Assembly (NCBI RefSeq): GCF_001971585.1
Contig: NZ_CP019323.1
Coordinates: 672,053-736,052, forward strand
Length of the DNA stretch: 64,000 bases
Source: Companilactobacillus allii
GTDB lineage: Bacteria > Bacillota > Bacilli > Lactobacillales > Lactobacillaceae
Reading direction: 5' to 3'
Shown here piece after piece: positions 1 to 64,000 of this stretch (positions within the stretch are counted from its first letter, which is position 1; the number at the start of each line of letters is the position of its first letter). Both the position numbers and the translations under genes were made by a program. Under the pieces are notes generated by a model. The model was not told where the DNA came from. It saw nothing but the letters and a program-made list of their open reading frames with translations, and did no database searches.

Positions 1-395
1 GATGGTACAGTCTTCATCAAAGGCATGATACCGATATGGAAGGCTACCCAAATGGCTAATCCAAAGATCGAACCAGAACCGGCCCTGATGTAAGGTTTGT
101 ATTGAGCTAAAACTTCATAAATAATAGCGAATGAAGTTGAGAAACCAAAGTGCATCAAATAACTGACCCAAGGTAATTTCTCACCTGAATAAGTATATGT
201 GGCATGCGTCCATTTTTCAGGCATACCAAATTGTTGAAGTAATTTTTGTGGAGGATTAGTTGAGTTACGTTTTGCATCTCTTGGTGGTAAGATGTTCTCC
301 CAACCAAGCTTGACCAATCCAGATGCCACTCCGGCAGTTGTTCCAGCAATAATTGCTGCCTTCAAGTTCTTCTTTTGTTCACGAGATAATTTCAT
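1..395 (-). CDS. YagU/DUF1440-like inner membrane protein (3' end outside window)
   Basis: The reading frame opens at an ATG (complement of 393-395) preceded by AGGTGG and stays open to the window edge for 131 codons, so the C-terminus is missing. The protein starts MKLSREQKKNLKAA, has an early hydrophobic stretch (AAIIAGTTAGVASGLVK), a proline-rich soluble loop, then membrane segments. This pattern resembles the YagU/DUF1440 family, described as inner-membrane proteins linked to acid tolerance in Escherichia coli. The role here is inferred from family resemblance only. A shorter antisense frame over the same DNA has no ribosome site and is not a gene. Confidence 0.6.
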   Translation of the reverse strand, partial: MKLSREQKKNLKAAIIAGTTAGVASGLVKLGWENILPPRDAKRNSTNPPQKLLQQFGMPEKWTHATYTYSGEKLPWVSYLMHFGFSTSFAIIYEVLAQYKPYIRAGSGSIFGLAIWVAFHIGIMPLMKTVP

Positions 396-496
396 AATTG
401 TGCCACCTCAATTCTAATATAGGTTCATTATAGGACAACTACTCAGATATCTCAGGTGATAGGTCTTAAGCATCATAGATTCTTCATACTTTATTA

Positions 497-821
497 CTTA
501 TTTATTCGTAGTTTCCCAGTTAATTATTCATAATTTGACGTTATTATTTAAGCATAGTCAAAAAGAAATAAGAGGTGACAGGATGGACCAACAACTTTAA
601 TTCAAATGATATTACCCGTAAATATTTTCTTATAAACTCACAACAAATAGAAAAACCCTTTATATATTAATCCCTATAAATTAAATTTTATTTAATCCCC
701 CCTTAATTAAATAAAACCCCTATATAAAAGCATATAACACATAAAATATATTTCCCCCCTGATATATATTTTGAAATCAAAAAACAGACACCTTGCCTCT
801 ACTGCAAAGTGTCTGTTTTTC
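497..821 (+). repeat. Dispersed repeat R1, copy 1: putative small RNA with C-rich loops
   Basis: First of four copies of a ~330-bp element. Order: an AT-rich conserved block with a possible -35 (TTGACG, 535-540); an SD-like AGAGGTGA; a five-codon ORF (583-600, MDQQL); scattered CCC runs; a hairpin with an 11-bp stem (686-696 with 706-716) whose loop is CCCCCCTTA; a second hairpin (743-751 with 764-772) whose loop contains CCCCCC; and a rho-independent terminator. The stem differs from copies 3 and 4 by a paired change (T-A here, C-G there). No co-directional gene follows, so it is unlikely to be an mRNA leader. Confidence 0.7.
779..821 (+). terminator. Terminator ending R1 copy 1
   Basis: Stem AAAACAGACAC (781-791) pairs with GTGTCTGTTTT (809-819) and runs into T residues. 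It works on both strands; the last codons and stop of the convergent gene lie inside the hairpin. Confidence 0.8.
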
Positions 822-1368
822 TAACTTTTGGATCAAAACTGGAGATCAATGTATTTAATTCTTTTACAGTTTCCTTAGGATGATATGTAAAATCTCTAGA
901 GGCATCCAAATAGATTCTCTCCTTATTCTTTAAAATAAGTTCAACACCTAGGGGATTTTTAATCATTGACATACGAGAATAAAAAATACCATATGCAGTT
1001 GAAACAGGTAACATGAAATCTAATGATTTTAACTTTCCGGTAGATCCAATTATTTGAATACTAATAACATCGTTTATAGAAATCTCTTTCATTTTAGTTA
1101 TATAAGGGAAAATCATCATAACTAGTCTATTACTATATTTATCAATATTATTAAATTTAATAATATTCGAATTATATTCCCAGTAGCTAAACAGTCCTGG
1201 TAAATTGAAAAAGTAATATCCATTAAATAAAATTACGAAGAATAATATAAAGATGGCAAGACCAATATATTTTGAAAAGATGTTTCCGAAGGCCAGTCCA
1301 AATATGGAGGATATTAGAATACTTATTAATAACGGTCTAAAATTAACTTTTTTTCCAAATTTCAACAT
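799..1368 (-). CDS. Small membrane protein of unknown function
   Basis: 189 codons starting at ATG (1366-1368) with a weak AGGT-like ribosome site. Two adjacent N-terminal membrane segments (about residues 11-28 and 33-52) are followed by a soluble cytoplasmic-type domain of ~130 residues rich in beta-strand-like hydrophobic patterns, ending charged. The layout resembles small two-helix proteins with a PH-like domain, but I do not recognise the family. Its 5' end overlaps the 3' end of a gene relic on the same strand, and its stop codon lies in the terminator of R1 copy 1. No catalytic motif is visible. Confidence 0.6.
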   Translation of the reverse strand: MLKFGKKVNFRPLLISILISSIFGLAFGNIFSKYIGLAIFILFFVILFNGYYFFNLPGLFSYWEYNSNIIKFNNIDKYSNRLVMMIFPYITKMKEISINDVISIQIIGSTGKLKSLDFMLPVSTAYGIFYSRMSMIKNPLGVELILKNKERIYLDASRDFTYHPKETVKELNTLISSFDPKVRKTDTLQ

Positions 1369-1519
1369 TATTTTTACCTAGATTCATGATTATTTTTGAC
1401 TTTACTGCTTCCTTAACCAAATCTAATGTAACATTTGGAAATAAATATTGTTTAAAAATATCCTTAATGCCATATATATTGTCCTGAACGGCTTTATGAC
1501 AGATTGATTTTACAATTCC
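1343..1519 (-). pseudogene. C-terminal relic of an unidentified gene
   Basis: An open stretch of 58 codons with a coding-like, mostly helical composition (for example CHKAVQDNIYGIKDIFKQYL, then KEAVKSKIIMNLGKNN), ending in TAA at 1343-1345. It has no start codon, and an in-frame TGA lies immediately upstream, next to R1 copy 2. It overlaps the start of the next gene by 26 bases. This looks like the tail of a lost gene; its family is not recognised. Confidence 0.35.
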
Positions 1520-1530
1520 TCACAAATTAT

Positions 1531-1889
1531 TCACAAATAGTTATTGATTTATTCGTACTTTCCCAATTAATTATTCATAAATTAACGTTATTATTTAAGC
1601 ATAGTCAAATAACAAAGAGGTGAACGAATGGTAATGATAAATATCAAAAGAAACATCCTTTAAACATAAAATAGATAAAAACTTAAAAATTAAAATCCCT
1701 ATAAATTAAAAAACTTTTATTTAATCCCTATTTAAAACAACCCTCATACAATACACAAGTAAAAATATATTTCCTCCCCGATATATATTTTAAAAGAATT
1801 TTAAGAACATCAAATTATCAGAAAGAGAGAATAGATCATGTAAATAATAAGAAAAGGAACTCGTGCCGGAAGACGCGAGCCTTTTTGTT
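1531..1889 (+). repeat. Dispersed repeat R1, copy 2 (most diverged)
   Basis: It shares the conserved 5' block, GAGGTGAACGAATG and the C-runs with the other copies. Its small ORF is 11 codons (1628-1663, MVMINIKRNIL). The first hairpin has decayed: the right arm no longer matches and the loop is reduced to CCC. The second hairpin, with AAAATATAT/ATATATTTT arms and a CCTCCCC loop, is kept. An extra ~50 bases precede an unrelated terminator (1852-1889, CTCGTG paired with CGCGAG, then T5). The Fic gene downstream has its own TATAAT (1892-1897) after this terminator. Confidence 0.65.
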
Positions 1890-1936
1890 TTGTATAATGA
1901 AATTATAGAAGACAAAGTAGTTTGTGGAGGATAGTT

Positions 1937-2602
1937 ATGGCTGAATTCGAGGATAAGTATAGATTAACTGACAAGGAAAATATATTTATTGCCAAAAAGA
2001 ATTTTGTTGCATTGATACATTCTAATTCGAAATTTGAAGGTGTTAATACAACACTACCTGAAACAAAGACAATTGTTGAAGGAATGAGTGTCGCTGGTAT
2101 CAGCATTGATAGCATAGGCGTAATTGTTAATTTGAAACGTGGCTGGGAATTTGTTATTAATTCTAACAAAGAAATCGACGATGAAGTTGCTAAGACAATT
2201 AATGGAATAGTTGCTAGGGATGATTCACTTGATCCTGGTGGAATTAGAACAGGTGAAATCCAAATTGGGGGAGTTGAATATCAACCTAGTATACCGACTG
2301 AAGAAGAATTAGCCAATGATATCGACACTCATTTGAGGAACAAGCAAAAGTCTAAAACTCAAAATATCATTGAATTGATGTATTCAATGATGAGGAACCA
2401 ATACTTTTGGGACGGAAATAAAAGAACGTCTATACTATTCGCTAATTACTATATGATCAGAAATGGAATTGGAATCCTGAATATCAACGAAAAGCAGATG
2501 CCAGAATTCAACGAGTTATTGACGAAGTATTATAATACCAACGAATTAGGTGAGCTATTGCAGTGGACGTATGACAATTGTATTTACGGAATAGACCGTT
2601 AA
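1937..2602 (+). CDS. Fic-family protein with Gln in place of the catalytic His
   Basis: Start chosen at ATG 1937 because GGAGG lies 7 bases upstream; the longer TTG-initiated frame has no ribosome site. 221 residues. Near residue 153 is a Fic core, NQYFWDGNKRT, matching HxFxxGNxR except that the catalytic His position is Gln. The N-terminal SNSKFEGVNTTLPETK resembles the inhibitory-helix region of Fic proteins (usually S/TxxxEG), here with an extra residue. Fic domains transfer AMP or other groups from nucleotides to proteins using that His. Loss of His suggests changed or no transferase activity. No antitoxin gene is adjacent. Confidence 0.85.
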   Translation: MAEFEDKYRLTDKENIFIAKKNFVALIHSNSKFEGVNTTLPETKTIVEGMSVAGISIDSIGVIVNLKRGWEFVINSNKEIDDEVAKTINGIVARDDSLDPGGIRTGEIQIGGVEYQPSIPTEEELANDIDTHLRNKQKSKTQNIIELMYSMMRNQYFWDGNKRTSILFANYYMIRNGIGILNINEKQMPEFNELLTKYYNTNELGELLQWTYDNCIYGIDR

Positions 2603-2622
2603 ACAATCCAACCTCACAGAAT

Positions 2623-2959
2623 CTTCACAAATAGTTATAGAATTATTCGTAATTTCCCAATTAATTATTCATAAATTAACGTTATTATTTAAGCATAGTC
2701 AAATAACAAAGAGGTGAACGAATGAAATGGTAAACCTGGCAACAACCCTTATAAATTCTAAAAAATAACAATTACACAAAAATAGATAAAACCCTTAAAA
2801 ACATATATTAATCCCTATAAATAAAATTTCATTTAATTCCCCCTTAAATTAAATGAAACCCCTCATAAAAGCATATATACACATAAAATATATTTCCCCC
2901 CCTGATATATATTTTGAAAAGCAAACCTCACATCTTTAGACGATGTGAGGTTTTTTGTT
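2623..2959 (+). repeat. Dispersed repeat R1, copy 3
   Basis: Almost identical to copy 4, including the terminator sequence. After the conserved 5' block comes AAAGAGGTGAACGA and a three-codon ORF (2722-2733, MKW). Six C-runs follow. Hairpin 1 is TTTCATTTAAT (2827-2837) with ATTAAATGAAA (2848-2858) around TCCCCCTTAA; hairpin 2 has CCCCCCC in its loop. The terminator (2924-2953, AACCTCACATC with GATGTGAGGTT, T6) also serves the convergent esterase operon. Confidence 0.72.
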
Positions 2960-3936
2960 TATATTTGTGTTTTTATTTCAATATTTGAACCACTCAACCA
3001 GTTCATTACATAGTCATTTACATGAACATGTAAGTCTTCGTGACCGTATTCTGGAAGGGTAAACATTTCTTTGTCACAGTTAAGACGATTGAACATGGCA
3101 AATTGAGTTGAGGGGAAGCATACGTTATCTTCCAATCCAGTTATTAATTTAACTGGATGTTTAATACGATGTGCCATATTTTTGATATCTATGTAGGATA
3201 GTGTATTCAAAATTTTTTCTTCTGTAGTATGAAAAGGATCTGAGAACTTAAAATATCTGAAGAACTCATCATATGGTTCACTTTGATCACCTAATTCAAG
3301 AATACGTTTAAAGTCCGATAAGAATGGATAAATTGCAATTGTCAGTTTTATTCTTGGATTCAAGGCTGCAGCAACGATTGAGAGAGCACCACCTTGAGAA
3401 CCACCATAACTAGATAGTTTATTTTCATCAACAAATGGTTGTCCAGCGATGATTTCGACTAACTGATAAACATCTAAGTAAACATCTTTAAAAAACAAAT
3501 TGTCTCTTCCATCGATTGCACCACGAACTACGTGACCCTTAACCGTATTACCTGAGTAATTTGAATTGTCATTAGATTTACCAGATTGACCACGAACATC
3601 CATCGCTACTACGCCAAGTCCAGCGGCACAATATTGTAAGAGTACTGACCAATCTGATGATTGTCCCATGTAGCCATGGAAATTGAATACGACTGGGACT
3701 TTTTTAATAGATTTAGGAAACACACATTTTGAGTAGATAGATCCGCCATTAGTACCTTCAAATCTTAATTCAAAACAGTTAACGTTGGGCAAATTAAAGT
3801 CTTTAGGAATTAGTTCAAATTTAGGTGTTGATGGGAGGTTTTCTATATTGTTGTTCCAGAACTCATCAAAATCTTTAGGTACATTCTGACGTCCCTTATA
3901 TGTTTTCATATCTTCTAATGACATTGTATCTTGCAC
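2959..3936 (-). CDS. Acetyl xylan esterase/cephalosporin-C deacetylase family (AXE1) esterase
   Basis: 325 residues, the usual length for AXE1 alpha/beta hydrolases. The nucleophile is in YGGSQGGALS (about residue 180). The acid is probably the Asp in GLEDNVCFP and the base the His in PEYGHEDLH. FNFHGYMGQSSDW supplies the oxyanion region. These enzymes deacetylate sugars. As the last gene of the operon carrying a sodium symporter opposite nanA/nanE, it probably removes O-acetyl groups from sialic acids or glycan fragments; an AXE1 gene also sits in the pneumococcal nanAB locus. Start is GTG 3936 with a weak upstream AGTGGA; ATG 3924 is the alternative. Confidence 0.85.
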   Translation of the reverse strand: MQDTMSLEDMKTYKGRQNVPKDFDEFWNNNIENLPSTPKFELIPKDFNLPNVNCFELRFEGTNGGSIYSKCVFPKSIKKVPVVFNFHGYMGQSSDWSVLLQYCAAGLGVVAMDVRGQSGKSNDNSNYSGNTVKGHVVRGAIDGRDNLFFKDVYLDVYQLVEIIAGQPFVDENKLSSYGGSQGGALSIVAAALNPRIKLTIAIYPFLSDFKRILELGDQSEPYDEFFRYFKFSDPFHTTEEKILNTLSYIDIKNMAHRIKHPVKLITGLEDNVCFPSTQFAMFNRLNCDKEMFTLPEYGHEDLHVHVNDYVMNWLSGSNIEIKTQI

Positions 3937-3957
3937 TGAGATCCACTTCTTTCGATA

Positions 3958-4776
3958 TTAATTAAGTAATGTTTGATGTATCCAAGAGTCGGCTAAGTCC
4001 AACCAAATTGCAGTCCTATCATTAATATCCTCATCATGTTGATATCTTTGGGTAGCAAAAGATGCTAATCCAATCCCATGAATTCCGGTATGAAAGGTAT
4101 TAAATACATGGTATTCAAATGGAATATTTTTGTCTGCTAAAGCTTCAACATAAGCGAGAGTATTCTTAACCGGTACAACTTTATCGGCCATTGTATGCCA
4201 GATAAAAGTTGGTGGGGTCAATGGATTAACCATTTCCTCAGCACTCCAGTATTTTTGTTCAGGGCTAATTTTTTGTACATCTTTAATATTTTTAGGAAAT
4301 CCCATTTTCAAATTTATAACAGGGTAAGCTAATATTTGTGCGTTTGCAGTTTTAAGATTATTGAAATTTAGTTTAGACTTATCTTCATCACTTAAGGAAT
4401 TCAAGAGGGCGACTAAATGGCCACCAGCGGAGAACCCTAAAGTGATTATTTTATTTTCATCTATATTAAATATTTTAGCATTTTTTCTAAAATATTTAAT
4501 GGTTTCCAATCCAGCAATTATTGCATTAGGATAGAAAGATTCTTTATTCATTAATGGATATTTTACAATAGCCACTTGATATCCTTTCGCCAGAAATGCC
4601 ATTGCAATAGGTTCGGATTCTCGTTCTTCAAGTGCTGCAAATCCTCCACCGGGAAAAATCAGTATCAATGGCCAATTTCTAGGATCGGGTATTTCATCGA
4701 ATTGTTTTTTAATAAATAAATCAATACTGAATTGTTTATTTGGTTTAATGTTTAAGCTTATTTTCTTTTGTAACAT
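3958..4776 (-). CDS. Alpha/beta hydrolase, acetylesterase/lipase type
   Basis: 272 residues. The oxyanion motif is IFPGGGFAALEERE, close to the HGGGF of carbohydrate acetylesterases; the nucleophile is in LGFSAGGHLVALL (near residue 113); the acid is in HTMADKVVPV; the base is in FNTFHTGIHG. No signal peptide, so cytoplasmic. It lies 19 bases upstream of the symporter's stop and 21 bases from the AXE1 gene, in one operon. A second deacetylase acting on O-acetylated sialic acid or other imported acetylated sugars is the likely role; the substrate is inferred only from context. Confidence 0.8.
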   Translation of the reverse strand: MLQKKISLNIKPNKQFSIDLFIKKQFDEIPDPRNWPLILIFPGGGFAALEERESEPIAMAFLAKGYQVAIVKYPLMNKESFYPNAIIAGLETIKYFRKNAKIFNIDENKIITLGFSAGGHLVALLNSLSDEDKSKLNFNNLKTANAQILAYPVINLKMGFPKNIKDVQKISPEQKYWSAEEMVNPLTPPTFIWHTMADKVVPVKNTLAYVEALADKNIPFEYHVFNTFHTGIHGIGLASFATQRYQHDEDINDRTAIWLDLADSWIHQTLLN

Positions 4777-4794
4777 TTAAAATAACCTCATATT

Positions 4795-6309
4795 TTAATG
4801 TGTTTCTTTAACATATTTATCATTAACCGTTGATGCGGTTAAACCAACAATGTTGTGTACGTATTTTTTAGGAGCAAAGAAACTAATTATGTAAGAGAAT
4901 AAGAATGATGTAATGAATGCAACTGTGGCAACAATTAATGATGAATCATTAGTTTGTTGAACATAGACTGTTACAGCGATACTACAGATCAAACCTAAAA
5001 TAACACCAAATGAATTAGCACGTTTTGTAAAGATACCAACTGCGAATACACCAGCGATAGGAACACCGAATAATCCAGTAACAGTAAGGAATAGATCCCA
5101 AGTCTTAGATGCATTACCAATCAATAGGTAAATTGACATGCCTAATCCAAATAGTCCGGTGATGATAATAACGATACGAGCTAGTGTAACATCGGAGATA
5201 TTCTTCCATTTGTGGTCAAAGAAACGTTGTTTGAAATCTGTAACAAAACATGAAGATATAGCATTTAAACTTGAAGCAATTGTAGATTGAGCAGCGGCAA
5301 AAATACCAGCGATAATCAATCCAGCAATACCAGCAGGTACTTTTGTAATAACAAAGTAGGGAACTAAGGCACTTGTATTAAAGTTGTTTGGAAGTGAACC
5401 GGTATTTTTATAATAGCTGAATAATACTGTTCCCATACCAAAGAATAGAGGAATTGTAATTAATGCAAGAAAGGCATTTGTCCATAGGGACTTGTTTGTT
5501 TCTTTTTGTGAAGCAGTAGTTTGATAACGTTGAACAACGTCTTGACTACCAGTGTATTGATAAACTGTATTAAAGAATTGACCAGCGAATATTAGAGGTA
5601 GAAATCTAGTTAAATCTCCAATATTCATATCTTGTGATGAAAGAATCTTATGGTTAGCTACGGCGTCAGTGATAACTGTACCGAATCCACCCTTGGTTGA
5701 AAATCCACCAATAAGAACAACTAATAGTGCACCACCAAGTAGTAAGAATCCTTGAATAACATCACTCCAAATAACACCTTCGATACCACCCATGAATGTA
5801 TAAATTATGCATAATCCACCAACAACACAGGCAATTAAAATTGGATTAATATTTGAAACCGTTGTGATAGCAATAATAGGTAAGTAGATAACAATTGCTA
5901 CACGACCAATATGGTAAAGCATAAATAATGCAGAACCAATAACACGAATAATGGGACTGAAACGCTCTTCAAGGTACTCATAAGCTGTAGTTACCTGAAG
6001 CTTTCTGAAAAATGGAACATAATATTTAATTAAAATTGGAACAATAATAATGATGCTTAATGAACCAACACCATAAGCCCAATCCTTCAAGTAGGCTTGT
6101 TCTGGAGTGGACATAAAAGTAATAGCGCTAAGAGTTGTAGCGTAAATACTAAATCCAGCAGCCCATGCTGGAATACTACTTTTTGCTTTAAAAAACGCAT
6201 CGGTGTTCTTACTAGACTTCTTTGTAAAGTAAACACCAACCCCAAGCATTGCTAACAGATAAACTACTAAGACAACCCAGTTTAAAGTACCAAAACCGAC
6301 TTTTGTCAT
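4795..6309 (-). CDS. Sodium:solute symporter (SSS family), probable sialic acid transporter
   Basis: 504 residues with about 13 membrane segments. SSS hallmarks include ATTLSAITFMSTPEQAYLKD, GGIEGVIWSDVIQGFLL and the AGIFAAAQSTIASSLNAISS segment near residues 335-355. Members carry sugars, amino acids or sialic acid with Na+. Location opposite nanA/nanE, and the lack of any other transporter in the cluster, points to sialic acid or a related sugar. Its ATG overlaps the stop of the antiporter gene (ATGA), implying translational coupling. The exact substrate cannot be fixed from sequence. Confidence 0.85.
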   Translation of the reverse strand: MTKVGFGTLNWVVLVVYLLAMLGVGVYFTKKSSKNTDAFFKAKSSIPAWAAGFSIYATTLSAITFMSTPEQAYLKDWAYGVGSLSIIIIVPILIKYYVPFFRKLQVTTAYEYLEERFSPIIRVIGSALFMLYHIGRVAIVIYLPIIAITTVSNINPILIACVVGGLCIIYTFMGGIEGVIWSDVIQGFLLLGGALLVVLIGGFSTKGGFGTVITDAVANHKILSSQDMNIGDLTRFLPLIFAGQFFNTVYQYTGSQDVVQRYQTTASQKETNKSLWTNAFLALITIPLFFGMGTVLFSYYKNTGSLPNNFNTSALVPYFVITKVPAGIAGLIIAGIFAAAQSTIASSLNAISSCFVTDFKQRFFDHKWKNISDVTLARIVIIITGLFGLGMSIYLLIGNASKTWDLFLTVTGLFGVPIAGVFAVGIFTKRANSFGVILGLICSIAVTVYVQQTNDSSLIVATVAFITSFLFSYIISFFAPKKYVHNIVGLTASTVNDKYVKETH

Positions 6310-7499
6310 ACTTTCACCTCATTGAGTATATTTTCTACAGTTTCATTTTGTTTTGCGGATCTTTGAATAAAGAATTTCAATATTAATGGAGCAATTATGG
6401 TTGTTACAACTGTTACCACTATCATTGCTGTGTAGTGATTAGAATCAATTAACTTAGCACCTAGAGCTACATTAGCAACGACCAATGCCATTTCACCACG
6501 AGAGACCATACCGGCCCCAACAATATTGGATTCACTCCAAGTTAAGTGGAATAGTCTCGCTCCCAATGCACCACCGATTTGCTTACCGATGATGGCGATA
6601 ACAATAAGTGAAATAATAAATGCAAGGTCACTTTGTAATCCTTTAAAACTTATATTTAGTCCAATGCTTACAAAGAACACAGGAATGAATACTGCGTAAC
6701 CAATGGGCTCTATTTTTAAAGCTAAACTTCTCTTGAAAGAGGTCTCTGATAAAGCAATTCCAGCAAAATATGCTCCTAGTACATCGCTCATTCCAAGTGC
6801 AACGGCGATAGATGCAAATCCAAAACAAAGAATCAATGCACCAGTTGCTTCATTTTCACTAGTTTTTAATTTGCTGAAAAATGACATAAATGGTGGAATA
6901 AACCATTTTCCAAGAACAAACATAAGGATAAAGAAAAGTAATTTAGTAGAGATCATTAACCATAATGGTTGATTGCTACTACCAGATGATCCAAAGAAAG
7001 CAACGCAGATACCTAGTAAAATGACACAGATAATATCATCGGCCACTGCGGCTCCAAGAATTATTGCACCTTCTTTAGTATTGAGTCGTCCCATCTCTTT
7101 AAGAACTTGGACAGAGATACTAACAGATGTTGCACTAAGAACTAGGCCAATAAAAATTGATGTTGTCCATGCAAAATTAAAGAACAAAGCGCATAACATT
7201 GCTGCAGAGATAGTGGGTAAAATGACACCTAACGCTGCTACGGTTAAAGCAGGTTTCCAATACTTCATTAGTAATGAAAGATCCCCCTCTAATCCAGCGA
7301 TAAACATCAAAACTATGACACCAATCTCTGAAAAGTAATTTACAAATGTGGTACCAACAAGGATATGGAGTACGGCTGGACCAGCAATAATACCAACTAA
7401 TAACTCACCGATTACACTTGGAAAATTTAATATGCTTGATAGATGTGCACCTAGTTTTGTTAAAGCTAGGATAATAACAAGTTGGACAAGGTAGGTCAT
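6306..7499 (-). CDS. Cation:proton antiporter (CPA2/NapA type)
   Basis: 397 residues, about 12 membrane segments. FPSVIGELLVGIIAGPAVL at the N-terminus and GAAVADDIICVILLG in the middle are typical of the CPA2 family; the paired Asp residues in VADDI match the ion-binding site. These proteins exchange Na+ or K+ for H+. Overlap of four bases with genes on both sides (7496-7499 and 6306-6309) ties it to the symporter. A plausible job is to export the Na+ that enters with sialic acid; this is inference from context. Confidence 0.85.
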   Translation of the reverse strand: MTYLVQLVIILALTKLGAHLSSILNFPSVIGELLVGIIAGPAVLHILVGTTFVNYFSEIGVIVLMFIAGLEGDLSLLMKYWKPALTVAALGVILPTISAAMLCALFFNFAWTTSIFIGLVLSATSVSISVQVLKEMGRLNTKEGAIILGAAVADDIICVILLGICVAFFGSSGSSNQPLWLMISTKLLFFILMFVLGKWFIPPFMSFFSKLKTSENEATGALILCFGFASIAVALGMSDVLGAYFAGIALSETSFKRSLALKIEPIGYAVFIPVFFVSIGLNISFKGLQSDLAFIISLIVIAIIGKQIGGALGARLFHLTWSESNIVGAGMVSRGEMALVVANVALGAKLIDSNHYTAMIVVTVVTTIIAPLILKFFIQRSAKQNETVENILNEVKV

Positions 7500-8239
7500 G
7501 ATTTAACTCTGTTTGATAGGATTTCGTTAACTTGTTGTATTTGTTCATCCAAGTGTTTAGGTGATATTTCATATTCTAAGAAAACTGGAATTTCATCTGA
7601 TAACTTTAATAGCATATTTTTCCAATCTGTTGCACCTGTATCTAGCATTACTGTTTCTTTATCTTTGATATCTTTTAAATGGAAAACGGTTATATCATTG
7701 TTAAAAACGCTAAATGCGTTACTTGGGCATTCATATATCCAATACCAATTACCTGAATCGAATGTATATCCTAATGGAACCTTTGCTTCTTTCAGTTTTG
7801 ATAACTGCTCTGTGAAGTTTTCTATAGTGCCATTATCATTAGGTTGATTTTCAATAGTTACGTTTGTTTTAAATTGTTTGAGAAGTTTCGTTAGGTCATT
7901 TAATTGATTTTGGGTAATATTTGAAGAATCACCCATGCTTATCTTCAAATGATCAATATTATGTTTATCGGCCATTTTTAAATATTCAATTAGATTATTA
8001 TTGATTACATTTGTTTGGAATAACTCTTCAGGTATTGAATAGAAGAACTTCCAATTATTTTGCTGACATAGCTCGTCAATTTTATTCAGTTCGTCATCTT
8101 TTGTTTTGTCATCAAAAAATTCACCACGAACTTCGATATTATCTATAGGTTTATTAACCAATTCTTTTAGGCAAGAAAATTGAGAACTACCGGAGTGTAC
8201 TTCATTTGAGAAAACTGCTGTATTAATTGAGACCAACAT
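7496..8239 (-). CDS. Sugar phosphate isomerase/epimerase-like TIM-barrel protein
   Basis: 247 residues from the ATG at 8239, chosen because AAAGGTGGAG is 8 bases upstream; a TTG-initiated extension would start inside the terminator T-run. The sequence fits the AP-endonuclease-2/xylose isomerase-like TIM barrel: conserved segments are NIEVRGEFFDDK, LKISMGD, VTIENQPNDN, YTFDSGNWYW, VFHLKDI and VFLEYEIS, which place His, Asp and Glu residues at the expected metal site. First gene of the symporter operon. A role in sialic acid processing (an isomerase step or anomer handling) is inferred from position; substrate unknown. Confidence 0.75.
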   Translation of the reverse strand: MLVSINTAVFSNEVHSGSSQFSCLKELVNKPIDNIEVRGEFFDDKTKDDELNKIDELCQQNNWKFFYSIPEELFQTNVINNNLIEYLKMADKHNIDHLKISMGDSSNITQNQLNDLTKLLKQFKTNVTIENQPNDNGTIENFTEQLSKLKEAKVPLGYTFDSGNWYWIYECPSNAFSVFNNDITVFHLKDIKDKETVMLDTGATDWKNMLLKLSDEIPVFLEYEISPKHLDEQIQQVNEILSNRVKS

Positions 8240-8258
8240 ATTATTTGCTCCACCTTTC

Positions 8259-8307
8259 AAAAAAAACCGTCACTAATAAACACTTTATGTGTTCATTAGC
8301 AGCGGTT
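8259..8307 (-). terminator. Leader terminator (attenuator) before the symporter operon
   Basis: Read on the minus strand, AACCG and CTAATGAACAC pair with GTGTTTATTAG and CGGTT across an ATAAA loop, followed at once by eight T residues and then, 4 bases later, the AAAGGTGGAG ribosome site of the first gene. Position between promoter and first gene makes it a transcription attenuator candidate rather than an operon-end terminator. No antiterminator partner is obvious by eye. Confidence 0.65.
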
Positions 8308-8359
8308 GGTTGGATTGAATAACTATTACGTGAAATAATATATCACGATATATCAACGA

Positions 8360-8373
8360 TGTAAACGCTTTTT
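8360..8373. promoter_or_regulatory. Probable cre (CcpA) site in the nan divergent region
   Basis: TGTAAACGCTTTTT matches the cre consensus TGWAARCGYTWNCW at 13 of 14 positions. It lies between the two divergent nan operons, so carbon catabolite control of both is likely. A perfect 7-bp inverted repeat (ATATATC, 2-base gap, GATATAT) lies just to its left near 8338-8354. Confidence 0.6.
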
Positions 8374-8446
8374 TGTTAATTATTTTTTCTTTTATAATAT
8401 ATGGTAATTTATAACATATGCTACTTTAACTGAATCTAATTTATGA

Positions 8447-8470
8447 TTATCTATAGGTACATTTAGATAA
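8447..8470. promoter_or_regulatory. Inverted repeat, candidate NanR operator
   Basis: TTATCTA (8447-8453) and TAGATAA (8464-8470) form a perfect 7-bp dyad with a 10-base spacer upstream of nanA. The half-site TTATCTA recurs between the RpiR and ROK genes (about 11155). An RpiR-type regulator is encoded in the cluster. Assignment as its operator is a guess. Confidence 0.3.
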
Positions 8471-8645
8471 GATAAAAATTGTTTATTATTTAAGTAAAAC
8501 CTATTTAACAGGATTTATTGGCTTGTTTGATAATTATTATCATAAAAATGGGTTGCAATATTTATTATCAGGATGTATATTAATGACAGCGGTTGCAGAT
8601 TGGCTACTATTACAAATAAAAATAAATTTAAATCGAGGGTTAACA

Positions 8646-9515
8646 ATGAAAAAACTATATTCTGCATTAATGACAGCATTTAACGATGACGGCTCAATTG
8701 ACGAAGCTGGAATAAGAGAAATGGTTCGTTACAATATTGACGTAAATAAGGTTGATGGTTTGTATGTTGGTGGTAGTACTGGTGAAAACTTCAATATGAA
8801 TCATGATCAAAAGAAACGAGTATTTGAAATTGCTATTGATGAAGCAAAAGACCAAGTTGACTTGATTGCTCAAGTAGGTTCTCTAGATTTGAATGAATCT
8901 AAAGAATTAGCTAAGTTCGTTACTGATTTGGGATATCCAAAGATTTCAGCAGTTACTCCTTTCTACTACAATTACACATTTGAAGAAATCAAACATTATT
9001 ATAATGAAATTTTAAAGGGCGTTGATAATAAGTTGTTGATTTATTCAATCCCAGCACTTACTGGAGTATCACTATCAATGGAACAATTCGGAGAATTATT
9101 CGAAAATCCAAAGATTATTGGTATCAAGTATACAAATGCTGATTTCTACCTATTAGAAAGAGTACGTAATACATTCCCTGATAAATTGATTCTATCTGGA
9201 TTCGATGAAATGTTATTGCCAGCATTGGCATTAGGTGTTGATGGTGCAATTGGTTCAACATATAACTTAAATGCAAAACGTGCTAAGGCTGAGATGATTG
9301 CATTTGACGAAGGTAATATTGAAAAAGCTCGTCAACTTCAAAAGGAAAGTAATGACTTGATCACTGCATTGATTAAAAACGATATCTATCCATCATTGAA
9401 ACTAGTATTCAATGAAATGGGTGTTCATGCTGGAGTTACAAAGGAACCAATGGCTAAACCAACTCCAGAAATGCGTGCCGGAGCAGAAAAAATCTACAAT
9501 GATTATTTAAAATAA
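8646..9515 (+). CDS. nanA: N-acetylneuraminate lyase
   Basis: 289 residues. The start is ATG 8646 behind GAGGG; an upstream in-frame extension lacks a ribosome site. The protein is a DapA/NAL-family TIM barrel: GGSTGEN near residues 43-49 binds the substrate carboxylate, Tyr in LLIYSIPALTGV (about 136) is the catalytic tyrosine and Lys in IIGIKYTNADF (about 161) forms the Schiff base. It splits N-acetylneuraminate into N-acetylmannosamine and pyruvate. nanE follows after 20 bases. The TNADF segment after the lysine fits lyase rather than dihydrodipicolinate synthase. Confidence 0.93.
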   Translation: MKKLYSALMTAFNDDGSIDEAGIREMVRYNIDVNKVDGLYVGGSTGENFNMNHDQKKRVFEIAIDEAKDQVDLIAQVGSLDLNESKELAKFVTDLGYPKISAVTPFYYNYTFEEIKHYYNEILKGVDNKLLIYSIPALTGVSLSMEQFGELFENPKIIGIKYTNADFYLLERVRNTFPDKLILSGFDEMLLPALALGVDGAIGSTYNLNAKRAKAEMIAFDEGNIEKARQLQKESNDLITALIKNDIYPSLKLVFNEMGVHAGVTKEPMAKPTPEMRAGAEKIYNDYLK

Positions 9516-9535
9516 AACTAAGAAGAGATAATGCT

Positions 9536-10228
9536 ATGAAAAATGAATTTTTAAGTATTGTAAATAAAAAATTAATTGTCTCTTGCCAAGCACTATCTGA
9601 TGAACCACTGCACAGTTCGTTTATTATGTCTCGAATGGCAAGAGCTGCAAAAATGGCAGGTTCAGTAGCTATTAGAGCCAATTCAGTTGTTGATATTCAG
9701 GCAATTCAAGATGAGACTAATTTGCCAATTATTGGATTGAGTAAAGTGGACTATGAAGATTCACCCGTTTATATCACTCCTACTATTAAAGAAATGAGAG
9801 CGGTAGCCAGTACAGGCGCACAGGTTGTTGCTTGTGATGTAACTGGTCAAGCTCGGCCTAATGGTGAGAAGCTAGCAGATATTGTCAAACAAATGCGTAA
9901 GGAATTCCCTGATACATTGTTAATGGCTGATACTGCAACAATTGAAAATGTAAAAGAAGCCAATGAACTAAACTTTGATATTATTGGTACAACAATGCAT
10001 GGTTATACACCTGACACTGAAGGACTAAATATTGCAGATGATGATTTCAGTTATTTGAAGGAAGTTTTGGAAGTTGCAAAGCATCCAGTAATTGCTGAAG
10101 GTAAGGTGGATACACCACAAAAAGCTCGTCGCTGTATAGATCTAGGTTGTCATGCTGTAGTTGTAGGTGGTGCTATAACAAGACCATTAGAAATAGCAAC
10201 TAAGTTTATTAATACCGTTAATGCTTAG
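9536..10228 (+). CDS. nanE: N-acetylmannosamine-6-phosphate 2-epimerase
   Basis: 230 residues, the family's standard length. Typical segments are LIVSCQALSDEPLHSS near the start, AARAG-like AAKMAGSVAIRANSV, then VACDVTGQARPNG, LLMADTATIENV and AEGKVDTPQKAR, ending with VVVGGAITRPLEIA. It converts ManNAc-6-P to GlcNAc-6-P, the step after lyase and ManNAc kinase. Second gene of a two-gene operon with nanA, closed by a strong terminator 9 bases after the stop. Confidence 0.95.
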   Translation: MKNEFLSIVNKKLIVSCQALSDEPLHSSFIMSRMARAAKMAGSVAIRANSVVDIQAIQDETNLPIIGLSKVDYEDSPVYITPTIKEMRAVASTGAQVVACDVTGQARPNGEKLADIVKQMRKEFPDTLLMADTATIENVKEANELNFDIIGTTMHGYTPDTEGLNIADDDFSYLKEVLEVAKHPVIAEGKVDTPQKARRCIDLGCHAVVVGGAITRPLEIATKFINTVNA

Positions 10229-10236
10229 TTACAACA

Positions 10237-10277
10237 AATAAGACCTAATATTTGCGATGCAAATATTAGGTCTTATT
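10237..10277. terminator. Bidirectional terminator between nanE and the RpiR gene
   Basis: A perfect 19-bp stem: AATAAGACCTAATATTTGC pairs with its complement at 10259-10277 around a three-base loop, with T/A tracts on both sides. It serves both convergent transcripts. Confidence 0.9.
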
Positions 10278-10281
10278 GTCA

Positions 10282-11100
10282 CTATTTAGTTCTGAATTTA
10301 TTATCAAGAATCATCTCTACAGTATGATTCATACGATCACTATAGGTTTTGTTTTCCAATAGCATTGTGGTTATGATATCTAGTGCATATGTAATAGCAA
10401 ATTGTGAGTTAATGAAACGAGTATTGTCTACAAAATTACTATTCTTGACTAAAATTGGATAGTCACTTAACTCGTATAGTGGACTTTTCTTAATACCAGT
10501 AATTCCAATTACTTTAGTACCATTGAGTTGGGCAGCTTGAGCAGCCCTGTTTAGATCATTTGTATTACCAGATGTGGATAAGGCCAAGATAATATCATTT
10601 TTACCCATAATTCCACTTGTTATATACATGATATGACTCTCTGTCATTGGAAATGCTGCTATACCCATTCTGAGTAGACGCTGCGTCATTTCTTGAGCTG
10701 TATATCCGGAACTGCCTATTCCAAAGATATAGATTCTATTACACTTAGATATTAAGTCAACAATTGTGCGAAGACTAGTAACATCAAGACTTTCCCAGGT
10801 GTCATTCAAAACATGTTTATAGAAACTGAATACCTCATCAGGAATAGAACCTTTTTCTACCTTATTTGAATTTGTAGAATGATTTTCAGTTAGCTTTAGT
10901 TTAAAGTCATAGAAATTATGACAATCCATTTTTTTAACAAAACGTGTAATGGTTGCATTACTTACACCAACTGCTTTTGCCAATGTATTAATACTCATTT
11001 GTTTAACACTGTCAGGGTCTTGAATCACACGCATAGCAACTTTTCGTTCTTGTCGAGAAAGAGTCGGCAATTTTTCTTCAACTAATTTTAAAGTATCCAT
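10282..11100 (-). CDS. RpiR/MurR-family regulator, probable sialic acid repressor
   Basis: 272 residues from ATG 11100, chosen because AAGGAG lies 5 bases upstream; eight further in-frame codons upstream have no such signal. An N-terminal helix-turn-helix (LAKAVGVSNATITRFVKKM, about residues 37-55) is joined to a SIS sugar-isomerase domain (IYIFGIGSSGYTAQEM, then ILALSTSGNTNDLN) that binds phosphosugars. Regulators of this family control nan genes in several bacteria. Placed between nanE and the ROK kinase, it most likely senses ManNAc-6-P, GlcNAc-6-P or a related sugar. Confidence 0.88.
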   Translation of the reverse strand: MDTLKLVEEKLPTLSRQERKVAMRVIQDPDSVKQMSINTLAKAVGVSNATITRFVKKMDCHNFYDFKLKLTENHSTNSNKVEKGSIPDEVFSFYKHVLNDTWESLDVTSLRTIVDLISKCNRIYIFGIGSSGYTAQEMTQRLLRMGIAAFPMTESHIMYITSGIMGKNDIILALSTSGNTNDLNRAAQAAQLNGTKVIGITGIKKSPLYELSDYPILVKNSNFVDNTRFINSQFAITYALDIITTMLLENKTYSDRMNHTVEMILDNKFRTK

Positions 11101-11192
11101 TTTAACTCCTTCATTATTTACCAATAGTATACAGTAATAAATATCGTATTTAATTTATCTAATAAATATTAACATAATAGGGGATGAAGATT

Positions 11193-12053
11193 GTGAGTAA
11201 TAAATTATTTTTAGCTTTTGATATTGGTGGTACAACTATAAAATATGGAATTGTCGATAACGAATTGAATGTAGTTGATTTTGGTAGTACTGAAACCAAA
11301 CATAATATTAATGGTTATATCTTAACTGAATTACAAGAGATAACAAAGGATGTTCAAAAAAAGCATGAACTAAGTGGTATTGGTGTGAGTACAGCAGGAA
11401 TTGTCAAAGATGGTAAAATTCTTTATGCAGGTCCAACTATTCCTGGTTACCAAGGAACAGATATTCAAGGTACTTTAGAGGCACAAACAGGATTAAGCGT
11501 GTTTGTAGTAAACGATGTTGATGCAGCATTATTAGGTGAAAATCTAGCCGGAATATCACAAAATAGTGATTCTACATATTGTGTGGCTCTAGGTACAGGT
11601 ATTGGTGGTGCATATTTAAATAATGATCAGTTGTTAAGTGGTTCTCATGCCTATGCAAATTCAATAGGATATACATTGTATGATGATAAAACAAAGACCA
11701 ATTATGAGCAACGAGCATCAACACTTACTTTACAACATAATTTAGAGAAATATGATACTGGAGTTATTGACGCATTTGAGTTTGCTAAATTAGATAAACA
11801 ACCATATTTGAGAATAATAAATGATTGGGCAGAAGAAGTTTCAAAAGGGCTAGTTAATATAGTGCTACTGTATGATCCTGAAGTTCTGGTAATTGGTGGT
11901 GCGGTTTCAAAGCAAGGTGATTATTTACTTAAACTGTTGCATGATCATATGAGTAAGATGATTCCTGAGGGGTTATTCAAAACGGAATTAAAGATAGCTA
12001 AATTAACTGATAAAGCACAGATTTATGGAGCAGTATCAAAATTTATTTCATAA
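11193..12053 (+). CDS. nanK: ROK-family sugar kinase, probable N-acetylmannosamine kinase
   Basis: 286 residues from GTG 11193; the ATG at 11184 abuts its AGGGG too closely to be used. ATP-binding LAFDIGGTTIKYG opens the protein; VVNDVDAALLGE holds the catalytic Asp; GTGIGGAYL is the second phosphate motif; VLVIGGAVSKQ closes it. It would phosphorylate ManNAc to ManNAc-6-P between nanA and nanE. The His in GSHAYANSIG is kept, but the usual ROK zinc motif CxCGxxGCxE is absent, as in some other Gram-positive ROK kinases. Named from context; the sugar is not provable from sequence. Confidence 0.8.
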   Translation: MSNKLFLAFDIGGTTIKYGIVDNELNVVDFGSTETKHNINGYILTELQEITKDVQKKHELSGIGVSTAGIVKDGKILYAGPTIPGYQGTDIQGTLEAQTGLSVFVVNDVDAALLGENLAGISQNSDSTYCVALGTGIGGAYLNNDQLLSGSHAYANSIGYTLYDDKTKTNYEQRASTLTLQHNLEKYDTGVIDAFEFAKLDKQPYLRIINDWAEEVSKGLVNIVLLYDPEVLVIGGAVSKQGDYLLKLLHDHMSKMIPEGLFKTELKIAKLTDKAQIYGAVSKFIS

Positions 12054-12055
12054 TA

Positions 12056-12391
12056 TCTTCACAAATAGTTATAGAATTATTCGTAATTTCCCAATTAATT
12101 ATTCATAAATTAACGTTATTATTTAAGCATAGTCAAATAACAAAGAGGTGAACGAATGAAACGGTAAACCTGGCAACAACCCTTATAAATTCTAAAAAAT
12201 AACAATTACACAAAATAGATAAAACCCTTAAAAACATATATTAATCCCTATAAATAAAACTTCATTTAATCCCCCCTTAAATTAAATGAAACCCCTCATA
12301 AAAGCATATATACACATAAAATATATTTCCCCCCTGATATATATTTTGAAAAAGCAAACCTCACATCTTTAGTTGATGTGAGGTTTTTTGT
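12056..12391 (+). repeat. Dispersed repeat R1, copy 4
   Basis: Nearly identical to copy 3 over its full length, including the AACCTCACATC/GATGTGAGGTT terminator (12357-12390). The three-codon ORF here is MKR (12156-12167), one codon different from copy 3. Hairpin 1 keeps the TTCATTTAAT/ATTAAATGAA stem around CCCCCCTTAA. As with copies 1 and 3, the element ends against a convergent gene. Confidence 0.72.
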
Positions 12392-12397
12392 TTATAA

Positions 12398-12760
12398 CTA
12401 ATTGAGTAATGTAACTATAAATTCAACGAAGACCATTGCAGTAGTAAGAACGATAATTATTTTTTCACCTAGAATATAGTAGCTTTCTAGTGGACGATAG
12501 GATTCATGAATATTATCCAAATTACGTTCGCGTAAGCGATTGAAGTAAATGAAAGCTAATATTCCTAACCATAATATTAGGCCGAATAATGGATAAACAA
12601 AGATATTTGATTTTATTCCCCAAGGAGAAAGATCAGTAGTAGCAGTTGGTACATAAATCTTGTCAGGTAAAAGTGGATATATTAGGAATGAAACCAAGAG
12701 GGGGATAAGTGCATAAAGAGTTTGTTTCTTTAAATTATAATGTTTTGTTTTAGTTAGCAT
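12398..12760 (-). CDS. Small three-helix membrane protein, DUF1648-like
   Basis: 120 residues with three hydrophobic segments (about 13-29, 53-71, 97-117). The LIYPLLPDKIYVPT turn after the first helix resembles the LPxxIPxH loop of DUF1648/SdpI-like proteins. Its ATG overlaps the last 11 bases of the esterase gene upstream, so the two are translated together. Function unknown. Confidence 0.6.
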   Translation of the reverse strand: MLTKTKHYNLKKQTLYALIPLLVSFLIYPLLPDKIYVPTATTDLSPWGIKSNIFVYPLFGLILWLGILAFIYFNRLRERNLDNIHESYRPLESYYILGEKIIIVLTTAMVFVEFIVTLLN

Positions 12761-13544
12761 ATTGCTCTCCTTTGTTAAATAACCATTTCATAACTATTGG
12801 TAGTTGTTTATTCCATAAAGTCCAATTGTGTTGACCAGGATCCTTTCGCCAAGTGAAATTGTCTTTAAAGACGTTTGAAAATTGTGATTTAGACGCTTGA
12901 TCCATATTTCTTAAGATATCATCAGATCCAGTTGTTATTAGAACATTTAATGAAGAGGAATCTTCAAGATGATTTAATAGATATTCAATATCTATATTAC
13001 TTCCACTCAATTCATCTGAATTAAAAGCTAGGTCGAAATCGGGCATTGTTTTAGCTTGTTCTGTTTTGAATTTCGCCAAATTTGTTACTGGTGATAAGGC
13101 CGCAACAGCATTGAACTTTTCAGGAAAGGTTAGAGCCCATCGTAAAGCTCCATATCCACCCATGGAATTACCGATTAGATAATTGTCACTTTTTTTGGTA
13201 CTGAGAGGGAATATGAACTGCATTCTATCAGGTAATTCTTTCGTTAAGAAGTCCCAATAATTCGGTCCTTGGAACATGTTTGTGTAAAATCCTCGTTCAG
13301 TTTGTGGCATAACGACTGCCACTTGGTATTGAGTGGCAAGTTGTTCTATAGAGGTTCTTCGTAACCAGATAGAAGAATCACCACCCAAGCCATGTAATAA
13401 CCAAATAGTCGGAAGCTTTTTATTACCTTTAGTAAATTCAGGTAAAACATTTCCATCATTATCCATGGGTTCCGGTAGGATAACTCTTGTTTCGACGTAT
13501 CTTTTTAAGATATTTGAATAAAAATTATTAATATGTATCGACAA
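12750..13544 (-). CDS. EstA-like esterase (PF00756 / tributyrin esterase type)
   Basis: 264 residues starting at TTG 13544, supported by GGAGGT six bases upstream. WLLHGLGGDSSIWLRR gives the oxyanion region, LIGNSMGGYGALRWAL holds the nucleophile Ser (near residue 135), an acidic residue in ITTGSDD and the His in DPGQHNWTLW complete the triad. This is the family of lactococcal tributyrin esterase and pneumococcal EstA, the latter reported to deacetylate O-acetylated sialic acid. It lies between the sialic acid and muropeptide loci, so either set of acetylated sugars could be its target. No signal peptide. Confidence 0.85.
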   Translation of the reverse strand: MSIHINNFYSNILKRYVETRVILPEPMDNDGNVLPEFTKGNKKLPTIWLLHGLGGDSSIWLRRTSIEQLATQYQVAVVMPQTERGFYTNMFQGPNYWDFLTKELPDRMQFIFPLSTKKSDNYLIGNSMGGYGALRWALTFPEKFNAVAALSPVTNLAKFKTEQAKTMPDFDLAFNSDELSGSNIDIEYLLNHLEDSSSLNVLITTGSDDILRNMDQASKSQFSNVFKDNFTWRKDPGQHNWTLWNKQLPIVMKWLFNKGEQYAN

Positions 13545-13556
13545 AGTAAGACCTCC

Positions 13557-14288
13557 TTAATTAAATGTATTAAGATTTATGAATTTATTGTCACTCATAA
13601 TATGTAATCCAAAATAGTTGGTTAGTAAGTAACTTATTGTATATTCCAAATTAACATCTTCTTTATAAACCCAGCGTTCAATTCTAACGACTATTGTATT
13701 AATTGGAACATGAAGGTAGTCAGCAACTCTTTGATTTGATATTGGTACTATTGAATAATTTTGGCTGAACTCTTGCTGTAACATATCTAAATTGGCTTCT
13801 TTGTTGATTAAGGCATAAATTGAATTGATCTTACTGGGATGTTTAATGTCATTAGTATCAATTAGATTTTTAGCATACCAAGAGGTTGAATACTCAAAAG
13901 GGGCGTTATTAACCTGACGTAATCTCTCAAAATACCAAGTTTCTGTATTTTTAAAATTAGCTTTTAGTGGTGGATTAATAGCATCGTTTGCAATTAATAC
14001 TGCCACTTGTTCATTGTTTGGATCATAGATGTGGGTATCAGTTATTTTTACGGAAGTTCCACGATTAAACTTAGAGACAAAACTGCCACGTCCTTGTACC
14101 CGACGAATATAACCTTCACTGGCCAGAGTATTTAAAACCCGGACAGCAGTAGTGGAACTGACTTGATATTTTGTGCGAATGTCATTTTCACTGTAGAAGG
14201 GATCATTCTTTTTGAATTTTGTAGAATTTAATTCTAGTACTAATGAGTTAAAAATGGTTTTATAAATTGGTTCCTTTTTACTGGTCAT
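13557..14288 (-). CDS. GntR-family (HutC/UTRA) regulator of the amino-sugar PTS operon
   Basis: 243 residues. The N-terminal winged helix contains YQVSSTTAVRVLNTLASEGY and RRVQGRGSFVSKF; the C-terminal two thirds is a UTRA ligand-binding domain (TWYFERLRQVNNAPFEYSTS). UTRA regulators usually bind phosphosugars. It is divergent from the PTS IIC gene, and two identical palindromes lie in the gap. Likely ligands are MurNAc-6-P or GlcNAc-6-P. SD AAAGGAG precedes the ATG. Its 3' end is 12 bases upstream of the EstA-like gene's start. Confidence 0.88.
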   Translation of the reverse strand: MTSKKEPIYKTIFNSLVLELNSTKFKKNDPFYSENDIRTKYQVSSTTAVRVLNTLASEGYIRRVQGRGSFVSKFNRGTSVKITDTHIYDPNNEQVAVLIANDAINPPLKANFKNTETWYFERLRQVNNAPFEYSTSWYAKNLIDTNDIKHPSKINSIYALINKEANLDMLQQEFSQNYSIVPISNQRVADYLHVPINTIVVRIERWVYKEDVNLEYTISYLLTNYFGLHIMSDNKFINLNTFN

Positions 14289-14305
14289 GATGACTCCTTT
14301 TAAGG

Positions 14306-14317
14306 TTAATGCATTAA
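14306..14317. promoter_or_regulatory. Palindromic operator 1 of the GntR regulator
   Basis: TTAATGCATTAA is a perfect 12-bp palindrome just upstream of the GntR gene. The same 12 bases recur at 14419-14430. Confidence 0.65.
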
Positions 14318-14418
14318 ATGTATATACTTATTGAAAATAAAAACAATTTATTGTTAAACAAGTCTTGCAAGCGATAAACTTTTGGATTGTTCTATGTTAC
14401 GCTTGGTACTGGTTAAGC

Positions 14419-14430
14419 TTAATGCATTAA
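14419..14430. promoter_or_regulatory. Palindromic operator 2 of the GntR regulator
   Basis: TTAATGCATTAA again, 50 bases before the PTS start. Two identical sites 113 bp apart could allow looping or separate control of the divergent genes. A looser cre-like sequence (TTGCAAGCGATAAACT) begins at 14364 between them. Confidence 0.65.
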
Positions 14431-14479
14431 CTTGGATTGAGCAAGACAAATTTCTTAATATTTAAAGGGGATGGAAATA

Positions 14480-15820
14480 TTGGATAAACAGCAAAAACCT
14501 TGGATGCAAAAGACCGTTGAAATAATGGGTAAGATTGCAGCTAATCGTTATTTACGTGCTATTCGTGATGGTATGGCTGTCATCATTCCAGTTGCCATTG
14601 TTGGATCGTTTTTCACGATTCTTACACAAATGCCAATTGATGCTTGGAAGACATTTATTCAACCATATGCAGCAGGTTTAGCAATTCCAATTAATTTTTC
14701 AATGGGATTCATGTCAATTTATGCTGCTTTTGCTATCGCGGGTCGTTTAGCTGAAGAGTATGATTTTGACAAGATTTCAACTGGTGCCGTTTCAGTAATG
14801 ATCTTCTTATTACTAGCGGTTAAACCAATTACAACAACTCCAGCTGCTTTTAAGGCATTAGGTCTTAAAGCCGCTGCTACAGTCGTTCCACTAACTAATT
14901 TCGGTGCGGCTGGATTATTTACTGCTATGTTAGCTGCCATTTTGACAGCAGAAGTAACTCGACTATGTCGAGATCATCACCTGGTAATTACGTTACCAGA
15001 TGGTGTACCTCCCGCAGTTGCTGCTTCATTTTCAGCATTGATTCCAGCAACAATTTTAATCGTTGGTGCTTGGACAATTCATATCGGATTTAATTTCGAT
15101 ATCAATTCATTTTTACAATGGATATTCAGTCCACTTGGATACTTCGGACGTGATAATCTAGCTTCTGTAATTGTGCCAATTCTTTTGACAGATATTGCAT
15201 GGTTATTTGGTATTCATGGTGCCGCATTAGCAACACCAATATTCTGGCCATTATGGTATCCGAACTTAAATGCAAATATGGCTGCACTTTCCAAAGGTGC
15301 TACAGCCGCAACAGTACCTCACTATATGACTGAGCAATTCTTCCAATGGTTCGTCTATGTTGGTGGTGCCGGTGCAACGCTTTCGTTGTGTATTTTATTA
15401 GCCTTTTTCTCAAAGTCTAGTTTTGGTAAGACTATGGGTAAAGTTACACTAGTTCCATCGATTTTTAACATTAATGAACCTGTAATTTTCGGTGTTCCTA
15501 TTGTTATGAATCCATACTTTGCTATTCCATTTGTTTTTGCTCCACTTGCAATGGGTATTATAACTTGGTTTGCTACAATTACTCACTTGGTTAATAGAAC
15601 AATTGCCTTAGTTCCATGGACATTACCTGGGCCTATTGGTGCATTTATGGCCACAGGATTTGATTGGAGAGCGGCAGTTTTGAATATTATTAATATTCTT
15701 GTTGCTCTAGCTATTTACTACCCATTCTTTAAGATTTGGGATAAGAATCAATTGAAAAAAGAACAACTTGCTGCTGAAGAAGATATAAAAAAAGCTGATG
15801 CTTCTGCAGCCACTGCATAA
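14480..15820 (+). CDS. PTS IIC component, lactose/cellobiose family
   Basis: 446 residues from TTG 14480, nine bases after AGGGG; ATG 14471 touches the ribosome site and gives a less typical start. Ten or so membrane segments; the conserved FNINEPVIFGVPIVMNP motif of the lactose/cellobiose IIC family is near residue 335. It needs separate IIA and IIB proteins, which are not in this window. The genes that follow act on MurNAc-6-P compounds, so the substrate is probably MurNAc-GlcNAc or another cell-wall amino sugar rather than cellobiose. Confidence 0.85.
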   Translation: MDKQQKPWMQKTVEIMGKIAANRYLRAIRDGMAVIIPVAIVGSFFTILTQMPIDAWKTFIQPYAAGLAIPINFSMGFMSIYAAFAIAGRLAEEYDFDKISTGAVSVMIFLLLAVKPITTTPAAFKALGLKAAATVVPLTNFGAAGLFTAMLAAILTAEVTRLCRDHHLVITLPDGVPPAVAASFSALIPATILIVGAWTIHIGFNFDINSFLQWIFSPLGYFGRDNLASVIVPILLTDIAWLFGIHGAALATPIFWPLWYPNLNANMAALSKGATAATVPHYMTEQFFQWFVYVGGAGATLSLCILLAFFSKSSFGKTMGKVTLVPSIFNINEPVIFGVPIVMNPYFAIPFVFAPLAMGIITWFATITHLVNRTIALVPWTLPGPIGAFMATGFDWRAAVLNIINILVALAIYYPFFKIWDKNQLKKEQLAAEEDIKKADASAATA

Positions 15821-15836
15821 TAAGGGAGTTAATTAG

Positions 15837-16931
15837 ATGTTAGGAATTTCAATTTATCCCAATAAAGCTACTACTGAAGAAAATATTGCTTATCTACAGT
15901 TAGCAGCAAAATACGGATTTAAGCGGGTCTTTGCGAGTCTTTTAGAGGTAACTCCAGATAATAAGGATGAGGTATTAGGACAATTCAAAAAGATTTTTAC
16001 CGTTGCCAATGATTTGAAAATGAGAGTTACTTTAGATGTTAATCCTAGATTATTTGGAGTTTTAGGAGTTGATTATCATAATTTAACATTGTTCAAAGAA
16101 ATTGGAGCTAGTGCTATTCGTCTAGATGCAAACTTTGATGGATTAACCGAATCATTAATGAGCTTTGAGGATTCAGGACTTGATATTGAACTTAATCTGT
16201 CATCAGACGCAGGTAATATTGAAAATATTATGTCATATGCCCCCAACAATAAGCGATTGAGCGGTTGTCACAACTTCTATCCACAACGTTTCACAGGACT
16301 TGACCTAGATTTCTTCACTAAATGTAGTGCCAAATATAAGAAACTAGGATTAAGAACAGCTGCTTTTGTAACTTCACAAGTAGCAACAACTGGTCCGCAT
16401 CCATTCAATGACGGATTACCAACTTTGGAGATGCATCGAGACTTGCCAATTGAGGTTCAAGCCAAACATCTTTTAGCTACCGGATTGATTGATGATATTT
16501 TAATTAGTAATCAATTTGCTAGTGAGACTGAATTGAAAAAATTGAGTCAAATAAATCAAGATCAATTGAGTTTAGCAGTTGATTTTGCTTCAAATGTTAC
16601 ACAAATTGAAAAAGATATTTTATTGAATTATCAACATTTCTATCGTGGTGATATTAACAGTTATAGTGTTAGATCCACTTTTGTTAAACTTAAGTATAAG
16701 AATGAGAGTATTCCTGCTAATAATACGATTGAAGAATTACATCCAGGAGATATTACAATTGGTAATGATTCTTTCGGTCAATATAAAGGAGAAGTGAATA
16801 TTGTTAAACAGGCAATGCCAAATATCGACCAACACAAGAATGTTGTTGGGCATGTGGCTGAAGTTGAGCAATTTTTGATTCCTTATATTAAGCCTTGGAT
16901 GAAGTTCCGATTTGAAACTTTTAAGCCATAA
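15837..16931 (+). CDS. mupG: DUF871 protein, MupG-like 6-phospho-N-acetylmuramidase
   Basis: 364 residues. An N-terminal TIM barrel (LGISIYPNKATTEENIAYLQ, RVTLDVNP, LSGCHNFYPQ, TAAFVTSQV) is followed by a cyclophilin-like C-terminal domain from about residue 245. This is the DUF871 architecture; the Staphylococcus aureus member MupG hydrolyses MurNAc-6-P-GlcNAc to MurNAc-6-P and GlcNAc. Sixteen bases after the PTS gene and upstream of murQ, which supports that assignment. A terminator separates it from murQ. Confidence 0.82.
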   Translation: MLGISIYPNKATTEENIAYLQLAAKYGFKRVFASLLEVTPDNKDEVLGQFKKIFTVANDLKMRVTLDVNPRLFGVLGVDYHNLTLFKEIGASAIRLDANFDGLTESLMSFEDSGLDIELNLSSDAGNIENIMSYAPNNKRLSGCHNFYPQRFTGLDLDFFTKCSAKYKKLGLRTAAFVTSQVATTGPHPFNDGLPTLEMHRDLPIEVQAKHLLATGLIDDILISNQFASETELKKLSQINQDQLSLAVDFASNVTQIEKDILLNYQHFYRGDINSYSVRSTFVKLKYKNESIPANNTIEELHPGDITIGNDSFGQYKGEVNIVKQAMPNIDQHKNVVGHVAEVEQFLIPYIKPWMKFRFETFKP

Positions 16932-16936
16932 GAATT

Positions 16937-16979
16937 TAGGAGCATGCTATCGTCTGGTAGAATGCTCCTATTTTTTTTA
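16937..16979 (+). terminator. Terminator after the mupG-like gene
   Basis: AGGAGCAT pairs with ATGCTCCT, followed by eight T residues. The murQ pair then has its own TATAAT about 20 bases beyond. Confidence 0.85.
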
Positions 16980-17021
16980 GACAGTAATTCAATTGTATAA
17001 TTATATTAAGGGGAAAAAGAT

Positions 17022-17918
17022 ATGAATGATAAAATCGATTCGTTAACGACAGAGCAACAAAATCCAGATAGCACTAACTTAGATCAGATGTCTACAGAAG
17101 AAATAGTCCGACTTATTAATAAGGAAGATGGTAAGATCAGTGACAGTATTAAGTCTCAAATTCCGAACATAACTAAGGCGATTGAATCAGTCGTAGATTC
17201 ATTTCAAAAAAATGGACGTCTTATTTATATGGGAGCAGGAACTAGCGGAAGACTTGGTGTACTTGATGCAGCTGAATGTGTTCCAACATTTGGAACTGAT
17301 CCAGAAATGGTACAAGGACTAATTGCCGGTGGCAAAAGAGCTATGACTGATGCTGTCGAGGGTGCTGAAGATTCATATGAACTCGGAGAAACTGATTTAA
17401 AAAACATCAAATTGACCGCTAACGATACAGTAGTGGGAATTGCGGCTAGTGGACGTACACCTTATGTAATTGGAGCTTTGAAATATGCCCAATTAAAAGG
17501 AAGTCACACGGTAAGTTTAGCCTGTAATAAAAACGCCAAGATTAGTTCGTATTCAGATATTGCCATTGAAGTAAATGCTGGTCCGGAAGTATTATCTGGT
17601 TCTACAAGGATGAAGTCGGGAACAGTACAAAAAATGGTATTAAATATGATCTCAACGACATCAATGATAAAAATTGGTAAAGTATATAAAAATCTAATGA
17701 TCGATGTAAAGCCTACTAATGAGAAGCTAGTCCAGAGAGCTAAGAGAATTATTACCTTAGCAACTGGGGTTGATGATAAGAAAGCTGCTCAGTTATTTTT
17801 AGATTCTGGTAAAGATGTTAAAGTTGCTATTGTTATGGCTTTGACAGATTTTTCAGCGGAAGATGCTGTTAAAAAGCTTAAGGATTCTAAGGGATTCGTT
17901 CGTGGAGCAATCAATTAA
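17022..17918 (+). CDS. murQ: N-acetylmuramic acid 6-phosphate etherase
   Basis: 298 residues, standard length. The SIS-type fold shows [20 protein letters not shown] near residue 68, with the catalytic Glu in [18 protein letters not shown], and [13 protein letters not shown]. It removes D-lactate from MurNAc-6-P, giving GlcNAc-6-P. GGGGAAAAAG precedes the ATG. Together with the MupG-like enzyme upstream and the kinase downstream it completes recycling of a MurNAc-GlcNAc disaccharide. Confidence 0.95.
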
Positions 17919-17937
17919 AATTTGAGGTGAAATAATA

Positions 17938-18825
17938 ATGACAGAATTTTCTATCGGTATTGATTGTGGTGGGACTCATACAGTTGCAATTGCCTATGAT
18001 CAACATGCTGATATGTTGAGGAAAAGTGTTCAAGGACCGGCAAATTTGGCTGTTGATCCAACTGAAGCTGTAAAGAATATTCACGCAGCTATATTAGCAA
18101 TCACGCAGAGTTTAAATGAAAAAGACTGTAACAAAATATTAATCGGAATTGCTGGATTAAGTGCCTTCAATGAAATTGAACAGTTGATTGCTGAGTTAGA
18201 CTTTCCCAATTTGGATATTAAAATAATTAACGACGCTCAATTAGCTTTGATTGCTAGATTAAAGGGACAAAATGGCCTGGTGGCAATTGCTGGCACTGGA
18301 TCAGTCGTAACTGGCATAGTTGATAACAGATCTGTTCGAGTCGGTGGATGGGGACATTTACTTGGAGACGAGGGTAGTGGTTATCAGATAAGTAAATTAG
18401 CGTTTCAACAAGTCACTAAAGAAACTGATTTAGATGAAATATCTAATTTTTCTAAGGCATTTCTAAAGGAAATCGGAGCTAAGAATATAACGGATTTGAT
18501 TAGTATTTTTTATAAATTAAATAAAAAAGAAGTAGCTAATTTCACTCCATTTGTTTTAAAAGAAGCAAAAGACGGTGATAAAGTTGCTCAAAGTATTGTT
18601 GAAACTGCTACTAAGGGATTGGCTGATCAGATCAATCTTGCTATGAATAAAACTGATTGGCAGAAATCAACATTGAACTTAGCTTTTTCTGGTTCTGTGG
18701 TTGAAAAGAGTAGTTATTATCGACAACTTTTGATTAAAAAAATAAATTGTGAGCACCAAGAAATTAATATTTTACCAGTAGAATCTGATTTCAATAATGC
18801 GATTGCAGTGATTTATGCGAAATAA
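17938..18825 (+). CDS. murK: BadF/BadG-type N-acetylglucosamine/N-acetylmuramic acid kinase
   Basis: 295 residues. IGIDCGGTHTVAIAYD is the first phosphate motif, LVAIAGTGSVVTG the second, and RVGGWGHLLGDEGSGYQIS is the signature of the BcrAD/BadFG ATPase family that includes MurK and GlcNAc kinase. In this operon it probably phosphorylates the GlcNAc released by the MupG-like enzyme, and possibly MurNAc. It is 19 bases after murQ and ends at a terminator. The name follows clostridial MurK; the preferred sugar is not determinable here. Confidence 0.82.
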   Translation: MTEFSIGIDCGGTHTVAIAYDQHADMLRKSVQGPANLAVDPTEAVKNIHAAILAITQSLNEKDCNKILIGIAGLSAFNEIEQLIAELDFPNLDIKIINDAQLALIARLKGQNGLVAIAGTGSVVTGIVDNRSVRVGGWGHLLGDEGSGYQISKLAFQQVTKETDLDEISNFSKAFLKEIGAKNITDLISIFYKLNKKEVANFTPFVLKEAKDGDKVAQSIVETATKGLADQINLAMNKTDWQKSTLNLAFSGSVVEKSSYYRQLLIKKINCEHQEINILPVESDFNNAIAVIYAK

Positions 18826-18870
18826 AAAGACTATTAAACGGAATTTTGAATTCCATTTAATAGCCTTTTT
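18824..18870. terminator. Convergent terminator murK / SLAP gene
   Basis: A long stem built on CTATTAAACGGAATT and its near-complement around a TTG loop, with A and T tracts either side. Confidence 0.85.
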
Positions 18871-18896
18871 GATATTATCAATTTTCACAAAGTTAT

Positions 18897-19922
18897 CTAT
18901 TTAGTAACGTTAGTAGCAAAGTAAGGTTCATAAACAGCATTACTCAACGTTTCTGCACTTTGAGCATCAAATGTACTTGCTGGAAGCCAGAGGTTTGGCT
19001 CTACTTGGAAGTAATAAGCACCATTGATGTTCTTAACGATCTTTGAAACATTGTAAGGAGAACCTGCACCGTATGGATTATGTACGTAAGTGTTAGTAGA
19101 AGAGTCATAGAAATCTCTTAATGCTGAACTCTTAATACTGAATGTTGATGCAACATTTGAATTAGAGTATTGAGTTTTTTGCACTGCTGGAGCACCCACA
19201 CTCATAGATTCTTGTGAGACCCATTGATTAGTAGCTACTCGATAATAGACTGTTCCATTAACAGTCTTCTTAGCATCAACTTTCCATGAAGTATAGTCAC
19301 CCAGGTAATTCCCATTATAGTTACCATTATCATCTACAACAGATGCTCCACCGTGAAGAACACTTCCGATGTATCCGGGTATCTTTGTTATATTTGTTGC
19401 TGGAGTAGTAGTTTGTGTATTGCCTCCAGAGTAGCCCACATTCATGGATCCTGCATCGACCCATTGATTAGTAGCTACTCGATAATAGACTGCTCCGTTG
19501 ATGGTCTTCTTGGCGTTAACTTTCCATGAAGTATAGTTACCTAAGTAATTTCCATCATAGTTACCATTATCGTCTACAACAGATGCTCCACCGTGAAGAA
19601 CGGTACCAACATATCCAGACATCTTAACGATATCAGTGTTGTTGTCGACGACAACTGAGTCAGCCTTTATCCATTCATTAGTAGCTACTTTATAGTAAAG
19701 TGAGCCATTAATTGTCTTTGAAATCCCTAATTTCCATGAGGTGAAGTTACCTAGGCTACGGTTTACTGCTGAACCATTGCCGTCAACTAAAGCTCCACCG
19801 TTTCTTTTAACAACCCCGACCATACTTGAACTTGCTTGTACATTTTGAGAAACATTGCTCAATACTGCCGGTGCAAGAAGTACAGCCATGGCTGTGCCTA
19901 ATAGAATATTTTCCTTCTTCAT
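18897..19922 (-). CDS. Secreted SLAP-repeat surface protein
   Basis: 341 residues. A signal peptide (MKKENILLGTAMAVLLAPAV, cleavage likely after VQA near residue 30) is followed by three repeats of about 68 residues, each ending W..KTINGxxYYxVATNxWV, typical of lactobacillar S-layer (SLAP) wall-binding domains, then a partial fourth unit (SKIVKNINGAYYFQVEPNLW). Repeats 2 and 3 are nearly identical at DNA level (19193-19365 and 19436-19605). No catalytic domain is present, so it is probably a structural wall protein bound non-covalently to wall polymers. Confidence 0.85.
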   Translation of the reverse strand: MKKENILLGTAMAVLLAPAVLSNVSQNVQASSSMVGVVKRNGGALVDGNGSAVNRSLGNFTSWKLGISKTINGSLYYKVATNEWIKADSVVVDNNTDIVKMSGYVGTVLHGGASVVDDNGNYDGNYLGNYTSWKVNAKKTINGAVYYRVATNQWVDAGSMNVGYSGGNTQTTTPATNITKIPGYIGSVLHGGASVVDDNGNYNGNYLGDYTSWKVDAKKTVNGTVYYRVATNQWVSQESMSVGAPAVQKTQYSNSNVASTFSIKSSALRDFYDSSTNTYVHNPYGAGSPYNVSKIVKNINGAYYFQVEPNLWLPASTFDAQSAETLSNAVYEPYFATNVTK

Positions 19923-20069
19923 AATTGATTCTCCCCATATTATAGTTAATATACATATAGTTTAATGTTTGTGAGTATGTATTGGAACTACAAAAGACTT
20001 AACTTAAACATATCTTAATTAATCAAAAACTCATAATATCTATCAAAAAATTGCATATATTGATAACAA

Positions 20070-20105
20070 AAAAACACGCAACTGGATTGGTTGCGTGTTT
20101 TTTAA
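20070..20105. terminator. Terminator of the opp operon
   Basis: AAAAACACGCAAC pairs with GTTGCGTGTTTTT around TGGATTG. It lies 80 bases beyond the oppF stop but directly at the stop of a coding-like tail in another frame. Confidence 0.85.
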
Positions 20106-20186
20106 TTACGGAATTCTTTAAAATTCCAAGGTTGTGAGGAGGGATCTGGATTAGGATCTCTTAGAATAATGGTGTTTCCCAATCTG

Positions 20187-21110
20187 TTACTTAAACGATG
20201 CTGCTTTTTCAGCATTGCAATACAAGAAGTGACCGGGCAGAACTTCTTGTAATGATTGATCGTCACTGAAAGGTTGTGAGTGATCAAAATCAATTCTTTG
20301 ACGAGTTCTTTCGATAGCAGGATCAGGAACAGGAATCGCTGACAAAAGACTTTGTGTATAAGCATGTAAGGGGTTGTCATAGATCTCATCTGAATCAGCT
20401 AGTTCAACGATCTTACCACGATACATAACAGCGATACGATCACTGATGTACTTAACCATTGAAAGGTCATGGGCGATGAACATATATGTAAGTCCTTGTT
20501 CCTTTTGAATATCTTGCATCAAGTTAACAACTTGAGCTTGAATGGAAACATCAAGGGCTGAGATTGGTTCATCGGCAATAACAAACTGTGGTTCAACAGC
20601 CAAGGCTCTAGCGATACCGATACGCTGTCTCTGTCCACCAGAGAATTCATAAGGGTAACGTGTCATATGTTCTGGATTCAAGTGAACCATATCTAATAAT
20701 TCACGAACACGTTTCTCACGTTCCTCATCATTATGAACAAGTCCGTGAACATCAAGGCCTTCAGCGATAATATCTTTAACTTTCATTCTTGGGTTTAGAG
20801 ATGCATATGGATCTTGGAAGATCATCTGCATTTCACGACGGAAGTTTTTCATTTGGGGACCATGACTCTTGATCTTACTGATATCTTGGCCGTTAAATAG
20901 GATTTGTCCATCTGTTGGATTGTAAAGTCTGATAATACTACGACCAGTAGTACTCTTACCAGAACCAGATTCACCAACTAGTCCAAAGGTTTCACCTTTA
21001 TAAATATCGAATGAAACATCATCAACAGCCTTTACTTCGTTAGGTTTGCCAATGTTGAAATATTGTTTTAGATGTCTAACTTGAACGATTTTTTCTCTTT
21101 CATCTGCCAT
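20187..21110 (-). CDS. oppF: Oligopeptide ABC transporter ATP-binding protein OppF
   Basis: 307 residues. Walker A GLVGESGSGKSTTGRS (about residue 43), signature FSGGQRQRIGIARAL, Walker B FVIADEPISALDV, and the C-terminal oligopeptide domain ending EVLPGHFLYCN. It powers uptake of peptides with OppD. The gene overlaps oppD by one base. After the stop, another frame stays open for 28 codons (LGNTIILRDPNPDPSSQPWN...) up to the terminator, which may be a frameshifted tail. Confidence 0.93.
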   Translation of the reverse strand: MADEREKIVQVRHLKQYFNIGKPNEVKAVDDVSFDIYKGETFGLVGESGSGKSTTGRSIIRLYNPTDGQILFNGQDISKIKSHGPQMKNFRREMQMIFQDPYASLNPRMKVKDIIAEGLDVHGLVHNDEEREKRVRELLDMVHLNPEHMTRYPYEFSGGQRQRIGIARALAVEPQFVIADEPISALDVSIQAQVVNLMQDIQKEQGLTYMFIAHDLSMVKYISDRIAVMYRGKIVELADSDEIYDNPLHAYTQSLLSAIPVPDPAIERTRQRIDFDHSQPFSDDQSLQEVLPGHFLYCNAEKAASFK

Positions 21111-22156
21111 TATTTAGCACTGCCTCCTAACTTTTGATATCTTTCAAAACGTTGTTTGATTGATGCAGGTGGATCAACTTTTGGTGCATTTGGATGTAAT
21201 AGCCATGTAGCTGCGTAGTGATTCTTTGAAACTTTGAAGAATGGTGGTTGCTCTTCTTCGTCAATTTCCATTGCGTACTTGTTACGTGGTGCAAAGGCAT
21301 CCCCCTTAGGTGGATTCAAAAGGTTAGGTGGAGTACCGGGAATTGAGTTCAGATGGTCTGATTCACTAGTTTCAAGTGTAGGCATAGAGTCTAGTAGTCC
21401 CCAAGTGTAAGGATGTTGGGGGTTGTAGAAAATATCATTAACAGAACCATATTCTACAAACTTACCAGCGTACATAACAGCCACACGATCAGCGATACCA
21501 GCCACAACACCAAGGTCATGGGTGATGAAGATAATCGAAGTACCAATCTTTTGTTGTAACTCTTTTAATAGATCAATGATTTGAGCTTGAACAGTAACGT
21601 CAAGGGCAGTGGTTGGTTCATCAGCGATAAGGATCTCTGGATAATCAACGATTGCGATAGCAATGACGATACGTTGTCTTTGACCACCTGAAAATTGGTG
21701 AGGGTAGTCTTTCATACGCTCTGTAGGATTAGGGATACCAACTAATCTAAGTACCTCTTCAGCACGCTTCATAGCGTCTTTCTTGGAAACATTGTTGTGA
21801 ATCAATAGTGGTTCAGCAACTTGTTTACCAATTGTCATAGTTGGATCAAGTGAAGTCATGGGATCTTGGAAGATCATAGAGATCTTATTTCCACGGATCG
21901 AATCCATTTCCTTTTCACTTTTTTGTAGGAGGTCATCTCCATGATAGAGAATGCTTCCCTTTGCGATATCTGAGTTTTTTGCCAATAATTGTAGGATGGA
22001 ACGAACGGTAATTGATTTACCAGAGCCAGATTCACCAACGATAGCTAAGGTTTCACCGGCGTTAAGATCGAAACTCACCCCACGAATAGCTTGGACAGTA
22101 CCATTGTATGTCGCAAAATTAACATGCAAGTCTTTTACTTCTAGAATTTTATCCAT
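21110..22156 (-). CDS. oppD: Oligopeptide ABC transporter ATP-binding protein OppD
   Basis: 348 residues. Walker A AIVGESGSGKSITVRS, signature FSGGQRQRIVIAIAI, Walker B ILIADEPTTALDVTVQ, H-loop FITHDLGVVA, and the C-terminal GTPPNLLNPPKGDAFAPR segment of the oligopeptide/dipeptide family (here with Arg where these proteins often have Cys). AAGGAG precedes the ATG. Partner of OppF in the peptide importer. Confidence 0.93.
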   Translation of the reverse strand: MDKILEVKDLHVNFATYNGTVQAIRGVSFDLNAGETLAIVGESGSGKSITVRSILQLLAKNSDIAKGSILYHGDDLLQKSEKEMDSIRGNKISMIFQDPMTSLDPTMTIGKQVAEPLLIHNNVSKKDAMKRAEEVLRLVGIPNPTERMKDYPHQFSGGQRQRIVIAIAIVDYPEILIADEPTTALDVTVQAQIIDLLKELQQKIGTSIIFITHDLGVVAGIADRVAVMYAGKFVEYGSVNDIFYNPQHPYTWGLLDSMPTLETSESDHLNSIPGTPPNLLNPPKGDAFAPRNKYAMEIDEEEQPPFFKVSKNHYAATWLLHPNAPKVDPPASIKQRFERYQKLGGSAK

Positions 22157-22176
22157 TGCTTATTCATACTCCTTAT

Positions 22177-23199
22177 TTAATCGTCAGACTGTGGATCAAA
22201 TGCATCACGTAAACCATCACCAAGTAGGTTTGTGGCAATCATGATAATACTTAAGATGATTGCTGGTGCCCACATTTGATATGGCAAGAATCTAAATGCC
22301 TTTTGGCCATCTGATAACAATGTACCTAATGAGGCGTTTGGTGCAGGTATACCAATACCAATGAAACTCAAGAAGGCTTCAAAGAATATCGCATTAGGAA
22401 TTGTAAACATTGTTTGAATGATAATTGTTGAAGATAGGTTAGGAATCAAGTGCTTAGTAGCAATCTTACTTGATGACTCGCCAAGTGTTCTAGCAGCTAA
22501 GACATATTCTTGCTCTTTGAGCTGGAATGTCTGAGCACGAATCAGACGCGCCATTGTGACCCAACCGGTAATGGCGATCGCGATAACGATAGAACCAAGA
22601 CCTGGTTTCAAAACGATCATCATTAAGATAACAACGATTAAGTTAGGAACTGATGATACGATTTCAACGATACGTTGCATAACTGTATCAGTTATACCAC
22701 CTTTCCAACCTGAGATGATACCGTAGGGAACACCGATGATCAAATCAACAAGTGTAGCCAAGATAGCAACAACTAGTGAAAGACGAGTACCATAGATGAT
22801 TCTTGATAATAGATCACGACCTAGGTAATCAGTACCTAGTAGGTAATAAGAACCCTTAGATGCTCCAGCTTCTTTATAGGCATCGATCATTTTACCACCC
22901 ATATTTTGGTAGCCATTAAATCCGGGGATATTCAAATTACCTAGTTTAGGAGGTAAGTTAGATAATGTAACTTGTTGGGCATTAGGATTGTGTGGTGCAA
23001 CAAGTGGGGCAAAGATTGAGATCAAGACGATGATAGTAAGAAGTATCAAACATACTACAGCGACTCTGTTTGAAAATAGACGGCGACGAACATCTTGTAG
23101 ATATGTAAGAGCAGGTGTGCCGATCTTTTCTTGTTCATTGTTGTTCTCATCATGGATTAATTTGAATTTTTCCTTTGGTACATTTGGAATTTGTTCCAT
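22177..23199 (-). CDS. oppC: Oligopeptide ABC transporter permease OppC
   Basis: 340 residues with an extended cytoplasmic N-terminus, one membrane segment (VAVVCLILLTIIVLISIFAP), an extracytoplasmic loop, and a five-helix permease domain containing the EAA loop (AARTLGESSSKIATKHLIPN). It forms the membrane channel with OppB. One base separates it from oppB. Confidence 0.92.
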   Translation of the reverse strand: MEQIPNVPKEKFKLIHDENNNEQEKIGTPALTYLQDVRRRLFSNRVAVVCLILLTIIVLISIFAPLVAPHNPNAQQVTLSNLPPKLGNLNIPGFNGYQNMGGKMIDAYKEAGASKGSYYLLGTDYLGRDLLSRIIYGTRLSLVVAILATLVDLIIGVPYGIISGWKGGITDTVMQRIVEIVSSVPNLIVVILMMIVLKPGLGSIVIAIAITGWVTMARLIRAQTFQLKEQEYVLAARTLGESSSKIATKHLIPNLSSTIIIQTMFTIPNAIFFEAFLSFIGIGIPAPNASLGTLLSDGQKAFRFLPYQMWAPAIILSIIMIATNLLGDGLRDAFDPQSDD

Positions 23200-23200
23200 A

Positions 23201-24133
23201 TTATTCTTTACCTCCGTTTCCTAATCTAATTCTTGGATCGATGAATCCGTAGAGAATATCGACAATCAAGATAACTACAACTAACAAGAATGAATAGAAA
23301 ATTGTAAGTCCCATGATCGTTGGGTAGTCATTAGTCGTGATCGACTTAACGAATTGTTCACCAATACCGGGAATTGAGAAGATATTTTCAACAACCATTG
23401 AACCAGTCATAACTGAAACAGCCATAGGTCCGATGATCGTAACAACTGGAATCAAGGAATTACGAAGGGCGTGTTTTGTAACTACCTTCCAGCTTGAGTT
23501 ACCTTTTGATTTGGCCAACTCAATATAATCACTACTCATAACATCGACCATTTCAGTTCTCATAAATCTAGCAACGTTACCTAAAGGTAAAGCAGCTAAG
23601 GCAAGTGTTGGTAACACACTTGATTGGAAGTTGTCCCATAGAGCAACTGGGTAAATGCGCCATTTGTAGGCTAAGTAGAATTGTAATAGAACAGCTAGAA
23701 CGAAAGATGGAATCGATAATCCAAGAATTGATACGAATGTAGCAAGTGTATCGACCCATGTGTTCTTACGAATAGCAGCAATGGCACCTAGAAGGATACC
23801 AAGAACTGTACCAACGATCATAGCTTGTGCACCAATTTGCATTGATGGGGCAAGACGTTGACCGATTAGTGATGTAACAGGTTCATTGTTAAATTGGAAT
23901 GATGTTCCAAGATTACCTTGTAATAGACCACCCATATAACGTACATATTGAACAAATACTGATTGATCCAAGCCATATTGAGCCTTAACAATCTTCAATT
24001 GATCTGGTGACATACGGTTCTGGTTAGAGAACGGAGTACCAGGTAGTAGCTTCATTAAGAAGAAAGTCAAAGTCGCAATGATGAAAAGGGTCAAAAACAG
24101 GTAGAAAATTCTTTTAAGAATATATTTAGCCAT
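23201..24133 (-). CDS. oppB: Oligopeptide ABC transporter permease OppB
   Basis: 310 residues, six membrane segments. The N-terminus YILKRIFYLFLTLFIIATLT and GQRLAPSMQIGAQAMIVGTV match the OppB/DppB family; the EAA loop is AKSKGNSSWKVVTKHALRNS. Second gene of oppABCDF. Confidence 0.92.
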   Translation of the reverse strand: MAKYILKRIFYLFLTLFIIATLTFFLMKLLPGTPFSNQNRMSPDQLKIVKAQYGLDQSVFVQYVRYMGGLLQGNLGTSFQFNNEPVTSLIGQRLAPSMQIGAQAMIVGTVLGILLGAIAAIRKNTWVDTLATFVSILGLSIPSFVLAVLLQFYLAYKWRIYPVALWDNFQSSVLPTLALAALPLGNVARFMRTEMVDVMSSDYIELAKSKGNSSWKVVTKHALRNSLIPVVTIIGPMAVSVMTGSMVVENIFSIPGIGEQFVKSITTNDYPTIMGLTIFYSFLLVVVILIVDILYGFIDPRIRLGNGGKE

Positions 24134-24155
24134 ATTTAATCTCCCTAACTCCTAA

Positions 24156-25790
24156 TTATTTTTTGTATACAGTGACAAGGTTGTAACTACCATTTGGTGA
24201 AATTCTGTAGTTCTTAACGTTAGTTCTTGTTAAGTTAGCTTGGTAGTATTGGTATAGAGGAACAACACCAGAGTCTTCTGCGAGTAGCTTAGTAGCTTGT
24301 ACTAAATCTTCCCATCTAGCGTCTTCATTATTAGCATCAGTAGTCTTACTCTTCTTGATCAAGGCATCGTATTCAGGATTTGAATATTTACCATTATTTT
24401 GAGGATTACCTGTTGTGAAGATATCTAGGAATGTAACGGGATCTGGATAATCGGCGTTCCAACCAGTAACTACGATATCGAAGTTACCACTTGTTGATTT
24501 ATCAAGTCTTGATTTGAATGGAACATTTTGTAATGTAAGATTCAAGCCTGGTAAATTCTTTTCAAGTTGGCCTTGGATATATTCGTTTTGTTTCTTAGCA
24601 CCATCGGTATCATCACCTAGTAATGTGAAGTTAAGGTTCTTTTGACCGGTTTCTTTGATTCCTTCTTTCCAAAGTTTAGCAGCGAGCTTTGGATTGTATT
24701 CTGTATATTTACTTACTGATTTAAGTTCTGGTTCTTTGGTGAAGTCGACATTTGTCTTAGGATCATAAGACATTCCTGATGGAACAATAGTACGTTCGAT
24801 ACCACCAGTTTTACCTAGGACATTATTTGTTAATTGTTCACGATTGATCGACATTGAGATAGCTTGTCTGATCTTCTCATTCTTGAAGAACTTGTATTTC
24901 TTTTGGTTGAATTCAAGATAGAAGTTACTTGCCATCTTATCATTTGAGAATGTCTTGTATGAAGATACTTGACGAGCTGTATCACCACTGATCTTTTGTA
25001 GACGGTTGATACGGTTGGCGTCATATAGGTTCAAGCCAGTGTTGTTATCTTTAACAACGTAGTACTTAACCTTATTTAACTTAACAGCTTTGGCATTCCA
25101 ATAATCTTTGTTCTTAACTTCAGTCCAGCTATTATCTGAAACAGTCCAGTTAGTTAATTTGAATGGTCCATTGAAGACCATACCGGCACTCTTTAATCCA
25201 TATTGCTTGCCGGCTTTTTCAACTGCTGATTTGTATTGAGGAAAGAACGTTGAATTGGCCATCAACTTGTTGAAGTAAGGAATAGGATCTTCCAGTGTTA
25301 CTTGTAATTTGTACTTACCAAGTGCCTTAATACCTAAGGTATTGACAGGCTTCTTACCGGAATTGATTGCATCTGCATTCTTAATACCGGAGTAGATGTA
25401 TGCATATTGTGAAGCAGTCTTTGGATCAACTGTTCTGCGCCATGCATAGACAAAGTCTTGAGCGGTAACGGCTTTTCCGTTAGACCACTTAGTATGTTTC
25501 ATATCAAATGTATAAGTCTTACCATTATTAGTAGGCTTAACGATTTTCTTAGCTATAGCAGGTTGTAGTGTTTTACCGTCGAATCGGTACAACCCCTCCA
25601 TAGTATCAGTCAAACCTTGAGCACCGATAACATCTGTGTTCAGTGACGAATCCATTGTTGCAATAACATCACTGGAACTGATAGATAAAGTATCTTTATC
25701 ATCTTTTTCAGTTGATGATCCACAACCTGTCAAAACTAGCGCAATTGCCAAAATTGGTAACATGGCTAGCAGATACTTCTTAAATTTCAT
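24156..25790 (-). CDS. oppA: Oligopeptide-binding lipoprotein OppA
   Basis: 544 residues, SBP family 5. A lipoprotein signal (MKFKKYLLAMLPILAIALVL, lipobox LTGC) anchors it in the membrane. Family segments include FDMKHTKWSNGKAVTAQDFV, YAWRRTVDPKT and GWNADYPDPVTFLDIF. It captures peptides for OppBCDF. First gene of the operon, with the promoter in the gap to hflX. Confidence 0.93.
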   Translation of the reverse strand: MKFKKYLLAMLPILAIALVLTGCGSSTEKDDKDTLSISSSDVIATMDSSLNTDVIGAQGLTDTMEGLYRFDGKTLQPAIAKKIVKPTNNGKTYTFDMKHTKWSNGKAVTAQDFVYAWRRTVDPKTASQYAYIYSGIKNADAINSGKKPVNTLGIKALGKYKLQVTLEDPIPYFNKLMANSTFFPQYKSAVEKAGKQYGLKSAGMVFNGPFKLTNWTVSDNSWTEVKNKDYWNAKAVKLNKVKYYVVKDNNTGLNLYDANRINRLQKISGDTARQVSSYKTFSNDKMASNFYLEFNQKKYKFFKNEKIRQAISMSINREQLTNNVLGKTGGIERTIVPSGMSYDPKTNVDFTKEPELKSVSKYTEYNPKLAAKLWKEGIKETGQKNLNFTLLGDDTDGAKKQNEYIQGQLEKNLPGLNLTLQNVPFKSRLDKSTSGNFDIVVTGWNADYPDPVTFLDIFTTGNPQNNGKYSNPEYDALIKKSKTTDANNEDARWEDLVQATKLLAEDSGVVPLYQYYQANLTRTNVKNYRISPNGSYNLVTVYKK

Positions 25791-25920
25791 TACGCAACCT
25801 CCCTAAAAGCATAGCAATATTATTAGATTACACCATTAAACATTAAATACAAGCAATGTTTATTAAAAATCTTCTAATGTTTGATAAAATCATATAATAC
25901 CTTTAGTCAAAATGCAAATA

Positions 25921-25955
25921 AAAACAGAAATATCTACAAAATAGATATTTCTGCT
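25921..25955 (-). terminator. hflX terminator
   Basis: AGAAATATCTA and TAGATATTTCT form a stem with a T tract on the minus strand, 42 bases after the hflX stop and upstream of oppA. Confidence 0.75.
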
Positions 25956-25996
25956 TAATGTTTTTTAATATTAGAATGTTAAATTAGAAAAATGGT

Positions 25997-27277
25997 CTAT
26001 ACGTTTACTTGGATAAATCGCTCATATTTCTCTAGTTCATCGGGACTTAAATTAGCTTTTAAAACTGAACCATCGTTGGTGAATTCTTTACTGATGATTT
26101 GTGAATTCTTCAATATTTCTTCAGTGAATTTCTGTTGATCATAAGGAATCAATAAATCGACTAATTTGTATTCAGCGAATAGTTTCAATTTGATCAAATC
26201 AACCATTTTCTTGATTGAATCAGGATCAAGTGCCGAATAGTAAATATTATCTCCTTCTATAGTAGGGAAAACTTGTCCAGCTTTAAGATCAGCCTTATTG
26301 AATGCGTAGATCATTGGCTTGCCTGTAACGCCGACTTCATTCAATGTTTTCTCAGTAACTTCCAACATATTCTTCCAATGTTCGTCACTAACATCTATTA
26401 CTTGAACCAATAAGTCAGCGTCTTTAGCCTCTTTCAAAGTTGTTTTGAAAGACTCAATCAAGTTATGAGGTAGCTTGCTAACAAAGCCGACTGTATCGGA
26501 CAATAAGAAACTAGTGTTATCTTCAAGATCGATCTTTCTAACACTAGTGTCTAGTGTAGCGAAGAGCATATCTTTTTCAAAGACCTTGCGATCCTCTGAT
26601 TCTTCTTTATTAAAGTTTAGAAGTCCATTCATAGTCGTTGATTTACCAGCGTTTGTATAGCCGACTAAAGAGACTAGAGGCAAGCTAGTATTAGTACGTC
26701 TACGACTTTGAACATTGATAGTTTTATCGACAGTTTTGAGTTGATCCTTCAAATAAGTGATCCGTTTACGAATTACTCGACGATCAAGTTCTAGCTTTGT
26801 TTCACCAGCACCACGGTTGGCAAGACCACCGGATGAAGATTGTTGATCCAATGGATTACCTGAGGGATGGATCCTTGGTAGTTGATATTGTAACTTGGCG
26901 ATTTCAACTTGTAACTTGGCCTGTCTAGTATGTGCTCGGTTAGAGAATACTTGTAAGATTAGTTCTGTTCGATCCATGAAGCTTAGTTTGGTTTCTTTTT
27001 CAAGATTTCTAATTTGTGATGGTGTAAGTTCGTCGTTTAAGACGATCGTAGTAACATCATCGGCATTGGCGATCTCTTTGATCTCGGTAACTTTACCAGA
27101 ACCAAAGTAAGTCTTAGCACTGACACTGTCAACGTTTTGTTTGATGACATCAGCTACTTCCATATTATTGGCTTCAACTAGAGAGCCCAATTCTTCCATT
27201 GTGTAGTCAAAGTCTACTTGTTTGTGACTAACTCCAGCAACGATTACGCGTTCTTTACCGTTTGTTGTATTTTCCAT
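25997..27277 (-). CDS. hflX: Ribosome-splitting GTPase HflX
   Basis: 426 residues from ATG 27277, just after AGGAGG; six more upstream codons are part of the ribosome site. The N-terminal domain (FGSGKVTEIKE) and glycine-rich linker (SSSGGLANRGAGETKLELDR) are HflX-specific; the G domain has SLVGYTNAGKSTTMNGL, DTVGFVSKLPHNLIESF, and AFNKADL. HflX rescues stalled ribosomes and can give antibiotic tolerance. A 14-codon ORF and a hairpin in the leader suggest translation-dependent control. Confidence 0.95.
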   Translation of the reverse strand: MENTTNGKERVIVAGVSHKQVDFDYTMEELGSLVEANNMEVADVIKQNVDSVSAKTYFGSGKVTEIKEIANADDVTTIVLNDELTPSQIRNLEKETKLSFMDRTELILQVFSNRAHTRQAKLQVEIAKLQYQLPRIHPSGNPLDQQSSSGGLANRGAGETKLELDRRVIRKRITYLKDQLKTVDKTINVQSRRRTNTSLPLVSLVGYTNAGKSTTMNGLLNFNKEESEDRKVFEKDMLFATLDTSVRKIDLEDNTSFLLSDTVGFVSKLPHNLIESFKTTLKEAKDADLLVQVIDVSDEHWKNMLEVTEKTLNEVGVTGKPMIYAFNKADLKAGQVFPTIEGDNIYYSALDPDSIKKMVDLIKLKLFAEYKLVDLLIPYDQQKFTEEILKNSQIISKEFTNDGSVLKANLSPDELEKYERFIQVNV

Positions 27278-27323
27278 ATATCCTCCTGGTGGCACCTATA
27301 CCCCAGGGTATTATGCCAGTTGA

Positions 27324-27368
27324 TTATTTGTTTGATTGAGTGCTTCTTAATCTGATTTCAATCCACAT
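27324..27368 (-). CDS. Putative 14-residue leader peptide of hflX
   Basis: ATG (27366-27368) opens MWIEIRLRSTQSNK and stops at 27324-27326. AAAGGAAG lies about 10 bases upstream. Downstream, TGGCA and ATACCC pair with GGGTAT and TGCCA (27293-27317), ending just before the AGGAGG of hflX. A stalled ribosome on the small ORF could alter this hairpin. No homologue is claimed. Confidence 0.4.
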   Translation of the reverse strand: MWIEIRLRSTQSNK

Positions 27369-27560
27369 AATTGAAGTACTTCCTTTCGATAATATGGTTA
27401 TATCATAACATTGTTGATTGGTTTGTTGTATATAATAGGTAGAAAGTAAAGTCATGAATATTTCACCCACTTTAGGACATCAAACACCGTGTTTCGGGAT
27501 GAATCAGCGTTAAATTATTACTGGCATGTTAGACTAGAGTTTATTATGGAGGGGTGTGTC

Positions 27561-27731
27561 ATGGTTAAAAAAATAAGAATTATTAGTGCAGTATTACTAG
27601 TTATGATGTTGATATTCCTATTAGCTGATACATCTTGGTATAACAACTTTTTCTTGAAAATAGGTAGCCTCAATATATGGGGCTCTTTTACTAAGTCATT
27701 TCATATAATCCGTCATTTACTGACACTGTAA
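27561..27731 (+). CDS. 56-residue hydrophobic peptide, unknown
   Basis: ATG 27561 follows GGAGGGG at good spacing. MVKKIRIISAVLLVMMLIFL forms one membrane segment, followed by a polar turn and a cationic tail (TKSFHIIRHLLTL). Its stop codon abuts the stop of a convergent LytTR regulator. It has no double-glycine leader and no Cys as expected for a cyclic autoinducer. It could be a peptide signal or a small membrane protein. Confidence 0.5.
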   Translation: MVKKIRIISAVLLVMMLIFLLADTSWYNNFFLKIGSLNIWGSFTKSFHIIRHLLTL

Positions 27732-28469
27732 TTACATAAGTGACTTCAACTTCTTAGCTTTACCAATCGAAAAGGTTCTAACTAGTCCCTTATCAAAGGT
27801 TATTTTGCGTTTACTAAAGTTGGCCTCACTGATAGATTCAGGATTTATCAAGCAAGATCTATTGGCACGAAACAGTGATGGGTACTTTTTTTCTAATTCA
27901 TTCAAATTACCGTAGAATTCATATAACCCTGTATGTGTATATAGATTCAATCTATGGGGTATCGTCGATGTTTCTACGATACATACGTCATCTAAACTAA
28001 CACGATATATTTGGTTTCCCACGGTAAATGAGAAGCACTTTTTTTGTCTTGTCATTGTTTTATCGATCCGTGTTTTGGCAAGTGTCAATGTGTCATAGAT
28101 GTTTTGTCTGAAATCTTCTATTGGTTGATCTTTAACGATGAAGTCGAGTGCTTCAACTTTTCTCTTGAACGTTAATGGAGCCATTTCATCATGTGTTGTA
28201 ACGAAGATGATCTTGGCTTGAACATCGATCCTTCTGATTTCTGACGCTAGATCTATTCCGTTCATTTTGCTGTGAAGGTCAATATCCAAGAAATATATCC
28301 CACCATTAGTTGGTTGATCGTTCAAAAAACTCAATACTTCATCTGGAAATTGGGTTTTGAGTGCAATATCAAATAGCTCACTGTGGAACAACATGTAATT
28401 CTTGACCAAGACTTCGAATTGTTCTAATTGGACCAAATCATCTTCACAAATAATAACAGAATAACTCAT
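27732..28469 (-). CDS. LytTR-family response regulator (AgrA/PlnC-like)
   Basis: 245 residues. The receiver domain has the acidic pair IICEDD at the N-terminus, phospho-acceptor Asp in GIYFLDIDLHSK (about 64) and Lys in FIVKDQP. The C-terminal LytTR domain covers about 145-245, ending RSCLINPESISEANFSKRKI. It would bind direct repeats upstream of quorum-regulated genes. Its start overlaps the kinase stop by four bases. Confidence 0.9.
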   Translation of the reverse strand: MSYSVIICEDDLVQLEQFEVLVKNYMLFHSELFDIALKTQFPDEVLSFLNDQPTNGGIYFLDIDLHSKMNGIDLASEIRRIDVQAKIIFVTTHDEMAPLTFKRKVEALDFIVKDQPIEDFRQNIYDTLTLAKTRIDKTMTRQKKCFSFTVGNQIYRVSLDDVCIVETSTIPHRLNLYTHTGLYEFYGNLNELEKKYPSLFRANRSCLINPESISEANFSKRKITFDKGLVRTFSIGKAKKLKSLM

Positions 28470-29776
28470 TGTATATCTCCTTTCAAAATCACATATTGCA
28501 AATGAAATACGTTGTCACGTTCACTATTTTGAATCAGTAAGTTAGGGTAGCGTTTCTTGATTTCTTGGATATTTGATAATCCGAATCCAGAATGATCCTT
28601 TTTGGTTGAATAGCCTACCTGATTGATCGAATCAATATTTTCAGCTTCAGAGACAGTGTTGTCGATTATAAAAGTTACCTGTTTAGTCTCATTGATAATG
28701 GCTAGTTGAATATTTCCATTATCTTGCTTCTTAACTTCATCGATTGCATTGTCGATGGCAATACCCAACAATCGAACTAGGTCAAAGACATTGATAGGGG
28801 AATCATCAATAATATAATGGCATTCAAAAGTACATTCTATGTTTTCTTGATTGATCTTATTCAACTTGCTGATGAAAAGACTCTTCAAATAAGGGTTTTG
28901 AATATTATTCAAGTCTTTGTATAGCTTCATTGAGACATTATTGAAATAGTTATTGGAGTAGTTTTCGAACTTATCAAGTGAAGCATTCCATTCATCATTT
29001 TGCTTTGAGTCAGCAATAGTTCTTAGACTTAGTAGCATATTCTCATAATCATGTTTGAACTTTCGCAGATTTAGCTGGTCAATTTCTAATTGATCTGTAT
29101 ATGTCTTGAGATTCTTTAATTGTTCTTGGGATAATTGTTGTTGATAGATTGTCTTTTGTCGTTTGGTTTCTAGTAAGAAAATCAAAAGAAGCACAATTAA
29201 TTGGAGTACAACGAAGAATAAAATACCGATCAAAAACTTGCGGTAGATAGCAAATCTATGGATGAAGTTCATGAAAATCGATAAGACGATGAAGAAGTAA
29301 CTCAGTAATAATACTGGTATAGGGGAGTTATTGGTATTTATGAAGCGACTGATATGTAATTTACGATATAGTAGTACCACAATAGCTGAAAGAACTAGTT
29401 CAAGACCGCTGCTAATGGCAGTGAAGGCGAATCCTTGAATATTTGTGGATGAAACAAACGGTATCAAAATAGCAGACATTAAAATGTCTACTATATATAT
29501 AGTTATCGCTGTCGTGATTGCACTACTCAATAAGAAGTAATTACGCTTTCTTTGCCAGTTGAATATGAGATACAAGCCAATCACAAAAATCAAATAACTC
29601 CAGTCATCGACCAAATAATCAGTGATCGCAGTGATCACAAATAAAATGGCTATTAAGACAGACTTAATTGGATTAAGTTGTAATTTGTCGTTATATATCA
29701 AAAAGAAAATTCCAAATGTTATTAACCAAGACAGAGTCAATCCCAATACAAATGCTCCAGTGTTAACGTAGATCAT
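28466..29776 (-). CDS. Peptide-sensing histidine kinase, HPK10 (AgrC/PlnB) type
   Basis: 436 residues from ATG 29776 behind GGGGGG. Six to seven membrane segments fill residues 1-205; the phosphorylated His is in KFKHDYENMLLSLR; the GHKL ATPase follows with LLGIAIDNAIDEVKK (N box) and GFGLSNIQEI (G box). Such kinases sense peptide pheromones. No AgrB/AgrD pair and no transporter are adjacent, so the signal is unknown. Confidence 0.9.
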   Translation of the reverse strand: MIYVNTGAFVLGLTLSWLITFGIFFLIYNDKLQLNPIKSVLIAILFVITAITDYLVDDWSYLIFVIGLYLIFNWQRKRNYFLLSSAITTAITIYIVDILMSAILIPFVSSTNIQGFAFTAISSGLELVLSAIVVLLYRKLHISRFINTNNSPIPVLLLSYFFIVLSIFMNFIHRFAIYRKFLIGILFFVVLQLIVLLLIFLLETKRQKTIYQQQLSQEQLKNLKTYTDQLEIDQLNLRKFKHDYENMLLSLRTIADSKQNDEWNASLDKFENYSNNYFNNVSMKLYKDLNNIQNPYLKSLFISKLNKINQENIECTFECHYIIDDSPINVFDLVRLLGIAIDNAIDEVKKQDNGNIQLAIINETKQVTFIIDNTVSEAENIDSINQVGYSTKKDHSGFGLSNIQEIKKRYPNLLIQNSERDNVFHLQYVILKGDIQ

Positions 29777-29875
29777 CACAATCCCCCCACTCTTACTTAA
29801 GGATACAGTAAGAATCAGGTTAGTGAAATAGTTATAAATCTAATATAACTATTTAAATTTAGCATATTTTGAAAA

Positions 29876-30685
29876 TCAATCATGTTGTTCATGCCAAGCT
29901 TTGATTTGAGCTAGTCGGTCTTTGAAGCGGTTCTCATTTCCCTGTTCAGTTGGAGCATAATATTCATGTCCTTCTAGAGATGGTGGCATGGTTTTCATTG
30001 TGGTCAGTTTATCTTTAGCGTAATGTGCCAGTTCGTAATCCTTACCATATCCCAAGTCCTTCATCAGCTTGGTAGGTGCATTACGTATTTGTAAAGGAAC
30101 AGGGTCATTGACGGTTTCTTTGACATCTTTAGCTGCAGCAAGTCTGGCTTTGTAAATGGCATTAGACTTTGGAGCTAGCGATAGATAGGTCACAGCTTCA
30201 ACCAAATGAACGTCACATTCAGGCATACCGATGAATTGGCAAGCTTGAAAAACATTGATGGTTAGATTGAGAGCATTAGTATCAGCCAGACCGATATCTT
30301 CACTCGCGAATCTAACTAAACGACGTGCTATGTAAAGTGGATCTTCTCCACCTTCAAGCATTCGAGACAGCCAATAGATAGCAGCGTCGACGTCACTATT
30401 TCGCATGGATTTGTGTAATGCCGAGATAATATTGTAGTGTTCTTCACCATTCTTATCGTATAATACGAACTTTTTGGTAATGAGTTGGCTGAGGTCAGCC
30501 ATATTTACTAGAGTTCGCTCATCATTCTTGTCTCCATTAAGGATGGCCATTTCCAGTGTGTTCAAGGCTGATCTGGCATCACCATCCGCAAAGTTGGCAA
30601 TGGCTTGAATCTCTTCATTGCCAATCACAATATTTTGCTTTCCAAAACCATCAGGATTACTCAATGCATTGTTAATTAATTTAAT
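29876..30685 (-). pseudogene. rarA: rarA, C-terminal part (interrupted by an IS200/IS605 element)
   Basis: Codes for the last 269 residues of a RarA/MgsA-type AAA+ ATPase: FADGDARSALNTLEMAIL (sensor 2), then LSRMLEGGEDPLYIARRLVR and the tetramerisation region with FKDRLAQIKAWHEQ at the end. It is in frame with the N-terminal part at 32699-33208; joining the two gives 439 residues, the usual length. The break is between KDI and IKLINNALSNPDG. RarA acts at stalled replication forks. An internal ATG lacks a good ribosome site. Confidence 0.9.
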
Positions 30686-30739
30686 TAAAAACTTGGCAGA
30701 AATCTCCTGATTTTAATCAGGTAGATGAATGCCCTAAAC

Positions 30740-31180
30740 TTAGTGTCGCAAGTCACTTTTCTTTTGGCTTTCGATATAACGTTCAACAATATCTTTACTC
30801 ATATTTCCGAGTGTACTCATATAGTAACTATGTGACCACAAATGACCGCCCAAGAACTTTTGCTGTTTCACTTCAGGATGCTTTTCGAAAAACATACGTG
30901 CAGAGCCACCCTTGAAAGCCTTAACAACGTTGGTCGGTGCATATTTTGGTTTAAAGCTAATAAGAAGATGTATATGGTCTGGCATAACCTCCATACGCTC
31001 GATAGTGACCTCATTGAGATCGGCAATTCGCCGAAGGATAATTTCCATGTCATTTACCAATTGCGGTGTTGAAAATACAGTATTTCGGTATTTAGTGACC
31101 CATATCAAGTGAAAATGGAAATTGTAGACGTAGTTACGTTCGTGAATAATATCATCTAAACGGTCATTCTTTTTTCTCAT
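30740..31180 (-). CDS. tnpA: IS200/IS605 Y1 transposase TnpA
   Basis: 146 residues from ATG 31180, which has AAGGAG upstream; the longer frame is a read-through of the promoter region. The HUH motif is in VMPDHIHLLISF, and the catalytic Tyr is in VERYIESQ near the C-terminus. WVTKYRNTVF is typical of the family. It cuts and joins single strands at the element's hairpin ends. It appears intact, so the element may still move. Confidence 0.95.
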   Translation of the reverse strand: MRKKNDRLDDIIHERNYVYNFHFHLIWVTKYRNTVFSTPQLVNDMEIILRRIADLNEVTIERMEVMPDHIHLLISFKPKYAPTNVVKAFKGGSARMFFEKHPEVKQQKFLGGHLWSHSYYMSTLGNMSKDIVERYIESQKKSDLRH

Positions 31181-31278
31181 ATGCTTGCTCCTTGAAGTGC
31201 TTATTAATAGGCTTAATACGTATAATTTAATACTCATATGTTATAATTAGTATAACACAACTAAGGAGGTGAATTAAT

Positions 31279-32541
31279 ATGACTAAAACGATGGCACAGC
31301 TATCCTATCATTATGGCGTTAAAGTGCGTATTTTCCCAGCTACTGAACAAAAACGATTGATCAAACGCAATAGTGATGCGAGTCGCTTTATCTACAACGA
31401 AATGAATGGCATGAATCGGGAATTATTCATGTTACGTCAGGTGAAGATTCCCATCACAATGGTTCAGCAACGTATTCAGACACTAGAACAGCGATTGAAA
31501 TCACCATCAACGGGGATTTCAAATAGTCATGGCTGGCTTAATGACCATGATTTAGATAGCCTGATGAAGGCTAATGCTATCAAAAACTATCGTTCTGCTT
31601 GGAACCTTTTTCGTAAGGTTCATAGATCAGGCACACCAGTCTTCCATAAAAAGCGAACCGAGCAAAAATATCAAACCTCATGCCTGTATGCTAGTAAGCT
31701 AAATAATCCTAGTATGGCCAATGGTAGTGTTCGATTGCTCGACCAACAACATATACAATTACCCAAGTTGGGAACTTTACGATTCAAAGGAATGCCAACT
31801 AAGTTACTTAATCGGCAAGATGATGTGCGTATTGGAACGACAACTATCTCAATGGACGCCACTGGTCGGTATTATGTCTCGATGCAACTAGCTTCTGAAC
31901 GTCCATTTGTAAATAAATTAAGTAATAATACAGCCGTATCTATTGGTATTGACTTAAATATTGATAATTTTCTAACTGATTCCGATGGCAACATCGTTGC
32001 CAATCCACATTATTATCGTGCTATTAAGGGTAAATTGGCTAGCGCACAACGTAAGCTTTCTCGACGAGCACTACGTGCTAAAAAAGAGCATCGGCCATTA
32101 CGTGACGCCAAAAATTATCAGAAGCAACGTGAGATTGTCGCAATTATCCAACTCAAAGTAGCCAATCAACGTAAAAACTTTTTACACCTCGTGTCCACCA
32201 CACTTATCAAGAACCACGATTTGGTAGTGGCAGAGGAATTACGGAGTAAGAATATGTTACGAAATCACGCACTAGCAATGAACATTGCTGATGTGGGTTG
32301 GCGCACATTGTTAGGCATGTTGTCCTATAAAGCTGATATGTACGGGAAAAGGTTTATCACAGTTAACCCTCGAAATACCACCCAGACATGTCATGATTGC
32401 GGTTTTGTCATGGGTGCTGGATCAACTAATAAGCTCACACTAGCTGACCGAGAATGGACGTGTCCACACTGTGGTACTTACCACATACGTGATTGTAATG
32501 CAGCTAAAAATATTTTGGCAAAAGGTTTAGTATCACTGTAA
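31279..32541 (+). CDS. tnpB: RNA-guided nuclease TnpB
   Basis: 420 residues, full length, behind AAGGAGGTG. RuvC residues are present: Asp in SIGIDLNIDNFLTDSDG, Glu in LVVAEELRSKNM, and Asp in HIRDCNAAKNILAKG; the zinc finger is TCHDCG...WTCPHCG. TnpB uses an RNA from the right end of its element to cut DNA carrying the element's TAM and flank. All key residues are kept, so activity is plausible. Confidence 0.95.
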   Translation: MTKTMAQLSYHYGVKVRIFPATEQKRLIKRNSDASRFIYNEMNGMNRELFMLRQVKIPITMVQQRIQTLEQRLKSPSTGISNSHGWLNDHDLDSLMKANAIKNYRSAWNLFRKVHRSGTPVFHKKRTEQKYQTSCLYASKLNNPSMANGSVRLLDQQHIQLPKLGTLRFKGMPTKLLNRQDDVRIGTTTISMDATGRYYVSMQLASERPFVNKLSNNTAVSIGIDLNIDNFLTDSDGNIVANPHYYRAIKGKLASAQRKLSRRALRAKKEHRPLRDAKNYQKQREIVAIIQLKVANQRKNFLHLVSTTLIKNHDLVVAEELRSKNMLRNHALAMNIADVGWRTLLGMLSYKADMYGKRFITVNPRNTTQTCHDCGFVMGAGSTNKLTLADREWTCPHCGTYHIRDCNAAKNILAKGLVSL

Positions 32542-32698
32542 ATATTCAGTCCGTCTGGCAACCTGCGGACTCTAAAGGCTTTGGTAATTAGCACGTAAGA
32601 CCTGCTTGCAGGCAATCGCTGTATCTAAGCAAATTGTGGTCGTTGCACCAACGGTGTAATTCTCACAAGCTTCCGACTTTAGTCGGGAGTGGTTGACC
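32542..32698 (+). ncRNA. Predicted omega RNA (right-end RNA) of TnpB
   Basis: The ~157 bases between the tnpB stop and the element end contain several inverted repeats (for example GTCCG...CGGAC, CCTGCTTGCAGG) and finish with the right-end hairpin. In this family the scaffold overlaps the tnpB 3' end and the guide is the first bases of flanking host DNA, here GATGTCTTTTTGCTCT (32699-32714) in rarA. The 5' border is not determinable. Confidence 0.7.
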
Positions 32699-33208
32699 GA
32701 TGTCTTTTTGCTCTAGTGGCTTAAGGACAAATACCTTACATCTAGATAATAAAGCCGAGTTGATTTCAAAGGATGGATTCTCTGTCGTAGCTCCTATGAG
32801 GATAATGCTGCCACGTTCAACATATGGTAAGAAAGCATCTTGTTGCGCCTTGTTGAATCGATGAATCTCATCGACAAAGACTATTGTTCGTTGACCAATT
32901 TCACGGTCAAGTTCAGCCTGTTTCATTATTTTTTTGATTTTGCTAATACTGCTGTCCACAGCACTAAAACTCAGAAACTTTGATTTGGTTTGATTTGCGA
33001 TTATTTCTGCTAGCGTAGTTTTACCCACACCAGGTGGTCCCCAAAAGATCATAGAAGATACTTGATCGTTTTCAATGATTTCTCTTAGAAGTTTACCTTG
33101 ACCCAATAAGTGTTGTTGTCCGACAAAGTCCTCTAAACTTCTCGGACGTACTCGACTAGCTAGTGGTGTATTTTCGCTTTGATTTGAGAAAAGTGATTCC
33201 TGTTTCAT
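32699..33208 (-). pseudogene. rarA: rarA, N-terminal part (interrupted)
   Basis: Covers residues 1-170 of RarA: Walker A FWGPPGVGKTTLAEII, Walker B IVFVDEIHRFNKAQQ, sensor 1 LIGATTENPSFEINSALLSR, then the element interrupts after LKPLEQKDI. The open frame runs ten further codons into the element. ATG 33208 follows GAGGT. A truncated ATPase domain is unlikely to function alone. Confidence 0.9.
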
Positions 33209-33347
33209 CAATAAAGTACCTCACTTTAAATATAGATGTACTAAATGATAAACCATAACGTTACGTCATGGTCAAGTTAAGGGAAAATTTGAGGTAAACT
33301 TGAATTATTAAAGAATGAAAAATTAAGTTCACCAGGAGGTATATATC

Positions 33348-33623
33348 ATGAACTGGCTAAAGGGTTTCGCAATTTCTAGTTATATCCCAGATACGTGGAA
33401 GATAGAATTTAGGTCTAGATATGAAGCACATGCATATTACGACTCTGTAATACATTATTTTGATGATAGATTAGGCAGAATAACTGTTAGTAATAATGGC
33501 TGGTATATATGGACTAAAATACCAAAGAATAAGTTTGAGGATGCTTTTAATGAATTTATGGCAAAACAAAACATTTCTAAGGATGAATATTCAATTGAAT
33601 TTATTCTGGTTAGGGGATACTGA
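33348..33623 (+). CDS. Small protein, paralogue of the gene at 35098
   Basis: 91 residues, ATG behind CAGGAGG. It shares length and pattern with the protein at 35098: IPDTWKIEF versus IPTTWIVQF, AHAYYDSVIHYFDDRLGRIT versus AHNYYRDSIAKFDDDLGTVT, and FMAKQNISKDEYSIE versus FMAKAKIADSEYSVE. No membrane segment or known domain. The two copies flank a set of immunity-like and membrane genes, so a role linked to bacteriocins is possible but unproven. Confidence 0.6.
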   Translation: MNWLKGFAISSYIPDTWKIEFRSRYEAHAYYDSVIHYFDDRLGRITVSNNGWYIWTKIPKNKFEDAFNEFMAKQNISKDEYSIEFILVRGY

Positions 33624-33677
33624 GCTCCATTTTAATTTTGAATGTACATTTCATATATTGTTTAAGATGTGAAACCT

Positions 33678-33720
33678 AGCCATTCAGGACATTTCCAGTC
33701 CTCAATGGGCTCTTTGTTTT
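33678..33720 (+). terminator. Terminator after the first 91-residue gene
   Basis: AGCCATTCAGGAC pairs with GTCCTCAATGGGCT around ATTTCCA, then CTTTGTTTT. Confidence 0.8.
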
Positions 33721-33754
33721 AAAATAACTTCAGTAGTTAATTTTTGGAGGATAA

Positions 33755-34108
33755 ATGTTGAATAATAGAGATAATGCTAAACAATATATTCATGATTTGT
33801 ACAATATGCTTAATAAGGAATCAGATAAGTCATCTCACATGTTAAATATCACCGATGTTTTGTTACAGGTCTATTCAAAAATTGATAAGGCTAAGAATCC
33901 TGAAGCATTAATCGATCGTTTGGCCAAATATATATACAGTGAGGGAATGGCTGGTAAGATTCACCTCAAAAAAGAAGAGGAAGCCTTGTTGATGGAGTTG
34001 GGAACAATTGGCCAAAAGGCTGGATTGAATGGAGCTAATTATGCTGACTTCTCAGATAAGTCATATTTCTACAGTATTTTTGATAACAATAAGATGCCAA
34101 TAAGATAA
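33755..34108 (+). CDS. Bacteriocin immunity protein, enterocin A-immunity type
   Basis: 117 residues, soluble and mostly helical, ATG after GGAGG. The pattern AKQYIHDLYNMLNKE, then LLQVYSKIDKAKNPEALIDR and AKYIYSEGMAGKIHLKKEEE matches the four-helix EntA_Immun family, which protects producers from class IIa bacteriocins by blocking the mannose-PTS receptor. No structural bacteriocin gene is recognised beside it, so it may serve as an orphan defence gene. Confidence 0.7.
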   Translation: MLNNRDNAKQYIHDLYNMLNKESDKSSHMLNITDVLLQVYSKIDKAKNPEALIDRLAKYIYSEGMAGKIHLKKEEEALLMELGTIGQKAGLNGANYADFSDKSYFYSIFDNNKMPIR

Positions 34109-34245
34109 TCCAATGCATATCTTGAATCCTTTATATTTTTGAACAAGATTCTTTGTTCAAGAGTATAAATAACGTGATTCAGGATATTTTTTTATGTTCC
34201 GGGTTATTTGATAATAAAATACTTAGTAGAGGGAGTGTTCAATAT

Positions 34246-34539
34246 ATGAATGAAAAGAAATTATTTAGTGAGATAAATAGAGCCTGTGCCAATCCTGAGA
34301 TCGAAAGAGATATTGAAATAAGGAGTAGTTTGTTAAAATTTGCTCGTCAACTTGAGGATGGAACTAATTACAAGTTGATCTGTGTGAGATTGAGCAATTA
34401 TATTTCGTTCTATCTAGCATCACACTGGCTACGTGCACCACAAGCCTTATTGGATTTGGGCCAAGATATCAAAGATGATGCTGATGAGTATCGTGGTGTA
34501 ACATCTGGTGATGTTTTAGTTGATGGCATATTAAGTTAG
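34246..34539 (+). CDS. Second immunity-like helical protein
   Basis: 97 residues from ATG 34246 with GAGGGAG upstream; an extension from TTG lacks a ribosome site. Helical, slightly acidic, no membrane segment: ERDIEIRSSLLKFARQLEDG, LSNYISFYLASHWLRAPQAL. Size and helix pattern resemble EntA-type immunity proteins, with weaker similarity than its upstream neighbour. Confidence 0.5.
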   Translation: MNEKKLFSEINRACANPEIERDIEIRSSLLKFARQLEDGTNYKLICVRLSNYISFYLASHWLRAPQALLDLGQDIKDDADEYRGVTSGDVLVDGILS

Positions 34540-34644
34540 TAATTATTATGTGTAATACTTGTTTTTTAATATTTGAAAGCGCATACTATGGTTACAAAGT
34601 GATATCACATTAATATTAAAGAATGATGAAAGGGATGCACGATA

Positions 34645-34848
34645 ATGATTAGGATTCTATTTGGTATTACGTTAGTTCTTCTTGGAATCTTTCAGATATA
34701 TAGCACTAAAGGAGCGATTGTTAACTTGAGAGGTAGTAAGTCCACCTCACCATTTATGCTATATGCCTTGTTTTTCTCATTTTTCATTGGTTTAGTCTTC
34801 GTTATTTTAGGATTAGCATTGATCTTTAATTTGAAATTTTCAATTTAG
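34645..34848 (+). CDS. Two-helix membrane peptide (tandem paralogue 1)
   Basis: 67 residues, MIRILFGITLVLLGIFQIYS then a polar loop containing TSPFMLYALFFSFFIG and a second helix. Its downstream neighbour shares the same layout and the (T/S)SPF(M/I)LYA motif. Such small hydrophobic pairs often sit in bacteriocin regions as immunity proteins; function unknown. Confidence 0.55.
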   Translation: MIRILFGITLVLLGIFQIYSTKGAIVNLRGSKSTSPFMLYALFFSFFIGLVFVILGLALIFNLKFSI

Positions 34849-34860
34849 GAGAATCGAATT

Positions 34861-35070
34861 ATGAAAATAATAATGTATGTTGTGGGAATTCTAGTCATTT
34901 TATTGGGTATCTATCAGATCCACAGTTCAATAAAGTACTTGTCTAATCTTAAGACAAACGGTGGTAAAGATACCTCGCCATTTATTTTATATGCGATATA
35001 TTCATCTTTTTTAATAGGCGGATTTATGATGTTTTTTGGATTTGGAACAATGTTCTTTTTTAATTGGTAG
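34861..35070 (+). CDS. Two-helix membrane peptide (tandem paralogue 2)
   Basis: 69 residues, ATG 12 bases after the previous stop with AGGAGAATCG between. MKIIMYVVGILVILLGIYQI, polar loop with DTSPFILYAIYSSFLIGG, second helix, short tail. Clearly a duplicate of the previous gene. Confidence 0.55.
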   Translation: MKIIMYVVGILVILLGIYQIHSSIKYLSNLKTNGGKDTSPFILYAIYSSFLIGGFMMFFGFGTMFFFNW

Positions 35071-35097
35071 TCAATTAATGATTTGGGGGGAGTATTG

Positions 35098-35373
35098 ATG
35101 ATTAAGTTTAGCGGTGTAACAAAATTTATTCCAACTACATGGATCGTTCAATTTCACAGTCATGATGCAGCACATAATTACTATAGAGATTCAATCGCTA
35201 AGTTCGACGATGATCTAGGTACTGTAACCGTTAATAATGACACTTGGTATATTGGTACGAAGATGAACGATAAAGAATTCAATGCTGGATTAATCAAGTT
35301 TATGGCCAAAGCCAAGATTGCCGATAGTGAATATTCAGTTGAAAAGACTCAAGTTGGTTGGTTTATGATGTGA
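35098..35373 (+). CDS. Small protein, paralogue of the gene at 33348
   Basis: 91 residues from ATG 35098, chosen for GGGGGGAG upstream. About 40 percent identical by eye to the protein at 33348 across its length. No known domain. The paralogues frame the four genes between them. Confidence 0.6.
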   Translation: MIKFSGVTKFIPTTWIVQFHSHDAAHNYYRDSIAKFDDDLGTVTVNNDTWYIGTKMNDKEFNAGLIKFMAKAKIADSEYSVEKTQVGWFMM

Positions 35374-35385
35374 TGATGCATTCTG

Positions 35386-35420
35386 TGTGTCTAGTCAATT
35401 ATTTGGCTAGGCATTTTTTT
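35386..35420 (+). terminator. Terminator after the second 91-residue gene
   Basis: TGTCTAG/CTAGGCA with inner CAA/TTG pairs, followed by TTTTTTT. Confidence 0.75.
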
Positions 35421-35515
35421 ATTAAATATGTTTCAGGGTTGAAAAATTGGTGTCTCAGGTCATTTTCTAAGAAAAAACAACTCTGTTGATACAATTATTA
35501 AATGGAGGTAATTAT

Positions 35516-36175
35516 ATGAAGGCACTGTCATATTTGAAAAAAGGCGCTATATTTATTTTAATATTATTATTAATATTCGTTATTCAAATCAATAGTATTG
35601 TTATGGTATCTAATTCTAGGAATATTATTTCGATGTTCATTACTTTTTTTGTTATCTTATTTCTACTTTTATTTTTGAAGAATAAATTGGGATTTGAATT
35701 GGTCGATCAATCATTCAAACTTAAGAATATGGGTTTAACAGTAATGTTGGCAGTTATATCTGTAGTGCAGTCAGTGACATTTTCTTATGTAGCAAGTATA
35801 AACACACAGAGTACATCCACATCTAATGACTTGATAGCTAATAGACTTACGTCATCTAATTTAGTAGTAATGATCATAGCCATGATTACAGTTAATCTAA
35901 CAGGTCCAATCCTAGAGGAGATAGTTTTTAGAGGTATGTTATTTCAACAGATCAATAATATATTCAATTCAGTTATTTATGGATATATAATAACTGCTAT
36001 TATATTTGCGTATATGCATGGAGGAGGGAGCTTCATGTTTGTCAGTTACTTCTTATCCAGTATTATCACCACATACGCATTTGGTAAGACAGGCAATATA
36101 TTTAACAGTATTATTTGTCATCAATTGATCAATATATTCTCTACTCTACAATTATTATTAGTTATGAATCTTTGA
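35516..36175 (+). CDS. CPBP (CAAX/Abi) family intramembrane metalloprotease
   Basis: 219 residues from ATG 35516 behind TGGAGG. Six or seven membrane helices. All three CPBP motifs are present: EEIVFR (EExxxR) near residue 138, FAYMH (FxxxH), and HQLIN (HxxxN). In lactobacilli such proteases (PlnI/PlnP-type) often give bacteriocin self-immunity. Convergent with a second CPBP gene. Confidence 0.85.
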   Translation: MKALSYLKKGAIFILILLLIFVIQINSIVMVSNSRNIISMFITFFVILFLLLFLKNKLGFELVDQSFKLKNMGLTVMLAVISVVQSVTFSYVASINTQSTSTSNDLIANRLTSSNLVVMIIAMITVNLTGPILEEIVFRGMLFQQINNIFNSVIYGYIITAIIFAYMHGGGSFMFVSYFLSSIITTYAFGKTGNIFNSIICHQLINIFSTLQLLLVMNL

Positions 36176-36187
36176 AATTATCGCATA

Positions 36188-36230
36188 CAAAAAAACATCC
36201 TAAATGAAATGGTGTTTTCATTTAGGATGA
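36188..36230. terminator. Convergent terminator between the two CPBP genes
   Basis: CATCCTAAATGAAA pairs with TTTCATTTAGGATG; A tract on the left, T-rich on the right. Confidence 0.8.
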
Positions 36231-36253
36231 CTTTATATATTTAGAGTATGACA

Positions 36254-36934
36254 TCACATTAATGTGAAAATCAAACTAATGAGATTTAATCCAATATGCA
36301 TAGCAATTGGATATAAGATATTATAATCTGTGATTTTGTATAGAATCGCAAACAGTACTAAATCTGAGTATGTGAAGATAGATAAATTCAGTATGTCTTG
36401 CATTCCACTTAAATGATATATCATAAATAATAATGTCGAAAAAACTATTGGAAGAATTGTTGTAATCCAGCTGTTTTTAAATTTATTATTTAATATATTT
36501 GCCAGCTTACCTTGTAAAAAGAATTGAAATAATATCTCCTCAGATATTGGTCCAATGATAACTATTAATATGCTTATCATGATTAATCCGACAATACTAT
36601 TGTTGTTTAGTTCACCTACTACGGCGCTTTGATTAGAAGGTGTCGATGGAATAATATTTTGAAGTACTATTTGAAACGCTAAGCTTAATATTATAAATAA
36701 TGGTATTAATATTAATATTAATTTTGTTTTGTTTGTTTTTATCGATATGAAATCATTTCTTAAATATGATTTTATAGAAATTAGTAATGAAATACATAAA
36801 AAATATTCAAGTAATACGGTTATAATGCTTGAAATTTTTTGTGTTAAAAACATTTGGAATAGATTCATAGAGAATTCGACAATCAAAAAATATATGGTTA
36901 GTAATATCGGTAGTTTAAGACTTTGTTTATTCAT
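36254..36934 (-). CDS. CPBP family protease homologue with altered motif 1
   Basis: 226 residues, about seven helices. Motif 1 reads EEILFQ, so the conserved Arg of EExxxR is Gln; motifs 2 (FMIYH) and 3 (HIGLN) are intact. Weak ribosome site. Probably another immunity-type membrane protein; reduced protease activity is possible. Confidence 0.75.
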   Translation of the reverse strand: MNKQSLKLPILLTIYFLIVEFSMNLFQMFLTQKISSIITVLLEYFLCISLLISIKSYLRNDFISIKTNKTKLILILIPLFIILSLAFQIVLQNIIPSTPSNQSAVVGELNNNSIVGLIMISILIVIIGPISEEILFQFFLQGKLANILNNKFKNSWITTILPIVFSTLLFMIYHLSGMQDILNLSIFTYSDLVLFAILYKITDYNILYPIAMHIGLNLISLIFTLM

Positions 36935-37085
36935 TTTCTAAATGTATTTAGTGTATTCATACATAACCCTCCGTTTTTATTATTTGTGTACATTTATTAA
37001 TCTAATATAAATCATGGATTATTAATCAATAAAATATTAACGGAGTTTTTAAGGTTCTAAACGTGCAAACTTTGAAATGAATAAA

Positions 37086-37136
37086 TACGTTAATGACCGT
37101 ATATTTAACGTTAATCCAATGTTAGTCATTAACGTA
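37086..37136. promoter_or_regulatory. Plantaricin-type regulatory boxes
   Basis: TACGTTAAT (37086-37094), a 12-base spacer, then AACGTTAAT (37107-37115): nearly identical to the PlnC/PlnD box (TACGTTAAT direct repeats 12 apart). A third, inverted copy, ATTAACGTA, is at 37128-37136. AT-rich -10-like sequences follow. This promoter drives the peptide and two-component genes. Confidence 0.85.
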
Positions 37137-37194
37137 GTACTACTGATATATTTAAATATATAAAATAAAACGATGTAAAAGCAGAAGCTTGGTA

Positions 37195-37254
37195 ATGGGT
37201 TATACTATGATAAACGCTACAGTTAAACGTGTTAAAAAATGGTTAAAAAAGTAA
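37195..37254 (+). CDS. Putative cationic inducing peptide (19 or 15 residues)
   Basis: The frame MGYTMINATVKRVKKWLKK can start at ATG 37195 or ATG 37207. It sits between the pln-type promoter and the kinase gene, where plantaricin loci carry the pheromone gene. The C-terminal ATVKRVKKWLKK resembles the cationic helix of plantaricin A (ATAIKQVKKLFKKWGW). There is no double-glycine leader and the ribosome site is weak, so it may be leaderless, decayed or not translated. Confidence 0.45.
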   Translation: MGYTMINATVKRVKKWLKK

Positions 37255-37275
37255 AGAAAAAGGATATGTGACAAT

Positions 37276-38610
37276 TTGGTTGAAACTACGTTATTTTGGG
37301 GATTTATTCAGAATTTAGTTTTCTATGTTATTGTGGTATCTATTTTACACATGTTTGATAACTCATATAAAACAACTTATTATATTTGCGATATTGGTGT
37401 ATCGCTTTTTTTTGTTCTAATAAGTGCTTTTTTAGAAGACTTAAGTATCTTATTATTTATGATTGTTTATTTAATTATGATAAGAATTAGGTTGAAAAAG
37501 AATATTCACAATTCGTTAATGAGTATAGATCTGCTTTTTTCACTTATTATTGAAATTATTTCCTTCTTAATTAGTACATATATGGGGCGCATTATATTTT
37601 TTTTCATAAAAGGAATTTGGAAAGCCGATACACTAGAAAATTTTCAAAATATATTAATTCCTATTAATATTGTTTTAAATATAGCTGTGTTTATCTTCCT
37701 TATTTATATTATGAAATTTAAAAAGAATGAAATTTTAAATATTAGAGAAAGAATAGTTGATTTAAAGTTGGAACATAATATTTTTGGCCTGTTGCTATTC
37801 GTATTCTTGTCTTTTGAATCTATATTGCTAGTTGGAGATTTAGAATATATAACTATATCAATACAAGGAACAATAATATTGTCATTTACTTTATTACTAA
37901 TTTTGATGATGTGGCAAATGCTAGCTTTTATCAAGGATTATTCAATCAAACAAGAAACACATAATGAGATTGAACAAAATGAACAATTGAACGATTACTT
38001 GGAAAGTGTTAGTCAGCAGTATGATTCTTTGCGTGACTTCAAACATGATTTTAAGAATATAATGCTGTCAATGAATGCTTCTAATGGAAAAGACATTGAT
38101 CAGTATAAAGAATATTACAATGAAATTATTAATCAGGATGAATATCAATCTTCTGTAGATGGTGAAATAGTTGGTAATTCCGCAAAACTAAAAAATTCTC
38201 CATTAAGAGGACTTATAATACAGAAGTATTTGAAATCCAAAGCTAAAGGGATAAATATTGATTTTGAGATATCATCTGAAATATTTATCAGAGAACATGT
38301 ACTGACGGTCGTTAGAGTGGTAGGAATTTTATTGGATAATGCGATTGAAGCATCTAGCACGACAACAGGCAACATAACATGTGCTTTCATAGATACAGAT
38401 GGAACTAAAGAAATATCCGTTGAGAATGGATTAATTAATGAAATTAGTTTAAAGGATATTTTTAAGAATGGGTATTCTACTAAAGGGAATAATCGTGGTA
38501 TAGGATTATATAATATTAAAAAATTGATTAATAAAAATCCAAGTATGTACTTTGAATCAGAGATAGTAAATAAACACTTAATTATGACGTTAATAATTGA
38601 TGAGGGGTGA
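37276..38610 (+). CDS. HPK10 histidine kinase of a bacteriocin quorum system (PlnB-like)
   Basis: 444 residues, TTG start with AAAGGAT about 10 bases upstream. Six to seven N-terminal helices, phospho-His in FKHDFKNIMLSM, N box ILLDNAIEAS and G box NRGIGLYNIKKL. Pairs with the LytTR regulator that begins 4 bases after its stop. More AT-rich than the core genes nearby. Confidence 0.88.
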   Translation: MVETTLFWGFIQNLVFYVIVVSILHMFDNSYKTTYYICDIGVSLFFVLISAFLEDLSILLFMIVYLIMIRIRLKKNIHNSLMSIDLLFSLIIEIISFLISTYMGRIIFFFIKGIWKADTLENFQNILIPINIVLNIAVFIFLIYIMKFKKNEILNIRERIVDLKLEHNIFGLLLFVFLSFESILLVGDLEYITISIQGTIILSFTLLLILMMWQMLAFIKDYSIKQETHNEIEQNEQLNDYLESVSQQYDSLRDFKHDFKNIMLSMNASNGKDIDQYKEYYNEIINQDEYQSSVDGEIVGNSAKLKNSPLRGLIIQKYLKSKAKGINIDFEISSEIFIREHVLTVVRVVGILLDNAIEASSTTTGNITCAFIDTDGTKEISVENGLINEISLKDIFKNGYSTKGNNRGIGLYNIKKLINKNPSMYFESEIVNKHLIMTLIIDEG

Positions 38611-38614
38611 TAAT

Positions 38615-39364
38615 ATGTTTCCTATATATCTTTTGGAAGATGATAGAAATCAACTATCCGAATATAAAGAAACTATTGAAAAGACAATTATGATTAATGA
38701 TTTTGCTATGTCATTAGTAGGCACAGCTTGCACAGTTGAAGAATTCAATTCTTTTTTTAAAGTAACACAGTATGGTTTGTTCTTTTTGGATATGGAAATC
38801 GGTGATGACAAACAGGCGGGATTGAGATTGGCCAGTTTTATTAGGGAAAGAATGCCAATGTCGCAAATCGTCTTTATTACGACACATTCAGAATTGTCAT
38901 TTTTGACCTTAGAAAGAAAAATAGCACCCATGGACTATGTTCTTAAAGATTTAACTTTAAATGAAATTAAAGAACATATAGGTGCTGATATAGAATTAGC
39001 ACAAAAAATATATAAGAATACAATTTTTCATAGAGTTAATACTTTTGGATATAAAATTGGATCTAGATTTTTCTCGGTACCTTTAGACGATGTTATTGCA
39101 TTACATACATCAAAAGAATTTCATGGTCGAGTTATTTTATCATCTTTAAACAAAGAGGCAACTTTTTCAGGTAATCTTAATAATTTAGAAAATAAATATG
39201 ATATTTTTTTTAGATGTGATAAGAGCTGGTTGGTGAATCTAGACAAAGTTGTTTCGTATGATTCGCATACTAGAAAATTGAAAATGGTTAGAGATTCAGA
39301 GTGTGATGTTTCTTATAGAAAGTCAGGTTCTTTAACTAGAGCATTAAAGGATAACGGTAAGTAG
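38615..39364 (+). CDS. LytTR response regulator (PlnC-like)
   Basis: 249 residues from ATG 38615 after GAGGGGTGATAAT. Receiver domain: YLLEDDRNQL, phospho-Asp in LFFLDMEIGDD, Lys in YVLKDLT. LytTR DNA-binding domain from about residue 145. Its probable targets are the boxes at 37086-37136, giving an autoinducing loop. Confidence 0.9.
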   Translation: MFPIYLLEDDRNQLSEYKETIEKTIMINDFAMSLVGTACTVEEFNSFFKVTQYGLFFLDMEIGDDKQAGLRLASFIRERMPMSQIVFITTHSELSFLTLERKIAPMDYVLKDLTLNEIKEHIGADIELAQKIYKNTIFHRVNTFGYKIGSRFFSVPLDDVIALHTSKEFHGRVILSSLNKEATFSGNLNNLENKYDIFFRCDKSWLVNLDKVVSYDSHTRKLKMVRDSECDVSYRKSGSLTRALKDNGK

Positions 39365-39404
39365 GTAAAATTAAACGATTATATTTAAATTATGGGAGAA
39401 CTAT

Positions 39405-39656
39405 ATGATTAACAAAAGAATATACATACCTCAAGTAGATGAGAACGATTGTGGGGTTGCTGCATTGGCAATGGTCCTTAAGAACTATGGCTCACAATTC
39501 TCATTAGCTCGGCTTCGTAATTTGGCTAGAACAGATGTTGAAGGGACAACAGCTTTGGGATTAGTTAAAACGGCACAGAGTTTAGATTTCGAGACTCAAG
39601 CTATTCAAGCTGATATGGAACTTTTTAAAATTGGTAAATCTACTAACAGGAACTAA
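39405..39656 (+). pseudogene. Truncated peptidase-C39 bacteriocin ABC transporter
   Basis: 83 residues that align with only the start of a ~720-residue PlnG/ComA-type exporter. The catalytic Cys region VDENDCGVAALAMVLKNYGS is intact, but the frame ends before the catalytic His, and the membrane and ATPase domains are absent. The last codons (GKSTNRN) look unrelated, marking a deletion endpoint. Confidence 0.85.
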
Positions 39657-39739
39657 AATACCCCATTTGGGGATATATTTCCCATTTTATTCCTCCAATA
39701 GGATAAAATATTTACATAAATTTATCGGGGGAGATTACT

Positions 39740-39910
39740 ATGAAATTTAACAAGAAATTCTATAAAGATTTTGATTTTTATTTAGGAATATTAACTAGTT
39801 TTACAATGATTGAGAATGTTATGAAAGGTAGCTTTGCCTACTCATTCTGGGTTTCTTTGATTGTTACCATTATATTCTTCAAGGGAAGTTTGTTAGTTAA
39901 GAATAAGTAA
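39740..39910 (+). CDS. Small two-segment membrane protein
   Basis: 56 residues, ATG behind GGGGGAG. The N-terminus is charged (MKFNKKFYKDFDFYLG), then a hydrophobic stretch and a second (FWVSLIVTIIFF) with a lysine-rich end. Size, charge and place at the end of a bacteriocin locus resemble small immunity or accessory membrane proteins. Confidence 0.5.
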   Translation: MKFNKKFYKDFDFYLGILTSFTMIENVMKGSFAYSFWVSLIVTIIFFKGSLLVKNK

Positions 39911-39940
39911 CTATAGATAATTATTCTGGTATTTAGTTAT

Positions 39941-40137
39941 AAAAAGGCCGATTTTTGCAAAGTTGAAGGATAAAAGAGTCTCAACTATTGAAAAAAGGCC
40001 GATTTTTGCAAAGTTGAAGGATAAAAGAGTCTCAACTATTGAAAAAAGGCCGATTTTTGCAAAGTTGAAGGATAAAAACATCCCAACTATTGAAAAATGA
40101 GCAATAATTACAAAGTTGTAAATCATAAGTGTATAAA
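39941..40137. repeat. 51-bp tandem repeat (three copies and a partial fourth)
   Basis: Three nearly perfect units, each beginning AAAAAGGCCGATTTTTGCAA, with period 51; the fourth is degenerate. Each unit contains AGTTGA and TCAACT, which can pair across about 15 bases. An open frame on the minus strand exists only because 51 is a multiple of three; it has no ribosome site. Confidence 0.9.
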
Positions 40138-40149
40138 CACTGAAATCCT

Positions 40150-40178
40150 TTGTGGTATGTGTTACACTACACTAATAT
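40150..40178 (+). promoter_or_regulatory. Promoter of the ABC-F gene
   Basis: TTGTGG, 17 bases, TAATAT. The resulting leader of about 75 bases contains a terminator before the start codon. Confidence 0.6.
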
Positions 40179-40201
40179 ATCAAAACAAATATTAATTGAA
40201 A

Positions 40202-40235
40202 TCAACGTCGCCGTTACTTGACACGTTGTTTTTTT
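40202..40235 (+). terminator. Leader terminator (attenuator) of the ABC-F gene
   Basis: CAACGT (40203-40208) pairs with ACGTTG (40223-40228), followed by seven T residues, 26 bases before the ATG. Antibiotic-responsive ABC-F genes in Firmicutes are often controlled by such leaders. Confidence 0.55.
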
Positions 40236-40260
40236 ACGCGTAAATGCAGGAGGATAGTTA

Positions 40261-41889
40261 ATGTTAAATGTCAATAATGTCAGTATGCAGTTTTCTGATA
40301 GGATGCTATATGATGATGTAAATCTTAAATTTACTTCGGGTAACTGTTACGGAGTTATTGGTGCTAATGGTGCCGGAAAGTCTACATTTCTAAAAATCAT
40401 TGAAGGTAAACTCAAGCCAACTACAGGTGTAGTATCAATGGGTCCTAATGAACGTATGTCTAGCTTGAATCAAGATCACTTTGCCTTTGAGGATAGTTTG
40501 GTACTAGATACTGTTATTCGTGGTCATCAAGAACTTTACAGTATTATGACTGAAAAGGACGCTATCTATTCCAAAGCAGACTTCAGTGACGCTGACGGTA
40601 TTCGTGCTGCAGAATTAGAGACTGAGTTCGGTGAGATGGGTGGTTGGGAAGCTGAATCTGATGCTTCTCAAATCCTTCAAGCTTTGGGAATCGATGAATC
40701 ACTTCATCAATCCCCCATGAGTGACTTGACGGAGCCACAAAAAGTTAAGGTATTGTTGGGACAAGCGTTATTTGGTCATCCCGATGTCTTACTTTTGGAT
40801 GAGCCCACTAATGGATTGGACGTACAATCAATCAGCTGGTTAGAAAACTTCCTAGCTGACTTTGAGAATACTGTCATCGTAGTTTCCCATGATCGTCACT
40901 TCTTGAATCAAGTATGTACACATATGTGTGATGTTGACCGTGGTAAGATCACTTTGTTTGTTGGTAACTATGACTTCTGGATGGAATCCAGTGAGCTTGC
41001 TACTCAATTACAAGCTAACGCTAACGCCAAAAAAGAGGAACAGATCAAACAACTACAAGAATTCGTGGCTCGTTTCAGTGCGAATGCTTCCAAATCTAAG
41101 CAAGCAACATCTCGTAAGAAGCAATTAGAGAAGATAACACTTGATGATATTCAACCATCAACTCGTAAATATCCATTCATCAAGTTCAATCCAGATCGTG
41201 AATTGGGTAAGGACTTGGTAAGTTTGGAGAATGTTTCTAAGTCGATCGAAGGCGTTAAGATCCTTGATAATGTTAATTTGACATTACGTCCGGATGAAAA
41301 AATCGCCTTTGTTAGTAGGAATGACTTAACTACAACAATTCTGATGCAGATAATTGCTGGTGAGATCAAGCCTGATACAGGTGAGGTAACTTGGGGTCAA
41401 ACAGCCTCAACGACTTATTTACCTAAGAACGTTAATGAATACTTCGCTGATAACAAGATGTCTGTTATTGACTGGTTACGTCAATATGCCTCTAAAGATG
41501 AAAATGACAATACATTCTTGCGTGGATTCTTAGGTAAGATGTTGTTTTCAGGGGATGATGTTAACCGTGAAGTTGACGTCATGTCCGGTGGGGAAAAGGT
41601 CCGTGCAATGTTATCTAAGATGATGTTGAGTAAGGCCAATGTTCTCTTGTTGGATGACCCAACTAATCACTTGGATCTAGAATCAATCACTGCTTTGAAT
41701 GATGGTTTAGTAGGATTCAGTGGCAGTATCATCTTCACATCCCACGATCATGAATTTATTCAGACAATTGCTAACAGAATTATCGAAGTCAGTCCTAAGG
41801 GTGTCGTTGATAAAGCAGATACTACTTATGATGAATTCTTATCACATAAACAATTACAAGAACAAGTTGCTAAGTTGTACGAAGACTAG
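40261..41889 (+). CDS. ABC-F ATPase, YbiT/YkpA type, with one degenerate ATP site
   Basis: 542 residues, two ATPase domains without membrane helices, so a ribosome-acting ABC-F protein. NBD1 has an intact Walker A (GANGAGKST) and Walker B (LLLDEPTNGLD) but signature LTEPQK instead of LSGGQ. NBD2 has a degenerate Walker A (VSRNDLTTT, no GK), an intact signature (MSGGEKV) and Asp for Glu in LLLDDPTNHLD. The linker (about 240-320, FVARFSANASKSKQATSRKK) is YbiT-like. One ATP site is therefore intact and the other degenerate. Confidence 0.9.
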   Translation: MLNVNNVSMQFSDRMLYDDVNLKFTSGNCYGVIGANGAGKSTFLKIIEGKLKPTTGVVSMGPNERMSSLNQDHFAFEDSLVLDTVIRGHQELYSIMTEKDAIYSKADFSDADGIRAAELETEFGEMGGWEAESDASQILQALGIDESLHQSPMSDLTEPQKVKVLLGQALFGHPDVLLLDEPTNGLDVQSISWLENFLADFENTVIVVSHDRHFLNQVCTHMCDVDRGKITLFVGNYDFWMESSELATQLQANANAKKEEQIKQLQEFVARFSANASKSKQATSRKKQLEKITLDDIQPSTRKYPFIKFNPDRELGKDLVSLENVSKSIEGVKILDNVNLTLRPDEKIAFVSRNDLTTTILMQIIAGEIKPDTGEVTWGQTASTTYLPKNVNEYFADNKMSVIDWLRQYASKDENDNTFLRGFLGKMLFSGDDVNREVDVMSGGEKVRAMLSKMMLSKANVLLLDDPTNHLDLESITALNDGLVGFSGSIIFTSHDHEFIQTIANRIIEVSPKGVVDKADTTYDEFLSHKQLQEQVAKLYED

Positions 41890-41940
41890 AAAAAAATAGC
41901 GTTAACACATCTAATCAGAATGTGTTAACGCTATTTTTAG
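41889..41940. terminator. Convergent terminator ABC-F / SGNH hydrolase
   Basis: AAAAATAGCGTTAACACAT pairs perfectly with ATGTGTTAACGCTATTTTT. Confidence 0.9.
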
Positions 41941-41976
41941 TAGTAAATCTACTAATTATGATTAACAATTTGTCAT

Positions 41977-42735
41977 TTAATCAATGTTGAAAATTTCAGT
42001 TAATCGTTTCTCGAAGAAGGGCAGCCAGATGTCGTGATAACCGGCACGTGTTGGGTGAGCATCGTCAAACATATACATTGGATTGCTAGCAGTTTCTAGT
42101 CTGATCTGTTGGTTCTTCCAAACGTCAATAATGTGAATTCCCCACTTATCTTGGAGTTTGTATAAGACTCTTCTCAGTTCTTCGTAGTTGGCATCTGGTT
42201 TACGTAGACAAGTGAAGAATGCTACTGGGCAATTCCAGTTTTGTTTTGCGTAAGCAATAATATACTCCATTGCACCAATCGTAGTGGTTCTATCGAAGTC
42301 TTCAATATCTGTTGACTCACTGATTTCACCAGTAGGAATATCAAATCGAGAATCATTGGTAGATAATTGACACACAAACAAATCAAAGTCTTGGTCTGTA
42401 GGTATGTCAGTTTGAAGACGTGATGTGTAAGTTTTGGCGGAAGTCCCACCTAGAGTTGTTCCTGATACATCTGCCTTGGTACTTTTGACACCATCTATAG
42501 TTGCCAAGTATTCCGGTAAAGCATCCCCAAATGATCCAGCTCCATAAGTGATTGATGAACCTAAAAAGGCAATTTTTTTACCTTGCAGTTTTGAATCGGG
42601 ATTCAAAGACATTTTATCTGAAGCTATAGCAGATCTGTTTCCGCGATAAAAAGAGTAACCTTTGTCAATTAGTTTCGTTGTTACTACAGTCGCCGCAGTG
42701 GTTGTTAAGAATTTGATGAATTTGTTATTTGTCAT
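41977..42735 (-). CDS. SGNH/GDSL-type hydrolase
   Basis: 252 residues. The nucleophile block IAFLGSSITYGAGS, Gly in VSGTTLGG, Asn in LSTNDSRF and the DAHPTRAGYHDIW block with catalytic Asp and His mark a complete SGNH esterase. The first 25 residues are weakly hydrophobic (FIKFLTTTAATVVTTK) and may anchor or export the protein. Substrate unknown; many relatives deacetylate wall polymers or lipids. Confidence 0.85.
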   Translation of the reverse strand: MTNNKFIKFLTTTAATVVTTKLIDKGYSFYRGNRSAIASDKMSLNPDSKLQGKKIAFLGSSITYGAGSFGDALPEYLATIDGVKSTKADVSGTTLGGTSAKTYTSRLQTDIPTDQDFDLFVCQLSTNDSRFDIPTGEISESTDIEDFDRTTTIGAMEYIIAYAKQNWNCPVAFFTCLRKPDANYEELRRVLYKLQDKWGIHIIDVWKNQQIRLETASNPMYMFDDAHPTRAGYHDIWLPFFEKRLTEIFNID

Positions 42736-42976
42736 TTATTTCTACCTTTCGGATTTTAAGTGTGAAATAAACACTTATCTTAATTTAGTACTTATACTGT
42801 AAATCGGAAAGATGTGAATGTAAAATAGTAAAAGAGAAAGAATGATAACCTTTTGGTTATGATTGTATTAAAAGATTGTACGTGACTTGTGAGTGAGCAA
42901 TTTAAGTTACAAATCATAAAAATATAGTAAAATGTAAGAAGTAAGAAGTAATGAAAAAGAGAGGGATGAGCGAATA

Positions 42977-43258
42977 ATGGATAAAATTACAGATGATTCA
43001 AAAATATCAAAAATATCTAGTAAAGGCCAAGTTGTAATTCCCGCAACAATTAGAAAAGCATTACAGATAAATAGTGGAGATAAATTATCTATAACAGTCA
43101 GTCCTGATAATGAGATAATTTTAAAGAAACAGCCTAGCGAATTGGATTGGCATAATCTTGTTAAGGATATACCAACAGAAATTGTTGATGTAGATAAAAA
43201 TGGAAATTATGATCCTAATAAATCTCCTGATTTTCACGATTGGATGGTTAATGGTTGA
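42977..43258 (+). CDS. AbrB/MazE-type antitoxin
   Basis: 93 residues. The N-terminal SpoVT-AbrB domain (SKISSKGQVVIPATIRKALQ) binds DNA, and the acidic C-terminal half should wrap the toxin. It overlaps the toxin gene by one base (TGATG). Ribosome site GAGGGATGAG. Such pairs usually repress their own promoter. Confidence 0.85.
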   Translation: MDKITDDSKISKISSKGQVVIPATIRKALQINSGDKLSITVSPDNEIILKKQPSELDWHNLVKDIPTEIVDVDKNGNYDPNKSPDFHDWMVNG

Positions 43259-43611
43259 TGGATAATGTTATTCGTCCAATGAGCATTTATATTGCCGACA
43301 TTATGTTTGATGACTCTATTCAATCGAAACGTAGACCTGCATTGGTAGTTGATATTTATGAGAAGTACGTAGTTGTATTTAAGATAACGTCTAAATACAA
43401 GAATAAGTCTGATAATATAAAGCAAATATACTATCCAATTAAATATTGGAAAAAAGCTGGTTTAGTAAAAAAATCATATGTAGATGTGCACAAAACTTAT
43501 AAAGTTACTAGAGGAGTTGTTTTTAATCATCCACCAATGGGCAAATTGGAATTAGTTGATGTAGATGATTTATATACATTTTTAAAAAATATAAAAAAAA
43601 GAAACAAATAA
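43258..43611 (+). CDS. PemK/MazF-type toxin
   Basis: 117 residues from ATG 43258. The beta-barrel core signature is RRPALVVDIYEKYVVVFKIT, followed by a Lys-rich C-terminus. MazF toxins are sequence-specific RNases. The usual N-terminal G(D/E)(I/V) motif reads IYIADIMF, so it is a diverged member. Ends inside a strong terminator stem. Confidence 0.75.
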   Translation: MDNVIRPMSIYIADIMFDDSIQSKRRPALVVDIYEKYVVVFKITSKYKNKSDNIKQIYYPIKYWKKAGLVKKSYVDVHKTYKVTRGVVFNHPPMGKLELVDVDDLYTFLKNIKKRNK

Positions 43612-43657
43612 TCCACCCAATGAAATCAAACATTTCATTAGGTGGATTATTTGTTTT
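43602..43657. terminator. Convergent terminator toxin / permease
   Basis: AAACAAATAATCCACC (43602-43617) pairs with GGTGGATTATTTGTTT (43641-43656), plus inner ATGAAA/TTTCAT. Confidence 0.88.
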
Positions 43658-43668
43658 AAAAGCATAAA

Positions 43669-45135
43669 TTAAGCTAAGTTACCGCCATCACGCTTGTTTT
43701 GGAAGTAAGCGATAACTGGCAAGATGACACCGACTGCTACCATCAATAATGGTTCGATGATGTTAAGTGTCAAAACGTGATACCAAGCACCGGTTCCAGT
43801 CACTTCATCAGTTGGGAAGATTCCTAAAGTGGCGGCACCAAAGGTAATGGCGAAGCACCAAGCACCAACTAAGATAGCAAACTTTCTATTCTTGATATAA
43901 ACGAAGTCAGACTTGAATTGTTTCTCACGTAGTCTAACTAATATGAAGGAACTGAACAAGAAACATGTCGCATATGGTGAAACTATCCCGTTCAAGTTAA
44001 GTAATTGATTGAAGATAGAGTTCATATTTGGCAAAGTGGCACTTAACACCATGATTACAGTACAGATACCTGTTGTTAACCAGTAACCATTGATAGGAAG
44101 GTCGTGTTTGTCTAGTTTTGTTAGTCCTTTTGGTAAGTATTCTTTAGCAGTGTCGGATAAGAACATTCTTGTTCCGGCATCTAACAAGACGGCGAGTTGA
44201 GCCATCATATAGATTGCTTGGGTGAAGGAGAATAAGTATAGGAAGAAATTACCCATGCCAAATTCTGAACCCATATATTGGAAGGCGTAGTATGAACCGT
44301 TCATTTTAAGGTCATTTGGTAAGTTATGAGCGTTGAAGAATACACCCAATGAAAATGATCCAAGGACTGTTAGGATACCAGTCATAATTGCTAGCATCCA
44401 CATAGCCTTAGGGAAGTCCTTTTTACCATTCTTCATCTCTGTAACGTATGGTGCAGCGAACTCTGAACCATTCATAGCGAAGATAACTAGTCCAAATGTT
44501 GATAGATAATGCATATCAAACTTAGGAATAAATGAGCTGAATGTAAATGGCTGTGTATGTGGTGCATTACCTTGGCCTAAGTAGACGACCGTCATGATAA
44601 CGTACAAAACGGTAACGATAAACATCGCACCACCACCGATAACACTCAATATTTGTAGTGAGTTCTTTAAAAAATGTTGGATAAAAATAAATAACGTAAA
44701 GATCAGAGCTGTCAGTAGAGCAAACATACTGTTGCTCATAGTATCTGACATCTTGTTGGATCCATTGATCAACCAACCAAACGAAATAAGCATCGAATTG
44801 GCAACATCGACGATATAAGGAAGACCAGAGACCCAATAAGTCCATCCACAAATATAGCCCCAAAGGTTACCACTAGTACCACGTACCCAAGACGTGATAC
44901 CTCCACCTTCCTCACTAAATGTTGAACCTAGATGACCAACCATCATCTCATAAGGTACAACGAATAAAAATAACATTAAAATCCAAGTTGTAACGATTCC
45001 TAACCCTTGGTTATGGAAGTTGTAAATAATGTCATCAAAACCAATGACAGTAACAAAGTCCATCAAAGCAACTACTGGCCAGCTAATATATGACTTCTTA
45101 TCAGCAGAGTCAATTTCTGGCAATTTATTCCCCAT
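43669..45135 (-). CDS. APC-superfamily amino acid permease
   Basis: 488 residues, 12 membrane segments. The first helix region is ISWPVVALMDFVTVIGFDDI and the second EEGGGITSWVRGTSG contains the GGG turn of APC transporters; AMNGSEFAAPYVTEMKNGKK is the conserved helix 6-7 loop. Resembles the YjeM branch. Substrate not predictable. Single-gene transcript behind GGGG. Confidence 0.85.
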   Translation of the reverse strand: MGNKLPEIDSADKKSYISWPVVALMDFVTVIGFDDIIYNFHNQGLGIVTTWILMLFLFVVPYEMMVGHLGSTFSEEGGGITSWVRGTSGNLWGYICGWTYWVSGLPYIVDVANSMLISFGWLINGSNKMSDTMSNSMFALLTALIFTLFIFIQHFLKNSLQILSVIGGGAMFIVTVLYVIMTVVYLGQGNAPHTQPFTFSSFIPKFDMHYLSTFGLVIFAMNGSEFAAPYVTEMKNGKKDFPKAMWMLAIMTGILTVLGSFSLGVFFNAHNLPNDLKMNGSYYAFQYMGSEFGMGNFFLYLFSFTQAIYMMAQLAVLLDAGTRMFLSDTAKEYLPKGLTKLDKHDLPINGYWLTTGICTVIMVLSATLPNMNSIFNQLLNLNGIVSPYATCFLFSSFILVRLREKQFKSDFVYIKNRKFAILVGAWCFAITFGAATLGIFPTDEVTGTGAWYHVLTLNIIEPLLMVAVGVILPVIAYFQNKRDGGNLA

Positions 45136-45229
45136 CGGAAATACACCCCTTTATTTCAAATTTAAGTAACAGTTAATTATATGAAAAATGTTTACTAAAT
45201 ACCACCTATGTAAGCGTCTTTAAAAAATA

Positions 45230-45249
45230 AACTTACGATTTTGTAAGTT
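45230..45249. promoter_or_regulatory. Operator of the BceAB-like genes
   Basis: AACTTAC (45230-45236), six bases, GTAAGTT (45243-45249), then a further GTAAGA 11 bp on and AAATCC. The same arrangement occurs at 53591 before the MacAB-like operon. Confidence 0.6.
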
Positions 45250-45321
45250 AAAAGTAAGATAAATCCAACGACCCAATTCGATATTTTATTTATGATAGAT
45301 ATATCAAATGGAGGTCAAGAA

Positions 45322-46074
45322 ATGCAAAAAATTGTAGAAGTAAAAAATGTTGAAAAAATTTATGGTAAGGCTGATGAGAAACAATATAAGGCATTATCAG
45401 ATGTGAATTTTGAAGTTAAACCAGGAGAATTCGTTGGTATCATGGGGGCTTCTGGTTCAGGTAAGACAACATTATTAAATATTTTGTCCACTCTTGATAC
45501 ACCTACAAGTGGTTCGGTCAAAATTGCCGGACAGGATATTACCAAGTTAAATGTAAATGAAATGGCAGATTTTCGTTCTAATCAAATTGGATTCATTTTC
45601 CAAGATTTCAATTTACTGGAGAACTTAACAGCATACGAAAATATCGCTTTGCCATTGGCACTACAAAATGTTTCACCAAAAAAAATCAAACCGGCTGTTA
45701 TGTCGATCACTGAAAAATTGGGATTGGTCGATATCTTGAATCATTATCCAACGGAATTGTCAGGTGGACAAAAGCAACGTGTCGCAGCAGCTAGAGCACT
45801 AGTTCATGAACCAAAGATCGTCTTTGGGGATGAACCTACTGGAGCGCTGGATTCTAAAAGTGCCAGAGCCTTGCTGGATACTATGAGCAAGATCAATAAA
45901 GAAGACGATGTATCGATCCTTTTAGTAACACATGATCCCTTCTCAGCTAGTTATTGTGATCGTATCCTCTTCATTAAAGATGGTGAGATTGGTCAAGAGT
46001 TGAACAAAGATGACCATACACGTGGGGAATTTTATCAAGAAATATTAGATTCACTTGGAACTTTTGTCGAATAG
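45322..46074 (+). CDS. BceA-like ABC transporter ATP-binding protein
   Basis: 250 residues from ATG 45322 after TGGAGG. Walker A MGASGSGKTTLLNIL, Q-loop FIFQDFNLL, signature LSGGQKQRVAAARAL, Walker B IVFGDEPTGALDSKS. Pairs with the large permease downstream; such transporters confer resistance to peptide antibiotics such as bacitracin. No BceRS two-component genes are adjacent. Confidence 0.9.
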   Translation: MQKIVEVKNVEKIYGKADEKQYKALSDVNFEVKPGEFVGIMGASGSGKTTLLNILSTLDTPTSGSVKIAGQDITKLNVNEMADFRSNQIGFIFQDFNLLENLTAYENIALPLALQNVSPKKIKPAVMSITEKLGLVDILNHYPTELSGGQKQRVAAARALVHEPKIVFGDEPTGALDSKSARALLDTMSKINKEDDVSILLVTHDPFSASYCDRILFIKDGEIGQELNKDDHTRGEFYQEILDSLGTFVE

Positions 46075-46113
46075 ATAAGGAATTATGTATCAAGTTTATA
46101 AGGAGATTAAATT

Positions 46114-47907
46114 ATGTTAAACAAACTTGCCCTCAGTGGTATACGTCATCGATTACGTGATTACACGGTATTATTTTCAGGATTAATGATTGCTTCAGCA
46201 ATTTTCTATATGTTTTTGTCGCTAGCGATTAATAAGTCGTTTTTAAGTTCTAATTCACCAGCTGCGGCTACAGCATTCATCTTTGGATTTGGGATTATCT
46301 TGTTGGCGATAATAACTATCGTCTACATAAACTATGCGAATACCTTCTTGCTTAGTATGAGGCAAAAGGAATACGGAATGTTCATGATGCTAGGTGCCAA
46401 GAGTAGTAAAATTTCCAAAATGATCTTTGTAGAAACATTTGCCATTGGTGCTATTTCTACAATTATTGGATCAGTTATTGGTATCATTGCTACAAAGTTT
46501 GTCAGTCAATGGATGATCGATGCCCTTGATATGCAGGTCAAACACTTTGATAGCTTCTATTTACCAGCATTAATGTGGACCTTTGTTTTCTTCATCGTTA
46601 TCTTCATCTTTTCTGCGATCAAAAATTCCATATCATTACGTAGAACTAAGATATTGGTACTGTTACACAAAGATAGTCAACCAAGTAAAATCAAGAATAA
46701 TGGCTTGGTTAAGAGTATTCAAGCAGTTGTTGGTATCATTCTTTTGGCAATTGGTTACTATGCAATGTGGGTCGTTGGTCAAAATGCTTTATTGATCTAT
46801 ATTGGTATACCTGTTGCTTTAGTAACGATTGTTGGTGGAACTTACTTCACTATTACAGCAGCCATCACCGCAGTAATTGCAATGTTAAAACGTAATACTA
46901 AGTTCTCACAACGAGGCCTCAATAACTTCACACTTTCACAGTTGAGTTTTAGAATCGGAGATTACACTAAGATTCTTTCAATGGTATCGATCATGTTTGC
47001 CTTGGCACTTGGTGCGATCACGGTTGGATTAGGATTCCAAAACCAGATCGATACAGTTGTAAATGGTCAAAGTTACTATGATGTTACAGTTCATAACGCC
47101 GATACAGCACAACAAAATCGTATCAATCATTTGAGTGGAGATGAGCAGACTAACTATTCATATAAGTCAGATGATAAGAACAAAGTAGTTTATTATCGTG
47201 CTAGTGAATTCAAGAAACAACCACTTCATTATGAGAAGTTCAACATGAATAATATGATTTCCACAACTAAAAAGAGCAGTAATATTAAGATTCCAGATGT
47301 CAGTTATACGTTACAACAAAACATGTTGCCACAATATCGAATGAGTAAAGCTGAAGCCGTTAGTGACGCTGAATTTAACAAGATAGCCGGCAAGTCGAAC
47401 ACATTAACGCTGGTTAAGACGGATTCATTCAAGAAGAACTTGAGTAAAATCAAAGTTATTTCTAAAGCTGAAAACAAGCGTTTTAAAGAATTGAAACAAG
47501 GCAGCGAAGATAAATATAGTTCATATGTAATAGTTAATGGATTCTTCTCAGGCTTAGAATTCATGGGATTCTTCTTAGGAATCGCCTTTCTAGCCATGTT
47601 GGCAAGTTGCTTGATGTTTAAAATCTTGTCAGGTGCGAGTGGTGACGTTAAGCGTTACAACATGCTATATAAAATTGGTACAAAACAAAAGATGTTGCGT
47701 TCTACTATTAATAAAGAAATTGCAGTCTTGTTCGCAGTTCCAGCCGGACTAGGGATAATTCATGTCTTACTAGGACTTCAAATGTTCACCAATATCCTGT
47801 ACAAACCATATATGAATATCGAAATTCCCTTTGGAATATTCATTGTTCTATACCTTGGTTATTATCTATTAACACGTTACTTGTACAAGAAGATTGTTCT
47901 AAAATAA
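46114..47907 (+). CDS. BceB-like FtsX-type ABC permease
   Basis: 597 residues, about ten membrane helices with a ~170-residue extracytoplasmic domain (about 318-480) between helices 7 and 8, slightly smaller than in Bacillus BceB. The N-terminal FtsX segment is MRQKEYGMFMMLGAKSSKIS. It senses or removes peptide antibiotics. Followed by a run of hairpins and R2 copy A. Confidence 0.88.
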   Translation: MLNKLALSGIRHRLRDYTVLFSGLMIASAIFYMFLSLAINKSFLSSNSPAAATAFIFGFGIILLAIITIVYINYANTFLLSMRQKEYGMFMMLGAKSSKISKMIFVETFAIGAISTIIGSVIGIIATKFVSQWMIDALDMQVKHFDSFYLPALMWTFVFFIVIFIFSAIKNSISLRRTKILVLLHKDSQPSKIKNNGLVKSIQAVVGIILLAIGYYAMWVVGQNALLIYIGIPVALVTIVGGTYFTITAAITAVIAMLKRNTKFSQRGLNNFTLSQLSFRIGDYTKILSMVSIMFALALGAITVGLGFQNQIDTVVNGQSYYDVTVHNADTAQQNRINHLSGDEQTNYSYKSDDKNKVVYYRASEFKKQPLHYEKFNMNNMISTTKKSSNIKIPDVSYTLQQNMLPQYRMSKAEAVSDAEFNKIAGKSNTLTLVKTDSFKKNLSKIKVISKAENKRFKELKQGSEDKYSSYVIVNGFFSGLEFMGFFLGIAFLAMLASCLMFKILSGASGDVKRYNMLYKIGTKQKMLRSTINKEIAVLFAVPAGLGIIHVLLGLQMFTNILYKPYMNIEIPFGIFIVLYLGYYLLTRYLYKKIVLK

Positions 47908-47911
47908 TTCA

Positions 47912-48041
47912 CCAGTTTCCTTTCGGGGGAACTGGGGTCATCGGGTATTCACCTTATGACCCCAGCTCCTCTGAACAGAGGAGTGTATCCCTCAACAAGA
48001 TACCTGAAACATCCCCTATAATATGAGAATTCCCGTTCTCA
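47912..48041 (+). other. Cluster of five hairpins after the BceB-like gene
   Basis: Starting 5 bases after the stop: CCAGTTTCC/GGGAACTGG, GGGGTCAT/ATGACCCC, CTCCTCT/AGAGGAG, GTATC/GATAC and TGAGAA/TTCTCA follow one another. The first two share two bases, so they cannot both be fully formed. GC content is clearly higher than the surroundings. No known RNA family is recognised. Confidence 0.6.
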
Positions 48042-48048
48042 AAGTATC

Positions 48049-48270
48049 AGAGCGTGACAAAACGCGTCAAGCTTTCGAGTATAGTACTAAAAAGTCCAAC
48101 ATTTACGAAAGTAAATGCTGGGCTTTTTTGCACTAAACGGAGGAAGTTGCGTTTTGTCACGCGTTTTAACTGCAAGTTTGAGTAGAAAAAGAGTTATGTC
48201 ACAAACTCACTATTTTTGTTAAGCGGAAGAAATTGTATTTTGAAGCGCGTTTCAGCAAGTCTGAATAGAA
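48049..48270 (+). repeat. Dispersed structured repeat R2, copy A
   Basis: Outer stem GCGTGACAAAACGC (48052-48065) with its perfect complement at 48149-48162. Inside: CTTTCGAGTATA, a hairpin capped by GAAA (ATTTAC/GTAAAT) and flanked by AAAAAGTCC/GGGCTTTTT, then AAACGGAGGAAG. After the stem: GCAAGTTTGAGTAGAA. A partial second 3' half lies at 48216-48270. Confidence 0.75.
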
Positions 48271-48596
48271 TCCATAACACAACTACACTTTAGAATTAAT
48301 ATAATTTTAGGAGAAAATTTTAATTTATGATACAATTAATTACTTGATAATTTTGTAACAAGATTTTAGTTCGGGAATTGAAACAAATACTAAAATTCAA
48401 AATATTTTTTATATTATAAAATGTCTTGATAAAGTATTGATATATAAGAACTTTAGTGCAATAATCGCTCTGTGTTAAACCCGAACCTTTATAGAGTTTA
48501 GATGTTTTTTGTTGCTAAATTATTTTTTAAACATTAGAATTTCTTTAATGATTAATTTTAATGAAGATTTATTGGGAATAGAAGGGAGAAAAAGTT
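48271..48596 (+). promoter_or_regulatory. Leader and promoter region of the glutamine-type ABC operon
   Basis: AT-rich with several possible promoters. GTTCGGG (48369-48375) and CCCGAAC (48480-48486) are complementary across about 100 bases, so a structured leader is possible. No known riboswitch is recognised. Confidence 0.35.
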
Positions 48597-49337
48597 ATGT
48601 CATCAATGATTGAATTCCGTGATGTTCAAAAGTATTACGGCAAGTTCCACGCACTAAAGGACATTAACTTAAAAATCGACAAGGGAGAAACTGTAGTTTT
48701 GATTGGACCATCTGGTTCTGGTAAGAGTACTTTGGCTAGAACAGTCAATGGTTTGGAAACTATCGAAAAAGGCCAATTGATCGTTAATGGCCGAGATATC
48801 GCTGATAAGGGAACAGATATCAACCGTATCCGTACTGATGTCGGAATGGTTTTCCAACATTTTAATTTATATGCTAATAAAGATGTTTTAGAAAATGTAA
48901 TGCTAGCTCCAAGAATCGTATTGAAATTGAGTGAAGAGGAAAACAAGAAGGCTGCTATGGCTTTACTAGACCAAGTTGGTTTGGCAGATAAAGCACATAA
49001 TATGCCTTCACAGATCTCTGGTGGACAGGCACAACGTGTAGCCATCGCTAGATCACTAGCAATGAAGCCTCGTTGTATGCTCTTTGACGAACCTACAAGT
49101 GCGCTAGATCCAGAAATGATCGATGATGTACTTGGTGTTATCAAGTATGTTACAAGTCAAAGCGATATGACTTCACTTATCGTTACTCACGAAATGGGAT
49201 TTGCTCAAGAAGTTGCTAACCGTGTTATTTTTATGGCTGATGGACAAATTCTAGAAGATGATGAGACTAATAATTTCTTTGAGCACCCATCAAATGAACG
49301 TGCTAGTCAATTCTTAGGTAAAATTATCAAGCATTAA
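48597..49337 (+). CDS. glnQ: Polar amino acid ABC transporter ATP-binding protein (GlnQ-like)
   Basis: 246 residues. Walker A LIGPSGSGKSTLARTV, signature ISGGQAQRVAIARSL, Walker B MLFDEPTSALDPEM, H-loop VTHEMGFA. This is the HisP/GlnQ branch. First gene of a four-gene operon that imports a polar amino acid, probably glutamine or glutamate. Confidence 0.92.
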   Translation: MSSMIEFRDVQKYYGKFHALKDINLKIDKGETVVLIGPSGSGKSTLARTVNGLETIEKGQLIVNGRDIADKGTDINRIRTDVGMVFQHFNLYANKDVLENVMLAPRIVLKLSEEENKKAAMALLDQVGLADKAHNMPSQISGGQAQRVAIARSLAMKPRCMLFDEPTSALDPEMIDDVLGVIKYVTSQSDMTSLIVTHEMGFAQEVANRVIFMADGQILEDDETNNFFEHPSNERASQFLGKIIKH

Positions 49338-49354
49338 AATAGGGGGTATTTGAT

Positions 49355-50185
49355 ATGAAAAAGAAGTTTAAATATTTATCACTGCTGATCACGTCTTTGC
49401 TCCTAGTATTGACGGTGTCTGGTTGTGGATCACAATCCCTATCGTCACAAAATGTTATGGAAAATGACAAAAAGTCTAAAACCATCACATGGGGTGTTAA
49501 GGCGGATACAAAATTACTTGGTTTGATCGATGTTAAAGATGGAAAAGAAAAAGGCTTTGAGATCGATTTGGCTAAGGCTCTTACTAAAAAGATGCTCGGT
49601 AAAGATGCAACGGCTAAGTTTGTTACCGTTACATCGCAGTCACGTATTCCACTGTTGAAGAACGGAAACATTGATGCCATCATCGCTACAATGACCATAA
49701 CGCCTGATCGTAAGAAGACGATCGACTTTTCTAACTCATATTTTGATGCTGGACAATCGATCCTTGTCAAGAAGGGTTCTGCAGTTAAAAAGGTTCAAGA
49801 CTTAAACAACAAAACCATTATCGGTGTTGTAGGTTCTAACTCAGTTCAAAATGTTAAGAAGTTTGCTCCAAAGGCGCAAGTACTTCAATTACCTGATTAT
49901 GCACAGGCATTAACAGCACTGAAGTCTGGCCAAGGAGATGCATTGACAACTGATAATGTAATCTTAGCTGGTATGGCAGTCAATAATCCTGGCTATGAGC
50001 TGACTGGTAAGGCCTTCACGACTGAACCTTATGGTATAGGTATCAACAAGGGTCAAGGAGACTTCAAGACAGCTTTGAACAAAGCACTTGAGGAAGTTCA
50101 ATCTGACGGAACTTATAACAAGCTTATTCTCAAATGGTTTGGTAATGTTCCTGGATTCAATTACAAGGAGGTGCTAAGGAAATGA
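49355..50185 (+). CDS. glnH: Amino acid-binding lipoprotein (GlnH-like)
   Basis: 276 residues, SBP family 3. Lipobox VSGC after a hydrophobic signal; ligand domain with GVKADTKLLGLIDVKDGKE, GFEIDLAKALTKKM and ATMTITPDRKKTIDFSNSY. Delivers substrate to the two permeases. Stop overlaps the next start. Confidence 0.9.
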   Translation: MKKKFKYLSLLITSLLLVLTVSGCGSQSLSSQNVMENDKKSKTITWGVKADTKLLGLIDVKDGKEKGFEIDLAKALTKKMLGKDATAKFVTVTSQSRIPLLKNGNIDAIIATMTITPDRKKTIDFSNSYFDAGQSILVKKGSAVKKVQDLNNKTIIGVVGSNSVQNVKKFAPKAQVLQLPDYAQALTALKSGQGDALTTDNVILAGMAVNNPGYELTGKAFTTEPYGIGINKGQGDFKTALNKALEEVQSDGTYNKLILKWFGNVPGFNYKEVLRK

Positions 50186-50820
50186 TAAAATTACTAACAG
50201 ATAATTGGCCAGCCTTTATTTCAGGATTTGGATGGACTGTTTTATCCAGTGTCTTGGCACTGTTCTTCAGTTTGATTATTGGATCCCTCTTCGCGATCCT
50301 AGAGGTTATGCCTAGTAAAGTAGCTCGTGTAATAGGTAATGTCTACGTGGAGATATTCCGTAACATTCCGTTATTAGTTATCACAATGTTCTTTTACCTA
50401 GTAATTCCGTTGTATATTGTGAAGATCAATGGATTCACTGCCGGAACTATCGGGTTAACGATCTATACATCGGCTTTTATTGCCGAAACAGTTCGTGCTG
50501 GTATTAATTCAGTTGACCTTGGTCAAATGGAAGCTGCTCGTGCGCAAGGTATGACATTTTGGCAGGCTATGAAAAATGTTGTCCTACCACAAGCCTTCAA
50601 GTTAGTTATTCCACCTCTTGGTAATCAATTCGTTAACTTAGTTAAGAATTCATCAGTTCTAGCCTTTGTGGCTGGATTTGACTTGATGTATCAAGGTAAT
50701 GCGATTGCGTCACAGACTTTTGATACTGTTAATACATATGTAGTTGTCGGTTTGTTCTACTTAGTTATTACATTGCCGATCAGTTATTATATGCAACATT
50801 TAGAAAGAAAATTAGCTTAG
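50182..50820 (+). CDS. Amino acid ABC transporter permease (GlnP/GlnM-like)
   Basis: 212 residues, HisM-family permease with five helices. FRNIPLLVITMFFYL and the EAA loop EAARAQGMTFWQAMKNVVLP are conserved. Overlaps the binding-protein gene by four bases. Confidence 0.9.
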   Translation: MIKLLTDNWPAFISGFGWTVLSSVLALFFSLIIGSLFAILEVMPSKVARVIGNVYVEIFRNIPLLVITMFFYLVIPLYIVKINGFTAGTIGLTIYTSAFIAETVRAGINSVDLGQMEAARAQGMTFWQAMKNVVLPQAFKLVIPPLGNQFVNLVKNSSVLAFVAGFDLMYQGNAIASQTFDTVNTYVVVGLFYLVITLPISYYMQHLERKLA

Positions 50821-50833
50821 GAGGGGAATGCAT

Positions 50834-51487
50834 ATGCAAAATTGGATAGACGCTTATTCATGGATCAATATACGATTCCTGCTCCAAGGCTTATGGGTCA
50901 CAATATTGATCTCAGTTGTTTCAGTAATATTGAGTTTCATTATTGGTTCAGTCTTAGGAATTATCAGATATGCGAAGATTCCGTATTTATCAAGAATCGT
51001 CGGATACATTATCGATGTTATTAGAAACTTGCCATTGCTGTTGATAATCTTCTTCACGTACTTTGGATTACCAGCCTTTGGTTTCAAGCCAGATACGATC
51101 CCAGCAGCTATTTTAGCCATGACAGTCTTTGAGTCTACTATGATTGCTGAGATCATCAGGTCAGGTATATTGGCTGTTGATATTGGTCAGATGGAAGCAT
51201 CTCGTGCTATGGGGATGAAGCTAGGACAGGCAATGTGGCATGTTGTATTGCCTCAAGCTTACAAAAAAATGATCCCAGCATTAGTTAGTCAATTTATATC
51301 CTTGATCAAGGATACTTCACTGGCCACAATCATCGTTGTGCCAGAATTGATGCAACACGGTCAAGTCGTCTATGGACAAGATCCTAACTACATCATTCCA
51401 GTCTTTGTAGCGATGGCTATTATGTACTTTGTAGTTTGTTATGCATTGTCATTGTTATCTAAGTTTATTGATAGAAGAATGGCTTAA
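50834..51487 (+). CDS. Amino acid ABC transporter permease (GlnP-like), second subunit
   Basis: 217 residues from ATG 50834; ATG 50828 is too close to the GGAGGGG. IRNLPLLLIIFFTYFG and EASRAMGMKLGQAMWHVVLP mark the same family. Forms a heterodimer with the preceding permease. An imperfect AGAATGC/GCATTCT hairpin follows. Confidence 0.9.
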   Translation: MQNWIDAYSWINIRFLLQGLWVTILISVVSVILSFIIGSVLGIIRYAKIPYLSRIVGYIIDVIRNLPLLLIIFFTYFGLPAFGFKPDTIPAAILAMTVFESTMIAEIIRSGILAVDIGQMEASRAMGMKLGQAMWHVVLPQAYKKMIPALVSQFISLIKDTSLATIIVVPELMQHGQVVYGQDPNYIIPVFVAMAIMYFVVCYALSLLSKFIDRRMA

Positions 51488-51554
51488 ACTTTTTAGAATG
51501 CTTATAGCATTCTATTAAAAAAAACAAAGATTAGAAATAAATTAGAAAAATGGC

Positions 51555-51583
51555 TTGACTTATAATTTAATTACTGATAATAT
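51555..51583 (+). promoter_or_regulatory. Promoter of the T-box transcript
   Basis: TTGACT, 17 bases, TAATAT: a near-consensus housekeeping promoter upstream of stem I. Confidence 0.8.
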
Positions 51584-51610
51584 TCAAGTCAATTAAATAA
51601 ACAAATATAA

Positions 51611-51832
51611 GTGTCTGAATCAAGTAGTACTGCATCTGTGCGTAAGAAAGCCGGTGGTTGATGTGAACCGGTCAGGGTGTATGTTATGAAATACCAGACA
51701 TGACTTGGCTTTTCCAAGCGGGTAAAGAGAACCGTTACTTCTCGAGAGTGGAGGATATTTTATCCTCAAGCTGGGTGGTACCACGGTTTATTAGTCGTCC
51801 CTGTTGCGTAAGCAATAGGAACGACTTTTTTT
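51611..51832 (+). ncRNA. T-box leader, probably tyrosine-specific
   Basis: Stem I base GTGTCTG (51611-51617) pairs with CAGACAT (51695-51701). The specifier position reads GAAATAC, giving TAC (Tyr) next to the stem, with ATA as the alternative. The T-box sequence AGCTGGGTGGTACCACGG is at 51769-51786 and the terminator AGTCGTCC...GGAACGACT plus T7 at 51793-51832. Uncharged tRNA binding would permit transcription of the NhaC gene. Tyr T-boxes upstream of NhaC-family (YheL) genes are known in Firmicutes. Confidence 0.92.
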
Positions 51833-51861
51833 ATACCTTAAAATTGGAAAGGACAATGATT

Positions 51862-51906
51862 ATGAATAATACATCTGGTGGCAATCCTCGATATTGGAGC
51901 AATTAA
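51862..51906 (+). CDS. 14-codon ORF between T-box and nhaC
   Basis: MNNTSGGNPRYWSN, ATG preceded by GGAAAGGA about 7 bases upstream. It contains Tyr and Trp. It may be a leader peptide giving a second control level, or a chance ORF. Confidence 0.4.
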   Translation: MNNTSGGNPRYWSN

Positions 51907-51936
51907 CAAATTCGATAAAATATGAGGAGATTAATT

Positions 51937-53316
51937 ATGAAGAATAAAGTGAGTTTTAAAGAGTCAATTTCAATTTTGGTAGTAATGTTATTAATCTTAG
52001 GACTAGGTGTTATCAAGTTTGGTCTTTCACCACAAACACCAGTGTTAGTAGTAATCGGTTTGTTAGTTCTTTGGAGTAAGATTCGTGGTAGTAGTTGGGA
52101 TGATATTCACGGTGGTATCATCGACGGTGTCAAAAACGGGATCGTCCCAATATTTATTTTCATATTGATCGGTGCTTTGATCGGTACATGGATTGCGGCA
52201 GGAATCATTCCATCTATGATGGTTGCCGGATTCCACATGATCTCAGTTAAATGGTTCGTTCCTTCAGTATTCTTAGTTTGTGCAATTATTGGTACATCAG
52301 TTGGTAGTGCTTTTACAATTATTTCAACACTTGGAATTGCGTTGTTTGGGATGGGTACAACGCTTGGTGTTAATCCGGCTTTAGTAGCGGGAGCAATTAT
52401 TTCTGGAGCAATTTTTGGAGATAAGACTTCACCACTTTCAGATTCAACTAACTTGGCTTCAGCAATTGCTGAAGATGACTTGTTCGCACATATCAAAAAC
52501 CTTATGTGGACTACGATTCCAGCTTTCTTGATCTCATTAGTTCTTTACACAATTCTTGGTAATACAGGAACTAGTGCAAATATGTCAAATATTGATACAA
52601 CACTTAATGTTTTGAATAGTCACTTTATAATTTCATGGTGGGCAATTTTGCCAGTAGCATTGTTATTCATCTGTGCCATAGCCAAAATTCCAGCCATTGC
52701 TACTTTGATCTTGAATATCACCGTTACAGTAGGGATGATATTTATCCAAAAACCTGGTACACCAGTTAAAGATATTGCCGGTTTCATCGAAAATGGATTT
52801 GTTTCAAAAACTGGTAACGCCGCAGTTGATGCATTACTTACTCGTGGAGGAATCACTTCCATGATGGGTACAGTTTCATTGATCTTTTTAACATTGTCAC
52901 TAGGTGGTCTCTTGATGAAGTTTGACGTTATTCAGACAGCTATGACACCACTAACTGCAAAGTTAAAGACCCCAGGAGCCGTTGTACTTGCTACGATCCT
53001 TTCTGGTATTGGTGTTAATGTCTTTGTTGGTGAACAATACCTTTCAGTTATTCTTCCCGGTAAAGCTTTCAAAGAAGCATTCAATAAACGTGGACTAGAT
53101 AATTTAGCTTTGAGCCGTGTACTTGAAGACGGTGGTACCGTAATTAATTACTTGATTCCTTGGGGTGTTGCAGGTGCATTCGCAGCCAATACACTTGGAG
53201 TTTCAACACTTGAATTCCTACCATTTTGTTTCTTTAGCTTACTTTCACCAGTCCTATCGATCATCAGTGGATTCACTGGTATTGGATTGAAACGTATTGA
53301 TAGTAAGAAAAAATAA
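51937..53316 (+). CDS. NhaC-family transporter, T-box regulated
   Basis: 459 residues from ATG 51937 after GAGGAG. About 12 helices with FGDKTSPLSDSTNLASAIA and GVNVFVGEQYLSVILPGKAF, typical of NhaC/YheL. Annotated relatives are Na+/H+ antiporters, but T-box control by an amino acid suggests transport of that amino acid, here most likely tyrosine. Confidence 0.88.
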   Translation: MKNKVSFKESISILVVMLLILGLGVIKFGLSPQTPVLVVIGLLVLWSKIRGSSWDDIHGGIIDGVKNGIVPIFIFILIGALIGTWIAAGIIPSMMVAGFHMISVKWFVPSVFLVCAIIGTSVGSAFTIISTLGIALFGMGTTLGVNPALVAGAIISGAIFGDKTSPLSDSTNLASAIAEDDLFAHIKNLMWTTIPAFLISLVLYTILGNTGTSANMSNIDTTLNVLNSHFIISWWAILPVALLFICAIAKIPAIATLILNITVTVGMIFIQKPGTPVKDIAGFIENGFVSKTGNAAVDALLTRGGITSMMGTVSLIFLTLSLGGLLMKFDVIQTAMTPLTAKLKTPGAVVLATILSGIGVNVFVGEQYLSVILPGKAFKEAFNKRGLDNLALSRVLEDGGTVINYLIPWGVAGAFAANTLGVSTLEFLPFCFFSLLSPVLSIISGFTGIGLKRIDSKKK

Positions 53317-53348
53317 GTTTCAGATAAGACAGATGCAGTTACTGCTTA

Positions 53349-53560
53349 GAGAGTGTGACAAAACACGTTCAGCTTTCGAGTATAATGTAAAATAAGTAGA
53401 TATTCACGTAAGTGGATGTCTACTTATTTTTGATTAAACGGAGAAGGCTGTGTTTTGTCACACGTTTTCACTGCAAGTTTGAGTAGAAAAAAAGTTAAGC
53501 TACAATCCTATTTTTTTAGACAGAAAAAATTATTACCACACGTTTTCATTAAAATTTCTT
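53349..53560 (+). repeat. Dispersed structured repeat R2, copy B
   Basis: Outer stem GTGTGACAAAACAC (53353-53366) with its perfect complement at 53450-53463. Inner hairpin ATTCAC/GTGGAT with a GTAA loop, extended by AATAAGTAGA/TCTACTTATT. Conserved CTTTCGAGTATAAT, AAACGGAGAAGG and GCAAGTTTGAGTAGAA. A degenerate 3' half ends near 53560. Confidence 0.75.
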
Positions 53561-53590
53561 CGCACTACAAAACTTTTTTTCGACTTTTTT

Positions 53591-53612
53591 GACCTTACAA
53601 AATTGTAAGGTC
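53591..53612. promoter_or_regulatory. Palindromic operator of the MacAB-like operon
   Basis: GACCTTACAA, two bases, TTGTAAGGTC: a perfect 10-bp dyad, followed by GTAAGAC and AAATCC as at 45230. Confidence 0.7.
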
Positions 53613-53701
53613 AAGTAAGACAAATCCCACTACAAAGCCATTTATTGATATTAAAATATTAATAGGAATATTAATGAGCTTTTTACAAGTGGGGGAAAAG
53701 T

Positions 53702-54607
53702 ATGAAAAGAATCAAAGTTATTATTTGGGGAATTGCAGTAATTATGCTTGGCATCACTTTGTTTGTGGTCCTTGGTAAGGAAAATTCTACTGATAAGCCA
53801 AAATATACGACTTATACAGTAAAAACTGAGAACACAAGATATTTTAATGGGGTTGTTCAAGAGGATCAAAAACAAGCTGTATCCCAAGATGTTAAGTCAG
53901 CAGACGAAACTCTAGTAGCTAGCTATGTCAATAGTGGGGATCCAGTTACTAAAGGGGAGACTCTATTTTCCTTTTACAACGATATGACGTCTGAAATAAA
54001 CGGAGTTAATCTAGAGATCAAACAGGCTCAGTTGACGATTCAGGAATTGAACAAGACAACTGATAAAAATACAGATTATCAAATTGAGTTGGCTAAGGAT
54101 CAAGAAGCTCTGAATGACGCTCAGGATAAGTTAAACAAATTGAATAAGGAACAAAATCGTGTAGTAACTGCTCCAATCAATGGAACTTATTACGAAAGTG
54201 CTGGACACAGTTATATTTATGGGTCTCCCATTATTGTAGGAAATGTTAATGAGTTCAGTGTTGATAAGATAAAACTTGGTAAAGAAGTCAGCGTTATAAA
54301 AAATAACGGCAAGAAAATCACTGGTAGCTACACAAAAAAGGACAGTATTCCATACAACAATGGTGCTGTGTCATATTATCACTTCCAAGTTAGTACAGAT
54401 GAAGAGTTACCATATGGTATGCATGTCCAAATCAAGAATCAATCCAAAGGATATAAGATCCCAGAAGCTGCTGTAAAATCTGGTGATACTGTTTATCTAG
54501 TTAGGAATGGTAAAAAGCATGAAAGAATTCTTAATCTAACTAAGAGTGGCCATTATTATTATGCTAAAGAAGGAATCAAGGCTGGCGACAAGCTAGTCTT
54601 GTTCTAG
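53702..54607 (+). CDS. Membrane-fusion (HlyD/MacA-like) protein
   Basis: 301 residues. One N-terminal helix (VIIWGIAVIMLGITLFVVL), a lipoyl-type region (VASYVNSGDPVTKGETLFSF), a coiled coil (about 100-150) and a barrel domain. Matches YknX/MacA proteins that work with ABC exporters. First gene of a four-gene operon. Confidence 0.85.
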   Translation: MKRIKVIIWGIAVIMLGITLFVVLGKENSTDKPKYTTYTVKTENTRYFNGVVQEDQKQAVSQDVKSADETLVASYVNSGDPVTKGETLFSFYNDMTSEINGVNLEIKQAQLTIQELNKTTDKNTDYQIELAKDQEALNDAQDKLNKLNKEQNRVVTAPINGTYYESAGHSYIYGSPIIVGNVNEFSVDKIKLGKEVSVIKNNGKKITGSYTKKDSIPYNNGAVSYYHFQVSTDEELPYGMHVQIKNQSKGYKIPEAAVKSGDTVYLVRNGKKHERILNLTKSGHYYYAKEGIKAGDKLVLF

Positions 54608-54617
54608 GCGGTGAAAT

Positions 54618-55295
54618 ATGCTAAAAGTAAAAAATGTTGGGAAAGCATATCGGGATTTTGTGGCTTTAGAAAATATCAACTTAGAAGTTGCTGACGAGGA
54701 ATTCTTGGCAATTATGGGTCCATCTGGATCAGGTAAATCAACGCTCATCAATATCTTGGGATTATTGGATCAAAAGTATAGTGGTGAGTATCTTTTGAAT
54801 GATGAAAATTATAAAAAGACAAATGATAATCTGTTGTCTCAGATACGTGGTGACAAATTAGGGTTTGTCTTTCAAAATTTCAAACTATTAACAACATATA
54901 GCGTTTATGAAAATATTGAAGTCCCATTAATTTATAGTAAAAAGAAACAGAAGAACAAAAAAGAGCTGATTGAAGATGTCATTAAAAAAGTCGGATTATC
55001 CGGTAAAGAAAAGAATCTTCCTTCAGAATTATCAGGTGGCCAGCAACAACGTGTGGCAATAGCACGTGCCATCGTTAATCATCCCAAGTTGATTATTGCA
55101 GACGAACCAACCGGAGCACTGGATACGAAGACTAGTAGTGAGATCATGGATATATTCACTAAACTCAATCAAGATGGTACAACTATTATCATGGTCACTC
55201 ATGACGAAGAAGTCGCACAATATGCAATGCGTACGGTTTACATTCGTGATGGCCATCTATATAACGATGAAAAGAGTGTGAAGAAGAATGTTTGA
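54618..55295 (+). CDS. MacB/YknY-like ABC ATP-binding protein
   Basis: 225 residues. Walker A MGPSGSGKSTLINIL, signature LSGGQQQRVAIARAI, Walker B LIIADEPTGALDTKT. Overlaps the permease by eight bases. Energises export of a peptide or toxic compound. Confidence 0.92.
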   Translation: MLKVKNVGKAYRDFVALENINLEVADEEFLAIMGPSGSGKSTLINILGLLDQKYSGEYLLNDENYKKTNDNLLSQIRGDKLGFVFQNFKLLTTYSVYENIEVPLIYSKKKQKNKKELIEDVIKKVGLSGKEKNLPSELSGGQQQRVAIARAIVNHPKLIIADEPTGALDTKTSSEIMDIFTKLNQDGTTIIMVTHDEEVAQYAMRTVYIRDGHLYNDEKSVKKNV

Positions 55296-56448
55296 TAAAT
55301 TTTCGATCGCACTGAAATCAATCGGTAAAAATAAGAACCGTAATTTTCTAACTATGCTAGGTATTATTATTGGTATTTCTAGTGTTATTTGTATCCTAGC
55401 TATCGGGGATGGATTTACACATCGAATCAATACCGAAAGTGGCGGTCATAACGATAAAAATCGTTTCAGCTTAGATTACACACCGAAAGCTGCCGATGAG
55501 AATACTAATAATGGCTTTACTAATAATGATGCTTATATTTTGGAGAATATATCTGGAGTTGATCATGTCAAACTGACCAGTAGTTATGGAGACTCTGACG
55601 GTAGTGTAAGTTATAACGGTAAGAAAACGACAATGTCTCTGAATAAGGCGCCTAAAAAATTGAAGTTGTCTAAGGGTAAAGTCAATTCACTAGATCCAGA
55701 TGACCCAAGTGGCGTGTTTATTTCTAGTGATTTAGCAAGTCGCTTATTCAAGAACAAGTCACCTTTGAATAAGGCCGTAATAGTTAGCGACAATACCTTC
55801 ATAGTCAAAGGTGTTTATCGTATAGGTGATATGGAATACAAGCCAGATATGTATGTTTCAAAGTCAGTCTTCAAAGAACTGTTCGCGGATCAAATAATTC
55901 AAGATGAAGCCAAGATATACGTAACTAGTTCAGCGAATAAGAAAAAGATCGGTAAAATTGCGGTCGAAAAAATGAAGAAGTTTGGTGAGAATAAGCAGAC
56001 AGGTAAGTATAAAGTATTGAAGCCTGATGCAATGACCAAGTCATTTACTAAGATATTGAATTACGTGACATACTTCGTTGCCTTTGTGGCTGGAATATCT
56101 TTGTTGATAGCCGGAATAGGCGTTATGAACGTTATGTATATCACTGTTTCAGAGCGTCGCAAGGAGATTGGGATTAGACGTGCTTTTGGGGCAACATCAA
56201 GTGATATAAGGAACCAATTCTTAATTGAAAGTGTTGTTTTGTGTATGATAGGTGGAATTGTTGGTATTCTAATGGGGTATTTATTCGTATCACTGATCAA
56301 TCTGTTCTTACCTTTTAAAGCGATAATCACTATTTATGCAGTGATCATATCACTTTCAGTTTCAACAGCAGTCGGATTGGTATTTGGTTACATACCATCT
56401 AACAAAGCTGCCAAATCACCATTAGTTGGACTACTTAAGGAAGAATAG
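55288..56448 (+). CDS. MacB/YknZ-like ABC permease
   Basis: 386 residues: one helix, a large extracytoplasmic MacB periplasmic-core-like domain (about 45-255), then three helices with the FtsX motif SERRKEIGIRRAFGATSSDI. Its substrate is unknown; such systems often protect against antimicrobial peptides. Confidence 0.9.
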   Translation: MFDKFSIALKSIGKNKNRNFLTMLGIIIGISSVICILAIGDGFTHRINTESGGHNDKNRFSLDYTPKAADENTNNGFTNNDAYILENISGVDHVKLTSSYGDSDGSVSYNGKKTTMSLNKAPKKLKLSKGKVNSLDPDDPSGVFISSDLASRLFKNKSPLNKAVIVSDNTFIVKGVYRIGDMEYKPDMYVSKSVFKELFADQIIQDEAKIYVTSSANKKKIGKIAVEKMKKFGENKQTGKYKVLKPDAMTKSFTKILNYVTYFVAFVAGISLLIAGIGVMNVMYITVSERRKEIGIRRAFGATSSDIRNQFLIESVVLCMIGGIVGILMGYLFVSLINLFLPFKAIITIYAVIISLSVSTAVGLVFGYIPSNKAAKSPLVGLLKEE

Positions 56449-56460
56449 GGGGAAGAAACT

Positions 56461-56910
56461 ATGAAGAATTTGTATAGATTAGATAGATTAACACTCTTTG
56501 CGTTATTTTTGATTTACGCATTCAGTGGAATAACAGCCATGGTTTTGGCAAACGAAGCAACACCAGAAATGGGTAGAGTTATGGAACTAGTTGTTTATGT
56601 CGTTGGATTAATAATCGGATTTGTGATCTATTATGGAATCATGTATTTGATTTTGAAAAATAGTGAGTTTGATTTCCAAAAAACTATCTTCGTTAACATT
56701 GCTATAGGATTGATAGTCGTAGCATTGTTGTCAGGAATAGTTGGAGCAATCACCAATAAAGGCTTGAATATTTGGGTAAAAGTTATTGTTGGATTATTGG
56801 GTAACGGACTTACAATAGCGCTTAATTGGAAGTATTTACAAGTTTCACAGAGTAGTAAGATCAAAGTTAGTATATTGAGTGTTTTGAGTTTTTTTGTTTC
56901 AGTTATATAA
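56461..56910 (+). CDS. Four-helix membrane protein of unknown function
   Basis: 149 residues, ATG after GGGGGAAG, 12 bases after the permease. Four hydrophobic segments (about 11-30, 42-65, 76-98, 107-121) and a hydrophobic C-terminus. It is probably an accessory to the exporter. No family recognised. Confidence 0.6.
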   Translation: MKNLYRLDRLTLFALFLIYAFSGITAMVLANEATPEMGRVMELVVYVVGLIIGFVIYYGIMYLILKNSEFDFQKTIFVNIAIGLIVVALLSGIVGAITNKGLNIWVKVIVGLLGNGLTIALNWKYLQVSQSSKIKVSILSVLSFFVSVI

Positions 56911-57050
56911 GAAGAGCGCACCAAATCGCGGTAATTCCCGAGCATTAACATAATATGGGGAGCCATTCACGAATGTGAATGACGCCCTATATTACGTTAA
57001 GCGGAAGAAATTGAGATTTGGTGCGCGTTTAAGCCGCAAGTTTGAGAAGC
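56911..57050 (+). repeat. Dispersed structured repeat R2, copy C
   Basis: Outer stem GCGCACCAAATC (56916-56927) with its perfect complement at 57015-57026, a sequence different from the other copies. Inner hairpin CATTCAC/GTGAATG with a GAAT loop, extended by TAATAT/ATATTA. Conserved TTAAGCGGAAGAAATTG and GCAAGTTTGAGAAGC. The first inner motif is diverged. Confidence 0.7.
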
Positions 57051-57235
57051 AAACAAGAGGAGCACTAGTGGTTTGAAGTAAAGACAAAGAGTACATTTAT
57101 AAACCGCTTACAAAAATGATGAAAAAGTGAATGAAAAATCTGGTATAGTATTTATATAAGATTTTTAAGAATTATTCAAACAAAAATTTAAATAACAAAT
57201 AAAAATCATCATTGTGGCGGTGGTGTAGGGGTGCT

Positions 57236-57985
57236 ATGAGAAAGCTTCTGGGGATTATAGCGGTACTTTTAGCAGTCGGTACGTTGATAAGTTGTAGTAG
57301 CAGTGTGAACAAGGCTTATAGTAGTAAAACCGGCAGTGCACAAACAGTTGTTAGGAACAGAGTTGAGATCAATCAAACAAAATGGAATAAGGAAATCAGT
57401 GCCGCAAACGTAGAATATCTACCTAGCGACACTGATTTTGATGAAGTCTTTCCAGAAACATGGACCGACCTCAAGAAATCCAATAGCTTCATAATTGAAG
57501 GTACCGTACTTAACTATGAAAAAATGAGAGATACTTTGAAAGTTGAAAGTAAGATAACTATACATGTTGATAAAGTCATATATGGCAACAAGGTTCTTGA
57601 AAATCAGAATATCGTAACGGTTGTGCCTACTGGATTCTCAACATCAAAAGGAACCGATGACAATACTAAAAAATCTGAACAGGTCCTATATAAGAAGACC
57701 AGTTTCCCATTACCGAAGATCGGTTCCAAAGTCATAACTGGCTTGAAGTCCAATGAAGAACGTTATGAGGACAATCCAGCACTAAAGAAATCAATGATAA
57801 AATACGGACTGGATGGTAAAGATGCTTATTTAATAGCAATGCCAAATTACAATTTTTGGGTACAAAACAGTGATAATAAGTACGTGATAAATAATCTAGA
57901 TATTCGTAATATGAAGAAATCCAATCCTAATTATGGGAAAGTATCTGAATTGTTTGATTTAACAGATAAGTTGAATAGAGTGTGA
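57236..57985 (+). CDS. Lipoprotein of unknown function
   Basis: 249 residues from ATG 57236 with AGGGG upstream. Signal MRKLLGIIAVLLAVGTLISC with lipobox Cys at about residue 20. The mature domain has mixed strand patterns (FIIEGTVLNYEKMRDTLKVE) resembling small OB- or DUF-type wall proteins, without a known motif. Its promoter (TATAGT) and a cre-like ATAAACCGCTTACA (57099-57112, minus strand) lie upstream. Confidence 0.65.
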   Translation: MRKLLGIIAVLLAVGTLISCSSSVNKAYSSKTGSAQTVVRNRVEINQTKWNKEISAANVEYLPSDTDFDEVFPETWTDLKKSNSFIIEGTVLNYEKMRDTLKVESKITIHVDKVIYGNKVLENQNIVTVVPTGFSTSKGTDDNTKKSEQVLYKKTSFPLPKIGSKVITGLKSNEERYEDNPALKKSMIKYGLDGKDAYLIAMPNYNFWVQNSDNKYVINNLDIRNMKKSNPNYGKVSELFDLTDKLNRV

Positions 57986-58197
57986 AAAAGCACGTTCAGT
58001 TTTCGAGTATAATCGCAAAGAAGTCGGAATTCACGCAAGTGAATATCGACTTCTTTTGATTAAACGGAGAAAATTGTGCTTTTTCACACGTTTTCGCAGC
58101 AAGTTTGAGTATAAAAAAGTCATGTCACAATCCTTTTTTTATTAAACGGAAAAAGTTGCGCTTTTTCACACGTTTTCACAGCAAGTTTGAGTAGAAG
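57978..58197 (+). repeat. Dispersed structured repeat R2, copy D (with duplicated 3' half)
   Basis: Outer stem GTGTGAAAAAGCAC (57980-57993) with its perfect complement at 58076-58089. Inner hairpin ATTCAC/GTGAAT with a GCAA loop, extended by AAGAAGTCG/CGACTTCTT. A second 3' half (58141-58197) carries GCGCTTTTTCACAC, which could compete for the same 5' arm. Confidence 0.75.
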
Positions 58198-58309
58198 CAA
58201 AGTTTTGTCACACCCAACCTATCTTTACAAAAACAAAATTAAAAACTATAATATTACAAAATATCTAAATATATTATAGAATAATTAGAAAAAGAGGGAG
58301 GGAATTGTT

Positions 58310-59653
58310 TTGGATGTGGATGAATTCATCACGAGCCATACTACTAAGTTTGTTGAATTGTTCAAAGAACTGATCAGTGATAAAGGTATCAGTGCTACTG
58401 GAGAAGGAATTAATGAGACAGTGAATTTCTTGACGGGTACGCTTGAAAAATTGCTTGGTGCTAATGTCGAAGTGATTGAGACTGCTGGATCACCAACAAT
58501 TCTGGCTGATATCAAGGGGAATGCTAGTGAAACGGTCTTATTCTATGGACATTATGACGTTATGACGCCGGGGAATATTGAAGATTGGCACACTGATCCA
58601 TTTGTTTTGACCGAAAAAGATAATCGATTCTTTGGTCGCGGTGTTGGTGACAATAAAGGACAGTTACTCGCACAAATACTGGGGATGTACTCTTACAAAA
58701 AAGTTAATGGAAATTTTCCATTCAACATCAAGTTTTTGATCGAGGGCGAAGAGGAACAAGGTAGCAAGAATCTTCCAATTACGGTTAAGAAATTAGCTGA
58801 TAATAAGTTGAAAGACGTCGATTTTGCAATTGTAGTTGATGGATCATTCAACCAATCAGGTCAACATGTATTAAGGCTGGGCAATCGTGGCGCACTAGGA
58901 TTTGAGATTACTGCCACAACCGGTACTCAAGATAATCACTCTGGTAATCTGGGCAATATCATGCAAAATCCTATCTTAGTACTGATGGGTGTAGTCCAAA
59001 AAATGTACGATTTGAAGAATAAGAAAGTCTTGATCCCGAATTATTATAGAGGGGTCAACAAACCAGATGCAAAAGAAATTGCATGGATGAAAAAATTACC
59101 ATTTGATAAAAGTTCCATCACTGAACAAACCGGTGTAAAAACTTTGCCAGCAACTGGTTTAGAATATTATGAAAAGTTAATGTTCCAACCGACTTTCAAT
59201 ATCGCTGGGATCAACTCTGGTTATAGTGAGAAGGGAATCAAGACGATTATTCCTAATCAAGCCATCATGAAGTTGGATCTACGTTTGGTTGGTGATCAAG
59301 ATGTCTATGCTATTAAAAAATCAATCGATGAATTGTTAGAGACAGAAATTAACAGTGGATTAATTAAGATCAATTACTTAGTTACAGTTCCACCATGTAA
59401 GACAGATTCAAATAATGAACATATCGCAAGTATTGTAAAAGCAATCAAGGCAGCAACTGGATCTGACCTAATTGAACCGGTAATGCCCGGGACAGTTCCA
59501 AACTACGTGTGGGGTGACATTCTAAAGGTCGACTCCTTCACGATACCGTATGCTAATTTTGATCAACATAATCATGCACCTAATGAGAATCTGACGCAGA
59601 GTGCCTTTTATAGCGGGATCAAAACCACTTATGAATTGCTTAATAGTATATAA
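58310..59653 (+). CDS. M20-family metallopeptidase (dipeptidase)
   Basis: 447 residues, TTG start behind GAGGGAGG (GTG 58316 is an alternative). Zinc ligands and catalytic residues: FYGHYDVM, GVGDNKGQ, EGEEEQGS, VVDGSFN and the final His in NFDQHNHAPNEN. The family cleaves dipeptides or tripeptides in the cytoplasm, in keeping with peptide uptake by Opp. Confidence 0.9.
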   Translation: MDVDEFITSHTTKFVELFKELISDKGISATGEGINETVNFLTGTLEKLLGANVEVIETAGSPTILADIKGNASETVLFYGHYDVMTPGNIEDWHTDPFVLTEKDNRFFGRGVGDNKGQLLAQILGMYSYKKVNGNFPFNIKFLIEGEEEQGSKNLPITVKKLADNKLKDVDFAIVVDGSFNQSGQHVLRLGNRGALGFEITATTGTQDNHSGNLGNIMQNPILVLMGVVQKMYDLKNKKVLIPNYYRGVNKPDAKEIAWMKKLPFDKSSITEQTGVKTLPATGLEYYEKLMFQPTFNIAGINSGYSEKGIKTIIPNQAIMKLDLRLVGDQDVYAIKKSIDELLETEINSGLIKINYLVTVPPCKTDSNNEHIASIVKAIKAATGSDLIEPVMPGTVPNYVWGDILKVDSFTIPYANFDQHNHAPNENLTQSAFYSGIKTTYELLNSI

Positions 59654-59759
59654 TTAATGCCAGTTTACGGAATGTATTGGAAATAAAAGGGTTTAAAGTG
59701 AACATAGTAAAATAAAAGAACTATAATGAACTTGTACTAATCAGAAAGGAAGATTAATT

Positions 59760-59978
59760 ATGGCTGTAGAAGTTGGAAAAACAAGTTTATTAGATAAAAA
59801 CATGAAAGATGTCTTCGATTGGAGCGATTCAGATATGCCTGTACGTGACGCTATCTGGGATCATTTCATGGAGGCAACAAATCACAGTACTGATAAGACT
59901 ACAGAAGAAGCAAAGAAGTATGATGACATGGCTGAAGCAGATCTAAAACCAGCAGTTGAGAAATTGTTGAAAAAATAA
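59760..59978 (+). CDS. Small acidic protein of unknown function
   Basis: 72 residues, ATG behind GAAAGGAAG. Soluble, helical, acidic in the middle (TEEAKKYDDMAEADLKPA) with a Lys-rich end. Conserved-looking but not recognised. Confidence 0.55.
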   Translation: MAVEVGKTSLLDKNMKDVFDWSDSDMPVRDAIWDHFMEATNHSTDKTTEEAKKYDDMAEADLKPAVEKLLKK

Positions 59979-59994
59979 CAATAATATTTGAAAT

Positions 59995-60024
59995 GAAAAA
60001 AGCAGGCTAGTTAGCCTGCTTTTT
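59995..60024. terminator. Convergent terminator
   Basis: AAAAAGCAGGCTA pairs with TAGCCTGCTTTTT. Confidence 0.9.
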
Positions 60025-60035
60025 GCGTCTCTATA

Positions 60036-61730
60036 TTAATTGTTCATTAATTGGTTCAGTAGTTCCTTGGCGGATTCATGCAGGCTGTCCTTGGATTTGT
60101 CATAACCCAAGTGAGTATAGATCTCACCAACATAAACATTGTTCTCATATAGCTTGTTGAAGACCTTATCAATGATTGGACGAGTTCTTGCTTCTTCTTG
60201 AACTGGGCCAAATGGATTGGCGAAGAAAGTAGTACTCATACCAACTTCATCAGTTGTTCCAAGCGCCTTTCTTTTACCGGCGATGAAGGTTGCTTTAGCA
60301 TGGTCTTCATCAGGAAATTGATGTAGTCCGATTTGAGCATCATAGTTATTGGCATAAACCCACATATCGATACTGTGATGATCGATAACTCGCTTGTATG
60401 TATTGGCTGGCAAAATAACACGAGCATTCTTCAATTCAGGATTCAAGTAGATACCACGATCCATATTGTTAAAGGCGACTGAACTACTTAGATCATCCAG
60501 TCGAACGAAGGCACCAGTTTCAGTTCCTTGTGCATAGAGATTGCCATCTTTATCAAATGCAAAACTACCCATATCATCAAAAATCGTTTCAATATCAATG
60601 ATCTTGTCGTCAGCGATTTCTTGCAGAGCTTCAATAGATTCAGACTTTCCGGCACCAGAGTCACCGAAGAAGACAACTGACTTTGTTTTTCCATTTGAAA
60701 AGCTGATACGGACCATTGAACCGTGGATAGGTAAACGGTCCTCATAAATCATATGTAAGTTGTGAAGTGTCAGGCACATCTTCTTCATATAACCAAAGTA
60801 AGTAGTCTTGTCGTTGTATGGAACTTCACCGACCCAGATGTCATTTGCTTCATCGTGATAATAATGACAAACGTCACCTTCTGTTTCATCTAATCCAAAT
60901 AATAGGATCTCATCAGGCTTTTGGCCTTTGATACTTTCTTCATCAGCGACGTCAAACAAGTTGGCTAGAGCGACACCACTTACGAAGTAATCACGGTGGA
61001 AGTAGATATAAGCAAGGCTTTCACCAATGTGGGCTGGGAAACAGAACCATTCATTTTGTTTACCATCGAATTTAGCAATAGGGTTATTTTCAACGGCACT
61101 GAAAACACCTTCACGTTTGTTTGATTTAGTGTGCATCATCATTGGTGGACGTAACATTAATGTATCTAGGAAACGGATACTTTTGAGGCTTTCATAACCA
61201 GCTGGTGTTGGCCAGTCGATCGATTGTGTAAGCACACATGCGTTAGTACCAGCATTGACTTGACGATATGTACGATTTGAGAATCCTTGAATTTTTTCTT
61301 CAACTGCACGATATAGGTTAATGACAGTTTCGTTAAAGTGATTATCAATGTCCATGAAATTACCAGTGACAATATCACTGTTATGTTTGTTGATTAGAGA
61401 AACTCTGAAGTATGAACGATAAAATGAATATAAATCTTCAATACTTGCAAGAATTTGTTCACGATCATATTTTTCATAAACATCTTTGTTATCAATTAAG
61501 ATAGCCTTGAGAGTTTTGATGTAATCTTTGGGATTGATTCCCTCATAGCTATTAGTCAATGATTTTTGACTTTCTTCTAGATATAGTTTAACTAAATCTG
61601 AGAATCCTTGGCTATTGATTAGTTGGAATATATCTTGAATGTATTCCTCGTTATAGTTGATAACTGCGACTGAACGATCAGGGTTCATATAAAACGCGTC
61701 TGATTCTACAGCTTTTGATGTTTTAAACAT
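60036..61730 (-). CDS. PEPCK/HPr-kinase-like P-loop protein
   Basis: 564 residues from ATG 61730 after AAAGGAG. A P-loop FFGDSGAGKSESIEAL is near residue 357, with an acidic segment DIETIFDDMGSF after it, as in ATP-dependent phosphoenolpyruvate carboxykinase and HPr kinase. The long N-terminal half is specific to a lactobacillar PEPCK-like group. Whether it makes phosphoenolpyruvate or phosphorylates a protein cannot be told here. Confidence 0.7.
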   Translation of the reverse strand: MFKTSKAVESDAFYMNPDRSVAVINYNEEYIQDIFQLINSQGFSDLVKLYLEESQKSLTNSYEGINPKDYIKTLKAILIDNKDVYEKYDREQILASIEDLYSFYRSYFRVSLINKHNSDIVTGNFMDIDNHFNETVINLYRAVEEKIQGFSNRTYRQVNAGTNACVLTQSIDWPTPAGYESLKSIRFLDTLMLRPPMMMHTKSNKREGVFSAVENNPIAKFDGKQNEWFCFPAHIGESLAYIYFHRDYFVSGVALANLFDVADEESIKGQKPDEILLFGLDETEGDVCHYYHDEANDIWVGEVPYNDKTTYFGYMKKMCLTLHNLHMIYEDRLPIHGSMVRISFSNGKTKSVVFFGDSGAGKSESIEALQEIADDKIIDIETIFDDMGSFAFDKDGNLYAQGTETGAFVRLDDLSSSVAFNNMDRGIYLNPELKNARVILPANTYKRVIDHHSIDMWVYANNYDAQIGLHQFPDEDHAKATFIAGKRKALGTTDEVGMSTTFFANPFGPVQEEARTRPIIDKVFNKLYENNVYVGEIYTHLGYDKSKDSLHESAKELLNQLMNN

Positions 61731-61989
61731 GTATATAAGTTCTCCTTTCAATTTAGGGCTTAAATAACATTCTAAAACATTTTGGGTAAAATTTACATAT
61801 GAAATTAAATAAAAATTAGAATATTTTAATTAAACATTTCAAAAGTTAGATTAGAATAAAATGAAAGGGCTTTACTTAGTGCGACATGAGATATGGACAA
61901 AACGTCTGTTGCGTATAGGGCTTAGGAGCTTATTTTATTAAATAAATAGAATTATTTATAAAATGATTTTATAATTTAAATTAAAAAGG
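61731..61989. other. AT-rich gap without recognised gene
   Basis: Contains promoter-like AT stretches and a 26-codon open frame at 61861-61941 (begins MKGLYLVRHE) without a clear ribosome site. Nothing else supported. Confidence 0.4.
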
Positions 61990-62018
61990 TTGTAATCAAA
62001 ATTTAATAATGCTATATT
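61990..62018 (+). promoter_or_regulatory. tRNA-Asn promoter
   Basis: TTGTAA, 17 bases, TATATT, 17 bases before the tRNA. Confidence 0.75.
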
Positions 62019-62035
62019 AATACCCATAACACGAG

Positions 62036-62108
62036 TGATCAGTAGTTCAGTTGGTAGAACGCTTGACTGTTAATCATGAGGTCGCTGGTTCGAACCCAGC
62101 CTGGTCAG
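62036..62108 (+). tRNA. tRNA-Asn (anticodon GTT)
   Basis: 73 bases. Acceptor TGATCAG pairs with CTGGTCA; the T-loop is GGTTCGAACCC; the anticodon GTT is at 62069-62071. CCA is not encoded. Confidence 0.95.
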
Positions 62109-62114
62109 TAAAGG

Positions 62115-62145
62115 GAAGTCCACAGTGAGTGGACTTCTTTTTTTC
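62115..62145 (+). terminator. Terminator after tRNA-Asn
   Basis: GAAGTCCAC/GTGGACTTC with an AGTGA loop, then T7. Confidence 0.9.
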
Positions 62146-62176
62146 TTTTTTAGTTTAATTGAGTGGGGATGAAAAT

Positions 62177-63751
62177 ATGGGAGATATCAGTGCATCCGCT
62201 GAAATACCCAAAGCACCAAAGAAAAAGTTCAGATTGAGGATGCCGGGTGCGTTTGCAATGTTGTTTATTCTAACAATATTTGCCGTTATAGCGACCTGGA
62301 TCATTCCAGCTGGAGCGTATTCCAAAATGGTGTACACAACAAACTCCGAGTTAAAAATAACTAGTCCTAATGGAAACGTAACACACGTTCCTGCCACACA
62401 AAAGGAGCTAGATAAACTCGGTGTCAAAATAGATATCGATCAATTCACATCTGGTAGTATTAGTGATGCTGTATCAGTTCCCAATACTTATCAAAGGTTG
62501 AAGCAAAAGCCTGCACATATCGGTGCAATTACTGAAAGTATGGTTAACGGTGTGATTGAAACCGTTGATATAATGGTATTCATTTTTGTATTAGGTGGAT
62601 TAATCGGAGTAGTTAAGGCAAGTGGAGCCTTTGAGTCAGGCTTGATGTCACTGACTAAGAAAACTAAAGGCCATGAGTTCTTATTGATATTTACCGTGTC
62701 AATTCTGATGATATTAGGTGGAACATTTTGTGGAATTGAAGAAGAGGCCGTCGCTTTTTATCCGATTCTAGTTCCAATATTTATTGCGATGGGTTATGAC
62801 TCGATAGTATCTGTTGGAGCAATATTCTTGTCGAGTTCAATTGGTACTTGTTTCTCAACTATCAATCCTTTTTCGGCGGTCATTGCATCTAATGCTGCTG
62901 GTATTCCCTTTACAGAGGGACTGAATTTCAGAATCATGGGCTTGATCGGTGCGACTATATTCATAGAATTATATTTGCATTGGTATAGTAAAAAGGTGAA
63001 GGACACACCTAAGTTCTCTTATACATATGACGATCATGAATCATTTAATAATATGTTTTCAGTTGAATCAGATGATGATAAGAAGGGTATTAAGATTCCT
63101 TTCACTTTACGTAAGAAGATTATTTTGATCCTTTTTGTTATCGCCTTTCCAATTATGGTTTGGGGCGTTATGTCAAAGGGATGGTGGTTCCCAACTATGG
63201 CGTCATCATTTTTATCCTTTGCAATTATCATCATGTTCCTTACTGCAACTGGTCGTTATGGTATTGGTGAGAAGGGTGTAGTAGATGCCTTTGTTAACGG
63301 GGCATCTAGCCTGGTTGGCGTTTCATTGATCATTGGATTAGCACGTGGTATCAATATTATTTTGAACAACGGTTACATATCTGATACCATCTTGCAATTC
63401 TCATCTTTATTGGTTAAAAATGTAAGTGGACCAATTTTTATTATTATTTTAATGTTTATTTTCTTTGTTCTGGGATTCATTGTCCCATCTTCATCTGGAT
63501 TGGCAGTGTTATCCATGCCTATATTTGCGCCATTAGCTGATACAGTTGATATACCAAGATTCGCTGTTGTTACGGCCTATCAATTCGGTCAGTATGCCAT
63601 GCTTTTCTTAGCACCTACTGGCCTGGTTATGGCTACACTACAAATGCTTGATATGAAATATTCACATTGGTTCAGATTCGTTTGGCCGGTTGTAGCCTTT
63701 GTATTAGTATTTGGTGGTTTTATATTGATTATGGAAGTTGTTTTATCTTAA
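62177..63751 (+). CDS. YfcC-family (DcuC/AbgT-like) transporter
   Basis: 524 residues from ATG 62177; the upstream TTG frame covers the ribosome site GTGGGGATGA. About 12 helices; LRMPGAFAMLFILTIFAVIA and ATWIIPAGAYSKM at the start, GGTFCGIEEEAVAFYPILVP and FVLGFIVPSSSGLAVLSMPI are family segments. Related proteins carry dipeptides, amino acids or short acids; substrate unknown. Confidence 0.85.
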   Translation: MGDISASAEIPKAPKKKFRLRMPGAFAMLFILTIFAVIATWIIPAGAYSKMVYTTNSELKITSPNGNVTHVPATQKELDKLGVKIDIDQFTSGSISDAVSVPNTYQRLKQKPAHIGAITESMVNGVIETVDIMVFIFVLGGLIGVVKASGAFESGLMSLTKKTKGHEFLLIFTVSILMILGGTFCGIEEEAVAFYPILVPIFIAMGYDSIVSVGAIFLSSSIGTCFSTINPFSAVIASNAAGIPFTEGLNFRIMGLIGATIFIELYLHWYSKKVKDTPKFSYTYDDHESFNNMFSVESDDDKKGIKIPFTLRKKIILILFVIAFPIMVWGVMSKGWWFPTMASSFLSFAIIIMFLTATGRYGIGEKGVVDAFVNGASSLVGVSLIIGLARGINIILNNGYISDTILQFSSLLVKNVSGPIFIIILMFIFFVLGFIVPSSSGLAVLSMPIFAPLADTVDIPRFAVVTAYQFGQYAMLFLAPTGLVMATLQMLDMKYSHWFRFVWPVVAFVLVFGGFILIMEVVLS

Positions 63752-63795
63752 TTGGTAAAATGTAATTATGAAATTATAAAGGAGACACCTGATAT

Positions 63796-64000
63796 ATGAT
63801 AAATAGACCTTTAATAAGTATTACAAATGTTATTTGGAGCTTTGATAGTAATTCTGAGTCATTGGTAATCCTACTTTTAAAACGTTCTCAAGATCCATAT
63901 AAGGGTAAGTGGGGACTTCCCATGACTTATTTACGTGAAGATGAAAGTGCTGATAAAGCATCGCTACGATTAGTTCGAGAAAAGATTGGTGTTGATCTTC
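63796..64000 (+). CDS. NUDIX hydrolase (N-terminal part, cut by window end)
   Basis: 68 codons to the window edge, ATG behind AAAGGAG. NVIWSFDSNSESLVILLLKR then DPYKGKWGLPMTYLREDESA and ASLRLVREKIGVD match the start of a NUDIX fold; the Nudix box Glu residues would follow shortly. Similar N-termini occur in ADP-ribose pyrophosphatases and NrtR-type regulators. Confidence 0.75.
   Translation, partial: MINRPLISITNVIWSFDSNSESLVILLLKRSQDPYKGKWGLPMTYLREDESADKASLRLVREKIGVDL

What the first reader, a model, noticed from the sequence alone, without database searches (positions are those of the whole stretch)
29876..33208. rarA split by an intact TnpB element that should target the healed allele
Removing 30686-32698 restores a 439-residue RarA exactly. 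The left flank TTTAAT is the likely TAM and the guide would be the right flank GATGTCTTTTTGCTCT. An excised, intact rarA would carry both, so TnpB could cut it and force copying back of the element. The strain is probably RarA-deficient while the element stays.
Basis: partly seen in the sequence, partly recalled or inferred. Interest (0 to 1): 0.65.

Follow-up and report, generated by a model that had tools for sequence, protein, structure and literature searches.

The report
Jumping gene splits a spare repair gene
A common bacterial jumping element that carries its own RNA-guided cutting enzyme has landed, probably recently, inside a second copy of the DNA-repair gene rarA; the insertion is real, but another rarA gene in the same chromosome is intact and the proposed self-preserving mechanism is already known.

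Summary
An IS200/IS605 element with intact-looking tnpA and tnpB interrupts a rarA gene on the minus strand. Right ends of 83 related copies and joined flanks of related insertions put the element at 30685-32697, not 30686-32698. The target/TAM is therefore TTTAA, the guide starts CGATGTCTTTTTGCTC, and the restored residue is Val, as in Companilactobacillus kedongensis, whose intact protein is also 439 aa. The right end has a covarying RNA scaffold, so the inferred guide runs into rarA and an excised allele would carry TAM plus target. The resident copy's guide match follows TTGAC, which should spare it. This is the published TnpB homing model; cleavage was not tested.

The main interpretive error is 'RarA-deficient'. 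The split gene is a second RarA (RarA2), found in 35 of 36 genomes of the genus searched, once broken. The RarA type found in every order relative searched is intact in this genome at C1:2259183, with uspA downstream. The insertion looks recent: no stops, and a change ratio like the sister species. Verdict: ordinary IS605 insertion; new member of a known kind.

The parts
32698..33208 (-). 5' half of the split rarA paralogue (rarA2), AAA ATPase core; bases 32698-32713 also serve as the predicted TnpB guide/target
   Evidence: ATG at 33208 by the joined translation
29876..30684 (-). 3' half of rarA2: AAA C-terminal and MgsA_C domains
   Evidence: (PF16193, PF12002)
30680..30684 (+). TTTAA: TnpA target and predicted TnpB TAM, host DNA left of the element
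   Evidence: 28 of 43 left ends TTTAA, 9 of 43 TTCAA; C. kedongensis reads TTTAAC here on the same strand
30685..32697 (+). IS200/IS605-family element, 2013 bp, tnpA and tnpB divergent
30706..30721 (+). left-end subterminal hairpin CCTGATTTTAATCAGG
   Evidence: the same or a variant in relatives listed
30740..31237 (-). tnpA, Y1 HUH transposase (true start possibly nearer 31180, inference)
   Evidence: TnpA chain 2xm3, E 3.7e-29; motif names HUH/tyrosine recalled
31279..32541 (+). tnpB, 420 aa; D225, E319, D405 and two CxxC pairs present
32549..32697 (+). predicted omega-RNA scaffold ending in hairpin 32669-32690 and GTTGAC (32692-32697)
   Evidence: 25 of 40 pairs with changes on both sides
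32698..32713 (+). predicted 16-nt guide CGATGTCTTTTTGCTC, inside rarA2
   Evidence: position after GTTGAC; guide length taken from ISDra2

Best explanation
A full IS200/IS605 element of a type common in lactobacilli inserted 3' of a TTTAA in the second rarA paralogue (rarA2) of a Companilactobacillus, splitting it after residue 173. Shown by sequence: element ends, in-frame empty site, intact motifs of TnpA and TnpB, a conserved and covarying right-end RNA scaffold, an intact RarA elsewhere in the genome. Inferred from characterised relatives: TnpA excises the element as a single-stranded circle; the omega-RNA from the 3' end of tnpB and the right end carries about 16 bases of rarA2 as guide; TnpB cuts an excised or uninserted rarA2 (TTTAA + target) and repair from a sister copy restores the insertion. 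The resident copy should not be cut because its guide match follows TTGAC rather than TTTAA. The strain should lack intact RarA2 but not RarA. The confidence given is for the anatomy and for the element being built to work so; that TnpB is at work in this strain now I put at about 0.7.
For: Element identity and motifs. Ends: 83 right ends with a free base after GTTGAC/T; left ends TTTAA/TTCAA; this cut restores DIVKLI as in C. kedongensis; in L110 it joins a 401-codon frame that aligns in one piece (4-399) with a plasmid 'phage tail tip lysozyme', junction at 217; in L163 a PnuC that aligns from residue 1 to 248 with L. reuteri PnuC; in L162 a YfcC-like carrier aligned from residue 1 or 2 with two plasmid records, only about 12 residues lying left of the junction. 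The right flank of L159 occurs without an element in an Enterococcus gilvus plasmid as AATTTAATAGAG. RNA: 95.5% of cells paired against 82.1% shuffled and 35-43% slid. Two RarAs. Recent: 9 amino-acid and 32 synonymous polarised changes on the window branch against 11 and 35 on the sister branch.
Against: No expression, excision or cleavage data. One genome per species was searchable, so no empty or excised allele of this species was seen; the C. kedongensis site differs from the guide at 7 of 16 bases and would hardly be a target. Frame length alone does not settle the cut: among 39 related copies, joined frames of 500 or more bases on both sides were 2 with the TTTAA cut (window, L110), 1 with the TTTAAT cut (L090) and 0 with a third control cut; at 150 bases 3, 2 and 1. 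The L090 frame fuses, by my reading of its translation, two neighbouring genes. The Pfam matches of the joined L162 and L163 proteins lie right of the junction. The single-sequence fold of the scaffold is only modestly better than shuffles (z -1.47, 20 of 200 as good). In the E. gilvus site only the last seven bases to the left are shared.
Confidence: 0.88

Rival explanations
1. One reading: element 30686-32698, TAM TTTAAT, guide GATGTCTTTTTGCTCT, healed residue Ile.
For: Joined frame is open; a T follows the five-base target in the 38 of 43 left ends that fitted the search pattern (the pattern itself required it); L090 has its longest joined frame with this kind of cut.
Against: 32698 would have to be element DNA, but that position is free in 83 relatives; C. 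kedongensis has TTTAAC; in L110 and L163 the TTTAA cut gives proteins that align across the junction with uninterrupted relatives; the Enterococcus right flank.
Confidence: 0.06
2. Same anatomy, but the insertion is silent: rarA2 was simply inactivated and TnpB plays no part in keeping it. (Overlaps with the anatomy of the best explanation.)
For: No activity data; rarA2 can be lost (broken in G004, not found in G034).
Against: Motifs and both ends intact, covarying RNA; insertion recent.
Confidence: 0.3
3. The insertion is harmless because the element is removed from RNA (IStron-like) or the two halves work as a split protein.
For: The 3' half has a TTG-started frame soon after the junction and lies downstream of tnpA on the same strand.
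Against: No Rfam match at E up to 1 over 29000-34500, group I introns included; the 5' half ends in element-encoded residues after residue 173.
Confidence: 0.03

Closest known systems
ISDra2 (Deinococcus radiodurans), IS200/IS605
   Same: Y1 TnpA, TnpB with RuvC triad, RNA guide from the right flank, donor-joint targeting model (PMC8612924, passages); right end TTGAC (recalled for ISDra2)
   Different: TAM here TTTAA instead of TTGAT; tnpA and tnpB divergent rather than overlapping; host and target gene
Sulfolobus islandicus IS605-type TnpB7 (PMC11043419, passages)
   Same: TTTAA TAM; guide starts directly after the conserved right-end motif; the element's own TTCAC context is not cut, as TTGAC here should not be
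   Different: Archaeal; right-end motif UUCAC rather than GUUGAC
Lactobacillus-group IS605 elements, e.g. Ligilactobacillus ubinensis L073 (81% TnpB identity)
   Same: Gene order, both ends, target, RNA scaffold
   Different: Insertion site, hence guide
RarA/MgsA AAA+ ATPases (PDB 3pvs, 8g28)
   Same: Sequence of the split gene's N-terminal half and of the intact paralogue; domains
   Different: The split gene falls in a separate group from the RarA type found across the order

Membership tests
IS200/IS605 insertion sequence | Y1 HUH transposase TnpA | tested here: met
   NF033573 140 bits over cut-off 55; alignment to TnpA chain 2xm3
IS200/IS605 insertion sequence | Subterminal hairpins, insertion 3' of a short AT-rich target, no target duplication | tested here: met
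   joined frame needs no duplicated bases
IS200/IS605 insertion sequence | Strand-specific single-stranded excision and insertion | not testable with these tools
   needs experiment
RNA-guided TnpB nuclease | RuvC D/E/D and zinc-finger residues | tested here: met
   D225, E319, D405 and CxxC pairs; NF040570 297 bits over 100; the triad's identity is recalled
RNA-guided TnpB nuclease | omega/reRNA from right end with guide from flank | tested here: inconclusive
   structure and covariation support it; transcript not seen
RNA-guided TnpB nuclease | TAM-dependent cleavage of the empty site | not testable with these tools
   TAM inferred from left flanks only
IStron | Group I intron in the element | tested here: not met
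   no Rfam match at E up to 1
RarA, the type found across the order | Groups with order-wide RarA rows; uspA downstream | tested here: not met
   the split gene is in a separate group of 34 rows (100/100); the gene with uspA downstream is L065:3612-4982

The most novel reading that the evidence does not exclude
By landing in a recombination/fork-restart ATPase, the element alters the very repair that copies it back, so that the TnpB lock and loss of RarA2 reinforce each other and act as a reversible switch of an accessory RarA.
Probability: 0.03. Interest if true: 0.6.

Novelty: new member of a known kind. Interest (0 to 1): 0.2.

Why it matters
It gives a precise, testable TnpB guide and TAM in a Companilactobacillus and corrects a likely misreading: the strain keeps another, intact RarA. 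The presence of a second RarA in 35 of 36 genomes of the genus searched is the less expected point, and a natural rarA2 disruption would allow its role to be tested. If TnpB does hold the insertion in place, it illustrates how a selfish element can keep an accessory repair gene switched off.

Tried and rejected
Rejected: RarA deficiency; TTTAAT as TAM; IStron; old decayed insertion. Led nowhere: a conspecific empty site (one genome per species; C. kedongensis was the nearest of those searched); L. salivarius plasmids, where 4 of 33 records with the left flank were opened for this: three (L188, L190, L191) carry the insertion and the badger plasmid L189 has TTTAA followed by different DNA; 6S RNA beside the intact rarA was not detected. 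dS between window and C. kedongensis rarA2 is saturated, so no dN/dS is given. L128 (C. baiquanensis, endonuclease III-like by my reading) gives an open joined frame that seems to lack some codons; not counted. L090: see evidence against.

Paper searches: for an IS605/rarA link one paper was listed (PMC11844463; title and start of abstract seen, not opened). For two RarAs in lactobacilli, one search listed 10 papers and one search listed 10 of 70; of these I opened only PMC8414754 (passages), and by titles and abstract starts I recognised no other as being about a bacterial rarA paralogue. Unopened papers could still mention either.

Full report
Check of the observation. Reading the window and its frames shows tnpA on the minus strand (30740-31237) and tnpB on the plus strand (31279-32541) between two minus-strand frames. 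Pfam gives AAA (and RuvB_N) for the 5' frame, AAA_assoc_2 and MgsA_C for the 3' frame, Y1_Tnp for tnpA and OrfB_IS605 plus Cas12f1-like_TNB for tnpB; NCBIfam gives IS200/IS605 transposase and guided TnpB above their cut-offs. Removing 2013 bases gives a 439-codon open frame; several neighbouring cuts do the same. The element has one full copy in the own genome and a 71% partial relative at C1:601762; by Pfam models the genome holds three TnpB and one TnpA.

Exact ends. The nearest relative, C. kedongensis (G005; the identical place and score as G071, reached through L135), codes GAT ATT GTT AAA TTG at the site, i.e. TTTAAC on the plus strand, and its protein is also 439 aa. Among 83 distinct right ends (hits not reaching the end, duplicates, rows with N and one without a recognisable end dropped; some sit at shared sites, so not all are independent) the base after GTTGAC/T is A 26, T 24, G 17, C 16. 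Of 43 distinct left ends, 28 read TTTAA|T, 9 TTCAA|T, 1 TTAAA|T and 5 did not fit the pattern; the pattern required the T, so that count is partly selected. Of 86 sources given to a script, 39 had both ends recognised. Joined frames of 500 or more bases on both sides: 2 with the TTTAA cut (window, L110), 1 with the TTTAAT cut (L090), 0 with a third control cut; of 150 or more: 3, 2 and 1. Most of the 39 are uninformative. Stronger are joins that match uninterrupted proteins across the junction with the TTTAA cut: L110 aligns in one piece, 4-399 of 401, with a plasmid 'phage tail tip lysozyme' (38% identity), junction at 217; L163 aligns 1-248 of 260 with L. reuteri PnuC (45.6%), junction near 25; L162 aligns from residue 1 or 2 with YfcC-family proteins in two of ten listed records, but only about 12 residues lie left of its junction. 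Pfam matches of the last two lie right of the junction. The right flank of an L. salivarius insertion (L159) occurs without an element in an Enterococcus gilvus plasmid as AATTTAATAGAG; only the seven bases AATTTAA are shared to the left. Hence element 30685-32697, target TTTAA.

The guide RNA. 49 of the 83 right ends were aligned. The consensus fold has 40 pairs, 25 with changes on both sides. 95.5% of cells pair (shuffled mean 82.1%) and the covariation score is 0.400 (mean 0.152); slid versions give 35-43% and 0.05-0.09. The structure was derived from the same alignment, which favours it. The window's single sequence folds only modestly better than shuffles (z -1.47; 20 of 200 as good). The scaffold ends at 32697, so the guide would be CGATGTCTTTTTGCTC. 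A scan of the own genome for TAM plus 16 guide bases with up to three mismatches found the insertion's own right end (preceded by TTGAC) and one other site with three mismatches; the reversed control pattern also gave one match. The C. kedongensis site differs from the guide at 7 of 16 bases.

TnpB and TnpA. D225, E319 and D405 are invariant in all nine aligned sequences, the window's included, and align with D, E and D of an ISDra2-like TnpB chain in PDB (that these are the nuclease residues is recalled). TnpA aligns with TnpA chain 2xm3 over the PDHIHLL and YIESQ stretches (motif meaning recalled).

Which RarA. A search of 60 genomes, own included, with the 5' half finds a close relative (67% or more) in 35 of 36 genomes of the genus (broken in G004; missing in G034) and in none of 24 outside it, all of which have a hit at 37-47%. 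Among named genomes, 6 of 8 non-Companilactobacillus lactobacilli have the close type; Ligilactobacillus ubinensis and Apilactobacillus ozensis do not. The own genome has an intact frame of the second type at C1:2259183 (L065:3612-4982), with, by my reading of the translations, rpsD upstream (one gene between) and uspA downstream; it matches PDB 8g28 at 1.2e-161, whereas the split gene's 5' half matches 3pvs best. rarA upstream and uspA downstream of 6S RNA is the arrangement reported for nearly all lactic acid bacteria (PMC8414754, passages), although 6S RNA itself was not detected there. In a tree of 55 RarA rows the split gene lies in a 34-row group (100/100); the own intact RarA lies in an 8-row genus group (100/100) beside the rows from other families (midpoint root, very long branches between the groups). 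So the strain is RarA2-split, not RarA-null.

Age. No stop in 439 codons; polarised against L. brevis and L. spicheri, the window branch has 9 amino-acid and 32 synonymous changes, the sister branch 11 and 35. This fits an insertion late on the branch.

Mechanism. That TnpB cuts the donor joint and repair reinstates the element was proposed for ISDra2 (PMC8612924, passages), is discussed as retention (PMC10278001, passages) and is reported as a gene drive in plasmids (PMC11870625, abstract and outline). TTTAA is an established TAM for Sulfolobus TnpB7, whose guide begins directly after the right-end motif and which does not cut its own TTCAC context (PMC11043419, passages). The window element fits this in the respects that sequence can show. 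Cleavage, excision and copying back remain inferred.

Verdict.

Noticed in passing
G000:C1:601.8-603.1k (L066:1940-4680): A second tnpB of the same kind, without tnpA and with a truncated right end, sits after a CRISPR locus that looks type II-A (cas1-, cas2- and csn2-like frames by my reading, and an array of 36-bp repeats).
   Followed up: partly
G000:C1:2341030-2341428 (L067:3261-4496, -): A third, more distant tnpB; no second TnpA is found in the genome; right end reads GTAGTTCAC.
   Followed up: no
window rarA2, L036, L154-L156: RarA2 of the window and C. kedongensis groups with Levilactobacillus and Bombilactobacillus (6 rows, 100/100) rather than with the other Companilactobacillus rows, suggesting transfer between genera.
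   Followed up: partly
G004:C1:1792321-1792844 (L069): The RarA2 orthologue of another species of the genus appears broken by in-frame stops or a frameshift, so RarA2 can be lost.
   Followed up: no
L170, L182, L183, L184: Four genomes of the genus carry a further, distant RarA-like protein.
   Followed up: no
L128 / L020 (C. baiquanensis): A related element lies in an endonuclease III-like repair gene (my reading); the joined frame is open but seems to lack some codons.
   Followed up: partly
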